This document shows positions 1 to 64,000 of a DNA stretch of 64,000 bases, one piece after another. Source of the stretch: Rhodohalobacter sp. SW132. GTDB lineage: Bacteria; Bacteroidota; Rhodothermia; Balneolales; Balneolaceae. The stretch is from NCBI RefSeq assembly GCF_003390325.1, contig NZ_QUOK01000002.1, positions 186,001 through 250,000 on the forward strand, written 5' to 3'. The position numbers were made by a program, and so were the translations under genes. The notes under the pieces are model-generated. The model searched no databases, had not been told where the DNA came from, and was given only the letters and a program-made list of their open reading frames with translations. How positions within the stretch are numbered: position 1 is the first letter of the stretch; every line of letters begins with the position of its first letter.

Positions 1-492
1 TCGATCGAAGATTATCATCAGCGAATTGATGATCCCGATCTGGATATTGACGCGTCATCTGTGATCGTATTAAAAGGAGTTGGGCCCAAAGGGTATCCCG
101 GAATGCCGGAAGTTGGGAATGTGGATCTGCCTGCAAAGCTGATCAAAAAAGGAGTAAAAGATATGGTTCGTATTTCTGACGGAAGAATGAGCGGCACGGC
201 GTACGGAACCGTGGTTCTGCACGTCGCCCCGGAATCGTCCACCGGTGGTTTGCTGGCACTTGTTCAGAATGGCGATATGATTGAGCTGGATGTGCCGAAT
301 CGGAAACTCACCCTGGATGTGCCGGATGATGTATTGGAGGAGAGAAGAGCCGTATGGGCACCTCCGGAACCGTCGACAGACAGAGGGTATGTGAAACTCT
401 ACCTGGACCATGTCCAACAAGCGGATAAAGGAGCCGATTTTGATCTTCTGAGAGGAGGTTCCGGCTCCGGGGTCGCGAGGGATTTGCATTAG
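1..492 (+). CDS. IlvD/Edd-family sugar-acid dehydratase, C-terminal part (partial)
   Basis: Partial gene: frame 1 is open from the window edge and stops at 492, leaving 163 residues. The IlvD/Edd family dehydrates sugar acids or dihydroxy-acids with an Fe-S cluster. The visible part has the family C-terminal core, including RISDGRMSGTAYGTVVLH, followed by GGLLALVQNGDMIELDV and a tail with GADFDLLRGGSG. The SGTAYGTVVLH version and this tail are, from memory, those of pentonate dehydratases (L-arabonate/D-xylonate) rather than of IlvD. The next gene acts on the expected product, 2-keto-3-deoxy-pentonate, which supports this. The catalytic Fe-S cysteines lie upstream and outside the window, so the exact substrate is inferred. 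Confidence 0.85.
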   Translation, partial: SIEDYHQRIDDPDLDIDASSVIVLKGVGPKGYPGMPEVGNVDLPAKLIKKGVKDMVRISDGRMSGTAYGTVVLHVAPESSTGGLLALVQNGDMIELDVPNRKLTLDVPDDVLEERRAVWAPPEPSTDRGYVKLYLDHVQQADKGADFDLLRGGSGSGVARDLH

Positions 493-551
493 CGGAGTTC
501 ATAGAACATTTAAAATCCATAATTTTAATTGGTCATGAATTTTTTAAGGAG

Positions 552-587
552 TGTCCCCCTTAGAAGGGGGCAATGGGGGATGATCTT
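552..587 (+). repeat. Degenerate GC-rich hairpin repeat
   Basis: Bases 555-570 form a 7-bp G/C stem (CCCCCTT/AAGGGGG) with a two-base loop, followed by a GGGGGATGATC tail. It looks like a short or decayed relative of the two-hairpin element at 63802-63858. It sits between the dehydratase and the FAH-family gene and has no clear T-run, so it is a poor terminator. Confidence 0.45.
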
Positions 588-705
588 TTGTGCTTCGGAA
601 CCTAATGTGTGACCTTACCAGATTATGAAATTCATTTGAGACAATTTTTTTAGCCCCAGAGTATCGGGAAATCAAACCACTTATTAATTAAAGCCCACAG
701 TAAAA

Positions 706-1542
706 ATGAAAGCATATAACTTAAAAAACAGTATTTTAATCGAAGATGATACATCGGCATACCTGGTGAATGACCAGGATTGGGACTCTTTCATCAATGA
801 TGATAATCTGTACAACAAACTAAAGGACATCACTCAAACAGCTGAACCAGTTTCCGGATCAGCTGATTCAGTGAAGAAAGATCTGCTCCCGCCGATTGGA
901 AGTCAGGAAATCTGGGCAAGCGGTGTTACCTATAGCAACAGCAAACTTGCCCGGCAGGCGGAATCGGCAGAGGCCGGGGGAGGAGAATTCTATGCCCGTG
1001 TATACGTGGCTGAGCGTCCTGAAATCTTTTTTAAAGCTACACCGGCACGAACGGTGGGGTCCGGCGGAAAAGTTCGCATTCGTAAAGATTCAACCTGGGA
1101 TGTACCAGAACCTGAACTAACCCTTGCACTCACATCTTCCGGTAAGATTGTCGGCTACACGATTGGTAACGATATGAGTTCACGAAGTATCGAGGGGGAA
1201 AATCCGCTCTACCTTCCACAGGCCAAAACCTATGATGGATGTGCTTCGGTGGGCCCCGGAATTTTTGTGCCTGAAAAACCACTCTCCAAAGAGACCGAAA
1301 TTGAAATGGAGATTTTACGATCAGGAAAACAGGAATTTCACGGCACGGTAGAGATCGGACAGATGAAACGTGAGCTGGATGAACTTGCCGATTGGTTATT
1401 CCGGGAACTTTCTTTTCCGAACGGATGCCTGCTGATGTCCGGCACAGGAATTGTCCCGGGTGACGGTTTTACGCTTCAATCCGGTGATGAAATTCGAATC
1501 ACAATTGAGCCCATAGGTAGGCTTGTGAATTTTGTGAGCTGA
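706..1542 (+). CDS. 2-keto-3-deoxy-pentonate dehydratase (FAH family)
   Basis: 278 aa, fumarylacetoacetate-hydrolase fold. Expected reaction: 2-dehydro-3-deoxy-D-(or L-)pentonate to 2,5-dioxopentanoate (alpha-ketoglutarate semialdehyde), the second dehydration of the Weimberg pathway, in the cytoplasm. ASGVTYSNSKLARQ (71-84), the region around RVYVAERPEIFFKATP, and WDVPEPELTLAL (131-142) match the archaeal and bacterial KdaD type. E135 and E137 plus D156 in GNDMSSR are the likely Mg ligands. The gene starts 213 bp after the sugar-acid dehydratase and is co-directional. The dehydrogenase making 2-oxoglutarate from the product is not in the window. Fold assignment is firm; pentose stereochemistry is inferred. 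Confidence 0.85.
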   Translation: MKAYNLKNSILIEDDTSAYLVNDQDWDSFINDDNLYNKLKDITQTAEPVSGSADSVKKDLLPPIGSQEIWASGVTYSNSKLARQAESAEAGGGEFYARVYVAERPEIFFKATPARTVGSGGKVRIRKDSTWDVPEPELTLALTSSGKIVGYTIGNDMSSRSIEGENPLYLPQAKTYDGCASVGPGIFVPEKPLSKETEIEMEILRSGKQEFHGTVEIGQMKRELDELADWLFRELSFPNGCLLMSGTGIVPGDGFTLQSGDEIRITIEPIGRLVNFVS

Positions 1543-1589
1543 AATTCGATTAAATTTATATTGACTATGGAAAACTCTCTCCTAATGAG

Positions 1590-1695
1590 ACTGAGAGAAA
1601 ACGTCATGTCAAATAATCGGTACCTTTAATTTTTTAACCGCAGGGGCGCATACAGCCGCGGAGGTTATTTATTCATATTCTTTATGTATTTTCGT
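1590..1695 (+). repeat. Intergenic repeat with TTAACCGC core, copy 1
   Basis: Bases 1622-1693 match the reverse complement of 10081-10150 almost base for base (shared TTTAATTTTTTAACCGC, GGGGCGCA and TTATTCATATTCTTT blocks). Weaker similarity extends left to about 1590. The copy lies between convergent genes and encodes nothing recognisable. Confidence 0.7.
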
Positions 1696-1703
1696 TCTTC
1701 ATG

Positions 1704-1776
1704 AAGAGGTCTCCTATGGATTTATTTAAAGTTGTGGAACTTTAAATCTAATAAATTCAGGGCGGCCTCTTTTTAT
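1704..1776 (+). terminator. Long hairpin with T-run between convergent genes
   Basis: A perfect 10-bp inner stem (1724-1733 with 1738-1747, loop GTGG) sits inside imperfect outer arms (1704-1714 with 1761-1771), followed by a T-run at 1769-1774. It could end transcription from the FAH-family gene. The 160-bp distance from that stop codon and the long stem also fit an inserted palindromic element. Confidence 0.5.
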
Positions 1777-1887
1777 AATACCTTGGCGATAAACATGTTT
1801 CAATATCCAGTTATGTTCACCCCCAATCCCGGCATACTCTATAACTTTGATAAATGTAATGACACATTTTGCGACAACTCCCGCACT

Positions 1888-2943
1888 CTACTCTCCAAGC
1901 CGCACCACGGGCCAGTCGTTTTCATCCCACTCCATTTCGAGAATCAACAGTTTGGAATTCCCTTCGTCGGCAACATCATAACCATGGGCAATCAGGTAGT
2001 CGGTCCCGTTAAATGTGTAGGCGGCATTATGACCAATTCCGGCATAATTTTCATTGCCCTGGAGAACCAGCGATCCGCCGCCGTGTCTCATGTCCTCGCC
2101 TTCTTTGTCAAGATATGGGCCCGTTACTTCTTTTGACCGTCCAACCACGACTTTGTATGTGCTATCTTCCCCGCGGCAGCAGAAATCCCAGGAGACAAAA
2201 TTGTAGTAATAGCCATTTTTCTTAAAGATAAACGGTGCTTCGATTGCGCTGCTCATATCGTTGCCGGCAGTGCGGTCGTCAAGCTTCCAGTACCTGTTCC
2301 GGGCCGCGATCGTGTGCCACTCCTGCGGATCTCTGTCGATTTCAACCATATTGTCATTCAAACGAACCAGTTTCATTCCTTTCCAGAATGAGCCGAATGT
2401 CATCCACGGCGTGCCATCATCATCAAATACGATGTTTGGATCGATCGCATTCCAGAGATCTCTGCCGGGTACCGATCGGACTACTTTTCCGTGATCGGTC
2501 CACTCAAAATCGGGATCATCGGGATGAAGAGTCGGATTTGAGAGAACGCCAATCGCCGATGTATTTCTCCCAAACGCTGATACAGAATAATAGAGATAGT
2601 ATTTTCCATTGTGATGGGTGATATCGGGAGCCCAGAGGTGGTACCGGCCACCATCTACAATCTCTTCGGTCCACGGCGGTGTTTCTGCAAATACGGGATC
2701 GAGCCGCTCCCAGTTTTCCATATCATCAGATGACCAGACCGCAATGCCGCGGCCGGTTCCAAATAAATAGAAGGTGTCATCCTGCTGCGCCATGACCGGA
2801 TCGTGAATTCGAACCTCAAGATGTTGGGCTTCCAGGTCGCTGACCATCAGAGAGGCTCCAAAAATCAATAAACAAGTGAAAAAACCGCACAATAGTGCAG
2901 ACTTCATTGCAGGGCGCGGGGAAATAAATGTCAATCTATTCAT
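1888..2943 (-). CDS. GH43 endo-arabinanase-like glycoside hydrolase, secreted
   Basis: 351 aa. Family GH43 five-bladed propellers cleave arabinan, arabinoxylan or xylosides with inversion. The three conserved carboxylates are visible: D48 in HDPVM (base), D168 in NAIDPN (pKa modulator) and E235 in AIEAPFIF (acid). The CCRGEDSTYKVVVGRS stretch and GNENYAGIGHN are typical of the endo-1,5-alpha-arabinanase branch. A signal peptide ends near EAQ (38-40); Met13 (2905-2907) is an alternative start giving a more normal signal. It is a close tandem paralogue of the next upstream gene (3002-4165), from which it is 58 bp away, so both are probably co-transcribed and divergent from susC. Substrate specificity is inferred. 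Confidence 0.88.
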   Translation of the reverse strand: MNRLTFISPRPAMKSALLCGFFTCLLIFGASLMVSDLEAQHLEVRIHDPVMAQQDDTFYLFGTGRGIAVWSSDDMENWERLDPVFAETPPWTEEIVDGGRYHLWAPDITHHNGKYYLYYSVSAFGRNTSAIGVLSNPTLHPDDPDFEWTDHGKVVRSVPGRDLWNAIDPNIVFDDDGTPWMTFGSFWKGMKLVRLNDNMVEIDRDPQEWHTIAARNRYWKLDDRTAGNDMSSAIEAPFIFKKNGYYYNFVSWDFCCRGEDSTYKVVVGRSKEVTGPYLDKEGEDMRHGGGSLVLQGNENYAGIGHNAAYTFNGTDYLIAHGYDVADEGNSKLLILEMEWDENDWPVVRLGE

Positions 2944-3001
2944 AGCTATAGTGGTTTGAAAATTGTGTGTGGCGATGAAAGTTCAGGTTTACCCGATGAG
3001 G

Positions 3002-4165
3002 TTAATCATCGAATTGAATAACCGGCCAGCCATCGCTGTCCCAGGTCAGTTCGAGGATCATCAGTTTAGGGCGGCCTTCATCTTCGAGATCGTAGGCGTG
3101 AGCAACCAGGTAATCTCTCCCATCAAACGTGTAGACAGAGTTGTGGCCGATCGCGGAGTAGTTTTCATTGCCTTTTACCACCAGTGATCCGCCACCGTAA
3201 TTCATATTTTGGTCTTCTTTGTCAAGATAGGGTCCGGTGATCGATTCCGACCTGCCAACAACCACTTTATAGGTGCTGTCCTCCCCGCGGCAGCAACGGT
3301 CCCAGGAAACAAACAGGTAGTAATATCCATCTCTTTGAAAAATGAACGGGGCTTCAATTGCACCGCTTTCCGATTGTCGGTTCAATTCAAAGATGGCATC
3401 TGGGTAGAGCTCATCATAATCGAGTTCAGGATTGGCGGAGTCGCCTGCATCTCTCTCATCCAGTTTCCAGTAGCGGTGCCGCTGTGCAATGGTGAACCAC
3501 TCATCACCTTCAGGGGTGATGGCAACCGATTTGAGATCATCCTCCAGTTTCACCAGTTTGATACCCATCCAGTGAGACCCGAAGGTTAGCCAGGGGGTAC
3601 CATCATCATCAAAAGAGAGGGTGGCATCAATAGCGTTCCACATATCCCGGCCGGGCACCGATTCAACTACGATCCCGTGATCAACCCACTCAAAATTAGG
3701 ATCATCCGGATGCAGCGTTTCATTCGTGACCAGTCCGATGGCCGAATTATTCCGGCCAAAAGAAGAGATGGAATAGTAGAGGTAGTATGTTCCCTGGTGA
3801 TAGGAGATACTGGGTGCCCAGATATGATTTTCAAAACCAGGAACCACGCGTTCGGTCCACTCGGGAGCTTCCTCAAAAATAGGATCGAGCCGTTCCCAGT
3901 TTACCCTATCGTCAGAACGCCAGTTCGTGATTCCACTTCCGGTATTGAAAAGGTAGTAGGTGTCATCCTGCTGAATCATCGAAGGGTCGTGAACTACAAT
4001 ATCTATATGATGATTGATACGGTCGCTTTCAGAGTTTGTTTGATCGGTTGTCATTTCAGAAGAGCTGCAGCTAATCCATAAAAACGGAAAAATGAAAACT
4101 GCAAGTAAACAGGGGATATGTGCATTTCTTCTCTGCCGTAGTTTAGATCGTATGAAGATTTTCAT
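3002..4165 (-). CDS. GH43 endo-arabinanase-like lipoprotein
   Basis: 387 aa, paralogue of the gene at 1888-2943, with the same carboxylates: D60 in HDPSM, D180 in NAIDA and E271 in AIEAPFIF. It has a lipoprotein signal with lipobox LWISC (Cys33), so it is probably anchored to the outer membrane next to SusC/SusD while the paralogue is soluble. An insertion of about 22 residues (roughly 242-266) before the catalytic Glu is absent from the paralogue and may reshape the active-site rim. It is first in the leftward pair. An AAGCGCTT palindrome at 4232-4241 lies 67 bp upstream of its start, suggesting LacI-type control. Confidence 0.88.
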   Translation of the reverse strand: MKIFIRSKLRQRRNAHIPCLLAVFIFPFLWISCSSSEMTTDQTNSESDRINHHIDIVVHDPSMIQQDDTYYLFNTGSGITNWRSDDRVNWERLDPIFEEAPEWTERVVPGFENHIWAPSISYHQGTYYLYYSISSFGRNNSAIGLVTNETLHPDDPNFEWVDHGIVVESVPGRDMWNAIDATLSFDDDGTPWLTFGSHWMGIKLVKLEDDLKSVAITPEGDEWFTIAQRHRYWKLDERDAGDSANPELDYDELYPDAIFELNRQSESGAIEAPFIFQRDGYYYLFVSWDRCCRGEDSTYKVVVGRSESITGPYLDKEDQNMNYGGGSLVVKGNENYSAIGHNSVYTFDGRDYLVAHAYDLEDEGRPKLMILELTWDSDGWPVIQFDD

Positions 4166-4231
4166 CGTATTGGATTAGTGGTTTTTCGAAACAGAACTTT
4201 AAAATTGGTGATCAATAAAGCAGAATGTAAC

Positions 4232-4241
4232 GAAGCGCTTC
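4232..4241. promoter_or_regulatory. Candidate operator, GAAGCGCTTC palindrome
   Basis: Perfect 10-bp palindrome with AAGCGCTT core, 67 bp upstream of the leftward GH43 lipoprotein gene. The same core recurs twice before susC. Palindromes with a central CG are typical of LacI-family operators. Confidence 0.5.
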
Positions 4242-4587
4242 TGTAAAAACGGCTCTGAAATATTAACAAATGTAAATACAACAAATATTTTTGTTTCAGT
4301 TTTGATCCGGACAAAGCTGAGTACCATTATTTTCTACAATTCATTGAGTGTAAACACTTCATTTAAGTCTGTTTAATTAGTACAAAGTGATATTTATAAG
4401 TGGAGGGACATTAAATATGAAAATTGAGAATTAAATATCGATGTGAGGAAAAATAACAGAATTAGTCAGATAATAATTAAGTAGTTAAGAGGGGAGGTGA
4501 GTCTGATTGGTATAAGCTGGGTTCGCACAATTTTCACTCTTTATAAAGACCTCCCATATAGTGAGATTCGTCATAATTCTGAATGAC

Positions 4588-4604
4588 ACTTAACAGTGTT
4601 AAGT
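4588..4604. promoter_or_regulatory. Candidate operator, 17-bp palindrome
   Basis: ACTTAACAGTGTTAAGT is a perfect inverted repeat (8-bp arms around one G) in the middle of the divergent intergenic region. It is too short and without a T-run to be a terminator; a dimeric regulator site is the likely reading. No regulator gene lies adjacent. Confidence 0.4.
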
Positions 4605-4773
4605 CATATATAATATCTGTGTTCAAGTATGAGAATCTGTTCATAAAAACCCTTGAAATTTGATCAACTCGCACAGAAATCTCCGACTTTTTTAAAAAAA
4701 ATTACGCAATAAATTGAATATTGAATATTAAATAAAATGTTTTGAAAAATTTTAAGCTTTGTCAGACAATCAG

Positions 4774-4785
4774 AAAAGCGCTTTT
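4774..4785. promoter_or_regulatory. Candidate operator, AAAAGCGCTTTT palindrome
   Basis: Perfect 12-bp palindrome with the AAGCGCTT core, about 205 bp before susC. It is the second of three copies in the 4166-4990 gap. Confidence 0.5.
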
Positions 4786-4880
4786 AGTAAACCTGATTCC
4801 CCTTCCTCGAAAAAAATGAGAATCGTAGTTGAAGAGTATTGTTTTTTTGGTGTAGAAATGACACTATTGGGTTGTAGCTG

Positions 4881-4891
4881 GAAGCGCTTTT
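4881..4891. promoter_or_regulatory. Candidate operator, AAGCGCTT near susC
   Basis: Third copy of the core (4882-4889), about 100 bp upstream of the susC start codon. The rest of the 825-bp gap (4166-4990) is AT-rich with no supportable ORF; it probably holds the divergent promoters and a long susC leader. Confidence 0.5.
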
Positions 4892-4990
4892 AAAATTTCG
4901 GCCCAAAAATGTGATTTCGTTCTATCAAAATTCACATTTTTAAGATCCAAAAAGGAGCACTTTCAAAAGATCAACTAAAATTCACAACAA

Positions 4991-7900
4991 ATGAACCAAA
5001 CGTTACTCTCTAAATTAATTATGAAGATGTTGCTGGTAATTCCGCTTCTCCTTATCGGGACAAACGGAATGGCTCAGCACGACGTATCGGGTACGGTGAT
5101 CGATGGGAACACCATGGAGCCGTTACCGGGTGTAAGTATTCTTGTTATGGGAACCGATCAGGGAACCGCCTCAAATATTGACGGTGAATTCTCACTTTCT
5201 GTACCTGATCAAAACTCAACTCTTGTTTTCACCTACATTGGCTACGTGAGACAGGAAGTTCCTCTCGAAGGAAGAAATGAAATTACTGTTGAACTTCAAC
5301 CAAGCATCCTCATGGGGGATGATGTTGTGGTTGTTGGATATGGTACACAAAGATTAGAAAGTCTGACAGGATCTGTAGCATCCGTTTCGGCGGAACAGAT
5401 GGCAAAAGTTCCTGTTCCAACGGTGACTCACGCTCTGCAGGGTATGGCTCCGGGACTTCAGCTGCTGGATGGTGGTGACAGGCCCGGCCGAAATCAATTA
5501 AACTTACTTATTCGAGGTCAGGGTACATTAGGACGTGGAGATCCTGGAAGTGCAAATGCATCCAGACCTCTGGTGCTTGTTGACGGTGTAGAGGCAAATC
5601 TTGCAAATGTTGATATAAACGATGTAGAAAGGGTGTCCGTACTCAAAGATGCTTCTTCCGCTGCCATCTATGGCTCTCGTGCTGCGAATGGTGTAATTTT
5701 GGTTACAACCAAACGGGGAGCAGCCCAGGGAAGGGTTCAGGTTTCTTACAATGGATACATTGGTATGCAGAATATTACTGCGTGGCCTGAACAGGTAGAT
5801 GCTGAAACCCATATGCGACTTGCAAACGTGGCCAGAACGAACTTTCTGAACTGGTGTCTTGATGGACGGGATCCAAATGCTCAGACTGAAGCCGCATGTT
5901 ATGATAATCCAAGCTATGCACCAAGATATTCAGAGGAGTATATCCAGAATACGATTTCTAGTAACGATCGTGATGCATTTCCTGCTGATGATCATGTGGA
6001 TGCAATGTTCAATCCGGCTCCGATACGCGATCATACCTTGCGTGTATCGGGTGGAAATGAAACCGCCAGGTATGCACTTTCTCTGAATCACATGGGTGAG
6101 GATGGCTTGATGCCAAATACTGGTGCAAATCGAACTGGAGTTCGTTTAAATACCGATTTCCAATTAACTGAGCAGATTTCTGGTGGTGTTGATGTGTCGG
6201 CGACACGTCGCTGGGACACAATTCCTGCAGAAAACTGGGGCTCTACATTTTTCCTTATTCACGATACACCTCCCACTATAAGAACCCGATATACGGATGG
6301 TACATATGGCCTGAACTTATTTGGCCATAGCCCTTTAGCGTATGCTGAAGTCAGCGGTAGTGAAGATCGGGTATTCTGGGATGGTACACTTACAGGACGG
6401 TTCAACTATCAAATAGTACCCGGAATCGTAGAAATTCAAACTCTTGCGTCATATGACTATGGAAGTATGGATTGGGAGAGATTCCGTACAAATCCGGCTC
6501 TGATTGATGATTATCCATCAAATGGTACCAATTGGGGACCAAGTTTTGGTGAAAATCGAACGAACACATCCCGGCAGTTAACTCTTCGGGCTCTGGCAGA
6601 TTATTCCTACATCTTCGATCAAATTCATGAGGTGTCTGGTGTTGTCGGTTATGAGCAAATTGAGTATAACTTCGAAGAGTTTCGTGCGTGGAGGGATCAA
6701 TTCTACAATAACGAACTCAGACAGTTGAATCTGGGTAATTCAGCAAATGACGGGAATTCGGGTTTTGGTAACGAATGGGCCCTGCATTCTGGTTTCACAC
6801 GATTCAATTACACGCTTCTGGATCGTTATATGTTTGAATTCAATGCACGGTATGATGGGTCAAGCCGCTTTGCGGAAGGAAATCGTTATGGATTTTTCCC
6901 GTCATTTTCCCTTGGCTGGAGACTTTCTGAAGAATCATTTTTCAATGTAGATTGGGTAAATGAATTGAAATTCCGTGGTTCGTGGGGTAAACTGGGGAAT
7001 CAGGATGTGCCTCTTTATTCCTATTATTCCTCCATCAACTTGGGGATTCCTTATTACTTAGGGAATTCCGGCGGTACTCAGGCTGTAGGCGGGGCTGCTA
7101 CAAATCTTGTGAACGAGGACCTTTCCTGGGAGACTACCACTGTGATAAATTTCGGGGTGGATACAAGGTTTCTAAATGACCGGTTATCGATGTCGGCGGA
7201 ATTGTATACACGGCGAACAGAAGACATTCTACTCCAATTACCTGTTCCTGATATGGTTGGTCTTGATGCTGCCTATCAAAATGCAGGAGTTGTTGAAAAT
7301 AAAGGATGGGAATTATCTCTCGGATGGGAAGATGTTGTAGGGGATGTTAGTTATGGAATAAACCTTAACCTTTCGGATAACCGCAATGAGGTAGTGGATT
7401 TATTCGGCACTGGCCCTTATGTCTTGGGCGGGAATCTTGATGGCCATGTTGTGCAGGAAGGATCTCCGATTGGAGCCTGGTATGGACTTGAAGCCGTAGG
7501 ATTATTCAACTCATACGAGGAAATTGATAATCATGCGCAAGTTGCCGGGTGGGAAACACGCCTTGGTGATGTAATCTTTAAAGATCAGAATGGAGATGGC
7601 ATTATCAATGACGAAGATCGTGTAGTGATTGGTGATCCGAACCCGAGATATATATTTGGGGTAAATCTCAATATGGGATGGAGAAACTTCGACATGAGTG
7701 CATTTTTTCAGGGCGTTGGAAAGCGTGACCAATATCTGGGTCTTGGATTTGCCCAGGGGCCGGTTTGGGAAAACTTTACTTCGGAATGGCATAAAGACCA
7801 CTGGACTCCTGATAATCCTGATGCCAGACATCCGGCTTACTATTCCAACTATAACCGAAATTATTACACTACAAATTCCTGGTGGATTTTGGATGGAAGC

Positions 7901-8116
7901 TTTGTGAAGCTTAGAAACCTTCAGTTGGGGTATAGTTTACCTCAAACACTAATTAACAGGTTGGGAATTCAAAATGTACGATTGTACGCAAATGGTAAAA
8001 ATTTGTGGACTCGTCATAATTTAGGTCTTGATTTAGATCCTGAATATCCCTGGACAGTAGGAGATTACTATCCACAAACTCGTGTAATTAGCATGGGCGC
8101 CAATATTAGCTTCTAA
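4991..8116 (+). CDS. SusC/RagA-family TonB-dependent outer-membrane transporter
   Basis: 1041 aa. Imports oligosaccharides across the outer membrane with its SusD lid, powered by TonB. Order: signal peptide (1 to about 29, ending GMAQ), carboxypeptidase-regulatory-like beta-sandwich (about 32-105, from VSGTVIDGNTMEPLPGVSI), TonB-box-like stretch DDVVVVGYGTQ (about 109-119), plug (about 120-240, with LVDGVEANLANVDINDVE), then a 22-strand-type barrel ending in the aromatic NISF. There is no STN domain, unlike the second SusC in the window, so this one is not expected to signal to an anti-sigma factor. Divergent GH43 genes suggest an arabinan-type substrate. Length is normal for the family. Confidence 0.95.
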   Translation: MNQTLLSKLIMKMLLVIPLLLIGTNGMAQHDVSGTVIDGNTMEPLPGVSILVMGTDQGTASNIDGEFSLSVPDQNSTLVFTYIGYVRQEVPLEGRNEITVELQPSILMGDDVVVVGYGTQRLESLTGSVASVSAEQMAKVPVPTVTHALQGMAPGLQLLDGGDRPGRNQLNLLIRGQGTLGRGDPGSANASRPLVLVDGVEANLANVDINDVERVSVLKDASSAAIYGSRAANGVILVTTKRGAAQGRVQVSYNGYIGMQNITAWPEQVDAETHMRLANVARTNFLNWCLDGRDPNAQTEAACYDNPSYAPRYSEEYIQNTISSNDRDAFPADDHVDAMFNPAPIRDHTLRVSGGNETARYALSLNHMGEDGLMPNTGANRTGVRLNTDFQLTEQISGGVDVSATRRWDTIPAENWGSTFFLIHDTPPTIRTRYTDGTYGLNLFGHSPLAYAEVSGSEDRVFWDGTLTGRFNYQIVPGIVEIQTLASYDYGSMDWERFRTNPALIDDYPSNGTNWGPSFGENRTNTSRQLTLRALADYSYIFDQIHEVSGVVGYEQIEYNFEEFRAWRDQFYNNELRQLNLGNSANDGNSGFGNEWALHSGFTRFNYTLLDRYMFEFNARYDGSSRFAEGNRYGFFPSFSLGWRLSEESFFNVDWVNELKFRGSWGKLGNQDVPLYSYYSSINLGIPYYLGNSGGTQAVGGAATNLVNEDLSWETTTVINFGVDTRFLNDRLSMSAELYTRRTEDILLQLPVPDMVGLDAAYQNAGVVENKGWELSLGWEDVVGDVSYGINLNLSDNRNEVVDLFGTGPYVLGGNLDGHVVQEGSPIGAWYGLEAVGLFNSYEEIDNHAQVAGWETRLGDVIFKDQNGDGIINDEDRVVIGDPNPRYIFGVNLNMGWRNFDMSAFFQGVGKRDQYLGLGFAQGPVWENFTSEWHKDHWTPDNPDARHPAYYSNYNRNYYTTNSWWILDGSFVKLRNLQLGYSLPQTLINRLGIQNVRLYANGKNLWTRHNLGLDLDPEYPWTVGDYYPQTRVISMGANISF

Positions 8117-8128
8117 ATTTCCAAAAAA

Positions 8129-9889
8129 ATGAAAATTAATATGAAAGACACAATGAATTATACGAGGACGAAAGCAATGAAACTGATGGTTTCAGGATTG
8201 CTGGTACTCTGTGTTGTTATAGGTACCTCAGGTTGTAGCGACGGTTTGCTAACAACAGTACCCACAGATAGAGTGTCATCAGGAACATTTTGGGCTAATG
8301 AACGTGATTTCAATACGGCCCTTAATGGAACGTATGAACGAATGGTAGGTGTAAATGGAAACCTTCCATTTTTTGATGGAACTACCGAAATTGGCTATTC
8401 GCATGCTGATTGGGTACGCCAGCACGGAACCGTTATGGGACGATCCGATGGACAATCGGGATGGCCAGCCGGTTTCTGGGCTCGGAATTATAATGGAATC
8501 ACCCGTGCCAATGAAGTATTGTCTCAATTGGAAACGGTTGAAGATGGTGTTCTCTCAGCAGAGGCATCAAATCACATACGGGGTCAGGCTCTTTTTCTAA
8601 GAGGATACTTCTACCATCAACTTCTTTGGATGTTTGGTGAAGTACCAATTTTTACAAGTGTACCAACCGTTGAAGAAGCAAGCCAGATTAGCCGTAATTC
8701 CAGGGATGAAGTATACGCCAGAATTACGGATGACTTATCAGAAGCAGCAAACTTATTGCCTCCAAGCTGGCCATCGTCTCAATATGGGCGTGCAACAAGT
8801 GGAGTAGCTATGGGTTATCATGCCCGCACGGCCTTATATGAGGCGAGCTGGAAAAAGTATCATGAAGGCAATGATGCCCGTGCAAATGAACTGTTTAATA
8901 CAGCAGTTAATATGGCGCAGGCTGTTATAAATCTGAATGAGTATTCCCTGCACCCGGATTTTCGGGAACTCTTCACATACGCTGGTGAACAAAGCAATGA
9001 AATCATATTTGACTACCAGCGGGTATCCGGTCAAAACGGATGGAGCGCCTGGCGAGCTTTTGCACCCAGTTCAATGGGCAGTAATGTTGATATAGCTCCA
9101 ACGCGTGAACTGGTGGATCGATTTCCAATGGAAGACGGATTACCTATTGATGAATCGCCGCTTTATGATCCGGAAGCACCGAGAATTACGTATGACGGCA
9201 GTGGAAACCCTACGGTTGAAACGATTGGTAAGTATGCGAATCGTGACCCAAGGTTTTACGGTACTGTGCTATATCCGGGCGCTGAATTTAATGGTGTGAT
9301 CTATAATTCCTACCCCGCTTGCGGTGATGGAGCACCCGCAGGTTATTGTAGCCCGACATCTGACAGAATCTTAATTTCTGATTACAATAATACCTACACC
9401 GGGTATATTGCGATGAAATATTTAGATCCTCAGGATGAAGCTTCTCCAACCAACAGCGGGCTAAACCACATCAAAATGCGATATGCTGATATTTTATTGA
9501 TGTATGCAGAGGCCAAGGTTGAACTGGGCGAGCAGGATGCATCCGTAAACGAGGCTATTCAGGAAATTCGTGATCGATTAAATATCCCTCTTCCATATGA
9601 CTTAACAACTATGTCACAGGAAGATGCAATTGATTTTATTCGAAATGAACGAACGATTGAATTTGCCTGGGAAGGGTTACACCTGGCTGACATTCGCCGA
9701 TGGGGAACAGCTGAAATCGTTTTAAATGGTGAGACTCACGGAATTGATGTAAATCGGGGTGGAAATCAGTTTGAACCGATACCCGGACAACACGTTAGAA
9801 GCTTCTCCTCACCACGGGATTATTTATGGCCAATCCCTACAAGTGAACGAGACCTTAACCCGAACCTGGTACAAAATCCGGGATACTAA
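8129..9889 (+). CDS. SusD/RagB-family sugar-binding lipoprotein
   Basis: 586 aa, surface lipoprotein forming the lid of the preceding SusC; the gap between them is 12 bp. The lipobox is GTSGC (Cys36). Met17 (8177) gives a more usual 20-residue signal and follows a GAGGACGAAAG stretch, so the true start may be there. TPR-like N-terminal part, then the C-terminal SusD signature: MRYADILLMYAEAKVELGE, FIRNERTIEFAWEG, ADIRRWG and a closing NPNLVQNPGY. The gene ends 32 bp before a rho-independent terminator, which closes the susCD transcript. Confidence 0.95.
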   Translation: MKINMKDTMNYTRTKAMKLMVSGLLVLCVVIGTSGCSDGLLTTVPTDRVSSGTFWANERDFNTALNGTYERMVGVNGNLPFFDGTTEIGYSHADWVRQHGTVMGRSDGQSGWPAGFWARNYNGITRANEVLSQLETVEDGVLSAEASNHIRGQALFLRGYFYHQLLWMFGEVPIFTSVPTVEEASQISRNSRDEVYARITDDLSEAANLLPPSWPSSQYGRATSGVAMGYHARTALYEASWKKYHEGNDARANELFNTAVNMAQAVINLNEYSLHPDFRELFTYAGEQSNEIIFDYQRVSGQNGWSAWRAFAPSSMGSNVDIAPTRELVDRFPMEDGLPIDESPLYDPEAPRITYDGSGNPTVETIGKYANRDPRFYGTVLYPGAEFNGVIYNSYPACGDGAPAGYCSPTSDRILISDYNNTYTGYIAMKYLDPQDEASPTNSGLNHIKMRYADILLMYAEAKVELGEQDASVNEAIQEIRDRLNIPLPYDLTTMSQEDAIDFIRNERTIEFAWEGLHLADIRRWGTAEIVLNGETHGIDVNRGGNQFEPIPGQHVRSFSSPRDYLWPIPTSERDLNPNLVQNPGY

Positions 9890-9921
9890 TAAGTAGTAAC
9901 AGATGAAATGTTGAATGAGGA

Positions 9922-9958
9922 AGGGGGCGGAATAGATCATTTCGCCCTCTTTTTTTTA
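9922..9958 (+). terminator. Rho-independent terminator after susD
   Basis: Stem AGGGGGCG (9922-9929) with CGCCCTCT (9943-9950, one G-T pair) and a run of T at 9950-9957, 32 bp after the susD stop codon. Confidence 0.8.
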
Positions 9959-10010
9959 TTCATACGTAGTTTAATTCCCCGGCCCTCAGGTCGGAAATAA
10001 TAGAAGCCCC

Positions 10011-10191
10011 CTTTGAGAGGCTGTGAGATAATGATTTATGATCTTGTAATACCCTAAAAATATATACCGCCAAGGTCGCTGAATACGCAAAGAATATGAA
10101 TAAGTACCCTTTGCGGTTGATTGCGCCCCCGCGGTTAAAAAATTAAAGGCATTGATAATTTTACAAGGTATTTTCTCAAAGCCTCTCAAAG
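10011..10191. repeat. MITE-like element with terminal inverted repeats, TTAACCGC copy 2
   Basis: Arms 10011-10028 (CTTTGAGAGGCTGTGAGA) and 10174-10191 are inverted repeats matching at 17 of 18 bases. Inside, 10081-10150 is the reverse-complement copy of the repeat at 1622-1693. No ORF is supportable, so a small nonautonomous mobile or palindromic element is plausible. The remainder of the 9890-10452 gap shows nothing else besides the terminator and AT-rich promoter-like sequence after 10290. Confidence 0.6.
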
Positions 10192-10452
10192 TGGGATACT
10201 CCAGGATAACCTCCATATCGACCAGAAAGGTATGGGATTAAAGTTGACACCTCACGGGTCCTGTCCCGAGATAGTTCATTTCAATCTTCTTTCTTTTATA
10301 AAGATTCGTGTGAATTACAGTTAATGAAAAAAGATATAAACGATTGATCATTACTGAGGGTCTCTTTTGTATTATAACATTCATACAATATCTTCAGTCA
10401 TACAATTTCAGTAACAGCAAATCAAATCTGTAGCAATTTACACAGCAGTTGA

Positions 10453-12132
10453 ATGCAAAAAACAATTATCACCTCAACCTGTTTATTGATTGGGGTTTTG
10501 TCTTGGTTCTTTTTGGCCGGATTTCAGGAAAATGAACCCTTTAGAATAGAGATAGATGCCATTGAAGGATTACAGTTTTCTCCCGTTCGATTCGCCGTAA
10601 AACCGGGTCAAGAAGTCGAATTGGTATTTCGTAACCGGGACGATATGATGCATAATCTTCTGATAACACAGCCCGGTGCACGTGAAGAGGTTGCAGAATT
10701 GGGACTCGCGAGCGGTATGGCTGAAAATTTTGTACCGGATACAAATTTAGTTCTCTGGGCAACTGAGGTGATTTCTTATGGAGAAACACAAACTATAAGA
10801 TTCACTGCGCCGGATGATGAAGGCGAATACCCATATGTTTGTACATTTCCGGGCCACCCCGACCGGATGTTTGGAGTGATGTACGTAACCTCAGATGAAA
10901 CTTCACTCCCCGAACTTTCTGAGGATCCCAATATACCTGAATATCTTCGGGATGAATTAGAAACCGACAGGGATCGTTTATTGATATGGGAACACAATCC
11001 AGCTGATGCCCCCAGGAAAGAAGTTCGCCGTACCTTTATACGGGATGCCGGCCCATCCGCAATCGGTGTGCATGCAGGGCGAAATCTATCTTTTATTTGG
11101 GATGCAGATACGGCCCATTTGCGGTATGCATGGTGGGGCGGATTTTTGGACAGCGAGCAACACTGGACAGGAAATCAATCCGATTTTTCTGAAGTAGAAG
11201 GTCATATTTATTATCGGGCATTGAGAGAGTTCCCTATTCGGCTGGGAGAAACATCCTACATTCCCTCCAGGAGTTTCCTGGGATACGAATTGATCGATGA
11301 GTTGCCAGGATTCGAGTATTACATGGATCAATATAGAGTCCACCAATACATTAGCAGTCTTCCGGACGATACAGGGCTGCGCATGGAGTTTGAGATACAG
11401 GACATCGATCAACCGGTCTATTTTGTCACAGATCTAAACGCCGGGGCTGAATTCCGGAGTTCTGCGGGTGAATGGGACAATGGAGTGCTGAAACTATCAG
11501 CAGAAGAAGCTGAAGCATTTTCAATTGATTTCATTGAACGTCCCGAACATGAACCCATTGGTTACTGGTCGATGAACGACGATCCGTGGACCCAATTTCA
11601 AAACGACCGGGTTCGCGAGGGAGTGGTGGGCCGGTCACTCCATTTTGAGGAACACGAGAAATTATCAAAAATTTACGGGGATATTGTCGATCCCGATATG
11701 ACGTTTGCCGGATGGGTAAAAATCCAGGACAGTGAAAAAAATAATCAATTCATTTTTGGGCAGAGGGATGAAGATTCTGGCAGAGAGTTTTCATTACTAT
11801 TTCATGACGGATTATTTAAAATCCATTATCCCGATGAGTATGGTGAACAGAATAGCGAAAATCTTTCTGCATCGATCCAGCCGGGGGAGTGGAATCACTT
11901 TATGTGGACCCGGAGTGGTTCAGATATGGAGGTTTTCGTAAATGGAAATCTGGAAACAAATCTGCGAATGGGTACGCTGCTTTATGACCAGCCATTTACA
12001 ATTGGGGCCAGTAATGAAGAATATCACATGGATGGATATCTCGACCAGATTCTTATCTGGAGAAGAGTATTGAATGAGGATGAGCTTAACAGTCTGTATG
12101 AAAAGCAGGCGGATCATTTAAACGGGGAGTAA
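10453..12132 (+). CDS. Secreted cupredoxin-LamG fusion protein
   Basis: 559 aa. Signal peptide about 1-24. Domain 1 (about 30-147) is a plastocyanin/azurin-like cupredoxin with a complete type 1 copper set: H67, C130, H135 and M139 in YVCTFPGHPDRM. The middle domain (about 190-380) resembles one I recall beside cytochrome c/propeller dehydrogenases in planctomycete-type genomes. Domain 3 (about 383-552) is a concanavalin-like LamG fold, with SLHFEEHEK, MTFAGWVKIQD, GEWNHFMWTRSG and DGYLDQILIWRRVL. A copper electron carrier fused to a carbohydrate-binding-type domain suggests electron transfer at a glycan surface. It lies 4 bp before the propeller gene and is probably co-transcribed. Role inferred. 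Confidence 0.8.
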   Translation: MQKTIITSTCLLIGVLSWFFLAGFQENEPFRIEIDAIEGLQFSPVRFAVKPGQEVELVFRNRDDMMHNLLITQPGAREEVAELGLASGMAENFVPDTNLVLWATEVISYGETQTIRFTAPDDEGEYPYVCTFPGHPDRMFGVMYVTSDETSLPELSEDPNIPEYLRDELETDRDRLLIWEHNPADAPRKEVRRTFIRDAGPSAIGVHAGRNLSFIWDADTAHLRYAWWGGFLDSEQHWTGNQSDFSEVEGHIYYRALREFPIRLGETSYIPSRSFLGYELIDELPGFEYYMDQYRVHQYISSLPDDTGLRMEFEIQDIDQPVYFVTDLNAGAEFRSSAGEWDNGVLKLSAEEAEAFSIDFIERPEHEPIGYWSMNDDPWTQFQNDRVREGVVGRSLHFEEHEKLSKIYGDIVDPDMTFAGWVKIQDSEKNNQFIFGQRDEDSGREFSLLFHDGLFKIHYPDEYGEQNSENLSASIQPGEWNHFMWTRSGSDMEVFVNGNLETNLRMGTLLYDQPFTIGASNEEYHMDGYLDQILIWRRVLNEDELNSLYEKQADHLNGE

Positions 12133-12136
12133 TGCT

Positions 12137-13666
12137 ATGAAAAAACGTAACATGATTTTGAGGTCTTGTTCTATCATATGCTTGATATGTACTTTTATGG
12201 CATGTACCCAGGTATGTACCGAGTGGAGTGAGTGTTATGAAATAGAGAACATCAGTCTGCCGGAGGGGGTTGCAGCTGAGGTGGGGGGAATCGATCTGCT
12301 GGATGATGGCCGTCTGGTTTTTGTGTTCAATCGGGGTGAGGTATATTTTTATTCACCGGATACGGAAGAATGGTCACGATTTGCAGAAGGACTGCACAAT
12401 CCTCTTGGTGTGTATGCCGAAGCTGCAGACGAGATCTATGTAACACAATATCCTGAAATAACCAGGCTCCGGGATACAAATGGGGATGGCCGCGCAAACC
12501 GCTATGAAACCGTAAATAATCAGTTTGGGATGTCGGGCAATTATCATGAATTTCATTTCGGGCTTGTAAGGGATGAGGATAATAATTTTTATTCTACACT
12601 GAATGTCGCTTCAAATGGAGCTGGTGTACGATATGAAACGCGGGGAGAGATTAATCCGGATGGACGCCAGGGAAGGATGTTTTCAGCAATACCTTACAGG
12701 GGCTGGGTGATCAAAACAACACCTGATGGTAAACTGGAGCCTTTTGCTTCAGGATTTCGGAGCCCTAATGGAATACTTCTGAACAGTGAAGGCAATTTGT
12801 ATGTGACAGATAACGAAGGAGACTGGATAGGAACCAGCGTGATTCATCAGGTTGAAAAAGAAAAATTTTACGGACATCCCATTAGTCTTGCCTGGGAAGA
12901 TGGCTGGGATAAAGGCGTGGTGGCTGATTACAACTCCACTTATTTTGATAATCGCAGAGTGATGCCTGCTGCGGAGTTTCCTCATGGTGATTTATCGAAC
13001 TCGCCTACTCAGCCGCTGGAAGATTCCACGGATGGAGCATTTGGGCCATTTTCCGGACAAATCCTGATTGGTGAAATGAATCATCCGCACTTAATCAGGG
13101 TCATGCTGGAAGAGGTGAATGGTGTAACCCAGGGTGCGGCTGTGAAATTTCACGATAGTCACGGTTTGGACCAGGGAAATAACCGGATGGTTTTTGATCA
13201 TGATGGAAATTTGTGGCTGGGCCAGACTCATCGCGAAAGAAACTGGACTGGATCAACGGGAATTCAGAAGATCAGCTGGACTGGAAAAATTCCTATGGAA
13301 GTGGAACATGTACGTCTGACTGATCAAGGTTTTCGGGTACGATTTACCCGGCCCGTTGAATCTGAAACTCTGCCGCAAGAAGGAGATTTTCTCATTGAGC
13401 GATATCATTACCGCTATGATGCTTCGTACGGATCACCCAAACTTGGGATTGAAGAAATAACAGTGTCAAATATGAGAATAACGCGGGATCGAAACGAAAT
13501 TAAGTTTGATATCGAAGATCTCGAACCTGGATATATTTATGAAATGAACTTCAGTGAAATTGAAAGTACAGACGGAGTAAACGTTATGCATCCCGCTGTT
13601 ATGTATACATTACAGCAGTTGCATAGTGGATCAAGTGAAGTATCTGCCAACTTTAATCAAAAATAG
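12137..13666 (+). CDS. Beta-propeller sugar dehydrogenase-like lipoprotein
   Basis: 509 aa. Lipoprotein signal with lipobox FMAC (Cys23). The bulk is a glucose/sorbosone-dehydrogenase-like six-bladed propeller: GLHNPLGVYA, RLRDTNGDGRANRYE, FHFGLVRDEDNNFYSTLNVA, FRSPNGILLNSEGNLYVTDNEGDW, and GNNRMVFDHDGNLWLG. A beta-sandwich-like C-terminal region (about 395-495) follows. No CxxCH heme motif is present, so electrons would have to leave through a partner; the cupredoxin encoded 4 bp upstream is an obvious candidate. Whether it binds PQQ cannot be told from sequence alone. Many propellers of this class in glycan loci are uncharacterised. Confidence 0.8.
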   Translation: MKKRNMILRSCSIICLICTFMACTQVCTEWSECYEIENISLPEGVAAEVGGIDLLDDGRLVFVFNRGEVYFYSPDTEEWSRFAEGLHNPLGVYAEAADEIYVTQYPEITRLRDTNGDGRANRYETVNNQFGMSGNYHEFHFGLVRDEDNNFYSTLNVASNGAGVRYETRGEINPDGRQGRMFSAIPYRGWVIKTTPDGKLEPFASGFRSPNGILLNSEGNLYVTDNEGDWIGTSVIHQVEKEKFYGHPISLAWEDGWDKGVVADYNSTYFDNRRVMPAAEFPHGDLSNSPTQPLEDSTDGAFGPFSGQILIGEMNHPHLIRVMLEEVNGVTQGAAVKFHDSHGLDQGNNRMVFDHDGNLWLGQTHRERNWTGSTGIQKISWTGKIPMEVEHVRLTDQGFRVRFTRPVESETLPQEGDFLIERYHYRYDASYGSPKLGIEEITVSNMRITRDRNEIKFDIEDLEPGYIYEMNFSEIESTDGVNVMHPAVMYTLQQLHSGSSEVSANFNQK

Positions 13667-13670
13667 TACC

Positions 13671-13805
13671 ATGAAAATTTTGAAATATGTGATGTTTCTG
13701 ATGGGTATTGCACTCATTGTTAGTGGCTGTGCGGATGATAACTCATCCCAGCTTACAAGTCCCGATGGCGATCTGCAGATTGACGTGTGGCTGAATGATA
13801 ATTAA
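13671..13805 (+). pseudogene. 44-codon lipoprotein stub resembling the start of GH97
   Basis: The ORF begins 4 bp after the propeller gene. It encodes a lipoprotein signal (lipobox IVSGC, Cys20) followed by LTSPDGDLQIDVWLNDN, then a stop. SPDG-L-(I/V)-V-LND is, in my recollection, how mature GH97 alpha-glucosidases/galactosidases (SusB family) begin, and those proteins are about 640-700 aa. No continuation is seen in any frame over the next 400 bp, so this is best read as a GH97 gene deleted after its first 44 codons. A genuine small lipoprotein is the alternative. Confidence 0.55.
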
Positions 13806-14219
13806 GGCATTATACCCACCGGTTAGAACTAATGAAAAACACTCACTGATCAGTTATTCGAAGGGGACGGCACCGAATGCTTTCCAAACTGATTACCAGG
13901 AATAAAAAGAGATCTGGTTCGTAGTTGGAAATTATTGGGCAGGAGATAGAAAAAACCATCACATTCTGACTTCCATTTCTTGATGATTCTGCATCCGGCT
14001 ATTTTATCCAAACTTAGCGCATGTATATGTTTCATCCATTGTAAAATACCGGTATCCATACCATAATGCCGTTCAGTCAGCTAATTGGACTTTACATCTT
14101 CATATAAGGTTTATAGCTGAAAATATAATCATAACTTGAATTTGCTATTTACAATATTCCTTTACTAATTAAACTTCAGTCTACATTTATAGCTCAATGT
14201 CTAACTTGATAAACTAATA
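13806..14219. other. Gene-free gap, AT-rich
   Basis: 414 bp between the GH97-like stub and the sigma factor gene. A minus-strand ORF of 69 codons (13850-14059) has no recognisable domain or signal and is not called. The deletion boundary of the GH97 stub may lie near 13806-13850. The last 120 bp are AT-rich and probably carry the promoter of the sigma factor. Confidence 0.5.
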
Positions 14220-14789
14220 ATGCATGATCTGAACGATACAAAATTAGTTCAAAAAATCATTGAAGGGAGTGAGGAAGCATTCAGAGAAATTTATTGGTTG
14301 TACTGTGACCAATTGCACAGACTTGCTTTTCAATTTCTCAGGGATCAACAACTTGCAGAAGATGCAGTTCAGGATATTTTTTTAAAACTCTGGAATCAAA
14401 GACACCAGCTTGATGAAAACAGATCTATAAAGGGATTTCTGTTAATTTCGTTGAAAAATCATGTTCTGAACTTGTTAAAAATTAACAAGAGAAGAATATT
14501 GCGCCAATTTGAATACTCTAGAATTAACACGAATAAAGTAAATGAAACTGATGGTGCAGTAATCTGTTCAGAACTTCATTCGCTAATAGAGCATTGTCTG
14601 GAAAACTTACCTGTCGCAAAAAGGCGGGTATATGAACTTAAAAGAGTTGGAGATTTTAGTAATAAAGAGATAGCGTCCGAGTTGGGCTTGTCTGAAAATA
14701 CCGTGAAATCACATTACTATCTGGCTAAAAAAAAAATGCAAGAGCTTATATTCACTTATCAAAATTCATCTAAGAAAACCTCTCCTTAG
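14220..14789 (+). CDS. ECF RNA polymerase sigma factor (FecI-like)
   Basis: 189 aa. Sigma-70 region 2 (about 20-90: FREIYWLYCDQLHRLAFQFL, then AEDAVQDIFLKLW) and region 4 (about 120-180: LPVAKRRVYELKRVGDFSNKEIA with the helix-turn-helix LGLSENTVKSHY). This is the Bacteroidota ECF type that switches on SusCD operons. It is followed after 89 bp by a FecR-type anti-sigma factor and then an STN-containing SusC, the complete parts list of a trans-envelope signalling cascade. Expected target: the promoter of the susC at 15970 and downstream genes. Confidence 0.95.
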   Translation: MHDLNDTKLVQKIIEGSEEAFREIYWLYCDQLHRLAFQFLRDQQLAEDAVQDIFLKLWNQRHQLDENRSIKGFLLISLKNHVLNLLKINKRRILRQFEYSRINTNKVNETDGAVICSELHSLIEHCLENLPVAKRRVYELKRVGDFSNKEIASELGLSENTVKSHYYLAKKKMQELIFTYQNSSKKTSP

Positions 14790-14878
14790 TCTCATTTAAA
14801 TCAATATTTAGGGTATTCTTTAGAAGCTGGTGAATATTTATCACATACTTTTTGCTTACCGTGTTGTATTTATAGTAA

Positions 14879-15907
14879 ATGCAATACAATTTGGGCATGA
14901 AAACACCAGATCAGAATTTACTTGATAAATATTTTAATGGTACAGCAACCAGAAAAGAGGCTGAAATAATACTGGAATGGTTTCAATCAGTAGAGGGTAC
15001 CAGATATCTTGAAAATCATTTTCAAAATGCTGCTTCTTCAAATGAAATCAATTCTAAAGTACCTATATATAAAGTCAGAAAACATGCCGTCCTGAATTCA
15101 ATTCTGCATCGTATTTCCAGAGAAAATACAGAAGCAATTCTGAAAAAACCGATAAGAAACACAAGAAGGAATTCCTACAAACTGGTTGCAGCAACAATAC
15201 TTGTTTTATTTTCACTTCTTTTTTTGTTGCAAATCATTCACACGAATACACCTGATGTAGAATACAGATATTCAACAGGTCCTTATGAAATGCAGAGAGT
15301 TAACTTATCAGATGGAAGCATGATCGGATTAAGTGAAAATTCAAAATTAACGATATCTGAAGATCCATCGAACGAAGATTTTGAGATATCACTCGAAGGG
15401 CAGGCATATTTTAATGTCTCAAGCCGGGAAAACAGGGAGTTCAGGATTTATACGGACGATACAGAAGTCTCTGTATTAGGTACTGTATTTAATATAAAAA
15501 GCAATAATCAGACAGGGCAAGTAATAGTTGCCGTCGAAAAAGGTAAAGTCTCATTTAAAAATGTAAAACAGAATTCCGGTACAACTCTCACCGAAAATAT
15601 GATTGGGATATATGAAACTAATAACATGAGTTTGCATACCGAGTCCTCAGAGGTTCATAATTACATGAGCTGGTACCATGGAAGTATCGTTTTTACCAAT
15701 ACGCCTTTTGAAGAAGTATTGCAACAGCTTGAAAGAATTTTTGATATAACCAATAAAATAGAAAGCGATGATTTGAATTCCCTTCGACTAACCGCAAATT
15801 TCAAAAGAGGTTCATTGGAGCACACTCTAAGTACAATAGCAGAAGGATTAAACATTGATTACACCATCAGAAATGGGACAATACACTGGAATCAGAAAAC
15901 AAATTAA
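14879..15907 (+). CDS. FecR-family anti-sigma factor
   Basis: 342 aa. Short cytoplasmic N-terminal sigma-binding part (about 1-98), one membrane segment (about 101-120, KLVAATILVLFSLLFLLQII), then the periplasmic FecR domain (about 128-235: STGPYEMQRVNLSDGS, SLEGQAYFNVS, TDDTEVSVLGTVFNIKS) and a C-terminal DUF4974-like domain (from about 268: IVFTNTPFEEVLQQLERIFD). The latter domain contacts the STN domain of the cognate SusC. Met7 (14897) may be the true start, since the family usually begins close to a KTPDQNLLDKYFNGTA-like stretch. It keeps the adjacent ECF sigma factor inactive until SusC senses its ligand. Confidence 0.93.
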   Translation: MQYNLGMKTPDQNLLDKYFNGTATRKEAEIILEWFQSVEGTRYLENHFQNAASSNEINSKVPIYKVRKHAVLNSILHRISRENTEAILKKPIRNTRRNSYKLVAATILVLFSLLFLLQIIHTNTPDVEYRYSTGPYEMQRVNLSDGSMIGLSENSKLTISEDPSNEDFEISLEGQAYFNVSSRENREFRIYTDDTEVSVLGTVFNIKSNNQTGQVIVAVEKGKVSFKNVKQNSGTTLTENMIGIYETNNMSLHTESSEVHNYMSWYHGSIVFTNTPFEEVLQQLERIFDITNKIESDDLNSLRLTANFKRGSLEHTLSTIAEGLNIDYTIRNGTIHWNQKTN

Positions 15908-15969
15908 AATCAAGTGCCTTAGTTACGATATCCTCAAAAATTAAACAATAACTTTAAATCACACAAAGG

Positions 15970-18900
15970 ATGAATGAATTAAGCAAAGATACAAATTCTG
16001 GATCGGTATTCATGCTGGTCTGTATTGTGATGTTATTTGCCGGTGTAAGTATGATACTTTCTCCGATAACATCAAATGCACAAACTATTGGGTCCGAATA
16101 CCTTGTAAGTCTTCAAAATGATTTTGAGGAGGATCTTCTGACAGCTGATCTGAAAGACATGAAACTTACTGATGCATTGGAATATATTGCAGAACAGGCT
16201 AACCTTGGAATCTCTTATAACTCCAATTTAATTCCGGATGGAAGCGCTTCTCTTGTGATACAAGAGATGCCCGTTTTGGAAGCAGTAAATATTTTGCTTG
16301 AGGGAACTGGGCTATCAGCCCATTACATTTCGAATGGATCGGTTATATCAATTCAGGAGATCAAAACTCCTTTAAATAGTATTTCAGCGATGAACTTAGA
16401 TGTAGATCGCCAGGAAACTGTAAGTGGAACAGTTGTGGATGTCAATACAGGTGAATCTTTGCCTGGGGTGAATATTCTTATAATGGGTACAGAAACTGGT
16501 ACAGCTACTGATACCGATGGAAACTTCACATTGACGGTTCCCTCTCTTCAGGAAATACTGGTTTTTACATACATCGGTTATCAGAGACAGGAAGTTCCCA
16601 TTGATGGCAGAAGTGAAATCCACGTTGAACTTCAGATGCAGATATTTGGAACTGAAGAACTCGTAGTTGTAGGTTATGGTACAAGGGCTCGTGAGACATT
16701 AACTGGATCCGTAACATCTATCTCAGGTGAAAGACTTCAACAGGCACCTGTCACGAATATATCAAACAGCATATCTGGTCAACTTCCCGGAGTTGTTACT
16801 GTGAATACAAGCGGTGAACCCGGCGCAGATGGTGCGATGATCCGTATTCGTGGAGAACATACACTCGGTGATAATTCACCTCTGGTCGTAATTGACGGAG
16901 TTCCTAACCGGTCAGGTGGATTGGAGCGTTTGAATCCAAGAGATATTGAAAATATAAGTGTGTTGAAAGATGCATCTGCAGCAATTTATGGGGCACAGGC
17001 GGCTAATGGGGTGATTCTTATTACCACGAAACGGGGACAGGTAGGTGCTACTCAGTTCAATGTTGATTTCAATCAGGGATTCAATCAACCTACAAGAGTA
17101 CCAGAAATGGCGGATGCTGCCACTTACCTGGAAATGTTGAATGAAATCTCTCTATACAGAGGAAATGCCGCTCCGTATTCACAGGAAAGAATCGAAAATC
17201 ACAGGCAGGGTACAGATCCTTGGCTTTATCCAGATACAGATTGGTTTGCTGAAACTCTTAAACCTGTTTCACACCAATCTCGTGCAGATATGTCTGTTTC
17301 TGGTGGCAGTGAATCAGTACAATATTATGTATCATTCGGTGGGTTAACGGAAGATGGCTTCTATCATAACAGTGCAACGCGATATAATCAGTATCAATTC
17401 AGAAGTAATATTGACGGACGCATTACCGACAATGTAACTCTTGGATTTGATGTAACGGGCCGATTTGAAGATCGAAACTACCCGACAAGATCTTCGGGTG
17501 ATATTTTTCGGATGGTTATGAGAGGCAAACCTCATTTACCGGCTTATTGGCCAAATGGATTACCGGGTCCTGACATTGAATATGGGGACAACCCGGTTGT
17601 TGTGGGAACACCGGAAACAGGCTATAACAATGATGAACGGTATTACTTTCAAAGTAATCTTAGTGTCAATATTGAAGTTCCCGCTGTTCCGGGCCTATCA
17701 GTAAGAAGTAATATTGCCTATGACAGAAATTTCAGGGAACAAAGTGTATGGCAAACACCGTGGACATTATATACCTGGGATTATGAAACATATGAGAACG
17801 GTGAACCTGCGCTGGAAGGTTCCTCAAGAGGGTATGCTGAACCCAGACTGTTTCAGGAACGCGGTAGCGGCCAAGATATCATGGTGAACCTGGTTGCCAA
17901 TTACCAGCTTGATCTTCAGGACCATTCATTTGGTGTTTTGTTAGGAACCGAGCGCCAGACATTCAATAATTCGTATATGAATGCGTTTCGTCGTTATTTT
18001 GCATCTGATCAAATCGATCAGCTTTTTGCCGGTGGTGACGATGAACTAACCAATACAGGAAGTGCTTCAGAAGGTATTCGGCAAAACTACTTCACACGGT
18101 TTAATTACGACTACCAAGCCAAATACCTGTTTGAGTTCGTTGGGCGATATGACGGTTCATACATATTCCCTGAAGGTCAAAGGTTCGGTTTCTTCCCTGC
18201 TGCTTCTGTTGGTTGGAGATTAACCCAGGAAAACTGGTTTCGTGAAATGACCGGTTTCTTTGACGAATTGAAACTTCGGGCATCCTGGGGACAAACTGGA
18301 AATGACCGCATCGATGAATTCCAATATCTTGCTACATTCGGATTTGGCAGTGGTTATGTCTTTGATAATAATGTTATTGTCAACAGTATTCACCCAACCC
18401 GAAGTCCAAATGAAAACGTTACCTGGGAAGTTGCTAACCAATTTGACGTTGGTTTTGAAGCAGAATTTCTGAATAACCGGTTTTCAATTGAACTGGACTA
18501 CTTCAATTATCTGCGTGAGGATATCCTCTGGTTTAGAAATGCATCAGTTCCTATGACATCAGGTTTTAGTTTACCTCGTGAAAATATTGGAGAGGTATCC
18601 AGTTATGGTTTTGATGGTTCAATAACCTATCGAAACCAGGTTAGTGGAAGTTTTATGTTTGATATCAGGTTGAATGCCAGCTATGCGACCAATGAGATCA
18701 ATTTCTGGGATGAAGCTCCCGGCGCACCAGAATGGCAGAGATCCACCGGTTCACCGATGAATACAAGCCTTTATTACAATGCGATAGGAATTTTCCAGGA
18801 TGAAGAAGAAATCGCAAATACTCCAAGCTGGGAAGGTGCACGTCCTGGCGATATCATTTTTGAAGATGTCAATGGGGACGGTGTAATAGATGGACGAGAC

Positions 18901-19392
18901 AGAATTCGCATCGATAAAAACCATCTTCCAAAATGGAATGGTGGCCTGAACATCAATGCAGTGTACAGAAATTTTGATCTCTCAGTTCTGTTTCAGGGTG
19001 CAGCCGGAGCAGTGCACTATCTGAATACTGAATCCGGTGAGATTGGAAATTTCCTGGCTGAATTTGCAGAGAATAGGTGGACAGAAGATAATCCGAGCAC
19101 GACCCACCCAAGAACCTGGAACAGGGGTGATGAATATTGGTCAAGTAATGCTAATACTTACTTTTTAAGAAATACCGATTACGTCAGGCTTAAAAATCTC
19201 GAGATTGGTTATAACCTTCCCCAGGATGTTAGTAATCGCTTAGGGTTACAAAGGTTCAGAGTCTATGCTAATGGATTTAATCTCTTGACCTGGGATAGTT
19301 TGAATGTAATGGATCCGGAAGCTGCAAGCAGTTCTGGTCAATACTATCCACAGAAGCGAGTTTTTAACCTCGGTGTCTCTTTAACTTTTTAA
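15970..19392 (+). CDS. SusC-family TonB-dependent transducer with STN domain
   Basis: 1140 aa, about 100 residues longer than the other SusC because of an N-terminal STN (secretin/TonB short N-terminal) domain at about 52-125: LKDMKLTDALEYIAEQANLG and LEAVNILLEGTGLSAHYI. Signal peptide about 1-38 (ending SNAQ). Then carboxypeptidase-regulatory-like domain (about 140-215), TonB-box-like EELVVVGYGTR, plug with LVVIDGVPNRSGGLERLNPRDIE, and a barrel ending SLTF. The STN domain marks it as a transducer that reports substrate binding to the anti-sigma factor encoded just upstream. Ligand unknown. The sequence GAAGCGCTTC at 16241-16250 lies inside the coding region and is probably chance. Confidence 0.95.
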   Translation: MNELSKDTNSGSVFMLVCIVMLFAGVSMILSPITSNAQTIGSEYLVSLQNDFEEDLLTADLKDMKLTDALEYIAEQANLGISYNSNLIPDGSASLVIQEMPVLEAVNILLEGTGLSAHYISNGSVISIQEIKTPLNSISAMNLDVDRQETVSGTVVDVNTGESLPGVNILIMGTETGTATDTDGNFTLTVPSLQEILVFTYIGYQRQEVPIDGRSEIHVELQMQIFGTEELVVVGYGTRARETLTGSVTSISGERLQQAPVTNISNSISGQLPGVVTVNTSGEPGADGAMIRIRGEHTLGDNSPLVVIDGVPNRSGGLERLNPRDIENISVLKDASAAIYGAQAANGVILITTKRGQVGATQFNVDFNQGFNQPTRVPEMADAATYLEMLNEISLYRGNAAPYSQERIENHRQGTDPWLYPDTDWFAETLKPVSHQSRADMSVSGGSESVQYYVSFGGLTEDGFYHNSATRYNQYQFRSNIDGRITDNVTLGFDVTGRFEDRNYPTRSSGDIFRMVMRGKPHLPAYWPNGLPGPDIEYGDNPVVVGTPETGYNNDERYYFQSNLSVNIEVPAVPGLSVRSNIAYDRNFREQSVWQTPWTLYTWDYETYENGEPALEGSSRGYAEPRLFQERGSGQDIMVNLVANYQLDLQDHSFGVLLGTERQTFNNSYMNAFRRYFASDQIDQLFAGGDDELTNTGSASEGIRQNYFTRFNYDYQAKYLFEFVGRYDGSYIFPEGQRFGFFPAASVGWRLTQENWFREMTGFFDELKLRASWGQTGNDRIDEFQYLATFGFGSGYVFDNNVIVNSIHPTRSPNENVTWEVANQFDVGFEAEFLNNRFSIELDYFNYLREDILWFRNASVPMTSGFSLPRENIGEVSSYGFDGSITYRNQVSGSFMFDIRLNASYATNEINFWDEAPGAPEWQRSTGSPMNTSLYYNAIGIFQDEEEIANTPSWEGARPGDIIFEDVNGDGVIDGRDRIRIDKNHLPKWNGGLNINAVYRNFDLSVLFQGAAGAVHYLNTESGEIGNFLAEFAENRWTEDNPSTTHPRTWNRGDEYWSSNANTYFLRNTDYVRLKNLEIGYNLPQDVSNRLGLQRFRVYANGFNLLTWDSLNVMDPEAASSSGQYYPQKRVFNLGVSLTF

Positions 19393-19413
19393 TATCATAA
19401 CTGAAACATACCT

Positions 19414-21186
19414 ATGAAAAATTTAATTATTATTATATTAGTAATTCTGGGTTCACTGGCATTCTTTTCGGCATGTGATCACTCCGCGCTGAATGTTCAG
19501 CCGTTAAGTGAGATGTCGCAAGAAGATGTCTGGAATGATCCCGGTTTGGCAAGGTTATACCTGAATGATATCTATCAGGGAATGGGGAACGGTTATGTCG
19601 CACTGGCATTAGCATCAGGTGTGGATGAAACAAAACATACACACGGCTGGGATGATGGGCCTGTAAGGCAATCCATAATCACTCCTGATAATCTGGGATT
19701 TTTCAGGAGCTGGGAGAATTGGTTTCCTCATTTCAGGTGGGATGATAACTATAGTAAAATCCGGGATGCCAACATTTTGCTTGATAATATTGATGATGTT
19801 ACAATGTCTGAACATGACAAAAATATCATGAAGGGAGAAGCATTGTTCCTGAGAGCGTATTTTTATCATAATCTTGCCCGTTTATGGGGTGGAGTACCTG
19901 TACTGACTGTGCCACATACATTGGAAGATGATTTTTTTGTTTCCCGCAATTCTTTTGAGGAGACTATTGATCAGATTATATCAGACCTGGATCAGGCTGC
20001 ATCTTTGCTTCCCGAGGTTCAAAGTCAGGATGGACGGGCTACAAAAGGTGCAGCATTGGCCTTGAAATCCCGCGTACATCTGTATGCAGCAAGTGACCTC
20101 TATCATGTAAATCCAGGTGGTATGCCCGAGACCGGATACAATGGCGCAAACCAGCAGGCACTTTGGAGAGCAGCGAAAGATGCTGCACAGGAGGTCATCG
20201 ATATGAACTTTTACCGTTTGCATGAAGCAAACCCGGCACCGGGCGACTCAGCAGCGGAAAACTATGCCAATATCTGGCTTGTTGATGGCCATGCAGAAAC
20301 GATCCTCCAGCACCATTTTACACCATCACATTCATACAGTTGGTTTCAAGCTGATATAGGTCTTTTTAATGGTCCTAACGGCTGGCATAATTGGGGTGGA
20401 GATACTCCACTGCAACAGCATGTAGATGCCTATGAAATGGCTGATGGAACTCCCTTTAACTGGAATAATCCGGATCATGCCAATGACCCATATGTAAACC
20501 GGGATCCGCGTTTTTACGCTTCCATTTTTTACAACGGTTCACAATGGAGACAGCGGCCGGATAACATGCTGGCGCTCGATCCGGACGGTATTGTTCAGAC
20601 TGCAGACTATGAAGTTGCCGGACAGAGCGATATGAGGCCTGGTCTTGACACAAGAAGTGGACCAATCGAAGACTGGAACGGAACTCATACAGGCTATTAT
20701 ATGCGAAAGTTTCTGGATCCGACTGTAAATCATCAGTTTGAGATGCAGGATCGGCCCTGGATATACTTGAGGTATGCTGAAATTCTTCTCAACTACGCTG
20801 AAGCTTCAGCTGAACTCGGTGAATATGGCGATGCCAGGGATGCATTAAATCAAATCCGTCGAAGGGCCGGAATGCCGGATGTACCAGTTGCAGAGTCAGG
20901 AGACGAACTCCTTGAAAGGGTACGAAATGAACGAAGGGTTGAACTTGCATTCGAAGAGCACCGATTCTTTGATGTTCGTCGCTGGATGATTGCTCCGGAT
21001 GTGTATCAAGATGGCCAACGAATCAGAATCATAGGAAGACTGAATGGTGATGGCTCTTATACTTATGAATATTCTGTTGAGGCCACGGATAATCGTGGAT
21101 GGAATGACCGAGCCTATTTCCTTCCGATCTGGCGGGATGAAATCAACAGTAATGACAACCTGGTTCAAAATCCGGGATATGATTGA
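19414..21186 (+). CDS. SusD/RagB-family sugar-binding lipoprotein
   Basis: 590 aa. Lipoprotein signal with lipobox FFSAC (Cys21). SusD hallmarks: MKGEALFLRAYFYHNLARLWGG-type helix near 130-150, RYAEILLNYAEASAELGEYG, VRNERRVELAFEEHRFFDVRRW, and a C-terminal NDNLVQNPGYD. It lies 21 bp downstream of susC and forms its lid. The protein is rich in Trp/His in the ligand half, which is normal for SusD; the substrate cannot be deduced. Confidence 0.95.
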   Translation: MKNLIIIILVILGSLAFFSACDHSALNVQPLSEMSQEDVWNDPGLARLYLNDIYQGMGNGYVALALASGVDETKHTHGWDDGPVRQSIITPDNLGFFRSWENWFPHFRWDDNYSKIRDANILLDNIDDVTMSEHDKNIMKGEALFLRAYFYHNLARLWGGVPVLTVPHTLEDDFFVSRNSFEETIDQIISDLDQAASLLPEVQSQDGRATKGAALALKSRVHLYAASDLYHVNPGGMPETGYNGANQQALWRAAKDAAQEVIDMNFYRLHEANPAPGDSAAENYANIWLVDGHAETILQHHFTPSHSYSWFQADIGLFNGPNGWHNWGGDTPLQQHVDAYEMADGTPFNWNNPDHANDPYVNRDPRFYASIFYNGSQWRQRPDNMLALDPDGIVQTADYEVAGQSDMRPGLDTRSGPIEDWNGTHTGYYMRKFLDPTVNHQFEMQDRPWIYLRYAEILLNYAEASAELGEYGDARDALNQIRRRAGMPDVPVAESGDELLERVRNERRVELAFEEHRFFDVRRWMIAPDVYQDGQRIRIIGRLNGDGSYTYEYSVEATDNRGWNDRAYFLPIWRDEINSNDNLVQNPGYD

Positions 21187-21266
21187 AAATTCTTCTTTTG
21201 ATTCCAAGTAGCGTAAGCAGTTGAACCTGGTTCGGGTGCTTATGCTATATTTATTTCATCATAAAA

Positions 21267-24200
21267 ATGTCAAACACTACTGGATTCTGTATGAAAGTTA
21301 GTAATCGAAATGTATCTTGTTTTAATATACCGTTGTTGTCATCTATATACCTGATTTTCCCGTTATTTGTCCTCTTTTATATTTCCTGTCAAAGTTACCC
21401 TGCTATAGATAAAGATGATGGTATCGATATAAATGATCTGTCTGGTGACGAAATACACAACCCCGACTATGCACTGCTGGGTGTAGAAATGAGAGAAGGA
21501 CTTGACATTACTCTTTTTGCTTCTGAAGATATGGTCAGAAACCCTACCAATATGGATGTTGATGACAAAGGGAGAGTTTGGATAACTGAAGGTGTGAATT
21601 ATCGACCGAGATTAAATCCAGATATACCTCAAAAAGAAGAAGGAGACCGGATCGTTATACTCGAGGATACGAATGGTGATGGGAAGGCTGATAAGGAAAT
21701 CGTTTTTTATCAGGGTAATGATATCAATTCGGCGCTTGGTATTATGGTTCTGGGTAACAAAGCCATTGTTTCAAGAAGTCCCGATGTTATGATTTTAACT
21801 GATACTACCGGTAATGATCAGGCAGATACAAAGGAAATACTATTTACAGGCATCGGTGGTGAGGATCATGATCATGGTGTACACGCATTTGTGTTCGGCC
21901 CGGATGGTAAACTCTATTTTAATTTTGGAGATGCGGGAAGCCAAATTAGAACACCTGACGGAGAAATCGTTGTTGATGAGTCCGGAAACAGGGTAACAGA
22001 AGAAGATGATATCTACCGAAAAGGAATGGTATTTCGTATGAACAGGGACGGATCGGAATTTGAGGTTCTCGGACACAATTTCAGGAATAACTATGAAGTA
22101 GCAGTCGACTCCTACGGAACATTATGGCAATCGGATAATGATGATGACGGTAACCGTTCGGTGAGGATTAATTTTGTCATGGAATATGGCAATTATGGCT
22201 ACACAGACGAAATGACTGGTGCAGGATGGAGAACCCGGAGAGTCAACCTTGAAGATGCCGTTCATGACAGGCACTGGCATCAAAATGATCCGGGTGTCGT
22301 CCCTAATCTTCTTGATACGGGATCAGGGTCACCAACCGGGATTATCGTTTATGAAGGTGATCTGTTGCCTGAGGTTTTTCACAATCAAATGATTCATACA
22401 GAACCTCTCCATAATGTTGTTCGGGCATATCCAGTTGAAAAGGATGGGGCAGGATACTCAGCAACGATTGAAAATCTCATGGTGGCACCAGATAATCAGT
22501 GGATTCGACAGGTTGATGTTGCAGTGGCTCCGGACGGTTCATTGTTTGTTATTGATTGGTATGACCCCGGTGTTGGCGGACATCAGTATCGGGCACCAGA
22601 CAGGGGAAGGGTCTATCGGATAGCTCCTGAAAATACACCTTATCGTGTACCTGAAGTTAATTATTCAACTATTGAAGGAGCAATTGACGCATTGAAAAGT
22701 CCAAATCATGAAACAAGGTCGAAAGCCTGGCTGCGACTTCATGAATGGGGGACAGATTCTGAGAATGCACTGGCTGACATGTGGAATTCTGACCATTCAG
22801 TATTCAGAGCGAGAGCTCTCTGGTTATTAACAAAAATTGATGGTAGAAGCGAATATTATATTGACGAGGCATTGCAGGATGAAAACCCTGATATCCGGAT
22901 CACTGGTATTCGTGCTGCCCGTCAGCTTGATATTGACATCATACCAATCATTGAGCGAATGGTCAGTGATCCTTCTCCACAGGTTCGCAGGGAAGCAGCG
23001 ATTGCTCTCCGACATAACGAATCTTCTGAAGCACCTCGGTTATGGGCAGAACTTGCTGCTCAGCATGATGGCCAGGATCGATGGTATCTGGAAGCTTTGG
23101 GAATTGCAGCAGACAGGCAGTGGGATGCTTTTTTATCGTCCTGGCTTGAATATATCGATGAGGAATGGGATAATCCTGCCGGCCGTGACATCATCTGGAG
23201 ATCAAGATCGGAACGTGCACTGCCATTGCTGGCTAATATTATTACAAATCATTCAACAGATATTGATGATAATTCACGTTATTTCAGGGCTTTCCATTTT
23301 CACACAAGTGATTTGAAAACAGAGACATTGATAGGTTTGCTCGAGGGAGATCATCCACAGCAAACGAGTATTACAACATATTCACTTCAACAGCTAAACA
23401 GGGAAGATGCAGAACGATACCCTGAAGTGATGCAGGCGTTAAACCGGGCACTTGATCGTGCTGAAGGCACATATGAGTATCTGGATCTGGTTGAACGCTT
23501 TCGACTTGAAAACCGACACGATGAACTTGCTGATTTAATAGTCAGTTATCCCGACAGCACTCTTGGAATTAATGCAGCAAGGCATATGCTCAGTCATGGT
23601 GGAAGTGATCGTCTGGAAGCAATGATTGAAAGTTCGGATCAACATGAAGTAGAGAGTGCATTACGTGCTTTGGGGCCTGTGGGCAGTAATCAGTCTCTGA
23701 CTTTTTTACGAACAACTGTGCTGGATGAAAGTAAAGATCTGGAAACCCGGCAACAGGCAATTGAAGCCTTTGGGTACGGTAGCTGGAATTCTGAAGACTG
23801 GCTGCTTGACATGGCTCGTGACGGAGTTATCCCTGCTGAACTGGAGACAGCTGCAGCTAACGTTCTGCTAGGTGCATACAGAGCAAGTATCCGGGAAGGT
23901 GCCAGGGAATATTTGCATCTGGCAGGTGCAGCTGAAGAGGTTGATATCAGGCCGGTATCAGAGCTTATACAACAAACTGGTGATATAGAAAATGGCCGTA
24001 TGGTATATGACAGAACCTGCCAGATATGTCATCAGGCAGAAGGACGCGGCACACATTTCGGCCCTGAGTTATCGGCCATCGCAGATAAATTGCCCAGAGA
24101 AGGTCTTTATAATGCAATCCTTGAACCGAATGCAGGTGTTGTGCTCGGATATGAAGGCTACATATTCCATTTAAATGATGGTTCTCAAATTTCCGGTATC

Positions 24201-24386
24201 ATTGAAAGTGAAACCACCTCTGAACTCGTCCTGCGACTGCCAGGCGGATTTACCAGCAGTTATGATGTAAATGAAATAACTTCCAGAGAACAGATGGAGC
24301 AATCATTAATGCCTGCTATGCAAAATAGTATGACTGAGCAGGAATTAATTGATTTGGTCGAGTACTTAACTACACTTCAAAACTAA
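21267..24386 (+). CDS. Propeller/HEAT/cytochrome c sugar dehydrogenase-like lipoprotein
   Basis: 1039 aa. Lipoprotein signal (lipobox FYISC, Cys41; Met9 is an alternative start). An N-terminal glucose/sorbosone-type beta-propeller (about 75-460: NPTNMDVDDKGRVWITEG, VFGPDGKLYFNFGD, GSPTGIIVYEGD) is followed by alpha-helical HEAT-like repeats (about 470-880: DIRITGIRAARQ, SPQVRREAAIALRH). The C-terminal cytochrome c domain (about 900-1038) has heme motif C918-QI-C921-H922. This architecture is the PVC-type membrane-bound dehydrogenase family, mostly uncharacterised. Position after susD implies oxidation of the imported sugar outside the cytoplasm, with heme passing electrons on. Catalytic function inferred from family only. 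Confidence 0.85.
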   Translation: MSNTTGFCMKVSNRNVSCFNIPLLSSIYLIFPLFVLFYISCQSYPAIDKDDGIDINDLSGDEIHNPDYALLGVEMREGLDITLFASEDMVRNPTNMDVDDKGRVWITEGVNYRPRLNPDIPQKEEGDRIVILEDTNGDGKADKEIVFYQGNDINSALGIMVLGNKAIVSRSPDVMILTDTTGNDQADTKEILFTGIGGEDHDHGVHAFVFGPDGKLYFNFGDAGSQIRTPDGEIVVDESGNRVTEEDDIYRKGMVFRMNRDGSEFEVLGHNFRNNYEVAVDSYGTLWQSDNDDDGNRSVRINFVMEYGNYGYTDEMTGAGWRTRRVNLEDAVHDRHWHQNDPGVVPNLLDTGSGSPTGIIVYEGDLLPEVFHNQMIHTEPLHNVVRAYPVEKDGAGYSATIENLMVAPDNQWIRQVDVAVAPDGSLFVIDWYDPGVGGHQYRAPDRGRVYRIAPENTPYRVPEVNYSTIEGAIDALKSPNHETRSKAWLRLHEWGTDSENALADMWNSDHSVFRARALWLLTKIDGRSEYYIDEALQDENPDIRITGIRAARQLDIDIIPIIERMVSDPSPQVRREAAIALRHNESSEAPRLWAELAAQHDGQDRWYLEALGIAADRQWDAFLSSWLEYIDEEWDNPAGRDIIWRSRSERALPLLANIITNHSTDIDDNSRYFRAFHFHTSDLKTETLIGLLEGDHPQQTSITTYSLQQLNREDAERYPEVMQALNRALDRAEGTYEYLDLVERFRLENRHDELADLIVSYPDSTLGINAARHMLSHGGSDRLEAMIESSDQHEVESALRALGPVGSNQSLTFLRTTVLDESKDLETRQQAIEAFGYGSWNSEDWLLDMARDGVIPAELETAAANVLLGAYRASIREGAREYLHLAGAAEEVDIRPVSELIQQTGDIENGRMVYDRTCQICHQAEGRGTHFGPELSAIADKLPREGLYNAILEPNAGVVLGYEGYIFHLNDGSQISGIIESETTSELVLRLPGGFTSSYDVNEITSREQMEQSLMPAMQNSMTEQELIDLVEYLTTLQN

Positions 24387-24403
24387 AACAAAATCAGATA
24401 GTT

Positions 24404-25285
24404 ATGAAAATTTCAAGACGTAATGCGATAGGTAAATTGGGAGCTTTGGCCGGCTCAACTGCTTTTTTGGGAATGTTTAAGGGAATTAATAGAGCTGATA
24501 AAACTTTGGAGAAATATGATTTAAAGGGCAGAGTCAATCATTCTGTCTGCAGATGGACATTCAGCGATTTCAGTCTTGAGGAACTCTGTCAGGCTGCAAA
24601 TGAGATCGGAATTACTTCCATTGAACTGGTTGGACCCGATGAGTGGGACATTTTGAAAAAATACAATCTGGACTGTGCCATGCCCTGGGGAGCAGGACTT
24701 GGTATTGAGAGGGGATGGAATAATCCTGAACTCCATAATGAACTCGTGGAATCATTTGAAGAAGTGATCCCGCAAGTGGCAGAAGCAGGATTCAAACAGA
24801 TTATCACATTCTCAGGTAACAGAAACGGAATGGATGATGAAACCGGGTGGGAAAATTGTGAGAGAGGTATCAAACGCATTATGAGCACTGCTGAAAAACA
24901 TGACATCATTGTAAGCATGGAGTTGCTGAACAGTAAAGTAAATCATCCTGATTACCAGTGTGACAATACACCCTGGGGAGTTGAGATGGTGGACCGAATC
25001 GGTTCAGATCATTTTAAGCTCCTGTATGATATTTATCATATGCAGATCATGGAAGGGGATGTGATACGAACCATCCGAGACTATCACGACTATTTCTCGC
25101 ATTACCATACCGGAGGTGTACCGGGAAGAAATGAGATTGACGAGACTCAGGAACTTTACTATCCTGCCATAATGGAGGCAATCGTAGAAACAGGGTATGA
25201 TGGTTACATTGGACAAGAGTTTATACCCACATGGGATGAGCCCTTTGAAGCTCTGAATCATGGTGTTAAGGTATGTGATGTGTGA
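24404..25285 (+). CDS. Hydroxypyruvate isomerase-like TIM-barrel protein, Tat-type signal
   Basis: 293 aa, AP endonuclease 2/xylose isomerase-like TIM barrel. Hyi-like features: HSVCRWTFSDFSLEELC near the N-terminus, MPWGAG, then metal-site elements SMELLNSK, LLYDIYHMQIMEGD, HYHTGGVPGRNEID and YIGQEFIPT. The N-terminus carries a twin-arginine signal (SRRNAIGKLGALAGS), so export of the folded protein is predicted. Exported Hyi-like proteins are frequent in glycan loci and are unlikely to act on hydroxypyruvate itself; an oxidised or keto sugar is a better guess. It starts 17 bp after the dehydrogenase gene. Confidence 0.85.
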   Translation: MKISRRNAIGKLGALAGSTAFLGMFKGINRADKTLEKYDLKGRVNHSVCRWTFSDFSLEELCQAANEIGITSIELVGPDEWDILKKYNLDCAMPWGAGLGIERGWNNPELHNELVESFEEVIPQVAEAGFKQIITFSGNRNGMDDETGWENCERGIKRIMSTAEKHDIIVSMELLNSKVNHPDYQCDNTPWGVEMVDRIGSDHFKLLYDIYHMQIMEGDVIRTIRDYHDYFSHYHTGGVPGRNEIDETQELYYPAIMEAIVETGYDGYIGQEFIPTWDEPFEALNHGVKVCDV

Positions 25286-25321
25286 ATAGATCAATCCTAA
25301 TTTCTCAAGTCTAAAATAAGT

Positions 25322-26083
25322 ATGAAGTATTTGATAAGTGTATTGACAGTTATTTTAATTTCAGTTTTTGCGTTTACTGCTAACGGCAGTGATTTGCCGG
25401 ATTTAGTTATAAAGGATTTTGATGATGGAAATAACATCTTGATTTTTTCAAAAACTGCAGGGTTTCGGCATAGTTCTATAGAAACCGGCAGAGAAGCATT
25501 AATGGAATGGGCTAAAGAAAACGGAGTGTCGGCAACAGCAACTGAAAATGCAGCACTGTTTACTGACGAAAATCTGGCCCTTTTTGATGCCGTTGTGTTT
25601 CTGAGTACAACTCAGACTGTCTTTAATGATGACCAGCGTGCTGCTTTTAAAAGCTATATTCAAAATGGTGGCGGTTTTGTTGGAATACATTCAGCAACTG
25701 ATACAGAATATGAATGGCCCTGGTATAATGAACTGGTGGGCGCTTATTTCAGCAGTCATCCTCAAATACAAACCGCAACCCTGAATGTTGAGAATTCCAA
25801 TCACCCATCGATGACCATGCTGCCGGATGAGTTTGAACGGAGGGATGAATGGTATAATTTTAGAGATTTCAATCATGATGTGAATGTACTGATGACGTTA
25901 AATCCTCAAAGTTTCGAAGGTAGTGAGCATAGTGATATGCATCCTATTGCCTGGTATCATGAATTTGATGGAGGAAGAGTGTTTTATACAGGCGGCGGGC
26001 ATACAGAAGAGTCTTACTCCGAGGAACTGTTTATGAACCATCTCTGGAAGGGTATTGAATATGCAATGGGTTTACATGACTAA
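25322..26083 (+). CDS. ThuA-domain protein, secreted
   Basis: 253 aa. Signal peptide about 1-22 (ending TANGS). The rest is a ThuA class I glutamine-amidotransferase-like fold: ILIFSKTAGFRHSSIETG, LFDAVVFLSTTQTVFNDDQRAAFKSYIQNGGGFVGIHSATDTEYEWPWY with the usual GG-FVGIHSA block, and GGRVFYTGGGHTEESY. ThuA was named from rhizobial trehalose utilisation, where ThuAB acts on 3-keto disaccharides; catalysis by periplasmic versions is not established to my knowledge. Its first 120 bp and upstream leader were duplicated and have decayed at 26425-26543. It belongs to the Region 2 transcript. Confidence 0.88.
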   Translation: MKYLISVLTVILISVFAFTANGSDLPDLVIKDFDDGNNILIFSKTAGFRHSSIETGREALMEWAKENGVSATATENAALFTDENLALFDAVVFLSTTQTVFNDDQRAAFKSYIQNGGGFVGIHSATDTEYEWPWYNELVGAYFSSHPQIQTATLNVENSNHPSMTMLPDEFERRDEWYNFRDFNHDVNVLMTLNPQSFEGSEHSDMHPIAWYHEFDGGRVFYTGGGHTEESYSEELFMNHLWKGIEYAMGLHD

Positions 26084-26149
26084 CTGGAAGAATTGCTGTT
26101 CTCGTAAAATATTTGTCAACAGATTTTTTGGCCTTAGAGAAAGGTTCAT

Positions 26150-26381
26150 ATCCAGCACTCTAATGTTCGATCACAATCAGATTAAGGAAAAAGATACTGA
26201 CTGTTTAAAATTGGATATGGACCGTAAACTCATCTCAAATAATCTTTTAAAAGAAGCATTTAAAATGCCTGACTTACGGGTACTTTTTGAAGCTGTATGT
26301 CAAAAGAAATTTACCCGAAAAAATATTCAGCGAAAGATGTTAATTCTTGAAATATCAGGCAATGTTGGAAAAAATCAATAA
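26150..26381 (+). pseudogene. Remnant of Nudix-type transcriptional regulator (C-terminal part)
   Basis: The frame carries LMFDHNQI, then NLLKEAFKMPDLRVLFEAVC and QKKFTRKNIQRKMLIL. This is the linker and winged-helix tail of Nudix regulators of the NrtR/AraR type, whose usual form is AFDH-I, then LLP-KFT-PELQ-LYEA-L, then RRNFRRKML. The Nudix domain is missing, the 5' end runs into the end of thuA, and the usual Pro of LLP is Lys. In Bacteroides, an AraR of this family controls arabinose use, so a lost pentose regulator is an attractive reading. The frame overlaps thuA by 29 bp only because no stop intervenes. Confidence 0.65.
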
Positions 26382-26424
26382 GGTCAGGCTAATAAAGCTT
26401 CATAATTTTTTTCATTGTCCAGGC

Positions 26425-26543
26425 TTGTGATGTGTGAATAAAAAATCATTATTACTCAAATCAAAAATAAATATTAGGTATTTATAAGTGTTCTGATAGT
26501 TGTATTAAATTCGGTTTTGCGTTTACTGCTAACAGTAGTGAAG
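26425..26543 (+). repeat. Decayed duplicate of the thuA leader and 5' end
   Basis: This stretch aligns along its length with 25271-25391, the end of the Hyi-like gene, the gap, and the first about 23 codons of thuA. Shared blocks include GTGATGTGTGAATA and GCGTTTACTGCTAAC. The copy's start codon is lost and the frame is broken. The gap 26084-26667 otherwise holds only the Nudix remnant and an AT-rich leader for the epimerase. Confidence 0.75.
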
Positions 26544-26667
26544 ATATAAATGATTACCAGCAACATAGAGGCCCTATGGAAATTGAATTGAGAACTAGTT
26601 ATTTGTGCACTCTTGATTAAGAATCTATATTATCTGATATAAGAATATCAAATTTAAATTTATAACT

Positions 26668-27513
26668 ATGAAATTTGGTGTAAGTTTATGGCTTTGGACC
26701 TCTCCTATAACTACAGATGTGGTGGCTACATTTGCTCCTAAATTATCAAAATGGGGATTTGATACAATTGAAATTCCTCTTGATGAACCGGATTTATTAG
26801 ATGCATCTGAAGCCAGGAAAATAATTGAAGACAATGGACTCCACGTAACTACGTGTGCGGCTATGGGGCCTGGCAGAGATCTCATTCACCCAGAGATAAA
26901 AGTTCGGGATAATGGAATGGAATATATGCGAAAGTGCCTGGATAAGGCGAATCAATTAGGCGCTCCATCTTTTGCAGGTCCTATTTATGCTGAAGTAGGT
27001 CGATGTTGGCGATCTTCAGATGATTATGCGAAGGAAATGGATCTTTACGTTGAGCAATTAAATAAGTTGGTAGATCAAGCGGAATCGAATGATGTTGTAA
27101 TGTGTATTGAACCTTTGAACCGTTTTGAAACCAGTTTTATTAATTTAACAAAACAGGCTTTAGAAGTTGTAAATAGAGTTGGAAGCAAGGCGTGTAAGGT
27201 TATGATTGATATGTTTCATGCTGGAATTGAAGAAAAAAATCTCGGAGAAGCAATTCGGCTTGCAGGAAAAGATTTATATCATGTACAACTTGCAGAGAAT
27301 GACCGTGGTACGCCTGGAACAGGTCAACTTGACTGGGATGAAGTGGCAACTGCTTTAAAAGAAATTGATTATGATCGTCATGTAATCATAGAAACTTTTT
27401 CACGCGATAACGATACTCTTGTTGCCGCTGCTGCAATCTGGAGAGACTTGGAGGAAAGCCCTGATAAGTTAGCTGTTGACGGATTGAAATTCTTAAAAAA
27501 AACAATGAAATAA
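26668..27513 (+). CDS. Ketose 3-epimerase (D-tagatose/D-allulose 3-epimerase family)
   Basis: 281 aa, cytoplasmic TIM barrel with no signal peptide. It has the metal and catalytic set of D-tagatose/psicose 3-epimerases: E148 in CIEPLNRFETSF, D181 in MIDMFHAGIEE, H205 in YHVQLAENDRG and E242 in VIIETF, with PGTGQLDW between them. The family inverts C3 of free ketohexoses or ketopentoses with Mn or Mg. It is more AT-rich than its neighbours, sits beyond a gene graveyard and is bounded by its own gaps, which suggests separate acquisition. Sugar specificity cannot be fixed from sequence. Confidence 0.88.
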   Translation: MKFGVSLWLWTSPITTDVVATFAPKLSKWGFDTIEIPLDEPDLLDASEARKIIEDNGLHVTTCAAMGPGRDLIHPEIKVRDNGMEYMRKCLDKANQLGAPSFAGPIYAEVGRCWRSSDDYAKEMDLYVEQLNKLVDQAESNDVVMCIEPLNRFETSFINLTKQALEVVNRVGSKACKVMIDMFHAGIEEKNLGEAIRLAGKDLYHVQLAENDRGTPGTGQLDWDEVATALKEIDYDRHVIIETFSRDNDTLVAAAAIWRDLEESPDKLAVDGLKFLKKTMK

Positions 27514-27705
27514 TATAGTTTTTGCTATAAATCAATTATGTATTGTAACTTATCAAGTAAGGCATTACCTATTTGGTAATTTTGAAAATTTCAAAAAAAA
27601 TTTGGGGGCTAAATCAAAATCGTCCCTTATATATTTGTATTGCAAAATATACATTTTAAAGTTCAACAGAGTATATAACTAATTTAATAATATAATAATC
27701 TTACA

Positions 27706-28455
27706 ATGAAAAAGATACTATTTGGAGTGGCGGGCAGTTTAATTCTTGCCTTGTTATCGATAACAGCACATGCCCAGTCCCATAATGTTCTCTATGTTAC
27801 CGGAGGAGGACATCACGATTATGAGGCTCAGGAAGAGTTTTTAAGAAGTGAATTGACAGACCGCATGGATATTTCCTGGGAAACGGACTTTACTGCAGGT
27901 CAGGATCGAAACGATTTTATTATTGAGCGATTCAACGAATCAAACTGGATTGATGGTTACGATGCCGTCATTTATAACATGTGTTTTGCCGATGTTACGG
28001 ATAATGAGTATATCGAGCGAATTACACAGGCTCATTACGATTCCGGAGCTGCTGCGGTTGTTCTGCACTGCGCAATGCATACATTCCGGGATGCTGAAAC
28101 GGAAGAGTGGGACCGTCTGATCGGCCTCGATACGTATTATCACGAACGACAGCAGAGATCTTTTAAAATTGAACCGATCAACCGGTACCACAGAGTGATG
28201 GATGAATTTCCCGAAGTTGCCTGGGTCCAGCCGGTCGATGAACTCTATATCGTAACCGATACCTACGACGACTTGATTCCGCTTGCCGAGGCGTGGGGAC
28301 CCGAAACCGAAGAGTGGCACCCGGTATTATGGCTTAACACTTACGGAAATGCTCGTGTGGTTGGTACTGCTGCCGGACATAACACAGGCGTGATGGAAGA
28401 TGAAGTCTTTCTGAATTTTCTCGTGAACGGGCTCGAATGGGCGTTTGACAAGTAA
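27706..28455 (+). CDS. ThuA-like domain protein, secreted (second copy)
   Basis: 249 aa. Signal peptide about 1-23 (ending AHAQ). ThuA-like fold: VLYVTGGGHHDYEAQEEFL, WIDGYDAVIYNMCFADVTD, GAAAVVLHCAMHTFRD, EEWHPVLWLN and TAAGHNTGVMEDEVFLNFLVNG. It is divergent from the ThuA at 25322 (the HSATDTEYEW block is HCAMHTFRD here), so it is not a recent duplicate. It has its own 192-bp leader and ends 31 bp before a strong terminator that closes the locus. Biochemical role unknown. Confidence 0.85.
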   Translation: MKKILFGVAGSLILALLSITAHAQSHNVLYVTGGGHHDYEAQEEFLRSELTDRMDISWETDFTAGQDRNDFIIERFNESNWIDGYDAVIYNMCFADVTDNEYIERITQAHYDSGAAAVVLHCAMHTFRDAETEEWDRLIGLDTYYHERQQRSFKIEPINRYHRVMDEFPEVAWVQPVDELYIVTDTYDDLIPLAEAWGPETEEWHPVLWLNTYGNARVVGTAAGHNTGVMEDEVFLNFLVNGLEWAFDK

Positions 28456-28485
28456 GCTTATACCAATAATCTATATTGAGATCTC

Positions 28486-28518
28486 ATGGATCGGTCAAAA
28501 TACCGATCCATTTTTTTT
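28486..28518 (+). terminator. Rho-independent terminator closing the ECF-controlled sugar locus
   Basis: Perfect 10-bp stem ATGGATCGGT (28486-28495) with ACCGATCCAT (28502-28511), six-base loop, then eight T. It is 31 bp after the second thuA and faces the convergent gene at 28606. Confidence 0.9.
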
Positions 28519-28605
28519 GCTTATTTGAAATGCCAATCTCTATGTCAATTTTCTTCTTTCAAAAAGCTCTTCACCTCAAATCAACTATCTCACATCTATA
28601 ATCCA

Positions 28606-30324
28606 TCATCTGTTAATCCTTTGCCTGGCAGGATCGGTTAGCGGCCGGATGTGTAAACTTTGATTGATTCTATTCTGATTCATGTCAATACTTAACTCCA
28701 GTCCCTGGTACCGGTCACTTGCCCGTATGACTTCACCAAGATAGGCTGGGTTTCCGGCTTCAGAGATTTGATTGAAAAGATAGGTACCCACATCATAACC
28801 AATTTTACCGAACTGGTCGGGTTCAATTCCAAATCGGGTTTCAAAATCCTGACGAACGAAATTCACAACACTTGTATCCGCTTCAGTGCCGAATGCCTGG
28901 GTGTAGTAAACCTCAAAATTTTGGCGCTGCCAGGAGGATAGATTTGTATTTTCCCATTCTTCAGAACCCATTATAACCATATTGCTTCTTAATACCTCCA
29001 GGTCGGTCATAAGCAGATTTATCAACGTGTTAGCGGCCTGGCCTGTAAATGGTGCATAAATCCCATCTGTTCTCATATAATTATGTTCTGAGATCTCTTC
29101 AGGGTCCCGGGTAAAAACTTTAGTAAAATCGGAAAGATCATAACCGAAAGAAGCAAAATCCTCTTCGATGTAGTAGGATATAAAAGCACCCAGACGTTCA
29201 GCTTCATGCCGGAAACTTCTTGCTGAAGCAGTTCCAAGGGCATCTTTTTGCGAAATCACAGCGAGTGTATCGAGTCCCAGGGTTTGAACTGCGTGACGAG
29301 CCATTCTTTTTCCGTGAACTTCAAATGTCGGGTTCATTTGATAGGTGTAGTTATAGCCGAGATTGATCTGATCGGAATTAGCAAGGGGGGCAAACATCGG
29401 TACCTGATACTTTTCTGATAGTTCAGCCATAGAGCGGGCTGGTTCAGAAAATAATGGACCGATAACAGCATCAACATGACCATTCAGAACAAGATCACGG
29501 AAAGCATTTGCTGTTGAATCAGCATGTCGGTGGGAGTTTTTGAATTTCAGAAATATCTTTTTATCAGAATGCTGACTATTAAATTCTTCAGCAGCAATTG
29601 TAATTCCATAAAACAAATTTCGCGGAACCATCATATCGGCAGAACGTTCTTCTGAGGCGGGAAGAATTACCCCGATGTTATAAACCATTCCCTCAGGAGG
29701 AGTAGGGTAATTTCTTTGCATCGATTCAACCCGCGGTTCCCGGGTGAGCTCTTCACGAAGGGATTCATATCGTTCCGAATCTGTAATTCTGTTCAAAAAA
29801 GCATTTTTGAGAGCATTATACTCGTTGTGGCTCACGTAATCCCATGATGAACGAACCACATCACCTGCTACATCTGTATTCCGGGTCTGATTTAAAACCT
29901 GAAACCGCTCTTCTGCACTGAGATACCGTAGAATTTGCCTGTAGAACCGCTGAGAATCCACCCGTATTCTGCCGCGCTCATCACCGGTAATTAAATCGTG
30001 AAGCTGATCGAGGCTTTGCGCATAATGCTTCATCCGGAAGTGGGACAGTGCAATTGTGTATGCAGCTTCCTGGCGATAGTTTGCCTCAGTTGAATTCTCT
30101 GCTACGTGTTTCAAATATTCATTGGCGCGGGCGTAATTTTGCATTCCGAAATAGCTTTTTCCGGTAAAAAGTACGGCCCTGTCATCATTAAGCTCGCTGA
30201 ATATTTGTGCAGCCTCTTCGAAGTTTCCTTCTTCGTATAGCTGTAAAGCTTCATCAAAATCCTGGGCAATGACAAGGTGGGCAGTAGCAAAAAAAGCGAA
30301 AAAAAGGAGTGTAAAATATTTCAT
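28606..30324 (-). CDS. TPR plus periplasmic-binding-fold protein (LpoA/LivJ-like)
   Basis: 572 aa. Signal peptide about 1-20 (ending LVIAQ). TPR-like helices follow (about 24-130: ALQLYEEGNFEEAAQIFSEL, YFGMQNYARANEYLKHV, ALSHFRMKHYAQSLDQLHDL). Then a type 1 periplasmic-binding fold (about 212-560: NIGVILPASEERSADM, VDAVIGPLFSEPARSMAELSEKYQVPMFAPLANS). TPR plus LivJ-like domains are the arrangement of the LpoA penicillin-binding-protein activator and related proteins; no ABC transporter genes are adjacent, so a solute-uptake role is less likely. Envelope role inferred. Confidence 0.75.
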   Translation of the reverse strand: MKYFTLLFFAFFATAHLVIAQDFDEALQLYEEGNFEEAAQIFSELNDDRAVLFTGKSYFGMQNYARANEYLKHVAENSTEANYRQEAAYTIALSHFRMKHYAQSLDQLHDLITGDERGRIRVDSQRFYRQILRYLSAEERFQVLNQTRNTDVAGDVVRSSWDYVSHNEYNALKNAFLNRITDSERYESLREELTREPRVESMQRNYPTPPEGMVYNIGVILPASEERSADMMVPRNLFYGITIAAEEFNSQHSDKKIFLKFKNSHRHADSTANAFRDLVLNGHVDAVIGPLFSEPARSMAELSEKYQVPMFAPLANSDQINLGYNYTYQMNPTFEVHGKRMARHAVQTLGLDTLAVISQKDALGTASARSFRHEAERLGAFISYYIEEDFASFGYDLSDFTKVFTRDPEEISEHNYMRTDGIYAPFTGQAANTLINLLMTDLEVLRSNMVIMGSEEWENTNLSSWQRQNFEVYYTQAFGTEADTSVVNFVRQDFETRFGIEPDQFGKIGYDVGTYLFNQISEAGNPAYLGEVIRASDRYQGLELSIDMNQNRINQSLHIRPLTDPARQRINR

Positions 30325-30686
30325 GATCGTATGGTATTCAATTTGTTCAAATGAATAAAAGCGAGAGCAAAATGTTCCCGCTAATATTCAATTCGGGTAC
30401 ATATCTTGGTGGAATTAAATTTTTCAGTTCGTTTTTTCCGAAGTCAGAATCGAAATGAGTGATATGTAAATTTTGATTCTCATCCGCTGACTTCACAACA
30501 TCGAATGAGTTAAAAGAGAGACATAGTACTCTTTCAGGCTATCCGATGGAGATTATAACGGCCGGACAATTCACCGATTGAAGCGAATTCACCTGGTGAA
30601 AACTATCATCCGGCATCCCCATCACTCGAACATGATACTTCATCGTATGACTGCACATGGTCGGCCTGAACCGGTTATTTACGAAT
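30325..30686. other. Gene-free gap upstream of the TPR/PBP gene
   Basis: 362 bp between the leftward TPR/PBP gene and the end of guaA. It holds a weak inverted repeat (GAAGTCAG at 30440-30447 with CTGACTTC at 30487-30494, inner AGAATC/GATTCT) that could be a stem in the leader or a guaA terminator without a T-run. Nothing else is supportable. Confidence 0.4.
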
Positions 30687-32237
30687 TTACTCCCACTCTA
30701 TTGTGGAAGGTGGTTTAGAACTTACATCATACACCACCCGGTTAATTCCCCTGACCTCATTGATGATTTTGTTACTTACTTCGGAGAGAAAATCGTAGGG
30801 GAGGTGCGCCCAGTCTGCTGTCATTCCATCACGACTGGTAACGGCCCGGAGTGCAGCCGTGAACTCATACGTTCGTTCATCGCCCATGACGCCCACAGAT
30901 TGCACAGGCAGAAGTACGGCAAGTGCCTGCCACACCTGATCATAAAGATCATACTCACGCAGTGATTCAATAAAGATATGATCTACTTCGCGGAGCAGGT
31001 TCAGACGGTCAGGTGAAAGTTTGCCAATAACACGAATTCCCAAACCAGGCCCCGGAAACGGATGCCGTGAAATAAATGATTCCGGAATTCCGAGTTCACG
31101 CCCTACATTTCGCACTTCATCTTTAAACAGCTCACGAACGGGTTCAACCAATTCAAGATTCATCTTTTCAGGAAGTCCGCCCACATTGTGGTGAGATTTT
31201 ATGGTAGCAGAGGGCCCTTTAAAAGAAACACTTTCAATAACATCGGGATAGAGTGTACCCTGCGCAAGAAATTTATAGGATTTATTATCTGATACTTCCC
31301 GGTCGAATACTTCAATAAATGTATTCCCAATAATTTTTCTCTTCTCTTCCGGATCAAATACTCCATCCAGGTTATCAAGAAATTCTTTGGATGCATCTAC
31401 TCCTTTTACGGGAAGATTTAGTTGTTCCTCGTATGTAGTAAGAACCTGCTGAAATTCATTTTTTCGGAGGAGACCGTTATCAACAAAAATGCATTGCAGC
31501 TGGTCGCCAATCGCTTTATGTAGAAGAGTCGCAACTACCGTAGAGTCAACGCCGCCGGAGAGCGCACAGAGTACTTTTTCTTTTCCAACCTGTTCACGCA
31601 CAAGCCTGACCTGTGTTTCTATAAAAGATGCAGCTGTCCACTCTCTGCTGCATTTGCAAATGGTATCTACAAAATTTAGAAATATTTGTTGTCCCTCATC
31701 CGTGTGCGCTACCTCAGGATGAAACTGTACACCAAAAATTTGCTTCTTTTTATGCCGAACCGCAGCCACGGGTGCATTGGCGGTATGTGCAATGACTTCA
31801 TAGGAATCAGGCAGCGAGTGGATATGATCGCCATGACTCATCCATACTGCAGACCGTTCATCAATGTTATGTAAAAGATCTTCACCTTTATCAACAATAA
31901 GAGTTGCACGGCCAAACTCTCTTTTTTCAGCTTTTTCAACGGATCCGGGATGTATTGTATGTGCAAGTGATTGCAGTCCATAACAAATACCAAGTACAGG
32001 TACGTTAAAATCGAGATAATCGAGATTCAGCAGGGGGGCATCCTCATCATATACACTACTGGGTCCGCCGGAGAGAACAATTCCTTTTGGCGGATCATCG
32101 TTGAAAGATTCAGGTGAGGTGTTATAGGGATGGATTTCGCAATATACGTTCAGCTCTCTGATTCTTCGGGCAATAAGCTGGGTGTACTGCGATCCAAAAT
32201 CAAGAATGAGGATCCAGTCTTCGGTATGATTATTCAT
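30687..32237 (-). CDS. guaA: GMP synthase (glutamine-hydrolysing)
   Basis: 516 aa, full length. Converts XMP to GMP using glutamine and ATP, in the cytoplasm. N-terminal class I amidotransferase with nucleophile C85 in GICYGLQ and the His/Glu pair in FGVQFHPEV. Central ATP-pyrophosphatase with P-loop LSGGVDST. C-terminal GMP synthase dimerisation domain ends PPSTIEWE, as is usual. It is last in a minus-strand run efp-accB-accC-gcvH-guaA, 23 bp after gcvH. Confidence 0.98.
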
Positions 32238-32260
32238 TCAATCGTAATGATGCATTTAGT

Positions 32261-32641
32261 CTAATCTATCAATTCGCCGTATTCCTCGGCGGAGAGGAGG
32301 GAGTTAAGTTCGGATGGGTCGGATACTTTAATTTTTACCATCCAGCCTCCACCATAGGGGTGATTGTTAACAATTTCAGGATCGTCTTCTAAAGATTCGT
32401 TGATTTCTACGATTTCACCACCGACAGGAGCAAACAGCTCTGATACGGTTTTAACAGCTTCAACGGTACCGAACACATCGTCTTTATCGAATTCAAATCC
32501 TTCGGCTTCAAGTTCAACAAAAACGATATCTCCAAGTTCTCCCTGGGCAAAATCGGTGATACCCACCGTAATTGTACCGTCTCCGTTATCCTTAACCCAT
32601 TCATGTTCCTGGGTATATTTCAGATCAGATGGAATATTCAT
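32261..32641 (-). CDS. gcvH: Glycine cleavage system H protein
   Basis: 126 aa, usual length. Lipoyl carrier that shuttles the aminomethyl group between the P, T and L proteins of glycine cleavage. Lipoyl Lys64 lies in GTVEAVKTVSELFAP, preceded by EHEWVKDNGDGTITVGITDFAQ. No gcvT or gcvP is nearby. Its place between accC and guaA suggests co-expression with lipid and nucleotide biosynthesis rather than a gcv operon. Confidence 0.98.
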   Translation of the reverse strand: MNIPSDLKYTQEHEWVKDNGDGTITVGITDFAQGELGDIVFVELEAEGFEFDKDDVFGTVEAVKTVSELFAPVGGEIVEINESLEDDPEIVNNHPYGGGWMVKIKVSDPSELNSLLSAEEYGELID

Positions 32642-32652
32642 ATGCGTTCCTG

Positions 32653-34005
32653 TTACTCTTTATCGGGGTTAAATTTGAACGATTTTTCAAGATAATGAGT
32701 GTTGAATTCACCTTTTTGAAATCCTTCATCATCCATCAGCTGCAGATGGTATGGAATGGTGGTTTTGATACCTTCAACAATAAATTCCTGCAATGCACGG
32801 CGCATTCGTTTGATTGCTTCCTCGCGGGTTGGTGCACTTACAATCAGTTTTGCGATCATGGAGTCGTAATGCGGAGGTATTCTGTACCCGGCATAAGCGT
32901 GGGTGTCCACACGGGTGCTGTGTCCGCCCGGAATATTAAATGCGGTAGCAACTCCGGCAGTTGGCCGGAAATTATGGGCAGGATCCTCAGCGTTAATTCT
33001 GCATTCAATGGCATGACCGCGAATCTTTAACGGTTCATTTTCTATTTTTTCGCCTGCAGCAACACGAATCTGCTCTTTAACAAGATCGACGTAGGTAATT
33101 TCTTCGGTCACCGGGTGTTCTACCTGAATCCGGGTGTTCATTTCCATGAAGTAGAAATTATGGTCTTTATCCACAAGAAACTCAATGGTTCCCGCTCCTT
33201 CATAGTTGATCGCTTTTCCGGCTTTCACCGCAGCAGCTCCCATTTTTTCGCGAAGTTCAGGTGTGGCAATGGGAGAGGGGGCTTCCTCAAGCATTTTCTG
33301 ATGGCGCCTTTGAAGCGAGCATTCCCGTTCTCCGAGGTGAATTACATTTCCGTGCTGATCACCAAGGATTTGAATTTCAATATGGCGGGGATTTTGAACG
33401 AATTTTTCGATGTATACAGCCGGGTTCCCGAATACCGTAGAGGCTTCATTTTTACACGTGTCGTACGATTGCTTAAATTTTTCTTCGCTCTCCACAACCC
33501 TCATTCCGCGGCCGCCGCCGCCTGCACTTGCTTTGATGATCAGGGGAAACCCAATGTCTTCAGCGATCTTTTTGGCATCTTCATAGGTCGTTACGATACC
33601 GTCTGATCCCGGAACTACGGGAACACCACTTTCGATCATGGTTGCTTTTGCCGTGGCCTTATCACCCATTTTTGCAATCATTTCGGGGGATGGACCGATA
33701 AACTTCAAATTGTGTTCGCTGCATATTCGGCTGAATTCAGCGTTTTCTGACAAAAATCCATATCCGGGATGTATAGCTTCGGCGTTAGTGATTTCTGCGG
33801 CTGCCAGAATAGATTGTACCTTCAGATAACTTTCTTTACTGGGCGGAGGGCCAATACAAACCGCTTCATCCGCAAATTTCACATGCAGTGAATCCTGATC
33901 AGCAGTAGAGTAGACAGCAACCGTTTTGATTCCCATCTCTTTACAGGTTCGTATGATTCTGAGGGCGATTTCACCTCGGTTGGCTACCAGAATTTTTTCA
34001 AACAT
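32653..34005 (-). CDS. accC: Acetyl-CoA carboxylase, biotin carboxylase subunit
   Basis: 450 aa, full length. ATP- and bicarbonate-dependent carboxylation of biotin on AccB, the first half of malonyl-CoA synthesis. Starts [23 protein letters not shown]-grasp glycine loop [14 protein letters not shown]; catalytic block with [16 protein letters not shown]-terminal biotin-carboxylase domain with [10 protein letters not shown]. Located 9 bp after accB on the same strand. Confidence 0.98.
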
Positions 34006-34014
34006 AAAAAGGGG

Positions 34015-34491
34015 TTACGATTTTTTGATAATGAATAACGGCTGATCAAACTCAACCGGTTGTCCATCGCTGACCAAAATTTTCTGAATAGTACCCGAAA
34101 ATTCGGCGTCAATTTCATTCATAATTTTCATCGCCTCAATGATACATAAGGTATCGCCTTTGCCAATACTGTCGCCAACTTTAACGAATGCATCGGAATC
34201 GGGGGAGGGGGCTTCATAAAATGTTCCAACGATTGGTGATTTAACAACTTCACCGTCAGGCTGTTCTTCTGATTTTGATTCTGAACCACTTTGCGAGGAA
34301 GCAGGTGCAGCAGCTTGCGGCTGTGCGGGTGCGGCTTGTTGTTGTGCAGGCATTTGATACTGCAGCTGCGGAGCCGGAGAATCAGACTGCTTTTTCACCT
34401 TCAGTTTAAATTCTCCTTCTTCAATCGAGACCTCATTTACATCGCTTTCAGAAATAAGATCCAGCAGGTTTTTAACTAATTTTAAATCCAT
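34015..34491 (-). CDS. accB: Biotin carboxyl carrier protein of acetyl-CoA carboxylase
   Basis: 158 aa. The C-terminal biotinyl domain has the attachment Lys122 in [11 protein letters not shown]. The linker (about 38-75) is rich in Pro, Ala and Gln, as expected for a swinging arm. The N-terminal helix carries [19 protein letters not shown]. The order efp-accB-accC is a common bacterial arrangement. Confidence 0.98.
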
Positions 34492-34508
34492 GATAATATT
34501 TTTTAGAG

Positions 34509-35078
34509 TTATTTGGCTCGTTCCAGGTAGTCACCGGTTCGGGTATCTACCTTAACTTTTTCTCCCTGATCAATAAACAGGGGAACTTGAATAACAGCTC
34601 CGCCGGAGATGGTGGCCGGCTTACTGCCTCCCTGTGCTGTATCTCCTTTAAGACCGGGGTCGGTTTGAACAATTTCAGCTTCTACCTGATCCGGGGGTTC
34701 GGCATAAAGAATGGTATCGTTCTCGACGTCAATAACAAGAGAGCAGACAAGTCCGTCGAATATAAAATCTTGCTTTTCAACTCGTGCCGCTTCAAGAGGA
34801 ATCTGTTCGTAGGTTTCCTGGTGCATAAAGTAGAACATATCACCATCGCGGTAGAGAAACTGGTAAGCATGTGTTTCAATACGGATGGATTCAACATTTT
34901 CACCGGATCGGAACGTTTTGTCGATATTTTTTTCGTTAACAACACCTTTCAGTTTTGTACGTACAAATGCCGGACCTTTACCCGGTTTTACGTGCTGAAA
35001 TTCGGTGATTGTGTAGATTTCTCCATCCATCAGGATGTTTAACCCGTTTCTAAAATCAGATGTACTTATTTTTGCCAT
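34509..35078 (-). CDS. efp: Translation elongation factor P
   Basis: 189 aa, usual length. Rescues ribosomes stalled on polyproline. Three beta-barrel domains; the modifiable tip lysine is K34 in [10 protein letters not shown]. The C-terminus ([14 protein letters not shown]) is complete. It is first in the accBC operon, 17 bp upstream of accB, with a 162-bp leader. No modification enzyme (EpmA/EarP type) is visible in the window. Confidence 0.98.
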
Positions 35079-35240
35079 AAATGCTTCTATTCAATAAAAA
35101 TTTTGTTCAAAAATACAGCGGGAGCTGTTCTATAACAAATGATGGATCAGATCTTTTTCGCACATCTTAATAAGTGGTTTAAAAAAAGTACTCTATATGC
35201 GGTATGTATGTCTCAATTAATACAGACACGAAATTTACAT

Positions 35241-36599
35241 CTAAAAAATCCCATAAATCGTGGTTCCCAGGATCAGTGCAATCAGTGCGGGGCAAATAAA
35301 TTTGATGAAAACTTTCCATACGGGCCAAAACCAGTGATTATCTAAATTTTTAAACCCCTGTTCAAGCTCCAGTTTTGCATTTTCTGTTTTCCAGATGTAA
35401 GCCAGGAAAATACAGATGATAAATCCGCCCAGTGGTAATCCGATCACACTGAAAATGAAATCGATATCGTCGATGAGGCTCGTGTCAAATGCAATAAAAA
35501 CAGAAATTAAGGAGATAACTCCGCCAACTAAAATGGCTGCTTTCTTTCTCGATACATTGTGTTCATCTATGATATAGGATGTTGGAACCTCGAGAAGTGA
35601 AATGGATGATGTAAGTGCAGCAATGGTTAGCAGCAGAAAGAAAGTGCCACCAAAAATCAGTCCAATTATTCCCCCCATTTCATGGAAAAGTTCCGGAAGA
35701 ACCTGGAAGATTAGGGCAGGTCCCGCCACCAGTGAGCCTGCATCATCATAAATCACCAACCCTTCTGCTTGTGCCATATAAATGGTAGGCATGATTAGCA
35801 TACCGGCAAGAAATGCAATTCCAACATCAAATCCTGTCACGTAAGCGGCTGCTTCCGGAATATTTTCTTTCCTGTTCAGATAGGAACCGTACGTGATGAG
35901 CGCTCCCATGCCCAGTGAAAGTGAGAAAAACGCCTGCCCCATTGCGGCAAGTATCAGGTCCATATTAATGGCGCTGAAATCAGGAACAAGATACTCCCGT
36001 AATCCTGCACCGGCACCCGGCTGAAACATCACATAAACGATCAAAATTACAATAATGACAACAAGCATCGGCATGAGTGTACGAACAGCTTTTTCTATAC
36101 CCTGACTAATTCCTCCCAGAATTACTGAAATGGTGATCCCCATAAATAACAGGGCAACACCAACATTCAGCCAGCCATTGTCGATATTTGATACCCATTC
36201 GGCAAGGGAGAACATGCCAAAATAGTAGAAGATTTGTTCAAAGAAGTAACTGATGGTCCATCCGGCTATCACCACATAGAAGGAGAGGATAGCCACTCCG
36301 CAAATCACACACCAAAAACCGGCAAGGGTAAAGATTTTATTACTGCTCAGTGCCTTAAATGCACCAACAGGATTTTTCCGTGTTTTCCGGCCAATACTTA
36401 ATTCAGCCACCATAACAGGGTAGCCGATAACAAAAACGAGCAAAGCATAGATAAAAAGGAAAGCGGCTCCGCCATTTTCAGCCATCACGGTGGGAAATCG
36501 CCAAATATTCCCCAAACCAACAGCCGACCCCGCTGCGGCAAGTATAAATCCAAGTTTTGTGTTCCAGGTGCCCCGGGAATTTGCTGGTGTTGTAGCCAA
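35241..36599 (-). CDS. Sodium-dependent transporter, NSS/SNF family
   Basis: 452 aa, about 11-12 membrane segments, LeuT-like fold. Na-coupled uptake of amino acids or related amines. Family start block RGTWNTKLGFILAAAGSAVGLGNIWRFP (residues 9-36; the unwound TM1 that holds sodium and substrate) and GQAFFSLSLGMGALITYGSYL (TM6 area) are present. It stands alone between efp and the GH13 gene. Substrate not predictable. Confidence 0.93.
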   Translation of the reverse strand: MATTPANSRGTWNTKLGFILAAAGSAVGLGNIWRFPTVMAENGGAAFLFIYALLVFVIGYPVMVAELSIGRKTRKNPVGAFKALSSNKIFTLAGFWCVICGVAILSFYVVIAGWTISYFFEQIFYYFGMFSLAEWVSNIDNGWLNVGVALLFMGITISVILGGISQGIEKAVRTLMPMLVVIIVILIVYVMFQPGAGAGLREYLVPDFSAINMDLILAAMGQAFFSLSLGMGALITYGSYLNRKENIPEAAAYVTGFDVGIAFLAGMLIMPTIYMAQAEGLVIYDDAGSLVAGPALIFQVLPELFHEMGGIIGLIFGGTFFLLLTIAALTSSISLLEVPTSYIIDEHNVSRKKAAILVGGVISLISVFIAFDTSLIDDIDFIFSVIGLPLGGFIICIFLAYIWKTENAKLELEQGFKNLDNHWFWPVWKVFIKFICPALIALILGTTIYGIF

Positions 36600-36631
36600 G
36601 TTTTACTCCGTATTCGTATTAAATGGTTCTG

Positions 36632-38623
36632 TTAATGGTTCTGATGCCTCAACTTCCGGAACAGCATACCACCTTTAGCCGGAACTTCTAAATTTCCGCT
36701 TAATATATCAATTGCTTGCGACGATGCCATCTGTTTATTTGCAAGCAGTTCCCATGACCCGGGAGGAAGGGTTACATCAGCGGGATCAGACCAGTTGCCA
36801 TTTAGAATAATATAGTAATCGAACATATCGCCGGTTGATTTTCCGGAAACCCTGAAGGTTAGCAGCAGCGGGTTGTTGTAGTGGTCGAAACAGATGTCAT
36901 TGGGTTCCGATTTTCTCAGGGAAGGTGCTTCCTTCCGAATTTTGATTAACCCTTTGTAGTAATCAAAAAGCTCCCGGTTTTGAGCCAGCACATCAAAATT
37001 GAGCCAGTTTGTCTCGTTATCTTTCTGATAGCTGTTATGATCCATTTTTCCAATATCCGGATCATCAGCATCGGAAACTGCGATGATTTTTGATCTGCCA
37101 AACTCCTGGCCTGCATGAATCATGGTGATTCCCTGGGCACAAAACAGACTGAGTGCTGCCAGCTTTGCGTGCTCCATTTGCTGCTCATCTAATTTATTGA
37201 AATCAACCGGATTCTCAATTTTTTGATCCTGTAGTTCAGGCTGCAGTCCGATTCGTATAAAATCGGCAAGCGTATATCCGTCATGACTTTCCAGATAGTT
37301 TACGCTGTGCAGCGATGTTTCATACAGCCCGCCATCGGCACCTTTTAAAGTTCCTCTGAAAAGATTTTCAAGGCGGCCTCGTCCGGTTTCGTGCTGCCAC
37401 TCCGAAAAGATAAAACCACGGTCGTGCTGCGGGTCGGAACCTTTGATGCTGTTTCGGATCCGGTCGTTCCAGGAGGACCAGTTGTGCTCCGAGAAAGCCG
37501 ATGGAGAGTAGTATCCGCCCCAGGGTTCGGCAATCAGTACAATACCCGGATTAATATCGTGCATTTCCGTGCGGATTACATTCCAGGATTTTTGATCCAG
37601 CAGGGCAGCCAGGTCAAAACGGAATCCATCTACATGATACTCTTCAACCCAGTGTTTAAGAGAACTGATAATCAGATCCCGGGCAATAGGCGCTTCTGAT
37701 TTATATTCGTTTCCGGTTCCGCTCCGGTTCATCAGCTGACCTTTTTCGTTGTACCTCAGGTAGGTATGTGAACATAAATGAGTACACGGATTTAAATCAA
37801 AAAGGGAGGTATGATTGTAGACAACATCCATCAAAACGGTAATTCCGTGTTTGTGGAGCTCTTTAACCAATTGTTTAAACTCGGTAACCGACGCTGTTGT
37901 CAGACCCGAAATCTTTTCCTCTCGATCAGAAGCAAAGGATGTTTCCGGTGAGTGGAAAAATGAGGTCATGTATCCCCAGTAATTTTCACTGTAGGGATTC
38001 CAGGAGTTAAAAAAGCCTTCGGTTGTTTCTTCACCGTAGGGTGGCTCCTGAGGGGCAAATTTCTGGAGGGGCAGAAACTCCACACAGTTTACGCCCAGTT
38101 TCTTCAGGTGGGCGATGCCGCCTTTTTGGTTCAGGTCGATGAATTTATTATAAAATCCATCACCTTTCGCACCGCTCGATGGGTGGGCTGTGAGATCCTT
38201 AAGGTGAGTTTCGTAGATCACGAGGTCCCTGGGATCATCCGGAAATTGATGCCGGTCGTCTTCCCAGTCAAACGTGTCATTGAATATATAGGATTTTGCC
38301 CGCTGATCGTACCGGTTCAGCGTAGTTACATGTTTACTGTAGGGATCGGCAAAAAGCTCCCCTTTATAAGGATTCGTTATTGCAAGTTCTTTGGGGTGTT
38401 CTACCCGATAACCGTACCACTTTCCGGTTAGGTCCTCATCAATTGTAAGATGCCAGTAGCCATCAGAATCGATCTGCATCTTCTTTTTAGTTCCATTTTT
38501 CTGATCGTACCGGTCAAATATTTCGCAGTGAACACTGCGGGCATCTTTGCAGTAAAAACAGAAATGTGTGGAGTTATCCTGTACCGAAACTCCGGGTGTC
38601 TGAATCGTATCGCTTACTTCCAT
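36632..38623 (-). CDS. GH13 alpha-1,6-glucan debranching enzyme (pullulanase/isoamylase-like)
   Basis: 663 aa, no signal peptide, so cytoplasmic. N-terminal CBM48-like domain (about 1-110), then the GH13 barrel: MDVVYNHT (region I), GFRFDLA with nucleophile D337, AEPWGG with acid E366, and ESHDGYTLAD with D448. SENYWGYMTSFF and the last motif favour the GlgX/pullulanase branch. Expected role is debranching of glycogen or imported alpha-glucan. It lies 12 bp downstream of metG on the same strand and may be co-transcribed with it. No glgA/B/C is nearby. Confidence 0.9.
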   Translation of the reverse strand: MEVSDTIQTPGVSVQDNSTHFCFYCKDARSVHCEIFDRYDQKNGTKKKMQIDSDGYWHLTIDEDLTGKWYGYRVEHPKELAITNPYKGELFADPYSKHVTTLNRYDQRAKSYIFNDTFDWEDDRHQFPDDPRDLVIYETHLKDLTAHPSSGAKGDGFYNKFIDLNQKGGIAHLKKLGVNCVEFLPLQKFAPQEPPYGEETTEGFFNSWNPYSENYWGYMTSFFHSPETSFASDREEKISGLTTASVTEFKQLVKELHKHGITVLMDVVYNHTSLFDLNPCTHLCSHTYLRYNEKGQLMNRSGTGNEYKSEAPIARDLIISSLKHWVEEYHVDGFRFDLAALLDQKSWNVIRTEMHDINPGIVLIAEPWGGYYSPSAFSEHNWSSWNDRIRNSIKGSDPQHDRGFIFSEWQHETGRGRLENLFRGTLKGADGGLYETSLHSVNYLESHDGYTLADFIRIGLQPELQDQKIENPVDFNKLDEQQMEHAKLAALSLFCAQGITMIHAGQEFGRSKIIAVSDADDPDIGKMDHNSYQKDNETNWLNFDVLAQNRELFDYYKGLIKIRKEAPSLRKSEPNDICFDHYNNPLLLTFRVSGKSTGDMFDYYIILNGNWSDPADVTLPPGSWELLANKQMASSQAIDILSGNLEVPAKGGMLFRKLRHQNH

Positions 38624-38635
38624 TGTGTAAAAAAT

Positions 38636-40666
38636 CTATGTGACTGGGCTACCGGGTTCAGCCGATGTGGAGACAAAATGGAGAACACCATCTGAATTTT
38701 CCCCCATCAAAATCATCCCGTTACTTTCTATACCCATCATTTTTTTTGGAGCGAGGTTGGCTACAACAACCACCGTTTGACCGGTAATTTCATCAGGTTC
38801 GAAAAATTCTGAAATACCTGACAAAATGGTTCTTTTTTCAAAGCCAACATCTACTGTTATTTTCAGCAATTTTTTAGATTTCTTAACCTTTTCAGCCTTT
38901 AAAATTTTACCTGCACGCAAATCAAGGGACATAAAATCATCGAATGTCGCAGTTTCTTTGAGTGGAGGATAGGAAGATTCTTCAGTTTTGGCTTCAGCGG
39001 CCTTCTTTTTGAGTTTTTCTATCTCCCGGTCCACAACATCGTCTTCGATTTTGTTGAAAAGTATCGGCTCATCCGAGAGCAGGTAGCCGGCCGGAACCAG
39101 GTGATCATTAATCTGATCCCATGTTGTATTTGCTGGTATCCCAAGCTGTTCACGAAGCAGGTTCATTTTACGAGGCATGACCGGGTGAAATAGCAGGCTA
39201 AGTGCTCCGCAGATCTGTGCGCAAACGTAGAGAGTATTGGCGCATTTTTGCGGGGCTTCTTTGCGGGTTTTCCACGGTTCGGTTTCTGTAAAGTATCGGT
39301 TACCCGCCCGCGCAAGATTCATGGTTTCGGCTATCGCTTCACGAAACCGGAAATTATCGTATGCAGTTTCTATTTGCTTTTTTTGAACGTCTATTTCATG
39401 TAGAGCCTTCTTGTCGGCTTCACTTAAAGATTCAGGTTTTGGAACGGCACCATCAAAAAATCGCTGTGTGAAACTGGTCGCCCTGAATACAAAATTTCCG
39501 AGAATATCGGCAAGCTCTCCGTTTATGCGTGCCTGGAAATCTTTCCATGAAAAATCAGAATCTTTAGTTTCGGGCAGAGTTGTGCCCAGAACGTAACGAA
39601 GGAGGTCCGGTTCAAACTCTTCCATGTACTCGTCCAGCCAAACGGCCCATCCTTTGGATGTGGATAGCTTCCGGCCTTCGAGATTTAAAAACTCATTGGC
39701 CGGCACGTTTTTCGGCAGTACATAATCACCATGCTGCATGAGCATTGCCGGAAACATGATGCAGTGAAAGACAATGTTGTCTTTGCCGATGAAGTGGATA
39801 AGGTCGGTTTCTTCATCCTGCCAGTAGGTTTTCCACAGATCCGGTTCGCCGCGTTTTTCAGCCCACTCCTTGGTAGCGGATATATAGCCAATCGGGGCAT
39901 CAAACCAGACGTAGAGCACTTTACCCGCGGCATCGGGCAGGGGCACTGGAACTCCCCAGGTGAGATCACGGGTGACGGCCCGGTCTTCGAGTCCGCTTTT
40001 TAGCCAGCTTTTGCACTGACCGGCTACGTTCGCTTTCCAGTTTTCCCGTGAATCGACCCACTTTTCGAGCTTTTGCTGGAAATCACCGAGAGGCAGATAC
40101 CAATGTTCAGTTTTTTTCAGGATGGGTGTTTTTCCCGAAATGGCGCTGATCGGGTTGATCAGCTCAGTGGGAGAGAGGGAGGAGCCACATTTTTCACATT
40201 GATCGCCATAGGCTTCCGGGTGCCCGCACTTCGGACATTCCCCTTTAACGTATCGGTCCGGTAAAAACATCGAGGCATCATCATCATACAGCTGCTCTTC
40301 TGTTTTCTTTTTGAATAACCCCTGATCATGAAGAGTTTTAAAAAACGCCTGGGAGGTTTCCTTATGCGTAGCTGAACTGGTTCGGCCGTAATAGTCAAAA
40401 TCAATTCCAAACTGCTCAAAAACCTGCTTATTCATGGTGTGAAATTTATCCACTACCTGCTGGGGTGTGATCCCTTCTTTTTCGGCTGCAATGGTAATGG
40501 GTACACCATGTTCATCAGAACCACAAATATGGAGTACATCTCTTCCTCTTAGCCGCAGATAGCGGGTGTAAAGATCAGCCGGTAAATAAGCTCCTGCAAG
40601 ATGGCCAAGATGAATCGGTCCATTTGCATACGGTAGAGCAGATGTTATCAGTGTGCGTTTAGACAT
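38636..40666 (-). CDS. metG: Methionyl-tRNA synthetase
   Basis: 676 aa. Class I synthetase: HIGH-type PIHLGH near residue 16, KMSKS-type KLSTSKG, and a four-Cys zinc knob (CPKCGHPEAYGDQCEKC). A C-terminal EMAP-II/Trbp111-like tRNA-binding domain (about 570-676: FDDFMSLDLRAGKILKAEKV, then TILSGISEFFEP) completes the dimeric type. The last base is 12 bp from the GH13 gene. Confidence 0.98.
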   Translation of the reverse strand: MSKRTLITSALPYANGPIHLGHLAGAYLPADLYTRYLRLRGRDVLHICGSDEHGVPITIAAEKEGITPQQVVDKFHTMNKQVFEQFGIDFDYYGRTSSATHKETSQAFFKTLHDQGLFKKKTEEQLYDDDASMFLPDRYVKGECPKCGHPEAYGDQCEKCGSSLSPTELINPISAISGKTPILKKTEHWYLPLGDFQQKLEKWVDSRENWKANVAGQCKSWLKSGLEDRAVTRDLTWGVPVPLPDAAGKVLYVWFDAPIGYISATKEWAEKRGEPDLWKTYWQDEETDLIHFIGKDNIVFHCIMFPAMLMQHGDYVLPKNVPANEFLNLEGRKLSTSKGWAVWLDEYMEEFEPDLLRYVLGTTLPETKDSDFSWKDFQARINGELADILGNFVFRATSFTQRFFDGAVPKPESLSEADKKALHEIDVQKKQIETAYDNFRFREAIAETMNLARAGNRYFTETEPWKTRKEAPQKCANTLYVCAQICGALSLLFHPVMPRKMNLLREQLGIPANTTWDQINDHLVPAGYLLSDEPILFNKIEDDVVDREIEKLKKKAAEAKTEESSYPPLKETATFDDFMSLDLRAGKILKAEKVKKSKKLLKITVDVGFEKRTILSGISEFFEPDEITGQTVVVVANLAPKKMMGIESNGMILMGENSDGVLHFVSTSAEPGSPVT

Positions 40667-40740
40667 ATAAATATTTTCCTATCATTAAGGCGCCGAAAAT
40701 AACGTGAAACAGACTAATTTACCAATTTGAAGGTACAACT

Positions 40741-41277
40741 TTATCGATTTGTTTTCTGCTCGAACAGGTTCAGAAATCCATAAAGCGCAACACCACAGGC
40801 TACAGATACATTTAATGAATGTTTCGTGCCATATTGCGGTATTTCAACAGAGCTGTCGAGAAGAGGCAGAAAATCGTCATCGATGCCGGTGACTTCATTT
40901 CCAAGCACAAGAACAATTTTAGGTGAGGGCATTTCAAACCGGTTCAGAATAACGCTTTGGTCTGTTTGTTCAAGACCGGTGATGTGATAACCGTCATTCT
41001 TTAAGAGCTGAGCACTTTCGGCCGGATTTTGAACTGTACTCCATGGGATATGCTCTTCAGCGCCAATCGCTGTTTTGGTGATCTCTGGCCGGGGTGGGGT
41101 TGGTGTGTATCCTGAAAGCAGTAACCGGCTCACACCAAAAGCATCCGCATTCCGGAATGCAGCCCCCACATTGTGAAGGCTTCGGATGTTGTGAAGCCAC
41201 AGAATGAAGTGGGAGCCAAGCGGTGTGCTTCGATTCTGGTTATCCTCTAAAATTCTTCGTGTGGATCGTTTTCGCAA
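40741..41277 (-). CDS. TrmH/SpoU-family RNA 2'-O-methyltransferase
   Basis: 178 aa, SPOUT fold. Family motifs: LHNIRSLHNVGAAFRNADAFG (motif 1), KIVLVLGNEVTGI (motif 2) and EIPQYGTKHSLNVSVACGVALYGF (motif 3, the SAM trefoil knot). It lacks an N-terminal substrate-binding domain, so it is the short form, acting on tRNA or rRNA ribose. RNA target not predictable. Divergent from greA. Confidence 0.93.
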   Translation of the reverse strand: MRKRSTRRILEDNQNRSTPLGSHFILWLHNIRSLHNVGAAFRNADAFGVSRLLLSGYTPTPPRPEITKTAIGAEEHIPWSTVQNPAESAQLLKNDGYHITGLEQTDQSVILNRFEMPSPKIVLVLGNEVTGIDDDFLPLLDSSVEIPQYGTKHSLNVSVACGVALYGFLNLFEQKTNR

Positions 41278-41378
41278 ATGAAGCTGAAATCTTTAATCAT
41301 TAAAAATTGGGGTTGGGAAACAGCGTGGAACACCTTATTTTCTTAGTCTGTAAAAAATATGGATTAAGGAAGAAAATG

Positions 41379-41402
41379 GCAGTTGTCAGAACTGCTTTTT
41401 TT
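41379..41402 (+). terminator. Terminator-like hairpin in the greA leader
   Basis: Perfect 6-bp stem GCAGTT (41379-41384) with AACTGC (41390-41395), five-base loop, then eight T. It sits 47 bp upstream of greA and no plus-strand gene precedes it, so it probably ends a short leader transcript or attenuates greA. Confidence 0.65.
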
Positions 41403-41449
41403 ATTTTTAAAAATCGAAGAATTGTAAGGTAAACCGAATTGACGGAAGT

Positions 41450-41923
41450 ATGAAGAAAAATTATTTATCGAAAGAAGGGTACGAAAGGCTTGATAATGAG
41501 TTACGGGATCTGAAAACACGCGGAAGAAGAGAGATAGCTGAGGAGATTGCCGAGGCAAGAGCCAAAGGCGATCTAAGCGAAAATGCTGAATATGATGCCG
41601 CTAAAGAAGCTCAGGGGCATCTTGAATCCCGCATAGCAGAGCTTGAAAATACCCTCGCAACGTCCAGTATTATTGATGAGAAGAATATCGACGACACAAA
41701 AGCGTACCTTCTCTCAACAGTTACCATCTTAAATCATAATACGAATAAAGAGATGCAGTATACGCTGGTCTCGAAAGATGAGGCAGATTTTAAAGCCAAA
41801 AAAATATCTGTCGATTCCCCCATTGGTCAGGCTATTCTCGGAAAAGAAGTTGGAGATGTTGTAGAAGCAGATGTGCCGGCCGGCAAACTTAAACTTGAAA
41901 TCAAAAAAATAGAGCGCAGATAG
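41450..41923 (+). CDS. greA: Transcription elongation factor GreA
   Basis: 157 aa, full length. N-terminal antiparallel coiled coil with the acidic tip in ARAKGDLSENAEYDAAKEAQ (the D and E that stimulate RNA polymerase cleavage), and a C-terminal FKBP-like globular domain with SPIGQAILGKEVGDVVEADVPAGK. It rescues backtracked polymerase. One base separates its stop from ugd, so the greA-ugd-uxs genes are one transcript. Confidence 0.97.
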   Translation: MKKNYLSKEGYERLDNELRDLKTRGRREIAEEIAEARAKGDLSENAEYDAAKEAQGHLESRIAELENTLATSSIIDEKNIDDTKAYLLSTVTILNHNTNKEMQYTLVSKDEADFKAKKISVDSPIGQAILGKEVGDVVEADVPAGKLKLEIKKIERR

Positions 41924-41924
41924 A

Positions 41925-43277
41925 ATGAAAATTGCAGTTATTGGAACGGGATATGTTGGATTGGTAAGCGGTACATGTTTTGCTGATAGCGGAAATGAGG
42001 TAACATGTGTGGATATCGATGCTGATAAAGTTCAGCTGATGCGCGAAGGCACAGTTCCCATCTACGAACCGGGACTAAACCGTGTCTTCGATCGTGCAAT
42101 CCGGGAAAAACGCCTGAAATTCACAACGAACCTGGAAGAAGCGTTTGAAACTGCAGAGATTATTTTTCTTTGTCTGCCCACACCTCCGGGAGCCGACGGC
42201 CAGGCAGATCTGAGTTTTGTTCTTAATGTAGCTGATGAGCTTGGAGACCTGTTTGAGTCTCATCCGGGATATCGTGTAGTGGTAAACAAGAGTACCGTGC
42301 CGGTGGGAACCGCCGATAAAGTCCGAGAAAAAATTGCGGCTAAAACCGACCAGGAATTCGATGTAGTATCCAACCCGGAATTTCTCAGGGAAGGCGCTGC
42401 TGTTGAAGATTTTATGAAACCTGAGCGAGTTGTTGTAGGAACAAGAAGCGAAAAAGCGGCTGAGGTTATGACTCGTTTGTACGAGCCCTTTGTTCGAAGC
42501 GGAAACCCGATTATTGTGATGGATGAGCGTAGTTCTGAGCTCACTAAATACGCGGCGAACGCCATGCTTGCTACAAAAATCACATTTATGAACGAGATCG
42601 CTAATGTATGCGAAACTGTTGGAGCTGACGTGGATAACGTCCGCCGGGGCATCGGAACTGATTCTCGTATCGGGAAACGTTTTCTGTTTGCCGGAATCGG
42701 TTACGGCGGAAGCTGCTTTCCTAAAGACGTTCAGGCAATTCACTATACGGCCGAACAGAATGGATACAATTTCCAGATCCTGGACTCCGTGATGAAAGTC
42801 AACGAAAAGCAGAAAGTATCTATCGTTCAGAAAATGAAGGATTATTACGGCGAATCGCTGAAAGATAAAACGGTTGGTATCTGGGGATTAAGTTTTAAAC
42901 CGGAAACCGATGATATCAGAGAGGCACCCTCACTTTACATCACTAAAGAACTTGCCGAAATGGGTGTGAAAATGAAAGCCTACGATCCTGAAGCTGTTGA
43001 TACGTTTAAAGCTGCTTTATCAGAAGAAACACTTAAGCAGATAACATTTGAAGAAGATCGCGATAGCGTGATTGAAGGTGTGGATGCCCTTGTAATTTGT
43101 ACGGAATGGAATGAATTCCGCCGGCCTAACCTCGAAAATTTCACAAAAAAAATGAATTCACCCGTAATTTTTGATGGCCGTAATCTCTATGGTCTGGATC
43201 GTGCTGAAGAGGCCGGTCTGACCTACTTTAGCGTGGGCAGAAGAACCGTCGGCGCTAATCATAAGCAGATCAACTGA
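41925..43277 (+). CDS. ugd: UDP-glucose 6-dehydrogenase
   Basis: 450 aa. Oxidises UDP-glucose to UDP-glucuronate with two NAD. Rossmann start MKIAVIGTGYVGLVSGTCFADSG; catalytic C264 in GYGGSCFPKDV; C-terminal UDP-binding domain with GLSFKPETDDIREAPS. The following gene decarboxylates the product, so the pair makes UDP-xylose for surface glycans. Confidence 0.97.
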   Translation: MKIAVIGTGYVGLVSGTCFADSGNEVTCVDIDADKVQLMREGTVPIYEPGLNRVFDRAIREKRLKFTTNLEEAFETAEIIFLCLPTPPGADGQADLSFVLNVADELGDLFESHPGYRVVVNKSTVPVGTADKVREKIAAKTDQEFDVVSNPEFLREGAAVEDFMKPERVVVGTRSEKAAEVMTRLYEPFVRSGNPIIVMDERSSELTKYAANAMLATKITFMNEIANVCETVGADVDNVRRGIGTDSRIGKRFLFAGIGYGGSCFPKDVQAIHYTAEQNGYNFQILDSVMKVNEKQKVSIVQKMKDYYGESLKDKTVGIWGLSFKPETDDIREAPSLYITKELAEMGVKMKAYDPEAVDTFKAALSEETLKQITFEEDRDSVIEGVDALVICTEWNEFRRPNLENFTKKMNSPVIFDGRNLYGLDRAEEAGLTYFSVGRRTVGANHKQIN

Positions 43278-43313
43278 CGGTTTTAAATTTCACTAAGAAA
43301 ACACTTTTAAAAT

Positions 43314-44267
43314 ATGGCCAAGAAAAGAGTTCTTATCACCGGCGGATGCGGCTTTTTGGGTTCACACCTGTGTGACAGGTATCTGAAAGAAGGATATCAG
43401 GTTATCTGTATGGATAACCTTTTAACCGGTTCAGCGGAAAATATTGCTCATTTGATCGGTAATGAAGATTTTGAGTTCATCAAACACGATGTAACCAACT
43501 TTATTTACGTGCCGGGCGAGCTCGATCTTGTACTTCATTTTGCATCACCGGCGTCACCGATTGACTATCTTGAAATGCCGATTCAGACTCTCAAAGTGGG
43601 TTCACTCGGAACTCACAAGGCACTCGGACTTGCCAAAGAAAAAAATGCAAGGTTTCTGCTGGCATCCACAAGTGAGGTGTACGGAGATCCGCTGAAACAT
43701 CCGCAGAATGAAGATTACTGGGGAAATGTTAACCCGATTGGATTTCGCGGAGTGTATGATGAAGCCAAGCGTTTTGCAGAAGCAATGACGATGGGCTACC
43801 ACCGCTATCATAATCTCGAAACGCGTATTGTTCGGATTTTCAATACGTATGGTACGCGAATGCGTTTAAAGGATGGCCGTGCGCTGCCAACCTTTATGCG
43901 GCAGGCGCTGAAAGGTAACCCGATCACCGTATTTGGTGATGGTTCTCAAACCCGGTCATTTACATATGTGGATGACTTGGTAGAAGGAATCTTCCGGCTT
44001 TCGCAAAGTGACGAGGTAGAACCGGTGAACATTGGAAATCCACAGGAAGTTACGATTCTTGAGTTTGCCAAAGAGATCATCAAACTAACCGGAAGCAAGA
44101 GTGAAATTGTACATGAAGAGCTGCCGGATGACGATCCAAAAGTTCGTCAGCCCGACATTTCCAAAGCAAAACGTGTATTAGACTGGGAGCCGACAGTGGA
44201 TCGTATCGATGGCCTCAGGAAAACACTCGCCTACTTCAAAGAGAAGGTTGATAAAAGCAATGGCTAA
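43314..44267 (+). CDS. uxs: UDP-glucuronate decarboxylase (UDP-xylose synthase)
   Basis: 317 aa, extended short-chain dehydrogenase. NAD loop [12 protein letters not shown], catalytic YDEAK, and the UXS-type blocks [32 protein letters not shown]-like [12 protein letters not shown] and [10 protein letters not shown]. Converts UDP-glucuronate to UDP-xylose and CO2. It starts 36 bp after ugd. Its last 8 bp overlap the likely start of the Nudix gene. Confidence 0.95.
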
Positions 44268-44718
44268 AAAAAAACTCATCGATCTTTATCTTTACAGAAT
44301 AAAGAACAATAACGTTGAGTTTCTGCTGTTCAAACGGTCAAGTGGTAAGATTTACGAAGGGCAGTGGAGAATGATTGGCGGGAAAGTGAAGCCTGATGAA
44401 ACCCGCTGGCAGGCTGCCCTCCGCGAACTGAAAGAGGAGACGGGCCTTAAGCCCCTGCACTTCTGGACAGTGCCAAGCATTAACCAGTTTTACGAGCAGA
44501 GCAGCGATACAATCCACAGTATTCCCGTTTTTGCTGCAGAAATCGATGCCAGCCCCGGAATCAGCCTCGATGATGAACATTCCGAATACAGGTGGATTAA
44601 CCCCGACAACGCTTCAGATTTTATTCAATGGCCGGAACAAATTCGACTCATCAAGCTTACAAGTCAACTTATCAACACAAATCGAATCCTGGAAGATTGG
44701 CGCGTTCCCTTACCCTGA
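44260..44718 (+). CDS. Nudix hydrolase
   Basis: 152 aa from the ATG at 44260, which overlaps the end of uxs by 8 bp; an upstream in-frame ATG at 44209 would overlap by 59 bp and is less likely. Nudix box: [23 protein letters not shown], with the REL-EETG helix intact (residues quoted are 22 or fewer from G37 onward; key residues G, E, REL, EE). Small cytoplasmic hydrolase of nucleoside-diphosphate-X compounds; substrate unknown, a sugar nucleotide being plausible given ugd/uxs. Confidence 0.88.
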
Positions 44719-45926
44719 TTTTTACCGCACTATTGGTTCTTACCTTCAGTTTTTCTGTCACTGATGCTGATGCGCAGTATGGAGGCTCCAGTTACGAAAT
44801 TATCCCCGCACCGGACCTCTGGTATAACGACGTTGACGGAATCCGGGTGGGTGTTCGGTTTCAAGGCCAAGTACCGGGATCGTTTGAAGATGGTCCGCAC
44901 CGGCTGGATGCCGGAATATGGCTTGGCCTTTGGTTTCCATCACTTCCGGTATCATATTATTTAAGTTTTACGGAACCCATTCCTGCGTGGTCTGATTTTG
45001 GGAGTGAAGCCAGTATTCAGGCAATTTCTTCCATCAGAACCGGGTACCACAATCACGGACTGGGGTTTAATAAACGCTGGCAGCAAGGCTTTGATGAACG
45101 TAAATTCAGAGAGTTTTCATTTCGAACCGCTTGGGAAAATCGTTTTGATGATGAGTATGTGCCATTTCCAATTATTTGGAGTGATGACGATAAGTGGCTG
45201 GCGCAGAGCACTTTTCTGCTTCAGGATGAAAATCGATTTGGAAATTATACGTTCAGGCTCACCGGTACCTATCAGTTGCTGGATGAATCCTATCAGCAAA
45301 TTGAATCTTCGGTAACTCAGCGAATACCATTTAACGAAAACTGGGGATTGAGAATGCGTGGATTTTTTGGAGCTGCATCTTCATCAACAGCACCAGAATA
45401 TTTGTATGGCAGAAGCTCAGCACCCGCAATTCAATGGATGAATAATGGACTTACCCGTGCAAAAGGAACCATACCACAGCCATGGATGGAATCGGGAAAT
45501 TGGCAAATTGCCGGGGGAGCAAATTTAAGAGGATATGCCGGGCAGGATGTGGATCGTTTAATGGATGAGAATGCATCACCATTTCTGTTAAACTCAATCG
45601 TAAGTCTGAATACCGAACTTGATTACCCGAACCCGATCGGCAGTCTGTTCAGACAAATACCCTACCTGGCAGATTTTCTCCGTTTTCGATCGTATCTTTT
45701 TCATGATATTGGAACTTCACCGGGTCTTGTAGCAAATGAGACGGACGAAGTTTTTGCAAATGCGGGAGCTGGCTTTTCTCTCTCGTTAAATATTCCCGAT
45801 TATCTTGGAAAAAACCGGGGATTTGTATTTCGATATGACATTCCATTCTGGCTCTCTCAACCGGGGAGCGAAGATCACTTCAAGTACAGAAGTTTGTTCG
45901 CTTTTGGTGCGGTGATTTCTTTTTAA
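44628..45926 (+). CDS. Outer-membrane beta-barrel protein, Omp85-like barrel without POTRA
   Basis: 432 aa from the ATG at 44628, which would overlap the Nudix gene by 91 bp. A TTG at 44697 giving a 409-aa product with a normal signal ([19 protein letters not shown], ending DADAQ) overlaps by only 22 bp and may be the true start. The mature part is a run of amphipathic strands ending in ISF, typical of a barrel. GGANLRGYAGQ resembles the RGY loop motif of Omp85/surface-antigen barrels. No POTRA or peptidase domain is present, although such barrels are often fused to one in related genomes. Function unknown. Confidence 0.7.
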   Translation: MAGTNSTHQAYKSTYQHKSNPGRLARSLTLIFTALLVLTFSFSVTDADAQYGGSSYEIIPAPDLWYNDVDGIRVGVRFQGQVPGSFEDGPHRLDAGIWLGLWFPSLPVSYYLSFTEPIPAWSDFGSEASIQAISSIRTGYHNHGLGFNKRWQQGFDERKFREFSFRTAWENRFDDEYVPFPIIWSDDDKWLAQSTFLLQDENRFGNYTFRLTGTYQLLDESYQQIESSVTQRIPFNENWGLRMRGFFGAASSSTAPEYLYGRSSAPAIQWMNNGLTRAKGTIPQPWMESGNWQIAGGANLRGYAGQDVDRLMDENASPFLLNSIVSLNTELDYPNPIGSLFRQIPYLADFLRFRSYLFHDIGTSPGLVANETDEVFANAGAGFSLSLNIPDYLGKNRGFVFRYDIPFWLSQPGSEDHFKYRSLFAFGAVISF

Positions 45927-45938
45927 ACAGGTAACACC

Positions 45939-47690
45939 ATGATTTTTCACCGGATATTATTATGTGGATTATTGTTGGTTATTGCATCAGCATGCACAAC
46001 CAGTAAGTGGACTGTTGTGGATGAACATGCAATAAATCCAGCCGAAAGTGCTGAAGTAGTCGCTGTATCTGAGCTATTACTGGCAGAGGAATTGCCAACG
46101 ATTGAAAATCCGGTTCTTACGTTATCTCCCTATAGGGTTGAGCAGCGTGAATACACAGAAAGAATTCAAATACAGCGGATGGTGCAGGAGTACAGGCCAA
46201 AATGGGGATTTGCCGTTCTTGCCGCAGCCGGTTCGGTACTCTCATTTACTGCTGCGAACAGCGGATATCTCATCTCCTCACCCTCGACGACACAGCAGGT
46301 TTCATTGAATGCAGTAGGTGTCTTTTTGGGGACACTGGCGGCCACTAATCTACGGGAATCCGGAGACCCCATTCAAACCGATGAGTCCCGTTTTCTCCGG
46401 CAATCTGGCACCGATCTTCGAACTGATACGCTTTCAATTCAGCAAACGATCGACCAAACAGCATCAATATCGGTTCTTGTAGACGATGAGGAGGTTTTTT
46501 ACGATTCAACGGTACAACTTTCAGGCAACAAGATTGAACTAAATCTCGGTGCTCTTGCAGCGGAATTTAGCGGCACAATCATGGAAAGTTCTACTGTCAC
46601 TGTAACGTCTGAGCTGGATGGTAATGCTTCCGTGCACACCATTGATGTTCTCGATTTTATGGAGCACAGATTTATTATTCAGGATCCGGTTGCACAACTG
46701 CGCAGCAGTCCAACCATCACACAGGATAATATAATTGCTGAATTAGGTGAGGGCAGTTCATTGAAGCAGTTGGAATTGCATGATGATCAATGGGTTCGGG
46801 TTGAATACGGATCGGTTGAAGCGTATGCATTGAGAACCGCGGGTGAAACAGCTTTACGATCAACTGCAGAAAGCGGACCCGCACTTTTGGTTGAGCTGAG
46901 TGATATCCCGTTCGGAGAAATTGACGTTGAAAATTCATTACCCATTCTGAAATCAAATAATCCCAACGACCGGGCTATTGTGATTTCGGGCAATCGAAAT
47001 AATCTGGCTGGAATCCGGCAGTACACCGAGCGGGATGCGCGGTTATTTCGTCATTATATGAGAACTTCGCTGCGAATGGAAAACGATCAGATCATTGAAT
47101 TAGAAAGCCCCGGATTATCTGAATGGCCAAATGAACTACAGTTTTGCAGAAATCTTACCGGCGGATCAGTTGTGGTCTATCTATCCGGATTTGCCCGTTA
47201 TCCGTCAGATGATAGTGATCAGCAAATGGTGATGTATCATCTTGATGAAGATGGTAACGAGGAGACTTTACCGCTGTATCATGTTATGGAAGAACTGGCC
47301 CGTTGCGGAGCTGAAAAACTGTTTGTGTTTGTTGACCTTGAATATGTTCGTGAGGGTGAAGAAGGGCGAATGATCACACAGCTGAATGGGAACAGCAGGA
47401 GGCAGCAACAACTCGCAAACCGGCTGCTTGAACGTTTTCCAAATGCCTTTGTTCTTTTTGGTAACCGCGTTGGGCAGCGCTCTTCACTATACAGAGGCTC
47501 GGTAGAAGAGGATATGAGACACCATCTATTTCCATACTATCTTGCTGATGCACTTAAGCAAAGGCGAACCCGGATGTCCGACCTCTTCAGGCATCTCGAA
47601 AATAACGTAGATTATACGTCGAGAAGACTACACGACCGGCCGCAGGAAGTTCAGGGATTTGGAAACTTCATGCTTGATATCTCGCAATGA
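45939..47690 (+). CDS. Lipoprotein with SH3-like domain and inactive caspase-like domain
   Basis: 583 aa. Lipobox ASAC (Cys19). Region about 85-135 is hydrophobic. SH3b-like domain about 242-305 (PVAQLRSSPTI, GEGSSLKQLELHDDQWVRVEYG). From about 315 the layout follows bacterial peptidase C14 (caspase-like) proteins: PFGEIDVENSLP, NPNDRAIVISGNRN, ERDARLFRHYM, then VVVYLSGFARY and EKLFVFVDLEYV. At the places where active enzymes have SGHG and DAC, this one has F418 and E468, so both catalytic residues are absent. It probably acts by binding, as a scaffold. The fold call rests on motif order and needs a profile search. Confidence 0.6.
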   Translation: MIFHRILLCGLLLVIASACTTSKWTVVDEHAINPAESAEVVAVSELLLAEELPTIENPVLTLSPYRVEQREYTERIQIQRMVQEYRPKWGFAVLAAAGSVLSFTAANSGYLISSPSTTQQVSLNAVGVFLGTLAATNLRESGDPIQTDESRFLRQSGTDLRTDTLSIQQTIDQTASISVLVDDEEVFYDSTVQLSGNKIELNLGALAAEFSGTIMESSTVTVTSELDGNASVHTIDVLDFMEHRFIIQDPVAQLRSSPTITQDNIIAELGEGSSLKQLELHDDQWVRVEYGSVEAYALRTAGETALRSTAESGPALLVELSDIPFGEIDVENSLPILKSNNPNDRAIVISGNRNNLAGIRQYTERDARLFRHYMRTSLRMENDQIIELESPGLSEWPNELQFCRNLTGGSVVVYLSGFARYPSDDSDQQMVMYHLDEDGNEETLPLYHVMEELARCGAEKLFVFVDLEYVREGEEGRMITQLNGNSRRQQQLANRLLERFPNAFVLFGNRVGQRSSLYRGSVEEDMRHHLFPYYLADALKQRRTRMSDLFRHLENNVDYTSRRLHDRPQEVQGFGNFMLDISQ

Positions 47691-48550
47691 TGAGTGGCTG
47701 GATTTACATCCTTCTAAGTTCAGTTTGTTCCGTTGCCATTGCCCATTTTTTAAAAGCCGCAGAGTTTAAGAAACTGGATACTGTTAAAGTTCTTACGGTA
47801 AACTACGTCATCGCGGCTTGTATAGCATTTCTAACTCCTTCCGGTGCTGAGATTCCCTCAAATATATCGGAACAAATTCCGGCCCTTCTGCTTGCTGCAC
47901 TGGTCGGTGTGATATTCATCGCCAACTTTTTTATTTACAGTAAATCTGTTAGCAAAAACGGTGTAGGGATCAGCGTAGCGGCGATGCGGATATCTCTTTT
48001 GATTCCCGTGTTGCTCTCAACAATCTGGTATCTTGAGCCGCTTGAAACCCGACAGTGGATTGGGATTGGATCCGTATTTATTGCGCTCTTTCTCCTTCTG
48101 CCAAATAAGAGAAAAATGATTCGTGAACCGCTTAGTGCCGCCTGGCTTCTGGTCTTATTGTTTGTAGGAACAGGACTTGGAGACGGTTCTTTGAAAATAT
48201 TCGAGGTAGAGTTTTTATCTTTGGTTTCTAAAGAACAGTTTATGGGAACGGTATTTTTAAGTTCTACAGTAGTCGGTTTAATTGTGATATTTGCTAAAGG
48301 AAAGTTTAAGTTTACCAGGCAGGAACTGCTGCTTGGCGCACTGATTGGCGTTCCCAATCTATACTCCGCAATTTTCTTAATCGAGGCACTTGAACGAATG
48401 AACGGCGCTGTTGTATACAGTACCATCAATATTCTGACAGTGCTGGGGGCAACACTACTTGGAATGATTCGGTGGGGGGACAGTCTGACCGTATTTCAAT
48501 GGACGGGTATAGCAGCTACAATCATATCAATTCTACTATTAGTTTCATGA
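47687..48550 (+). CDS. EamA/DMT-family permease
   Basis: 287 aa, about ten membrane segments in two EamA halves, beginning at an ATG that overlaps the preceding stop by 4 bp. Repeated features include SKNGVGISVAAMRISLLIPVLLS and VVYSTINILTVLGATLLGMIRWGD, typical of drug/metabolite transporters. Substrate unknown. Its stop overlaps the pta start codon (ATGA), so the two are translationally coupled. Confidence 0.88.
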   Translation: MMSGWIYILLSSVCSVAIAHFLKAAEFKKLDTVKVLTVNYVIAACIAFLTPSGAEIPSNISEQIPALLLAALVGVIFIANFFIYSKSVSKNGVGISVAAMRISLLIPVLLSTIWYLEPLETRQWIGIGSVFIALFLLLPNKRKMIREPLSAAWLLVLLFVGTGLGDGSLKIFEVEFLSLVSKEQFMGTVFLSSTVVGLIVIFAKGKFKFTRQELLLGALIGVPNLYSAIFLIEALERMNGAVVYSTINILTVLGATLLGMIRWGDSLTVFQWTGIAATIISILLLVS

Positions 48551-49539
48551 AAGATTCCATCTTACAACAGATTCTTACTACAAGTTCGCAATTAAATAAA
48601 AAAATTGTATTTCCGGAAGCCGGTCGTGATCCGCGTGTATTACATGCGGTGTCGCACCTGACTTCAACAGGTGCAGCCGTGCCAGTTCTGATAAGTGAAG
48701 CTGGAAGTGTAGAAGCACTTGCTGATGCCGAAAATATTGAGTTGCCGGATGATATCCGCATCATTAATGCTGATGATAAACAGGGACTTAAAGAAAGAAC
48801 TGTTTTTTTTGAAAAGAAGTTAAGTCATAAAAATCCAACGAAAGACCAGATTCTGCTGCTTGCTAAAAACCCGTTAATGATAGCAGGCTGGCTGGTTGCC
48901 ACAGGTCAGGCCGATGGCGCTGTGGCCGGATCCATTGCGTCCACTGCTGATGTCATTCGTGCATCGATTCGCACGATAGGTACGTCAGAGGGTGCAAAAC
49001 TGGTTTCAAGTACATTTCTGATGGAACTGACTGATGGACGCGTGCTCACGTATGCTGATTGCGGTGTCGTTCCATATCCCGATTCAGAGCAGCTGGCGGA
49101 TATCGCAATATCTTCCGGGGAGACACACCGGAAGTTAACCGGTCAGGATCCGAAAATTGCCTTTCTTTCATTCTCTACGAAAGGAAGTGCTGATCATGAA
49201 CGGGTTGATCTGGTGCGTGAAGCGCTGTTTCTGGCTAAAAAGAAAAAAAATGAGTGGGCGATGGATGGCGAACTTCAATTTGATTCTGCTTTTGTGCCGG
49301 ATGTTGCCAGGAGAAAATCCCCCGATTCAGAAGTTGCCGGCCAGGCGAATGTTTATATTTTTCCAAACCTTGATGCAGGGAATATCGCTTACAAAATCAC
49401 CGAAAGAGTAGGAGGGGCTACCGCTATTGGCCCGATCCTCCAGGGACTTGCAAAACCTTACATGGATCTATCCCGCGGCTGCTCCAAAGAAGACATTTTC
49501 TATGCCGCGTGTATCGCATCTGTTTTATCCGATTCGTAG
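48547..49539 (+). CDS. pta: Phosphate acetyltransferase
   Basis: 330 aa from the ATG at 48547 that overlaps the EamA stop by 4 bp; a start at 48472 would add 25 residues inside the EamA gene and is unlikely. Short form, PTA_PTB domain only: KKIVFPEAGRDPRVLHA, ADGAVAGSIASTADVIRASIRTIG, FLSFSTKGSADH and ANVYIFPNLDAGNIAYKITER. Interconverts acetyl-CoA and acetyl phosphate. No ackA is in the window. A tandem hairpin array starts immediately after its stop codon. Confidence 0.95.
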   Translation: MKDSILQQILTTSSQLNKKIVFPEAGRDPRVLHAVSHLTSTGAAVPVLISEAGSVEALADAENIELPDDIRIINADDKQGLKERTVFFEKKLSHKNPTKDQILLLAKNPLMIAGWLVATGQADGAVAGSIASTADVIRASIRTIGTSEGAKLVSSTFLMELTDGRVLTYADCGVVPYPDSEQLADIAISSGETHRKLTGQDPKIAFLSFSTKGSADHERVDLVREALFLAKKKKNEWAMDGELQFDSAFVPDVARRKSPDSEVAGQANVYIFPNLDAGNIAYKITERVGGATAIGPILQGLAKPYMDLSRGCSKEDIFYAACIASVLSDS

Positions 49540-49922
49540 AGATATCTTGGATGTGTGCCTTTGTCCGTCCCTCAGATATGGTATTTCTCAGGACTCAAAA
49601 GTGGTTCGGGTTCAGCGGTTGGTTTTGACTTATCATCCGGCCCGGAAATGATCGAACAGAAATACCATGTCTTGGATTGGTGCCTTTGCCCGTAACTCAG
49701 ATATGGTATTTCTCAAGGCTCGGAAGTGGTTCGTGTTTAGCGGTTGGTTTTGAGTCATCATTCTGCAAGGAAATGAACAAACAGAAATACCATATCTTGG
49801 ATTGGTGCCTTTGCCCGTCGCTTAGATATGGTATTTCTCAGGGTTCGAAAGTGGTTTGGGTTCAGCGGTTGGTTTTGACTCATCATTCGGCCCGGAAATG
49901 ATCGAACAGAAATACCATATCT
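49540..49922. repeat. Three tandem 125-bp repeats, each with long inverted arms
   Basis: Left arms AGATATGGTATTTCT at 49574-49588, 49699-49713 and 49824-49838; right arms AGAAATACCATATCT (first copy ends GTCT) at 49658-49672, 49783-49797 and 49908-49922. The period is exactly 125 bp. Each 99-bp arm-to-arm unit can fold into one hairpin, and the 26-bp spacer (TGGATTGGTGCCTTTGCCCG type) is also conserved. ORFs across it are not credible. The rest of the gap to sufB (49923-50171) shows nothing else but AT-rich promoter-like sequence. Confidence 0.85.
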
Positions 49923-50171
49923 CTTTTCGCTTCTGGTGATAACTGCGGGCAATAGCATATATCAGTAAACTCAATTAGCTGAAAATGAAGGGATTGCGGA
50001 TATTCGAACAGTTCTGAGAAAGGCTTTAAAGCGGGGAATAATTTGCTTATCTTTATTCATTCCAAATAAGGATAAGGCAATTTTGAATGCCCGGTCCTGA
50101 ACGTGCAGTAATGATGTTGTGTTCAGCAGTAAGATAGATTAAACAACTCAATTTTTAAAATTTCTGAATTT

Positions 50172-51614
50172 ATGAGTGAGACTAAAGAATTAGAAACAAT
50201 GATCGGTGAAGAGTATAAATATGGTTTCACCACCGATGTTGAATATGATGAATTCCCGAAGGGTTTGAATGAGGATATTGTTCGAAAGATTTCAGAAATA
50301 AAAGAAGAGCCGGAGTGGATGACAGAGTTTCGGCTGAAATCTTTCAGGGCATGGAAAGAGATGACAGAACCAGACTGGTTCAATGCTACCTATGAAAGCC
50401 CGAAATTTGATGAAATCCAGTACTACTCATCGCCCAAGGATAAACCAAAGGTCGACAGCCTGGATGACATCGATCCAAAAATCAAAGAAACATACGACAA
50501 GCTGGGAATTCCACTTGAAGAACAGAAAATGTTGTCTGGTGTTGCTGTGGATGCGGTATTTGACAGTGTTTCGATTTTTACCACATTCAAAGAAAAACTT
50601 GCTGAAGCCGGCGTGATTTTTTGCTCAATCTCAGAGGCGATTCAGAAATATCCCGAACTTGTGAAAAAGTATATGGGATCGGTAGTTCCAGCGCGTGATA
50701 ACTTCTATTCCGCACTGAATTCCGCAGTGTTTTCTGATGGTTCGTTCTGTTACGTGCCAAAAGATACCATCTGCCCGATGGAACTCTCTACATATTTCCG
50801 TATCAACAACATGGATTCCGGTCAGTTTGAGCGAACGCTGATTATTGCTGAAGAGAATAGTCATGTGAGCTACCTCGAAGGGTGTACCGCGCCGATGTAT
50901 GATAAAAATCTTCTTCACGCAGCAGTTGTTGAGCTGGTTGCCATGGATAATGCAGAAATCAAGTACTCCACAATTCAGAACTGGTACGCCGGTGATGAAG
51001 ATGGAAAAGGCGGTATTTATAATTTTGTAACCAAGCGTGGTCTTTGCAAAGGTGACAATTCTAAAATCTCATGGACTCAGCTTGAGACCGGTTCAGCCGT
51101 AACGCTCAAATACCCAAGTGTGATCATGAAAGGTGACAACTCCGTGGGTGAGTTTTTCTCCGTGGCCGTTACAAACAAAAGGCAGCAGGCGGATACCGGT
51201 ACGAAAATGATCCATATCGGGAAAAACACAAAGAGCACAATTATCTCGAAAGGGATTTCTGCCGGGAAATCAAACAACAGTTATCGCGGTGAGGTGAAGA
51301 TCAGTAAAAAAGCAGAGAATGCGCGTAACTACTCACAGTGCGACTCTATGCTGATTGGTCAGACCTGCGGAGCTCATACGTTCCCTTACATTGAATCTGC
51401 CAACCCAACAGGGAAAATTGAGCACGAAGCGACAACCTCTCGTGTAGGAGAAGATCAGATCTTTTACCTGCAGCAGCGGGGCTTAAGTGAAGATGATGCC
51501 ATTTCGCTGATCGTGAATGGTTTCTGTAAGGAAGTGTTGAAAGAGCTGCCAATGGAATTTGCGGTTGAAGCCAATAAACTTCTTGGAATTAAGCTTGAAG
51601 GAAGTGTTGGCTAA
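50172..51614 (+). CDS. sufB: Fe-S cluster assembly scaffold subunit SufB
   Basis: 480 aa, full length. Beta-helix core of the SufBCD scaffold. Typical stretches: [34 protein letters not shown] with the conserved Cys, [40 protein letters not shown] and the C-terminal [17 protein letters not shown]. First gene of the suf operon sufB-C-D-S-nfu-sufA-DUF2480. Confidence 0.98.
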
Positions 51615-51766
51615 GTAGTTCTCCCAAAGCAAACAGGGAAAGTTTAAGATTGAAATCGTTTCAGGATTGAACCGGAACCTCAAAACTAATTTAATTATGA
51701 GACTCCGGCTGAAGTTCTGAACGACACAAAAGTATTAAATACAAACAAAACCAAATCGTAATAAAA

Positions 51767-52540
51767 GTGTTAGAAATTAAAGATTTACACGTTGTAGTAG
51801 AGGGTGAAGATACAGAGATCCTCAAAGGAGTGAACCTCAAAATCAACAAAGGAGAAATCCATGCCATCATGGGACCAAACGGAAGCGGGAAAAGTACGCT
51901 TTCAAAAGTGGTTGCCGGTCATCCCGAATACGAAGTAACCAAAGGTGACATCCTTTATAATGGCGAAAGTATTCTCGAACTCGATCCGGATGAGCGGGCG
52001 CATGCAGGAATCTTTCTTGCATTCCAGTATCCTGTTGAAGTTCCGGGCGTGACCAACACTACGCTTCTGCGTGAATCGTACAATACGATCGCAGCTTCCC
52101 GTGGCCGTGAAGAACTCGATCCCCTGGAATTTGAAGATTATATCCAGGATAAACTCGAACTCGTGGGTATGAACCCCGAATTTTTGCAAAGAAGTGTGAA
52201 TGCCGGGTTTTCAGGCGGTGAGAAGAAAAGAAATGAAATCTTTCAAATGGCCGTACTGAGGCCGCAACTCTCTTTTCTTGATGAAACGGATTCAGGACTC
52301 GATATCGATGCACTGAAAATTGTATCAGAAGCGATTAATCAGCTTCATGGCGAAGAAGATTCCGTTGTACTGGTAACACATTATCAGCGTCTGCTCAATT
52401 ACATTGAACCCGATTTTGTACACGTAATGATCGGCGGAAAAGTAGCGAAATCCGGTGATAAAGATCTTGCTCTGAAACTTGAAGATCAGGGTTATGACTG
52501 GCTGAATGCATATGCAACTGTAAACGGAGAGGGGAAGTAA
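51767..52540 (+). CDS. sufC: Fe-S cluster assembly ATPase SufC
   Basis: 257 aa, starting at GTG (51767). ABC-type ATPase: Walker [10 protein letters not shown], signature SGGEKKRNE, Walker [15 protein letters not shown], then H-loop VTHYQRLL. It forms the SufBC2D complex. The 152-bp gap after sufB contains nothing else. Its stop overlaps the sufD start by 1 bp. Confidence 0.98.
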
Positions 52541-53865
52541 TGGCACATCCTACACAGGTTGAACCATCATTTTTGCACGAGCTGGCAAAATACGCGCCGG
52601 ATGTCGAGAGTGCGTTTATGAGAAAAATACGGGAACAGAGTCTTGTGAAACTGAACTCTACACCATTTCCCACACGGAAAATGGAAGACTGGCAGTTTAC
52701 CGACCTCAAACCGATTACCCGGACTGAATACGTAACAAAGTCCGAAGCCGGGCTTAAACCAGCGATTGACGTAGAAAAATATTTTATCCCTGAATCAGAC
52801 AGAAGTCGTCTCGTATTTATAAACGGACAGTACCAGGAGAAATATTCTTCCATCGGCGGACTCGGAAACGGAGTTACTGTAGGAAATTTATCTGATCATC
52901 TGGAAGACAAAAACGTTCAGGAATACCTGAATACTCTGGTAGATTACGAAAACGACCCATTTGTGGAGTTTAACGGTTTGATGTTTACCGATGGCGTATT
53001 CATTCACCTCGAAAAAGAGGCCAGGGCAGAAGCACCCATTCACGTCCTCAATCTCTATACCGATTCCAGCAAACCGTATGTGGCTACACCGCGTATGCTG
53101 GTTGTTGCTGAAGAAGAATCAGATGTTACAATTATAGAAGATCATATCGGACTGGCGGACAACAGCTATCTCACGATTCCTGTTTGTGAAATCAAGGTGA
53201 AAAAAGGTGCGCATATTCATCACGCCCGGATTCAGCGCGACAGCCTGAGTGCCGTTCATGTTTCCCGGCCGATCGCTTATGTTGAAAAGAATTCAGAATA
53301 TCACTCCTACACCATCACACTCGGAGCAAAACTCACAAGAAATGAGCCGAAAGTGATTCAGGAGGATGAAGAAGTTGATTTTACACTCGACGGACTGGTA
53401 TTGATTGATGGCGATCAGATCGCGGATACACATTCCACAATGGATCACAAATTTTCTCATGCCGAGAGCCATCAGCTTCACAAAGTTGTGGTGAATGGTA
53501 ATGCTCACAGCATTTTCAACGGAAAGATTTTCGTTCGGCGTGATGCACAGAAAATTGATTCATTCCAGGAAAACCGGAACCTGCTTCTTTCACGAGACGG
53601 ATTGGTAAATACCAAGCCGCAGCTCGAAATTTTTGCCGATGACGTGCTCTGTTCACACGGTGCAACCATTGGTCAGCTCGACCCGGAAGAGGTGTTTTAC
53701 CTGCAGAGCCGGGGAATGACCGAGCAGAAAGCGAAAGAGGTTTTAACCTACGCTTTTGCACTGGAAACAATTGAAAACATTAAAGTTGATTCAGTCCACA
53801 AATTACTGATCGACGAAGTGTACCGTTATACAAAAGCAAACAACGTTGCCAAGGTAACTGCATGA
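52540..53865 (+). CDS. sufD: Fe-S cluster assembly protein SufD
   Basis: 441 aa. SufB paralogue in the SufBC2D complex. Conserved stretches: PTRKMEDWQFTDLKPI, GAHIHHARIQRDSLSAVHVS, HKFSHAESHQLHKVVVNGNAHSIFNGKIFVR (the catalytic His region) and EEVFYLQSRGMTEQKAKEVL. Overlaps sufC by 1 bp and sufS by 4 bp. Confidence 0.98.
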   Translation: MAHPTQVEPSFLHELAKYAPDVESAFMRKIREQSLVKLNSTPFPTRKMEDWQFTDLKPITRTEYVTKSEAGLKPAIDVEKYFIPESDRSRLVFINGQYQEKYSSIGGLGNGVTVGNLSDHLEDKNVQEYLNTLVDYENDPFVEFNGLMFTDGVFIHLEKEARAEAPIHVLNLYTDSSKPYVATPRMLVVAEEESDVTIIEDHIGLADNSYLTIPVCEIKVKKGAHIHHARIQRDSLSAVHVSRPIAYVEKNSEYHSYTITLGAKLTRNEPKVIQEDEEVDFTLDGLVLIDGDQIADTHSTMDHKFSHAESHQLHKVVVNGNAHSIFNGKIFVRRDAQKIDSFQENRNLLLSRDGLVNTKPQLEIFADDVLCSHGATIGQLDPEEVFYLQSRGMTEQKAKEVLTYAFALETIENIKVDSVHKLLIDEVYRYTKANNVAKVTA

Positions 53866-55109
53866 GTGAACTTGTGACCTCCATACCGACTAAAGTCGAT
53901 TTTGATAAGATCCGGGAAGATTTCCCGGTTCTATCACAACAAGTAAACGGGCATCCGCTTGTTTACCTCGACAATGGTGCGTCCAGCCAGATGCCAGCGA
54001 TGGTTGCTGACAGGCTGGATCATTACCACCGGTATGAGCACGCCAATGTGCACAGAGGAATTCACACACTCAGTCAGAAAGCAACCGATGCGTATGAACT
54101 GACCCGTAAAAAAGTTCAGGAATTCATCAACGCACGGCATGTTGATGAAATCGTCTACACGACGGGCACAACCGATTCCATCAACCTGGTTGCACACTCT
54201 TTCGGTACGAAGTTTTTTGAAGAGGGTGATGAAATTATTCTCAGCCAGATGGAGCATCACGCCAATATTGTCCCCTGGCAGATGATCGCCGAACGAACCG
54301 GTGCCGTTATCAAGGTAATCCCGGTGGATGACACCGGCGAACTCGATATGGAGGCTTACAAGTCACTTCTATCATCAAAAACAAAAATGGTAGCGGTTAT
54401 TCATGTATCAAACGCACTGGGTACGGTAAATCCGGTGAAAGAGATCACGGATTTGGCCCACGAACAGAATGCTAAAGTTCTGATTGACGGAGCTCAATCT
54501 GTTCCGCATCAGCCGGTTGATGTACAGGATATAGGGTGTGATTTTTTCGCTTTTTCTGCACACAAGATGTGTGGCCCAACCGGGTTTGGAATCCTGTACG
54601 GAAAGAAAGAGCTGCTGGATCAAATGCCACCCTACAGAGGCGGCGGAGACATGATCGATAAGGTGAGCTTTGAAGAGACCACATACAACGTAACTCCCTT
54701 TAGATTTGAGGCCGGAACACCGCCCATTTCCGCAGGAATTGGTCTCAGTACCGCAATTGATTATCTCAACAAAATCGGGATGGATCAGATTGCAGCGCGC
54801 GAACATGAGATTGTCTCTTACGCATACAATAAACTCCAAAAAATTGACGGCTTACGGTTTATCGGGGATTCCGAAAACAGAGCCTCGGTAATCTCATTTG
54901 TGTTTGATGATATACATGCATCGGATATGGGAACCTTGCTCGATAAAAGAGGCATCGCCGTGCGGACAGGTCACCATTGTGCCCAACCCACTCTGAGAAG
55001 ATTTAATGTACCGGCAACTACACGGGCATCGTTTTCATTTTATAATACGAAAGACGACGCAGACCGCCTGGTTGATGGAATTGAGTATGTGAAAACATTT
55101 TTTGACTGA
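53862..55109 (+). CDS. sufS: Cysteine desulfurase SufS
   Basis: 415 aa, fold-type I PLP enzyme, group II desulfurase. PLP Lys235 in FSAHKMCGPTG; persulfide Cys373 in RTGHHCAQP. Supplies sulfur to SufBCD. It begins inside the sufD stop region (4-bp overlap). A sufE gene would normally follow but is not seen in the operon. Confidence 0.97.
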   Translation: MSELVTSIPTKVDFDKIREDFPVLSQQVNGHPLVYLDNGASSQMPAMVADRLDHYHRYEHANVHRGIHTLSQKATDAYELTRKKVQEFINARHVDEIVYTTGTTDSINLVAHSFGTKFFEEGDEIILSQMEHHANIVPWQMIAERTGAVIKVIPVDDTGELDMEAYKSLLSSKTKMVAVIHVSNALGTVNPVKEITDLAHEQNAKVLIDGAQSVPHQPVDVQDIGCDFFAFSAHKMCGPTGFGILYGKKELLDQMPPYRGGGDMIDKVSFEETTYNVTPFRFEAGTPPISAGIGLSTAIDYLNKIGMDQIAAREHEIVSYAYNKLQKIDGLRFIGDSENRASVISFVFDDIHASDMGTLLDKRGIAVRTGHHCAQPTLRRFNVPATTRASFSFYNTKDDADRLVDGIEYVKTFFD

Positions 55110-55155
55110 ACCGATATCTGAAACGACTTTTTGTAACTTAGAATAGCTTTTTATT

Positions 55156-55707
55156 ATGCCTAAAATTAAAGAAATAGAGCGTACACCGAACCCGGATGCC
55201 ATGCGATTTGTGCTGGGTGAACCCCTTACGAATGGTGTTACGAAATCGTTTGAAAATAGTGGAGAAGCCGAGCATGATGAACTGGCAAAAGCACTGTTCA
55301 ATATTGATCACGTAATTAATGTCTATTATGTAGATAAATACATCACGGTCACACAAGATGGCAAAGAGGTCTGGTCTGATCTTCTGCGCAAACTCGCACC
55401 ACCCATTCGCGAAGCAACACCGCAGCTTGATATTGAAGAAGATGCCGAAGTTCATGCATCCAAAGAAGTGCAGGAAACAGACGATCCGCGGCTTCAGCAA
55501 ATCAACCAGATGCTTGATGAACAGGTACGTCCATACCTGCTTGCTGATGGCGGCGGTTTGAAAATTATTGGCCTGGATGGAAACCGGCTGAAAGTTCACT
55601 ACCAGGGAGCTTGCGGTACATGTCCGACGGCTACATCCGGAACACTCTACGCAATTGAAAGTATGGTCAAGCGAATCGATCCCGAAATTCAGGTAATATC
55701 CGTTTAG
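55156..55707 (+). CDS. NifU-family Fe-S carrier (Nfu type)
   Basis: 183 aa. N-terminal Nfu_N-like domain (about 1-85: IERTPNPDAMRFVLGEPL), an acidic linker and a C-terminal NifU domain with the cluster-binding CxxC, C153 and C156 in GACGTCPTATSG. Carrier that passes 4Fe-4S clusters from the scaffold to apoproteins. It lies 46 bp after sufS and 7 bp before the A-type carrier gene. Confidence 0.95.
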   Translation: MPKIKEIERTPNPDAMRFVLGEPLTNGVTKSFENSGEAEHDELAKALFNIDHVINVYYVDKYITVTQDGKEVWSDLLRKLAPPIREATPQLDIEEDAEVHASKEVQETDDPRLQQINQMLDEQVRPYLLADGGGLKIIGLDGNRLKVHYQGACGTCPTATSGTLYAIESMVKRIDPEIQVISV

Positions 55708-55714
55708 GAGAATT

Positions 55715-56050
55715 ATGTCTATCACAATTACCGAACGAGCAGCCCGGCGGATCGAAGAGATCCGCCAAAGTCAAAATCACCCGGATGACACGCCACTGCG
55801 GGTTTCTGTAGTTAGTGGTGGCTGCTCAGGGCTCACGTATGATCTCGACTTCGACGCCGGTCAAACCGAAAAAGAAGGGGATAAAATCTTTGAGGATGAC
55901 GGTGTTAAGCTGATCGTGGATATGAAGAGTTTTCTCTACCTGGCCGGTACCAGGCTCGATTATACCGATGGACTGGAAGGGCAGGGGTTCCATTTCTACA
56001 ATCCAAATGCTACCCGTACTTGCTCCTGCGGAGAATCTTTCTCCCTCTGA
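55715..56050 (+). CDS. A-type Fe-S carrier (HesB/IscA/SufA family)
   Basis: 111 aa, usual length. Three cluster-binding cysteines: C37 in SGGCSGL, C103 and C105 in RTCSCGESF. Carries or delivers Fe-S clusters. SufA by context in the suf operon; the sequence alone does not separate it from ErpA or IscA. Confidence 0.95.
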   Translation: MSITITERAARRIEEIRQSQNHPDDTPLRVSVVSGGCSGLTYDLDFDAGQTEKEGDKIFEDDGVKLIVDMKSFLYLAGTRLDYTDGLEGQGFHFYNPNATRTCSCGESFSL

Positions 56051-56130
56051 TTCTGCTCTTTTTATACTCGCGACATTTCATTCGACTCCATTCTCCAACC
56101 TGAATAACACACGTTTGAACACTAAGTAAA

Positions 56131-56640
56131 ATGTCTGAAATTGTAAACAAAGTTAAACAGTCTAAGCTCGAAACCGTCGACCTTGAAAAGTTTGCGGAAG
56201 GAATTACGATCGCCGAATTTGATCTGAAGGATTATCTTTTCAAAGAGATGATCCTGAAAGAAAAAGAGTTCCGCGAAAAACTGAAGGAGCACGACTGGTC
56301 GCAATACGACGGGAAATTTCTAACCGTACAGTGCTCAACAGATGCAATCATTCCAAAATGGGCGTATATGCTCGTCGTTCAGCACGCGCAGGATCACGCT
56401 CAAAACGTACTATTTGGAAGCCGTGAGGACGCACTTCGCCAGATATTCAGGGAGAAACTCGACCTGGTAGACTGGACCAAATATGAAGACCGATTTGTGC
56501 TGCTGAAAGGATGCAGCAAGATGGATGTTCCCCCGGATGTTTACATGTATGCGACTAAAAAACTGCTTCCCCACGTTCGAAAATTGATGTACGGTGAGGC
56601 GTGCTCGAACGTACCGGTTTATAACAGGCCGAGAAAGTAA
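56131..56640 (+). CDS. DUF2480 family protein
   Basis: 169 aa, cytoplasmic, no signal peptide. Typical DUF2480 sequence: FDLKDYLFKEMILKEKEFREKL, STDAIIPKWAYMLVV, RFVLLKGCSKMDVPPDVYMYAT. The family is found almost only in Bacteroidota-related genomes and usually sits in or beside suf operons. Function unknown; a helper in Fe-S assembly is inferred from the conserved neighbourhood. Two cysteines (in TVQCSTD and KGCSKMD) are candidates for a metal or sulfur role. Confidence 0.9.
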   Translation: MSEIVNKVKQSKLETVDLEKFAEGITIAEFDLKDYLFKEMILKEKEFREKLKEHDWSQYDGKFLTVQCSTDAIIPKWAYMLVVQHAQDHAQNVLFGSREDALRQIFREKLDLVDWTKYEDRFVLLKGCSKMDVPPDVYMYATKKLLPHVRKLMYGEACSNVPVYNRPRK

Positions 56641-56650
56641 AGCGGGGAGC

Positions 56651-56678
56651 AAGGTTCAGGGTTCAAGATTCAAGGTTC
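56651..56678. repeat. Four tandem 7-bp units (AAGGTTC type)
   Basis: Units AAGGTTC, AGGGTTC, AAGATTC, AAGGTTC in direct tandem just after DUF2480. Heptamer runs of this kind are length-variable in many Bacteroidota genomes; here it is outside any gene. Confidence 0.7.
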
Positions 56679-56750
56679 CAGTTACACAGTCTCAAGGGAC
56701 ATGAAACAAGATTTATCGCCAAAAACGTATCGGTTTTTTTGAATCACTGA

Positions 56751-56786
56751 TCTCACGCTTTTCTATCCCATGCGTGAGAGATTTTT
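56751..56786 (+). terminator. Rho-independent terminator after the suf operon
   Basis: Perfect 8-bp stem TCTCACGC (56751-56758) with GCGTGAGA (56772-56779), then ATTTTTG. It faces the plus strand, 110 bp after DUF2480. Confidence 0.75.
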
Positions 56787-56847
56787 GTAGCTTTGACCCT
56801 GAGCTTTGAACCATGTTTGTTATCTTTCCTGCACCCTGAACTGAACC

Positions 56848-57939
56848 TTACCCATTGCGTGAAATCTGCCTGATATCCGCAAGAACACCAGCAGCCGTTA
56901 CCTCTTTACCGGCTCCCGGGCCCTGAATAATCAATGGCTGATGATCGTACCGTTTCGTTTGGATCTGTATGATGTTGTTGGTTCCGTAAAGTCTGGCCAC
57001 CGGAGAATTAATGTCAATTTCCTGCGGGCCAACCTTAATTCCGCGCTCGGTCATTTTTCCGATATATCGAACTGTTTTTCCTTTTTCTTTAAGCGCTTCA
57101 AGCCGATCAGACCACTCGTTATCAAATTCACTCAGACGTTTCAGGAACGTTGCAGAGTCTACATCACGCAGTGCTTTTGGTGTGATGGGTTCAACGTCAA
57201 GATCCTCCCGCTCAATCGGGAAACCGCTCACGCGTGACAGAATCATCATTTTTCTTGCAACATCTTCACCGGAAAGATCGTCCCGCGGATCCGGCTCAGC
57301 ATAACCAAGCTGACGCGCCTGGATGACGGTCTCACTAAACGGTTTGCCGGCATCAAGCTGCGAAAAAATATAGGTCATGGTGCCCGACAGAACGCCGCTG
57401 ATCTCAGAAATCCGGTCACCGCTCTTCACCAGGTCTTTTACAGTGCGAATCACAGGCAGGCCGGCCCCGACATTGGTCTCATATTGAAAGGATACATCAT
57501 TCTCATCGGCTGTTCGCTGCAGAAGATTGAAATAGGCCTGTTTCCGCGTATTTGCCAGTTTACTTGGGGTAACAACATGAATTCCTTTTTTGAAAAGGCG
57601 GATATAGAGGCCGGCTACTTCATGATCGCCGGTTGCATCAACAAAAACCAGGTTTCTGTCAGGATGCGGATGCAGTTTCTCAATGATTTTTTCCCAGTCT
57701 CGGAGAACTCCTTCAGCGAGCGACTGCCTGTTGATGATCTCATCTCCTGATTTGGTCCATAATGTTCTGGACCGGTTACAAACCCCGATAATCCGAAAAT
57801 GTTCTTTGTCTGAAAGTGAATGGATCTGTCGGATTAGCGTACCGCCGACTGCTCCGATGCCCGCTATGAAAAGATCTGTTTTGGCCTGTTTTTCCAGGTA
57901 TACCGGTTGTGAACTGCTAATTGCTGCAAAGTTGCTCAT
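56848..57939 (-). CDS. hom: Homoserine dehydrogenase
   Basis: 363 aa from the ATG at 57937-57939; a start at 58011 would overlap metX and add 24 unlikely residues. Rossmann start LFIAGIGAVGGTLIRQI, then the homoserine dehydrogenase core SGVLSGTMTYIFSQLDAGKPFSE and GYAEPDPRDDLSGEDVARKMMILSR. The form resembles the dehydrogenase half of ThrA/MetL fusions but here it is free-standing. Reduces aspartate semialdehyde to homoserine, the substrate of metX, whose stop codon lies 4 bp upstream. Ends QGPGAGKEVTAAGVLADI, complete. Confidence 0.95.
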   Translation of the reverse strand: MSNFAAISSSQPVYLEKQAKTDLFIAGIGAVGGTLIRQIHSLSDKEHFRIIGVCNRSRTLWTKSGDEIINRQSLAEGVLRDWEKIIEKLHPHPDRNLVFVDATGDHEVAGLYIRLFKKGIHVVTPSKLANTRKQAYFNLLQRTADENDVSFQYETNVGAGLPVIRTVKDLVKSGDRISEISGVLSGTMTYIFSQLDAGKPFSETVIQARQLGYAEPDPRDDLSGEDVARKMMILSRVSGFPIEREDLDVEPITPKALRDVDSATFLKRLSEFDNEWSDRLEALKEKGKTVRYIGKMTERGIKVGPQEIDINSPVARLYGTNNIIQIQTKRYDHQPLIIQGPGAGKEVTAAGVLADIRQISRNG

Positions 57940-57943
57940 AGGT

Positions 57944-58990
57944 TTAGTAGGTAAGAATCGACTGTATTTCTTTGAAAGGTTTAATAATGTTGTGGAGTTG
58001 TTCAAATTCAATCAAAAACGCATCGTGGCCATAATCGGATTCTATAACGTGCAGTCTGCCATTTGGAAGACGTTTTACAAGCTCTTCCTGCTCATCAAGA
58101 GGGTAGAGGTGGTCGGAAGTCACTCCAATGACCTGTACCGGAATTTCGACGCGGTTCAGAACCTGTTCAAAAGTACCGCGGCCACGGGAAATATCATGGG
58201 AGTCCATCGCTTTGGTTAGGGTGATATAAGTGTTGGCATCAAACCGGCCGGCCAGCTTTTTTCCCTGGTACTGCAGGTATGATTCAACCTGGAATGTATC
58301 AGTTTCATCCTGCAGCTTCCGGCCAAACTTTTCGTCATAATTTTTGGGTGTGCGATAGGTTATCATCGCCATCATGCGGGCCGCCGCAATTCCCTGGTTT
58401 GGTCCGTCTCCATATTCATAATCACCATTGTTCCATTTCGGATCGGCTTTAATGGCAGCGCGCTGTGCTTCACTGATACCGATTGCCCAGGGTCGGTGTG
58501 CCATCCCCATTGCGATCAGGCAGGCCGAGCGGATTCGTCGGTCCATAATAGAAAATTCAAGTGCCTGCATGCCGCCCATCGATCCGCCAACCACCAGCTC
58601 AATTCCCAATATTCCAAGCTGATCGAGTAAGAGCTGCTGGAAACGAACCATATCCCGGATTGTAAGATTGGGAAATTTTGACCTGTAGGGTTCGCCGGTT
58701 TTCGGATCCTTTGACCATGGTCCCAGGGATCCGTAACAGCTTCCCGGAACATTAATGCATATGATGAACTGGTTTTCAGGATTACAAAGTTTTTGATTGC
58801 CGATCAGCCCTGGAAACCACTCATCAGCCGCCGCATGGCCGGTTAGAGCGTGGCAGATCAGAATTACGTTATCCCGGGCATCGTTAAGAGTTCCCCAGGT
58901 TTTATACGCAATCGGCGCATTTTCAAAACGATTTCCTGATTCCGTTACAAAATCTTTATTCAGTCTGGTTTGAATGATGTCGTTATTCAT
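57944..58990 (-). CDS. metX: Homoserine O-acetyltransferase
   Basis: 348 aa, alpha/beta hydrolase fold. Catalytic S137 in GGSMGGMQALEF, with the Asp in GVTSDHLYPLDEQ and the His in ESDYGHDAF. Makes O-acetylhomoserine for MetY. Located 4 bp upstream of hom on the same strand. The MetX fold may use acetyl- or succinyl-CoA; acetyl is assumed because metY is nearby. Confidence 0.95.
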   Translation of the reverse strand: MNNDIIQTRLNKDFVTESGNRFENAPIAYKTWGTLNDARDNVILICHALTGHAAADEWFPGLIGNQKLCNPENQFIICINVPGSCYGSLGPWSKDPKTGEPYRSKFPNLTIRDMVRFQQLLLDQLGILGIELVVGGSMGGMQALEFSIMDRRIRSACLIAMGMAHRPWAIGISEAQRAAIKADPKWNNGDYEYGDGPNQGIAAARMMAMITYRTPKNYDEKFGRKLQDETDTFQVESYLQYQGKKLAGRFDANTYITLTKAMDSHDISRGRGTFEQVLNRVEIPVQVIGVTSDHLYPLDEQEELVKRLPNGRLHVIESDYGHDAFLIEFEQLHNIIKPFKEIQSILTY

Positions 58991-59040
58991 GCTTATAAAT
59001 TGATATCAATAAGTAAATGTTAATATCCAGCCGGTATGGA

Positions 59041-59604
59041 TCAACTTTTCAAGCCGTCAGGATTGACACCGGTTTTTTTAAACGATACAGACCCTTCCAG
59101 GGGAACCGGATTTCTGATGATATCCAATACAGGACATCTTCTGACAGAAAAATGTTCAAGCTGCTTTAACTTGTCCTGATCCGTTTCATTTGTTTCAATA
59201 ACAGTTTTATAGCGCACATCTGTAAAACCGGCTCTCGCATCAGATAAATTAAGGAAACCGTGAAGATCTACATCACCTTCAACATCCACATGTACTGACA
59301 CTACATCAATCCCAAGAACTGTAGCATATGCTTGAATGACTATTTCCTGGCAGGCAGCAAAAGCTCCCAGTACATATTCAACAGGATTCGGGCCAAGGTT
59401 TGTGCCTCCAAGTTCTTCTGGTTCATCTGATTGAAAATTGAAATCACGGATTTTGACCTCTGCAAGAAAACCATCCTCGAGGCTGGATTTTGCTTTGAAG
59501 ACTGCATTTGCCTGATTTGGCTCTTTTTTAATTCCCTGAATAAGATTAACTAAAGCTTTTTCAAGCTGCTGATTCTTAGGTTTAACTGTTTCTATAGTGC
59601 TCAT
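59041..59604 (-). CDS. OsmC family peroxiredoxin-like protein
   Basis: 187 aa. OsmC/Ohr fold with the two reactive cysteines, C85 in AFAACQEIVIQ and C157 in VRRCPVLDI. The family reduces organic peroxides or acts on sulfur compounds. It lies between metX and the FMN reductase, 12 bp after the latter, as part of the sulfur operon sfnG-reductase-osmC. A role in protecting the flavin/sulfur chemistry is inferred. Confidence 0.92.
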   Translation of the reverse strand: MSTIETVKPKNQQLEKALVNLIQGIKKEPNQANAVFKAKSSLEDGFLAEVKIRDFNFQSDEPEELGGTNLGPNPVEYVLGAFAACQEIVIQAYATVLGIDVVSVHVDVEGDVDLHGFLNLSDARAGFTDVRYKTVIETNETDQDKLKQLEHFSVRRCPVLDIIRNPVPLEGSVSFKKTGVNPDGLKS

Positions 59605-59616
59605 ATTTATTCTTGT

Positions 59617-60207
59617 TTATGAAGTTTGAAGAGATTCTCTTTTTATTTCCGGCTGTGTAGGGCCAATATACCTTTGATTCAGCCTGGTTGAGAGCCTCAC
59701 GGTCTCTTCAGCCAATTCTTTAAGTCTTCGTTTAACATCGGCATCGGATAATGAACCATTGGTGAAATGGCCGTTGTTGGCATAAACTCCGGCCGGAACC
59801 ACAAACGAATTGAAATATCCGAACAGTGGTTTGAACTGGTGTTCGATTGCGAGGAAATGGTGATCGGATCCGCCGGTGGCTACAATCCCAATGGCCTTAC
59901 CTTTCAAAGCATCGTTAGGGATCAGGTCAAACAGGTTTTTGAAAGCACCGGAAAACGTTCCTCGGTAAATCGGTGATCCCGCGATAATTGCATCCGCTTC
60001 GATGATTTTATCAAGGACGGTTCGGGAATCTCCCTCGTATTGATCGGGATTCCGTCCGTCGCAGAACACCAAATTGGCAGAAGAGAGCGAAACGAGATCC
60101 GTTTCCAGATCCCGGTCAAACTCTTCTGCAAAATTTAACGCCTGCTTCACTGCAAGTTCCGTTTTCGATTGTTGACTCAGGCTGCCTGAGATTCCAAGAA
60201 TCTTCAT
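59617..60207 (-). CDS. NADPH-dependent FMN reductase (SsuE/MsuE type)
   Basis: 196 aa, flavodoxin-like fold: KILGISGSLSQQSKTE at the N-terminus (FMN phosphate loop), ADAIIAGSPIYRGTFSGAFKN, then GIVATGGSDHHFLA. Supplies reduced FMN to the adjacent two-component monooxygenase. The start overlaps the end of the sfnG-like gene by 4 bp, so production is coupled. Confidence 0.93.
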   Translation of the reverse strand: MKILGISGSLSQQSKTELAVKQALNFAEEFDRDLETDLVSLSSANLVFCDGRNPDQYEGDSRTVLDKIIEADAIIAGSPIYRGTFSGAFKNLFDLIPNDALKGKAIGIVATGGSDHHFLAIEHQFKPLFGYFNSFVVPAGVYANNGHFTNGSLSDADVKRRLKELAEETVRLSTRLNQRYIGPTQPEIKRESLQTS

Positions 60208-61289
60208 GCGGCTACTCCTTTCTTTTTCAGCTCTTCTTCTTTTTCGCGAACGAGGGGAATCACCTCTTTACCAAAGCGTTCCAGTTCTTCGTCGTAGTTG
60301 AAAAAACCGGTCAGAACAAGGTCTACACCCAGTTGCTTCAGCTCAATAATTCGATCAGCCACCTGTTCGGCAGTTCCGATCAATCCGGTCTTAAAGCCAT
60401 CGTTATACTGAACGAGATCGTCGAATGAAGAATCGGCCCACATTCCTTCGCCTTCCTTAGAAGATGCACCCGCTTGTTGCACAGCATCTCTGAAAGCGTT
60501 CACGGCTTCTTCATTGGCTTCTGATACGATCGCTTCAAGCTGTTCAATCGCTTCCTGTTCGGTATCCCGTACAATTACAAAACCGTTGAGTGCAAATTTT
60601 ACCTCACGTCCTTCTTTTTCGGCAAGCTGCCTCACATCATCTATCTGTTCTTTAATTCCGGAGTTGGTGTTTCCGTTCATGAAATACCAGTCGGATACTT
60701 TTGCTGCCATCTTTCGTGCAGCTTTTGAGTTTCCGCCCTGAAAGATAGGAATTCCGTCACGCTTGGGTTTTGGATTGTGGGGTGCGTTGCTGATCTGGTA
60801 GAAATCACCGCGATAGTTTGCTTCATCTTTGGTCCAGAGTTCACGCAAAACTTCGATGAACTCTTCGGAACGCCTGTAGCGCTCCCCATGCTCCAGCCAC
60901 GGTTCGCCGAAAGAAGTGAATTCATCTTTCAACCACCCGCTGACAACATTTACGGCCGCACGGCCATTACTGACATTGTCGATTGTGGAGAGGATTTTGG
61001 CGTATACAGCCGGATGCCAAAGTCCGGGATGCACGGCTGTAATCAGGTTGATCTTTTCGGTTACAGCGGCAAGTGCAGAACCCAGTGCTGCAGCTTCGAG
61101 CTGCTTGTCAGCTCCATAACTGGCTATAAACCGCGTTTGAAGCAGTGCATATTCAAACCCTACACGTTCTGCTGTTTGGATGTATTCTTTATTGGCATCG
61201 AAATCCCAGCGGGTGTTTTGCTTGAGTTTTGAAACCACAAGACCTCCGCTGACATTTGGTACCCAGTATGCGAATTTTACGTTACTCAT
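60204..61289 (-). CDS. sfnG: FMNH2-dependent dimethylsulfone monooxygenase (SfnG-like)
   Basis: 361 aa, bacterial luciferase-like flavin monooxygenase. It follows SfnG closely as I recall the family: KFAYWVPNVSGGLVVSKL, GFEYALLQTRF, NVVSGWLKDEF, GEPWLEHGERYRRSEEF, FQGGNSKAARKMA and LVQYNDGFKTGLIGT. Expected reaction: dimethylsulfone plus FMNH2 and O2 to methanesulfinate, freeing sulfur for assimilation. The partner FMN reductase overlaps by 4 bp. An SsuD-type alkanesulfonate monooxygenase, which would finish the route, is not in the window. An SsuD identity is the alternative. Confidence 0.85.
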   Translation of the reverse strand: MSNVKFAYWVPNVSGGLVVSKLKQNTRWDFDANKEYIQTAERVGFEYALLQTRFIASYGADKQLEAAALGSALAAVTEKINLITAVHPGLWHPAVYAKILSTIDNVSNGRAAVNVVSGWLKDEFTSFGEPWLEHGERYRRSEEFIEVLRELWTKDEANYRGDFYQISNAPHNPKPKRDGIPIFQGGNSKAARKMAAKVSDWYFMNGNTNSGIKEQIDDVRQLAEKEGREVKFALNGFVIVRDTEQEAIEQLEAIVSEANEEAVNAFRDAVQQAGASSKEGEGMWADSSFDDLVQYNDGFKTGLIGTAEQVADRIIELKQLGVDLVLTGFFNYDEELERFGKEVIPLVREKEEELKKKGVAA

Positions 61290-61358
61290 TTGTATATTTG
61301 GTTTAATATGATGCCGTCAGGGCTCCGCTAAAAGTTCCTGCCGGCGTTTTTATTCAGA

Positions 61359-61389
61359 ACCCGGTCTCGAATTTCGAGTCCGGGTTTTT
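61359..61389 (+). terminator. Inverted-repeat hairpin with T-run in the sfnG leader
   Basis: AACCCGGTCTCGA (from about 61359) pairs with TCGAGTCCGGGTT with one mismatch, followed by six T on the plus strand. No plus-strand gene precedes it. On the minus strand it is a leader hairpin of sfnG, next to another imperfect stem (GCCGGCAGG with CCCTGACGGC, minus strand, 61313-61345). A regulatory leader is possible. Confidence 0.5.
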
Positions 61390-61439
61390 TAAATTTAATC
61401 CCCTCCCCGAATGATCGGGACCAAGTGTGGCTCAAGAGG

Positions 61440-61719
61440 GATAAAGTTCAGCTGAAAGTGCGAAGCACGGTTCAGTTGGTCGCGGGGTGTGTTCGCGGAG
61501 TTGAGGACCTGGTCTTCAACTCCAAACCTCATCAACGCCCAGTCAACCCACCTCTGATCAAAACTCTGTACGAGTTTTGATCTGTCTCCTCCCCGGAGGA
61601 GAGATTTAACTACCCTCTTGGGAGGGGACAGTCACGCCGTTGGTGTGACAGGGGTGGGTTCGTAGGGTTGAAAAGCTCGTATTCAAATCCAAACCCCATC
61701 AACGCTCCTGAACACCCTT
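61440..61719. repeat. Cluster of two-hairpin repeat elements downstream of metY
   Basis: At 61613-61660 (plus): G/C hairpin CCCTCTTGGGAGGG, ACA, a stem GTCACGCC (61631-61638) with GGTGTGAC (61642-61649), then AGGGGTGGGTT. At 61541-61600 (minus orientation): G/C hairpin CTCCTCC/GGAGGAG (61585-61600) and an 11-bp stem GATCAAAACTC (61556-61566) with GAGTTTTGATC (61572-61582). A more degenerate plus copy is at about 61440-61500. These fill most of the 430-bp gap between metY and sfnG. Confidence 0.8.
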
Positions 61720-63084
<1,365 letters not shown>

Positions 63085-63105
63085 TTAAATATGTTGTTGA
63101 AAGTA

Positions 63106-63280
63106 ATTCCCCTATCGGGAGGGGACAGTATAATCGCGTTCAGCGATTTTACAGGGGTGGGTTTGTAGGATTGAGAAGCTTGAATCTATCTCTAAACTAC
63201 ATCAACGTTCCTTCTACCCACCTCTGATCAAAAACTCTGTACGAGTTTTGATCTGTCTCCTCCGGGGAGGAGAGGGGATA
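63106..63280. repeat. Pair of two-hairpin repeat elements upstream of metY
   Basis: Plus copy at about 63106-63160: CCCTATCGGGAGGGG, ACA, stem around AATCGC-GTTCA-GCGATT, then AGGGGTGGGTT. Minus copy at 63217-63276: GATCAAAAACTC/GAGTTTTGATC and CTCC/GGAG hairpins. The spacer between them resembles that near 61500-61545. This pair occupies the whole leader of metY on the minus strand, so it is transcribed or abuts the promoter. Confidence 0.8.
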
Positions 63281-63289
63281 AAAAACCCA

Positions 63290-63772
63290 TCACTTACCCT
63301 TATCCCGGTCGCGGATTAAAAACTGGTGATCAACCTTCATACAGCGGTTTTGTACCAGCAGTGTACCGGCTTCTTCGGCTTTCTGTTTTTCATCAGGGTG
63401 ATCTCCGGTACCGAGTTGCAGCCAGATCACTTTTGGATCGATTTCCAGCGCCTGATTGACAACTTCGGGGACATAGTCCGGACTGATAAAGACATCCACA
63501 GCATCCACAGTTTCCGGAATTGATTTCAGGTCGGGATACGCCTTGTTGCCAAGGATTTCATCCGCTCCCGGATTTACCGGAATAATGTTATAACCGGCAT
63601 TTTGCAGATATCGGCCTACAAAATGGCTGTCTTTATATCTGTTTCGTGATATTCCCACAATGGCAATGGTTTTGATGTTATCCAGCCAGTTTTCAATGGT
63701 GTCGGTCTCCTCGGAAAGTTCCGGAGTTGCCCGCATCTTCTTTTCGTACCAGCTGTTGAATGTACTTCGCAA
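63290..63772 (-). CDS. CoA-binding domain protein (YccU-like)
   Basis: 160 aa, Rossmann-like CoA-binding fold as in the N-terminus of succinyl-CoA synthetase alpha: IKTIAIVGISRNRYKDSHFVGRYLQ, YNIIPVNPGADEILG, VDVFISPDYVPEVVNQAL and WLQLGTGDHPDEKQKAEEAG, ending near RCMKVDHQFL. Family role is not established; small cytoplasmic protein. Separated from metY by repeat elements, so probably its own unit. Confidence 0.92.
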   Translation of the reverse strand: MRSTFNSWYEKKMRATPELSEETDTIENWLDNIKTIAIVGISRNRYKDSHFVGRYLQNAGYNIIPVNPGADEILGNKAYPDLKSIPETVDAVDVFISPDYVPEVVNQALEIDPKVIWLQLGTGDHPDEKQKAEEAGTLLVQNRCMKVDHQFLIRDRDKGK

Positions 63773-63801
63773 TGTTTTTTATTGGATTAAAGTTGAAAAT
63801 A

Positions 63802-63858
63802 GTCCCCCCTTGGAAGGGGGGATGATCAAATGCGTTCAGCATTTGATATGGGGGGATG
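63802..63858 (+). repeat. Two-hairpin repeat element, GTTCA-loop copy
   Basis: A G/C hairpin (63803-63822, CCCCCCTT with AAGGGGGG) is followed by a perfect 9-bp stem ATCAAATGC (63825-63833) with GCATTTGAT (63839-63847) across the loop GTTCA, then ATGGGGGGATG. Same layout as the copies near metY but with a different stem sequence. Confidence 0.8.
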
Positions 63859-63913
63859 TTTCTGATCATGGCTTCAATGTCAGAAATGAGAAATACACCC
63901 CTTACTCAAACAA

Positions 63914-63968
63914 AAAAAGCCTCTTCCGAAAATCCTGTAATGGGAAAGATTTTCAGAAGAGGCTTTTT
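63914..63968. terminator. Long bidirectional terminator
   Basis: AAAAAGCCTCTTCCGAAAATC (from 63914, 21 bases, one mismatch) pairs with the stretch 63948-63968, with A-run and T-run at the ends, so it can act on both strands. Nothing else is supportable at 63773-64000. Confidence 0.85.
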
Positions 63969-64000
63969 GATTACTGCTTGTAAAATTGCCTGATCATCTC

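Follow-up and report, generated by a model that had tools for sequence, protein, structure and literature searches.

A three-unit tandem array behind pta as a probable cluster of REPIN-like elements

REPINs are hairpin-forming doublets of REP sequences and were described in Pseudomonas fluorescens SBW25 by Bertels and Rainey in 2011 (PMC3116915). In this strain, ordered tandem clusters that include the flanks were found, and clusters lie beside each RAYT (PMC3116915). The TnpA_REP/RAYT proteins of the Bacteroidetes fall into subclasses 2.4 and 2.6 (PMC6006769). Ordinary REPs carry a GTAG guide, and its absence has already been reported for some Bacteroidetes RAYTs. Two further systems resemble the DNA analyzed here, the BIMEs of Escherichia coli, generally known as clustered, alternating inverted REPs at gene 3' ends, and the BrickBuilt MITE of Porphyromonas gingivalis (PMC4596501).

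The array behind pta and its relatives share with the SBW25 REPINs (PMC3116915) two inverted, near-invariant 15-16-mers, a less conserved interior of fixed length and a hairpin in single-stranded DNA, as well as extragenic sites, tandem clusters that include the flanks and clusters by a presumed cognate RAYT. The arm sequence is unrelated to that of the SBW25 elements and no GTAG is present; furthermore, the arms are 66-72 nt apart, the arrays have at most 11 units and the spacers have a near-constant length of 25-29 bp. The clustered, inverted arrangement at gene 3' ends is shared with the BIMEs, but the repeat sequence is a different one, a canonical guide is missing and the phylum is another. 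BrickBuilt is likewise an intergenic tandem-repeat MITE in Bacteroidota, but its repeats of 23 bp follow one another without spacers in a single MITE, and units of about 99 bp with inverted arms are lacking (PMC4596501).

The window, a stretch of 64,000 nucleotides, corresponds to C2:186001-250000 of a 5.08 Mb draft genome in 45 contigs (G000). Tandem Repeats Finder reported a single array in the window (score 594, 3.0 copies), and three copies with a period of 125 bp were located at 49542-49922. The original prediction of three hairpin units with an exact 125-bp period directly after pta was confirmed, with register starts at 49542, 49667 and 49792 and the pta stop codon at 49537-49539. Identity to the first copy was 84% and 91% for the other two copies. 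Each unit has 15-bp inverted arms, AGAYATGGTATTTCT and AGAAATACCATRTCT, an interior of 69 bp (predicted as about 70 bp) and a 26-bp spacer. The predicted single change (GT for AT) in the first right arm was also present; this arm, AGAAATACCATGTCT, reads CATGTCT where the others have CATATCT, and it still pairs because of a T-G wobble. All six perfect arm matches in the window were within the array. The first bases of the array, ATATCT, are the last six of a right arm and precede a copy of the spacer, and this start fits a tandem duplication between short repeats. The features are listed in Table 1.

Table 1. Features of the pta-sufB region (window positions).
Feature	Position	Strand	Evidence or remark
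pta, phosphate acetyltransferase, intact, upstream of array	48472..49539	+	PF01515, E=1.5e-101; order pta-sufB same in G003
Left edge: truncated right arm (ATATCT, 49542-49547) and 26-bp spacer copy	49540..49573	+	125-bp register from 49542
Unit 1: arms 49574-49588 (left) and 49658-49672 (right, one G change)	49574..49672	+	
26-bp spacer, units 1/2	49673..49698	+	
Unit 2: perfect arms 49699-49713 and 49783-49797	49699..49797	+	
26-bp spacer, units 2/3	49798..49823	+	
Unit 3: perfect arms 49824-49838 and 49908-49922	49824..49922	+	
Host intergenic DNA before sufB; from about 49936 alignable to array-free intergenic region of G003	49923..50171	+	

A genome-wide search, as suggested by the original prediction, gave 47 matches to the 383-bp array in its own genome, and the array is therefore not a single-locus feature. 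The arm AGAYATGGTATTTCT occurred 127 times with at most one mismatch, compared to twice for the reversed control. At least 59 complete units, each with two inverted arms 66-72 nt apart, were found at about 19 loci. Many of them form tandem arrays of 2-11 units with spacers of 25-29 bp, the largest at C3:170353-172319 (11 units) and C6:146-1112 (8 units). The units are dispersed, multicopy and extragenic, and nearly all lie between ORFs. One unit, C2:3761-3861 (L089:762-862), is inside a predicted minus-strand ORF of 292 aa that may have arisen by chance. Convergent genes flank at least six other arrays, with the stop codons 7-90 bp away (approximate distances, based on ORFs), which suggests that the elements either are compatible with the 3' ends of transcripts or affect them. 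No match to the spacers was seen in the outer flanks of most loci (mean z about 0.5), indicating that the element ends near the arms. Common spacers were limited to a few pairs of arrays (L033/L039, L034/L090, L042/L086 and, weakly, L036/L040).

The arms were near-invariant across 64 aligned units, with most arm columns at least 90% conserved. Changes in the two arms were coupled: arm pair 4/101 was C-G in 38 and T-A in 25 of the 64 units, pair 2/103 was G-C in 56 and A-T in 8, and pair 14/91 was C-G in 60 and T-A in 3. In total 98.5% of the arm cells were paired, a value not reached in any of 500 shuffles. A hairpin element could acquire such coupled changes in two ways, through selection that keeps the arms paired or through the copying of both arms together, because units that descend from one another by copying can have matching arms even if pairing is not selected. 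Each 15-mer arm is in itself a weak palindrome, AGA-y-AT-ggt-AT-t-TCT. Folding of the units as single-stranded DNA gave z values of -3.4 to -4.5 relative to shuffles. When a common interior fold was sought with RNAalifold, only the arms paired. The length of the interior is maintained (66-72 nt), whereas its sequence is poorly conserved between loci. However, 55 of 65 interiors fell into one similarity cluster, above the shuffled control, and the mean similarity score was 40.5 within a locus and -2.1 between loci. Interiors that are linked across loci, and far more alike within a locus, point to units that spread between loci and multiply within them. No constant GTAG or GTGG tetranucleotide was found outside or just inside the arms. 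The repeat was consequently classed as an atypical, non-GTAG repeat of REPIN-like kind and kept apart from the canonical REPs.

The corresponding site was compared with other genomes. In G003, a member of the same genus, a pta 75% identical to that of the window is also followed by sufB, and the later part of the intergenic DNA aligns. The array is absent from this gap, which argues that it is an insertion in the window. G003 had no unit and no match to the RAYT of the C3 array described below. Of the genes bordering the C3 array, only that on the right was found in G003, and the sequence up to about 1.5 kb from this gene contained neither units nor a RAYT; the flanks of a further locus (L040) lay on different G003 contigs. 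Units occurred in other members of the family, one in G001, six in G002 and one in G047, and 55 of the 59 genomes searched had none. The units with the same arms are on C70, C6, C69 and other contigs of G002, on C82 of G047 and on C63 of G001, some with gaps of 66 nt.

The 11-unit C3 array is split by an ORF of 192 aa (C3:171128-171703) that lies between two units. The protein matched the NCBIfam model for REP-associated tyrosine transposases (NF047646) with E=1.2e-13 and 51 bits, below the curated cut-off of 80 bits, and its match to Pfam Y1_Tnp was also sub-threshold (20 bits, cut-off 23). NF047646 was matched by all 22 relatives of the protein, and for a profile of these relatives PDB 4er8 (TnpA_REP) was the sole solved-structure match (E=1.9e-7). 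The HUH histidines H60 and H62 and Y123, the tyrosine of YIHxNP, were invariant in the protein and its relatives. Like the Bacteroidetes TnpA_REP/RAYT proteins (PMC6006769) it has the NHxH and YIHxNP motifs, here NHFH and YIHRNP, but the W of the WQ motif is missing. Judged from these sequence features, the C3 protein is a REP-associated tyrosine transposase (RAYT/TnpA_REP) of the HUH, Y1 type. The genome thus has a RAYT within a cluster of the repeats that also lie behind pta, an arrangement expected of REPINs. Relatives from one contig scan were of Saprospiraceae type only. Several relatives elsewhere are flanked by inverted repeats of their own. Beside the homologue in G014 (44-45% identical) a doublet with different arms was found, GTTTAGTAAAGCT...68 nt...AGCTTTACTAAAC, as would be expected if RAYTs and REPINs coevolve in pairs.

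Two further RAYTs are encoded at C9:8019-8582 (L084) and C3:314355-314942 (L085), and AGACCTGACAGGTTTT palindromes flank L084 and also RAYTs in other genomes of the order. Four IS200-like TnpA genes are located at C10:2733-3077, C10:205567-205911, C1:175667-176011 and C3:42660-43001 (L092-L095), each flanked by a multi-copy repeat family of its own (CATATCCGTAGCCC, ATATTTGTAGAAA, GCCCTGAAAGGGC and CCCCGAGTTTCACCC). Because of these two RAYTs and four IS200-like transposases, the C3 RAYT was assigned as the helper by position only.

The array behind pta is very probably a tandem cluster of a REPIN-like, non-autonomous element that was copied in trans by a RAYT and then amplified in tandem. Such an element would be a small mobile DNA that encodes no protein and forms a hairpin, when single-stranded, through its two inverted 15-mers. 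The C3 RAYT probably recognizes the arms in trans and inserts copies of the unit at further intergenic positions. After one such insertion behind pta, the unit would have been multiplied there along with its 26-bp flank; this tandem duplication may have proceeded by replication slippage or unequal recombination. What counts against this explanation is that G001, G002 and G047 hold units and gave no close orthologue of the C3 RAYT (G002 is only 74% complete), that the C3 RAYT scores under the curated NCBIfam and Pfam cut-offs, and that a GTAG or GTGG guide is missing.

The original prediction had offered three interpretations of the array, of which the tandemly amplified MITE came closest. A miniature, non-autonomous inverted-repeat element, present at about 19 loci and amplified in place, was indeed found; it is REPIN-like and associated with a RAYT, and not a MITE with terminal inverted repeats and a DDE transposase. 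A classical MITE, mobilized by the DDE transposase of an insertion sequence and bordered by target-site duplications, would also have inverted ends, a length of about 100 bp, no ORF and many intergenic copies. It is nevertheless an improbable explanation, since the largest array holds an HUH-type RAYT and no DDE gene, no recurrent or consistent direct duplication was seen in the unit flanks, and the arms are imperfect palindromes as in REPs. Small RNA genes or 3'-UTR regulators in tandem would suit an array directly behind pta, other arrays often tens of bases from stop codons, and hairpins that fold better than shuffles. No relevant Rfam family was matched at E up to 5, however, promoter and terminator scans gave hits at chance level, and conservation is confined to the arms, the interiors being poorly conserved between loci. 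This makes a regulatory RNA very unlikely, while a side effect of the array on the 3' end of the pta mRNA is possible.

The third interpretation, an integrase attachment or integron-like recombination site, draws on the period of about 125 bp, which is generally known to resemble the spacing of attC sites. An attC-like array is strongly disfavoured by the dispersal of the units over about 19 loci at many unrelated intergenic sites, the spacers of only about 26 bp leave no gene cassettes between units, and the protein in the largest array is an HUH transposase; the probability of such a site is accordingly very low. An expansion of the repeat by assembly error had been named as a further concern, and a draft in 45 contigs is open to it. 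Copies that differ by 9-16% are unlikely to stem from assembly duplication, and units of this build, with other spacers, are present at many independent loci. An artefact can thus practically be dismissed.

Periods of 124-131 bp recur across the arrays, although the spacers are mostly unrelated (about four related pairs of arrays). Some of this near-constancy is due to arrays of common descent, and a constraint on the period is possible. The period is near 12 turns of B-DNA. It could have been selected or set by mechanism, through higher-order DNA structures (e.g. wrapping or gyrase platforms at gene 3' ends) or cuts by the RAYT at a fixed distance from the arm, and not by accidental tandem duplications, but this is considered unlikely. 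Two arrays at C3:392.7-395.1 kb (L130:487-871 and 2341-2740) have a period of 127 bp and belong to a second palindrome family, TTCATCSGATGAA, which is unrelated to the first. Its arms are TTCATCGGATGAATTCGCTTCATCCGATGAA and CTCATCCGATGACGGGAAGTC..GGATGAG, and the arrays lie beside gene 3' ends. The core palindrome of this family has 22 copies in the genome, several of which adjoin units of the pta family.

The kind of element described here is already known, and the lineage is one in which such elements are little described. A seemingly local tandem repeat can prove to be one of many copies after a genome search. The present repeat, which lacks GTAG, extends well-formed REPIN/RAYT systems to an apparently Bacteroidota-type lineage, and its largest array, of 11 units, encloses the transposase gene. 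As pta occurs both with and without an array within a single genus, natural pairs are available in which the effect on the preceding gene can be tested.
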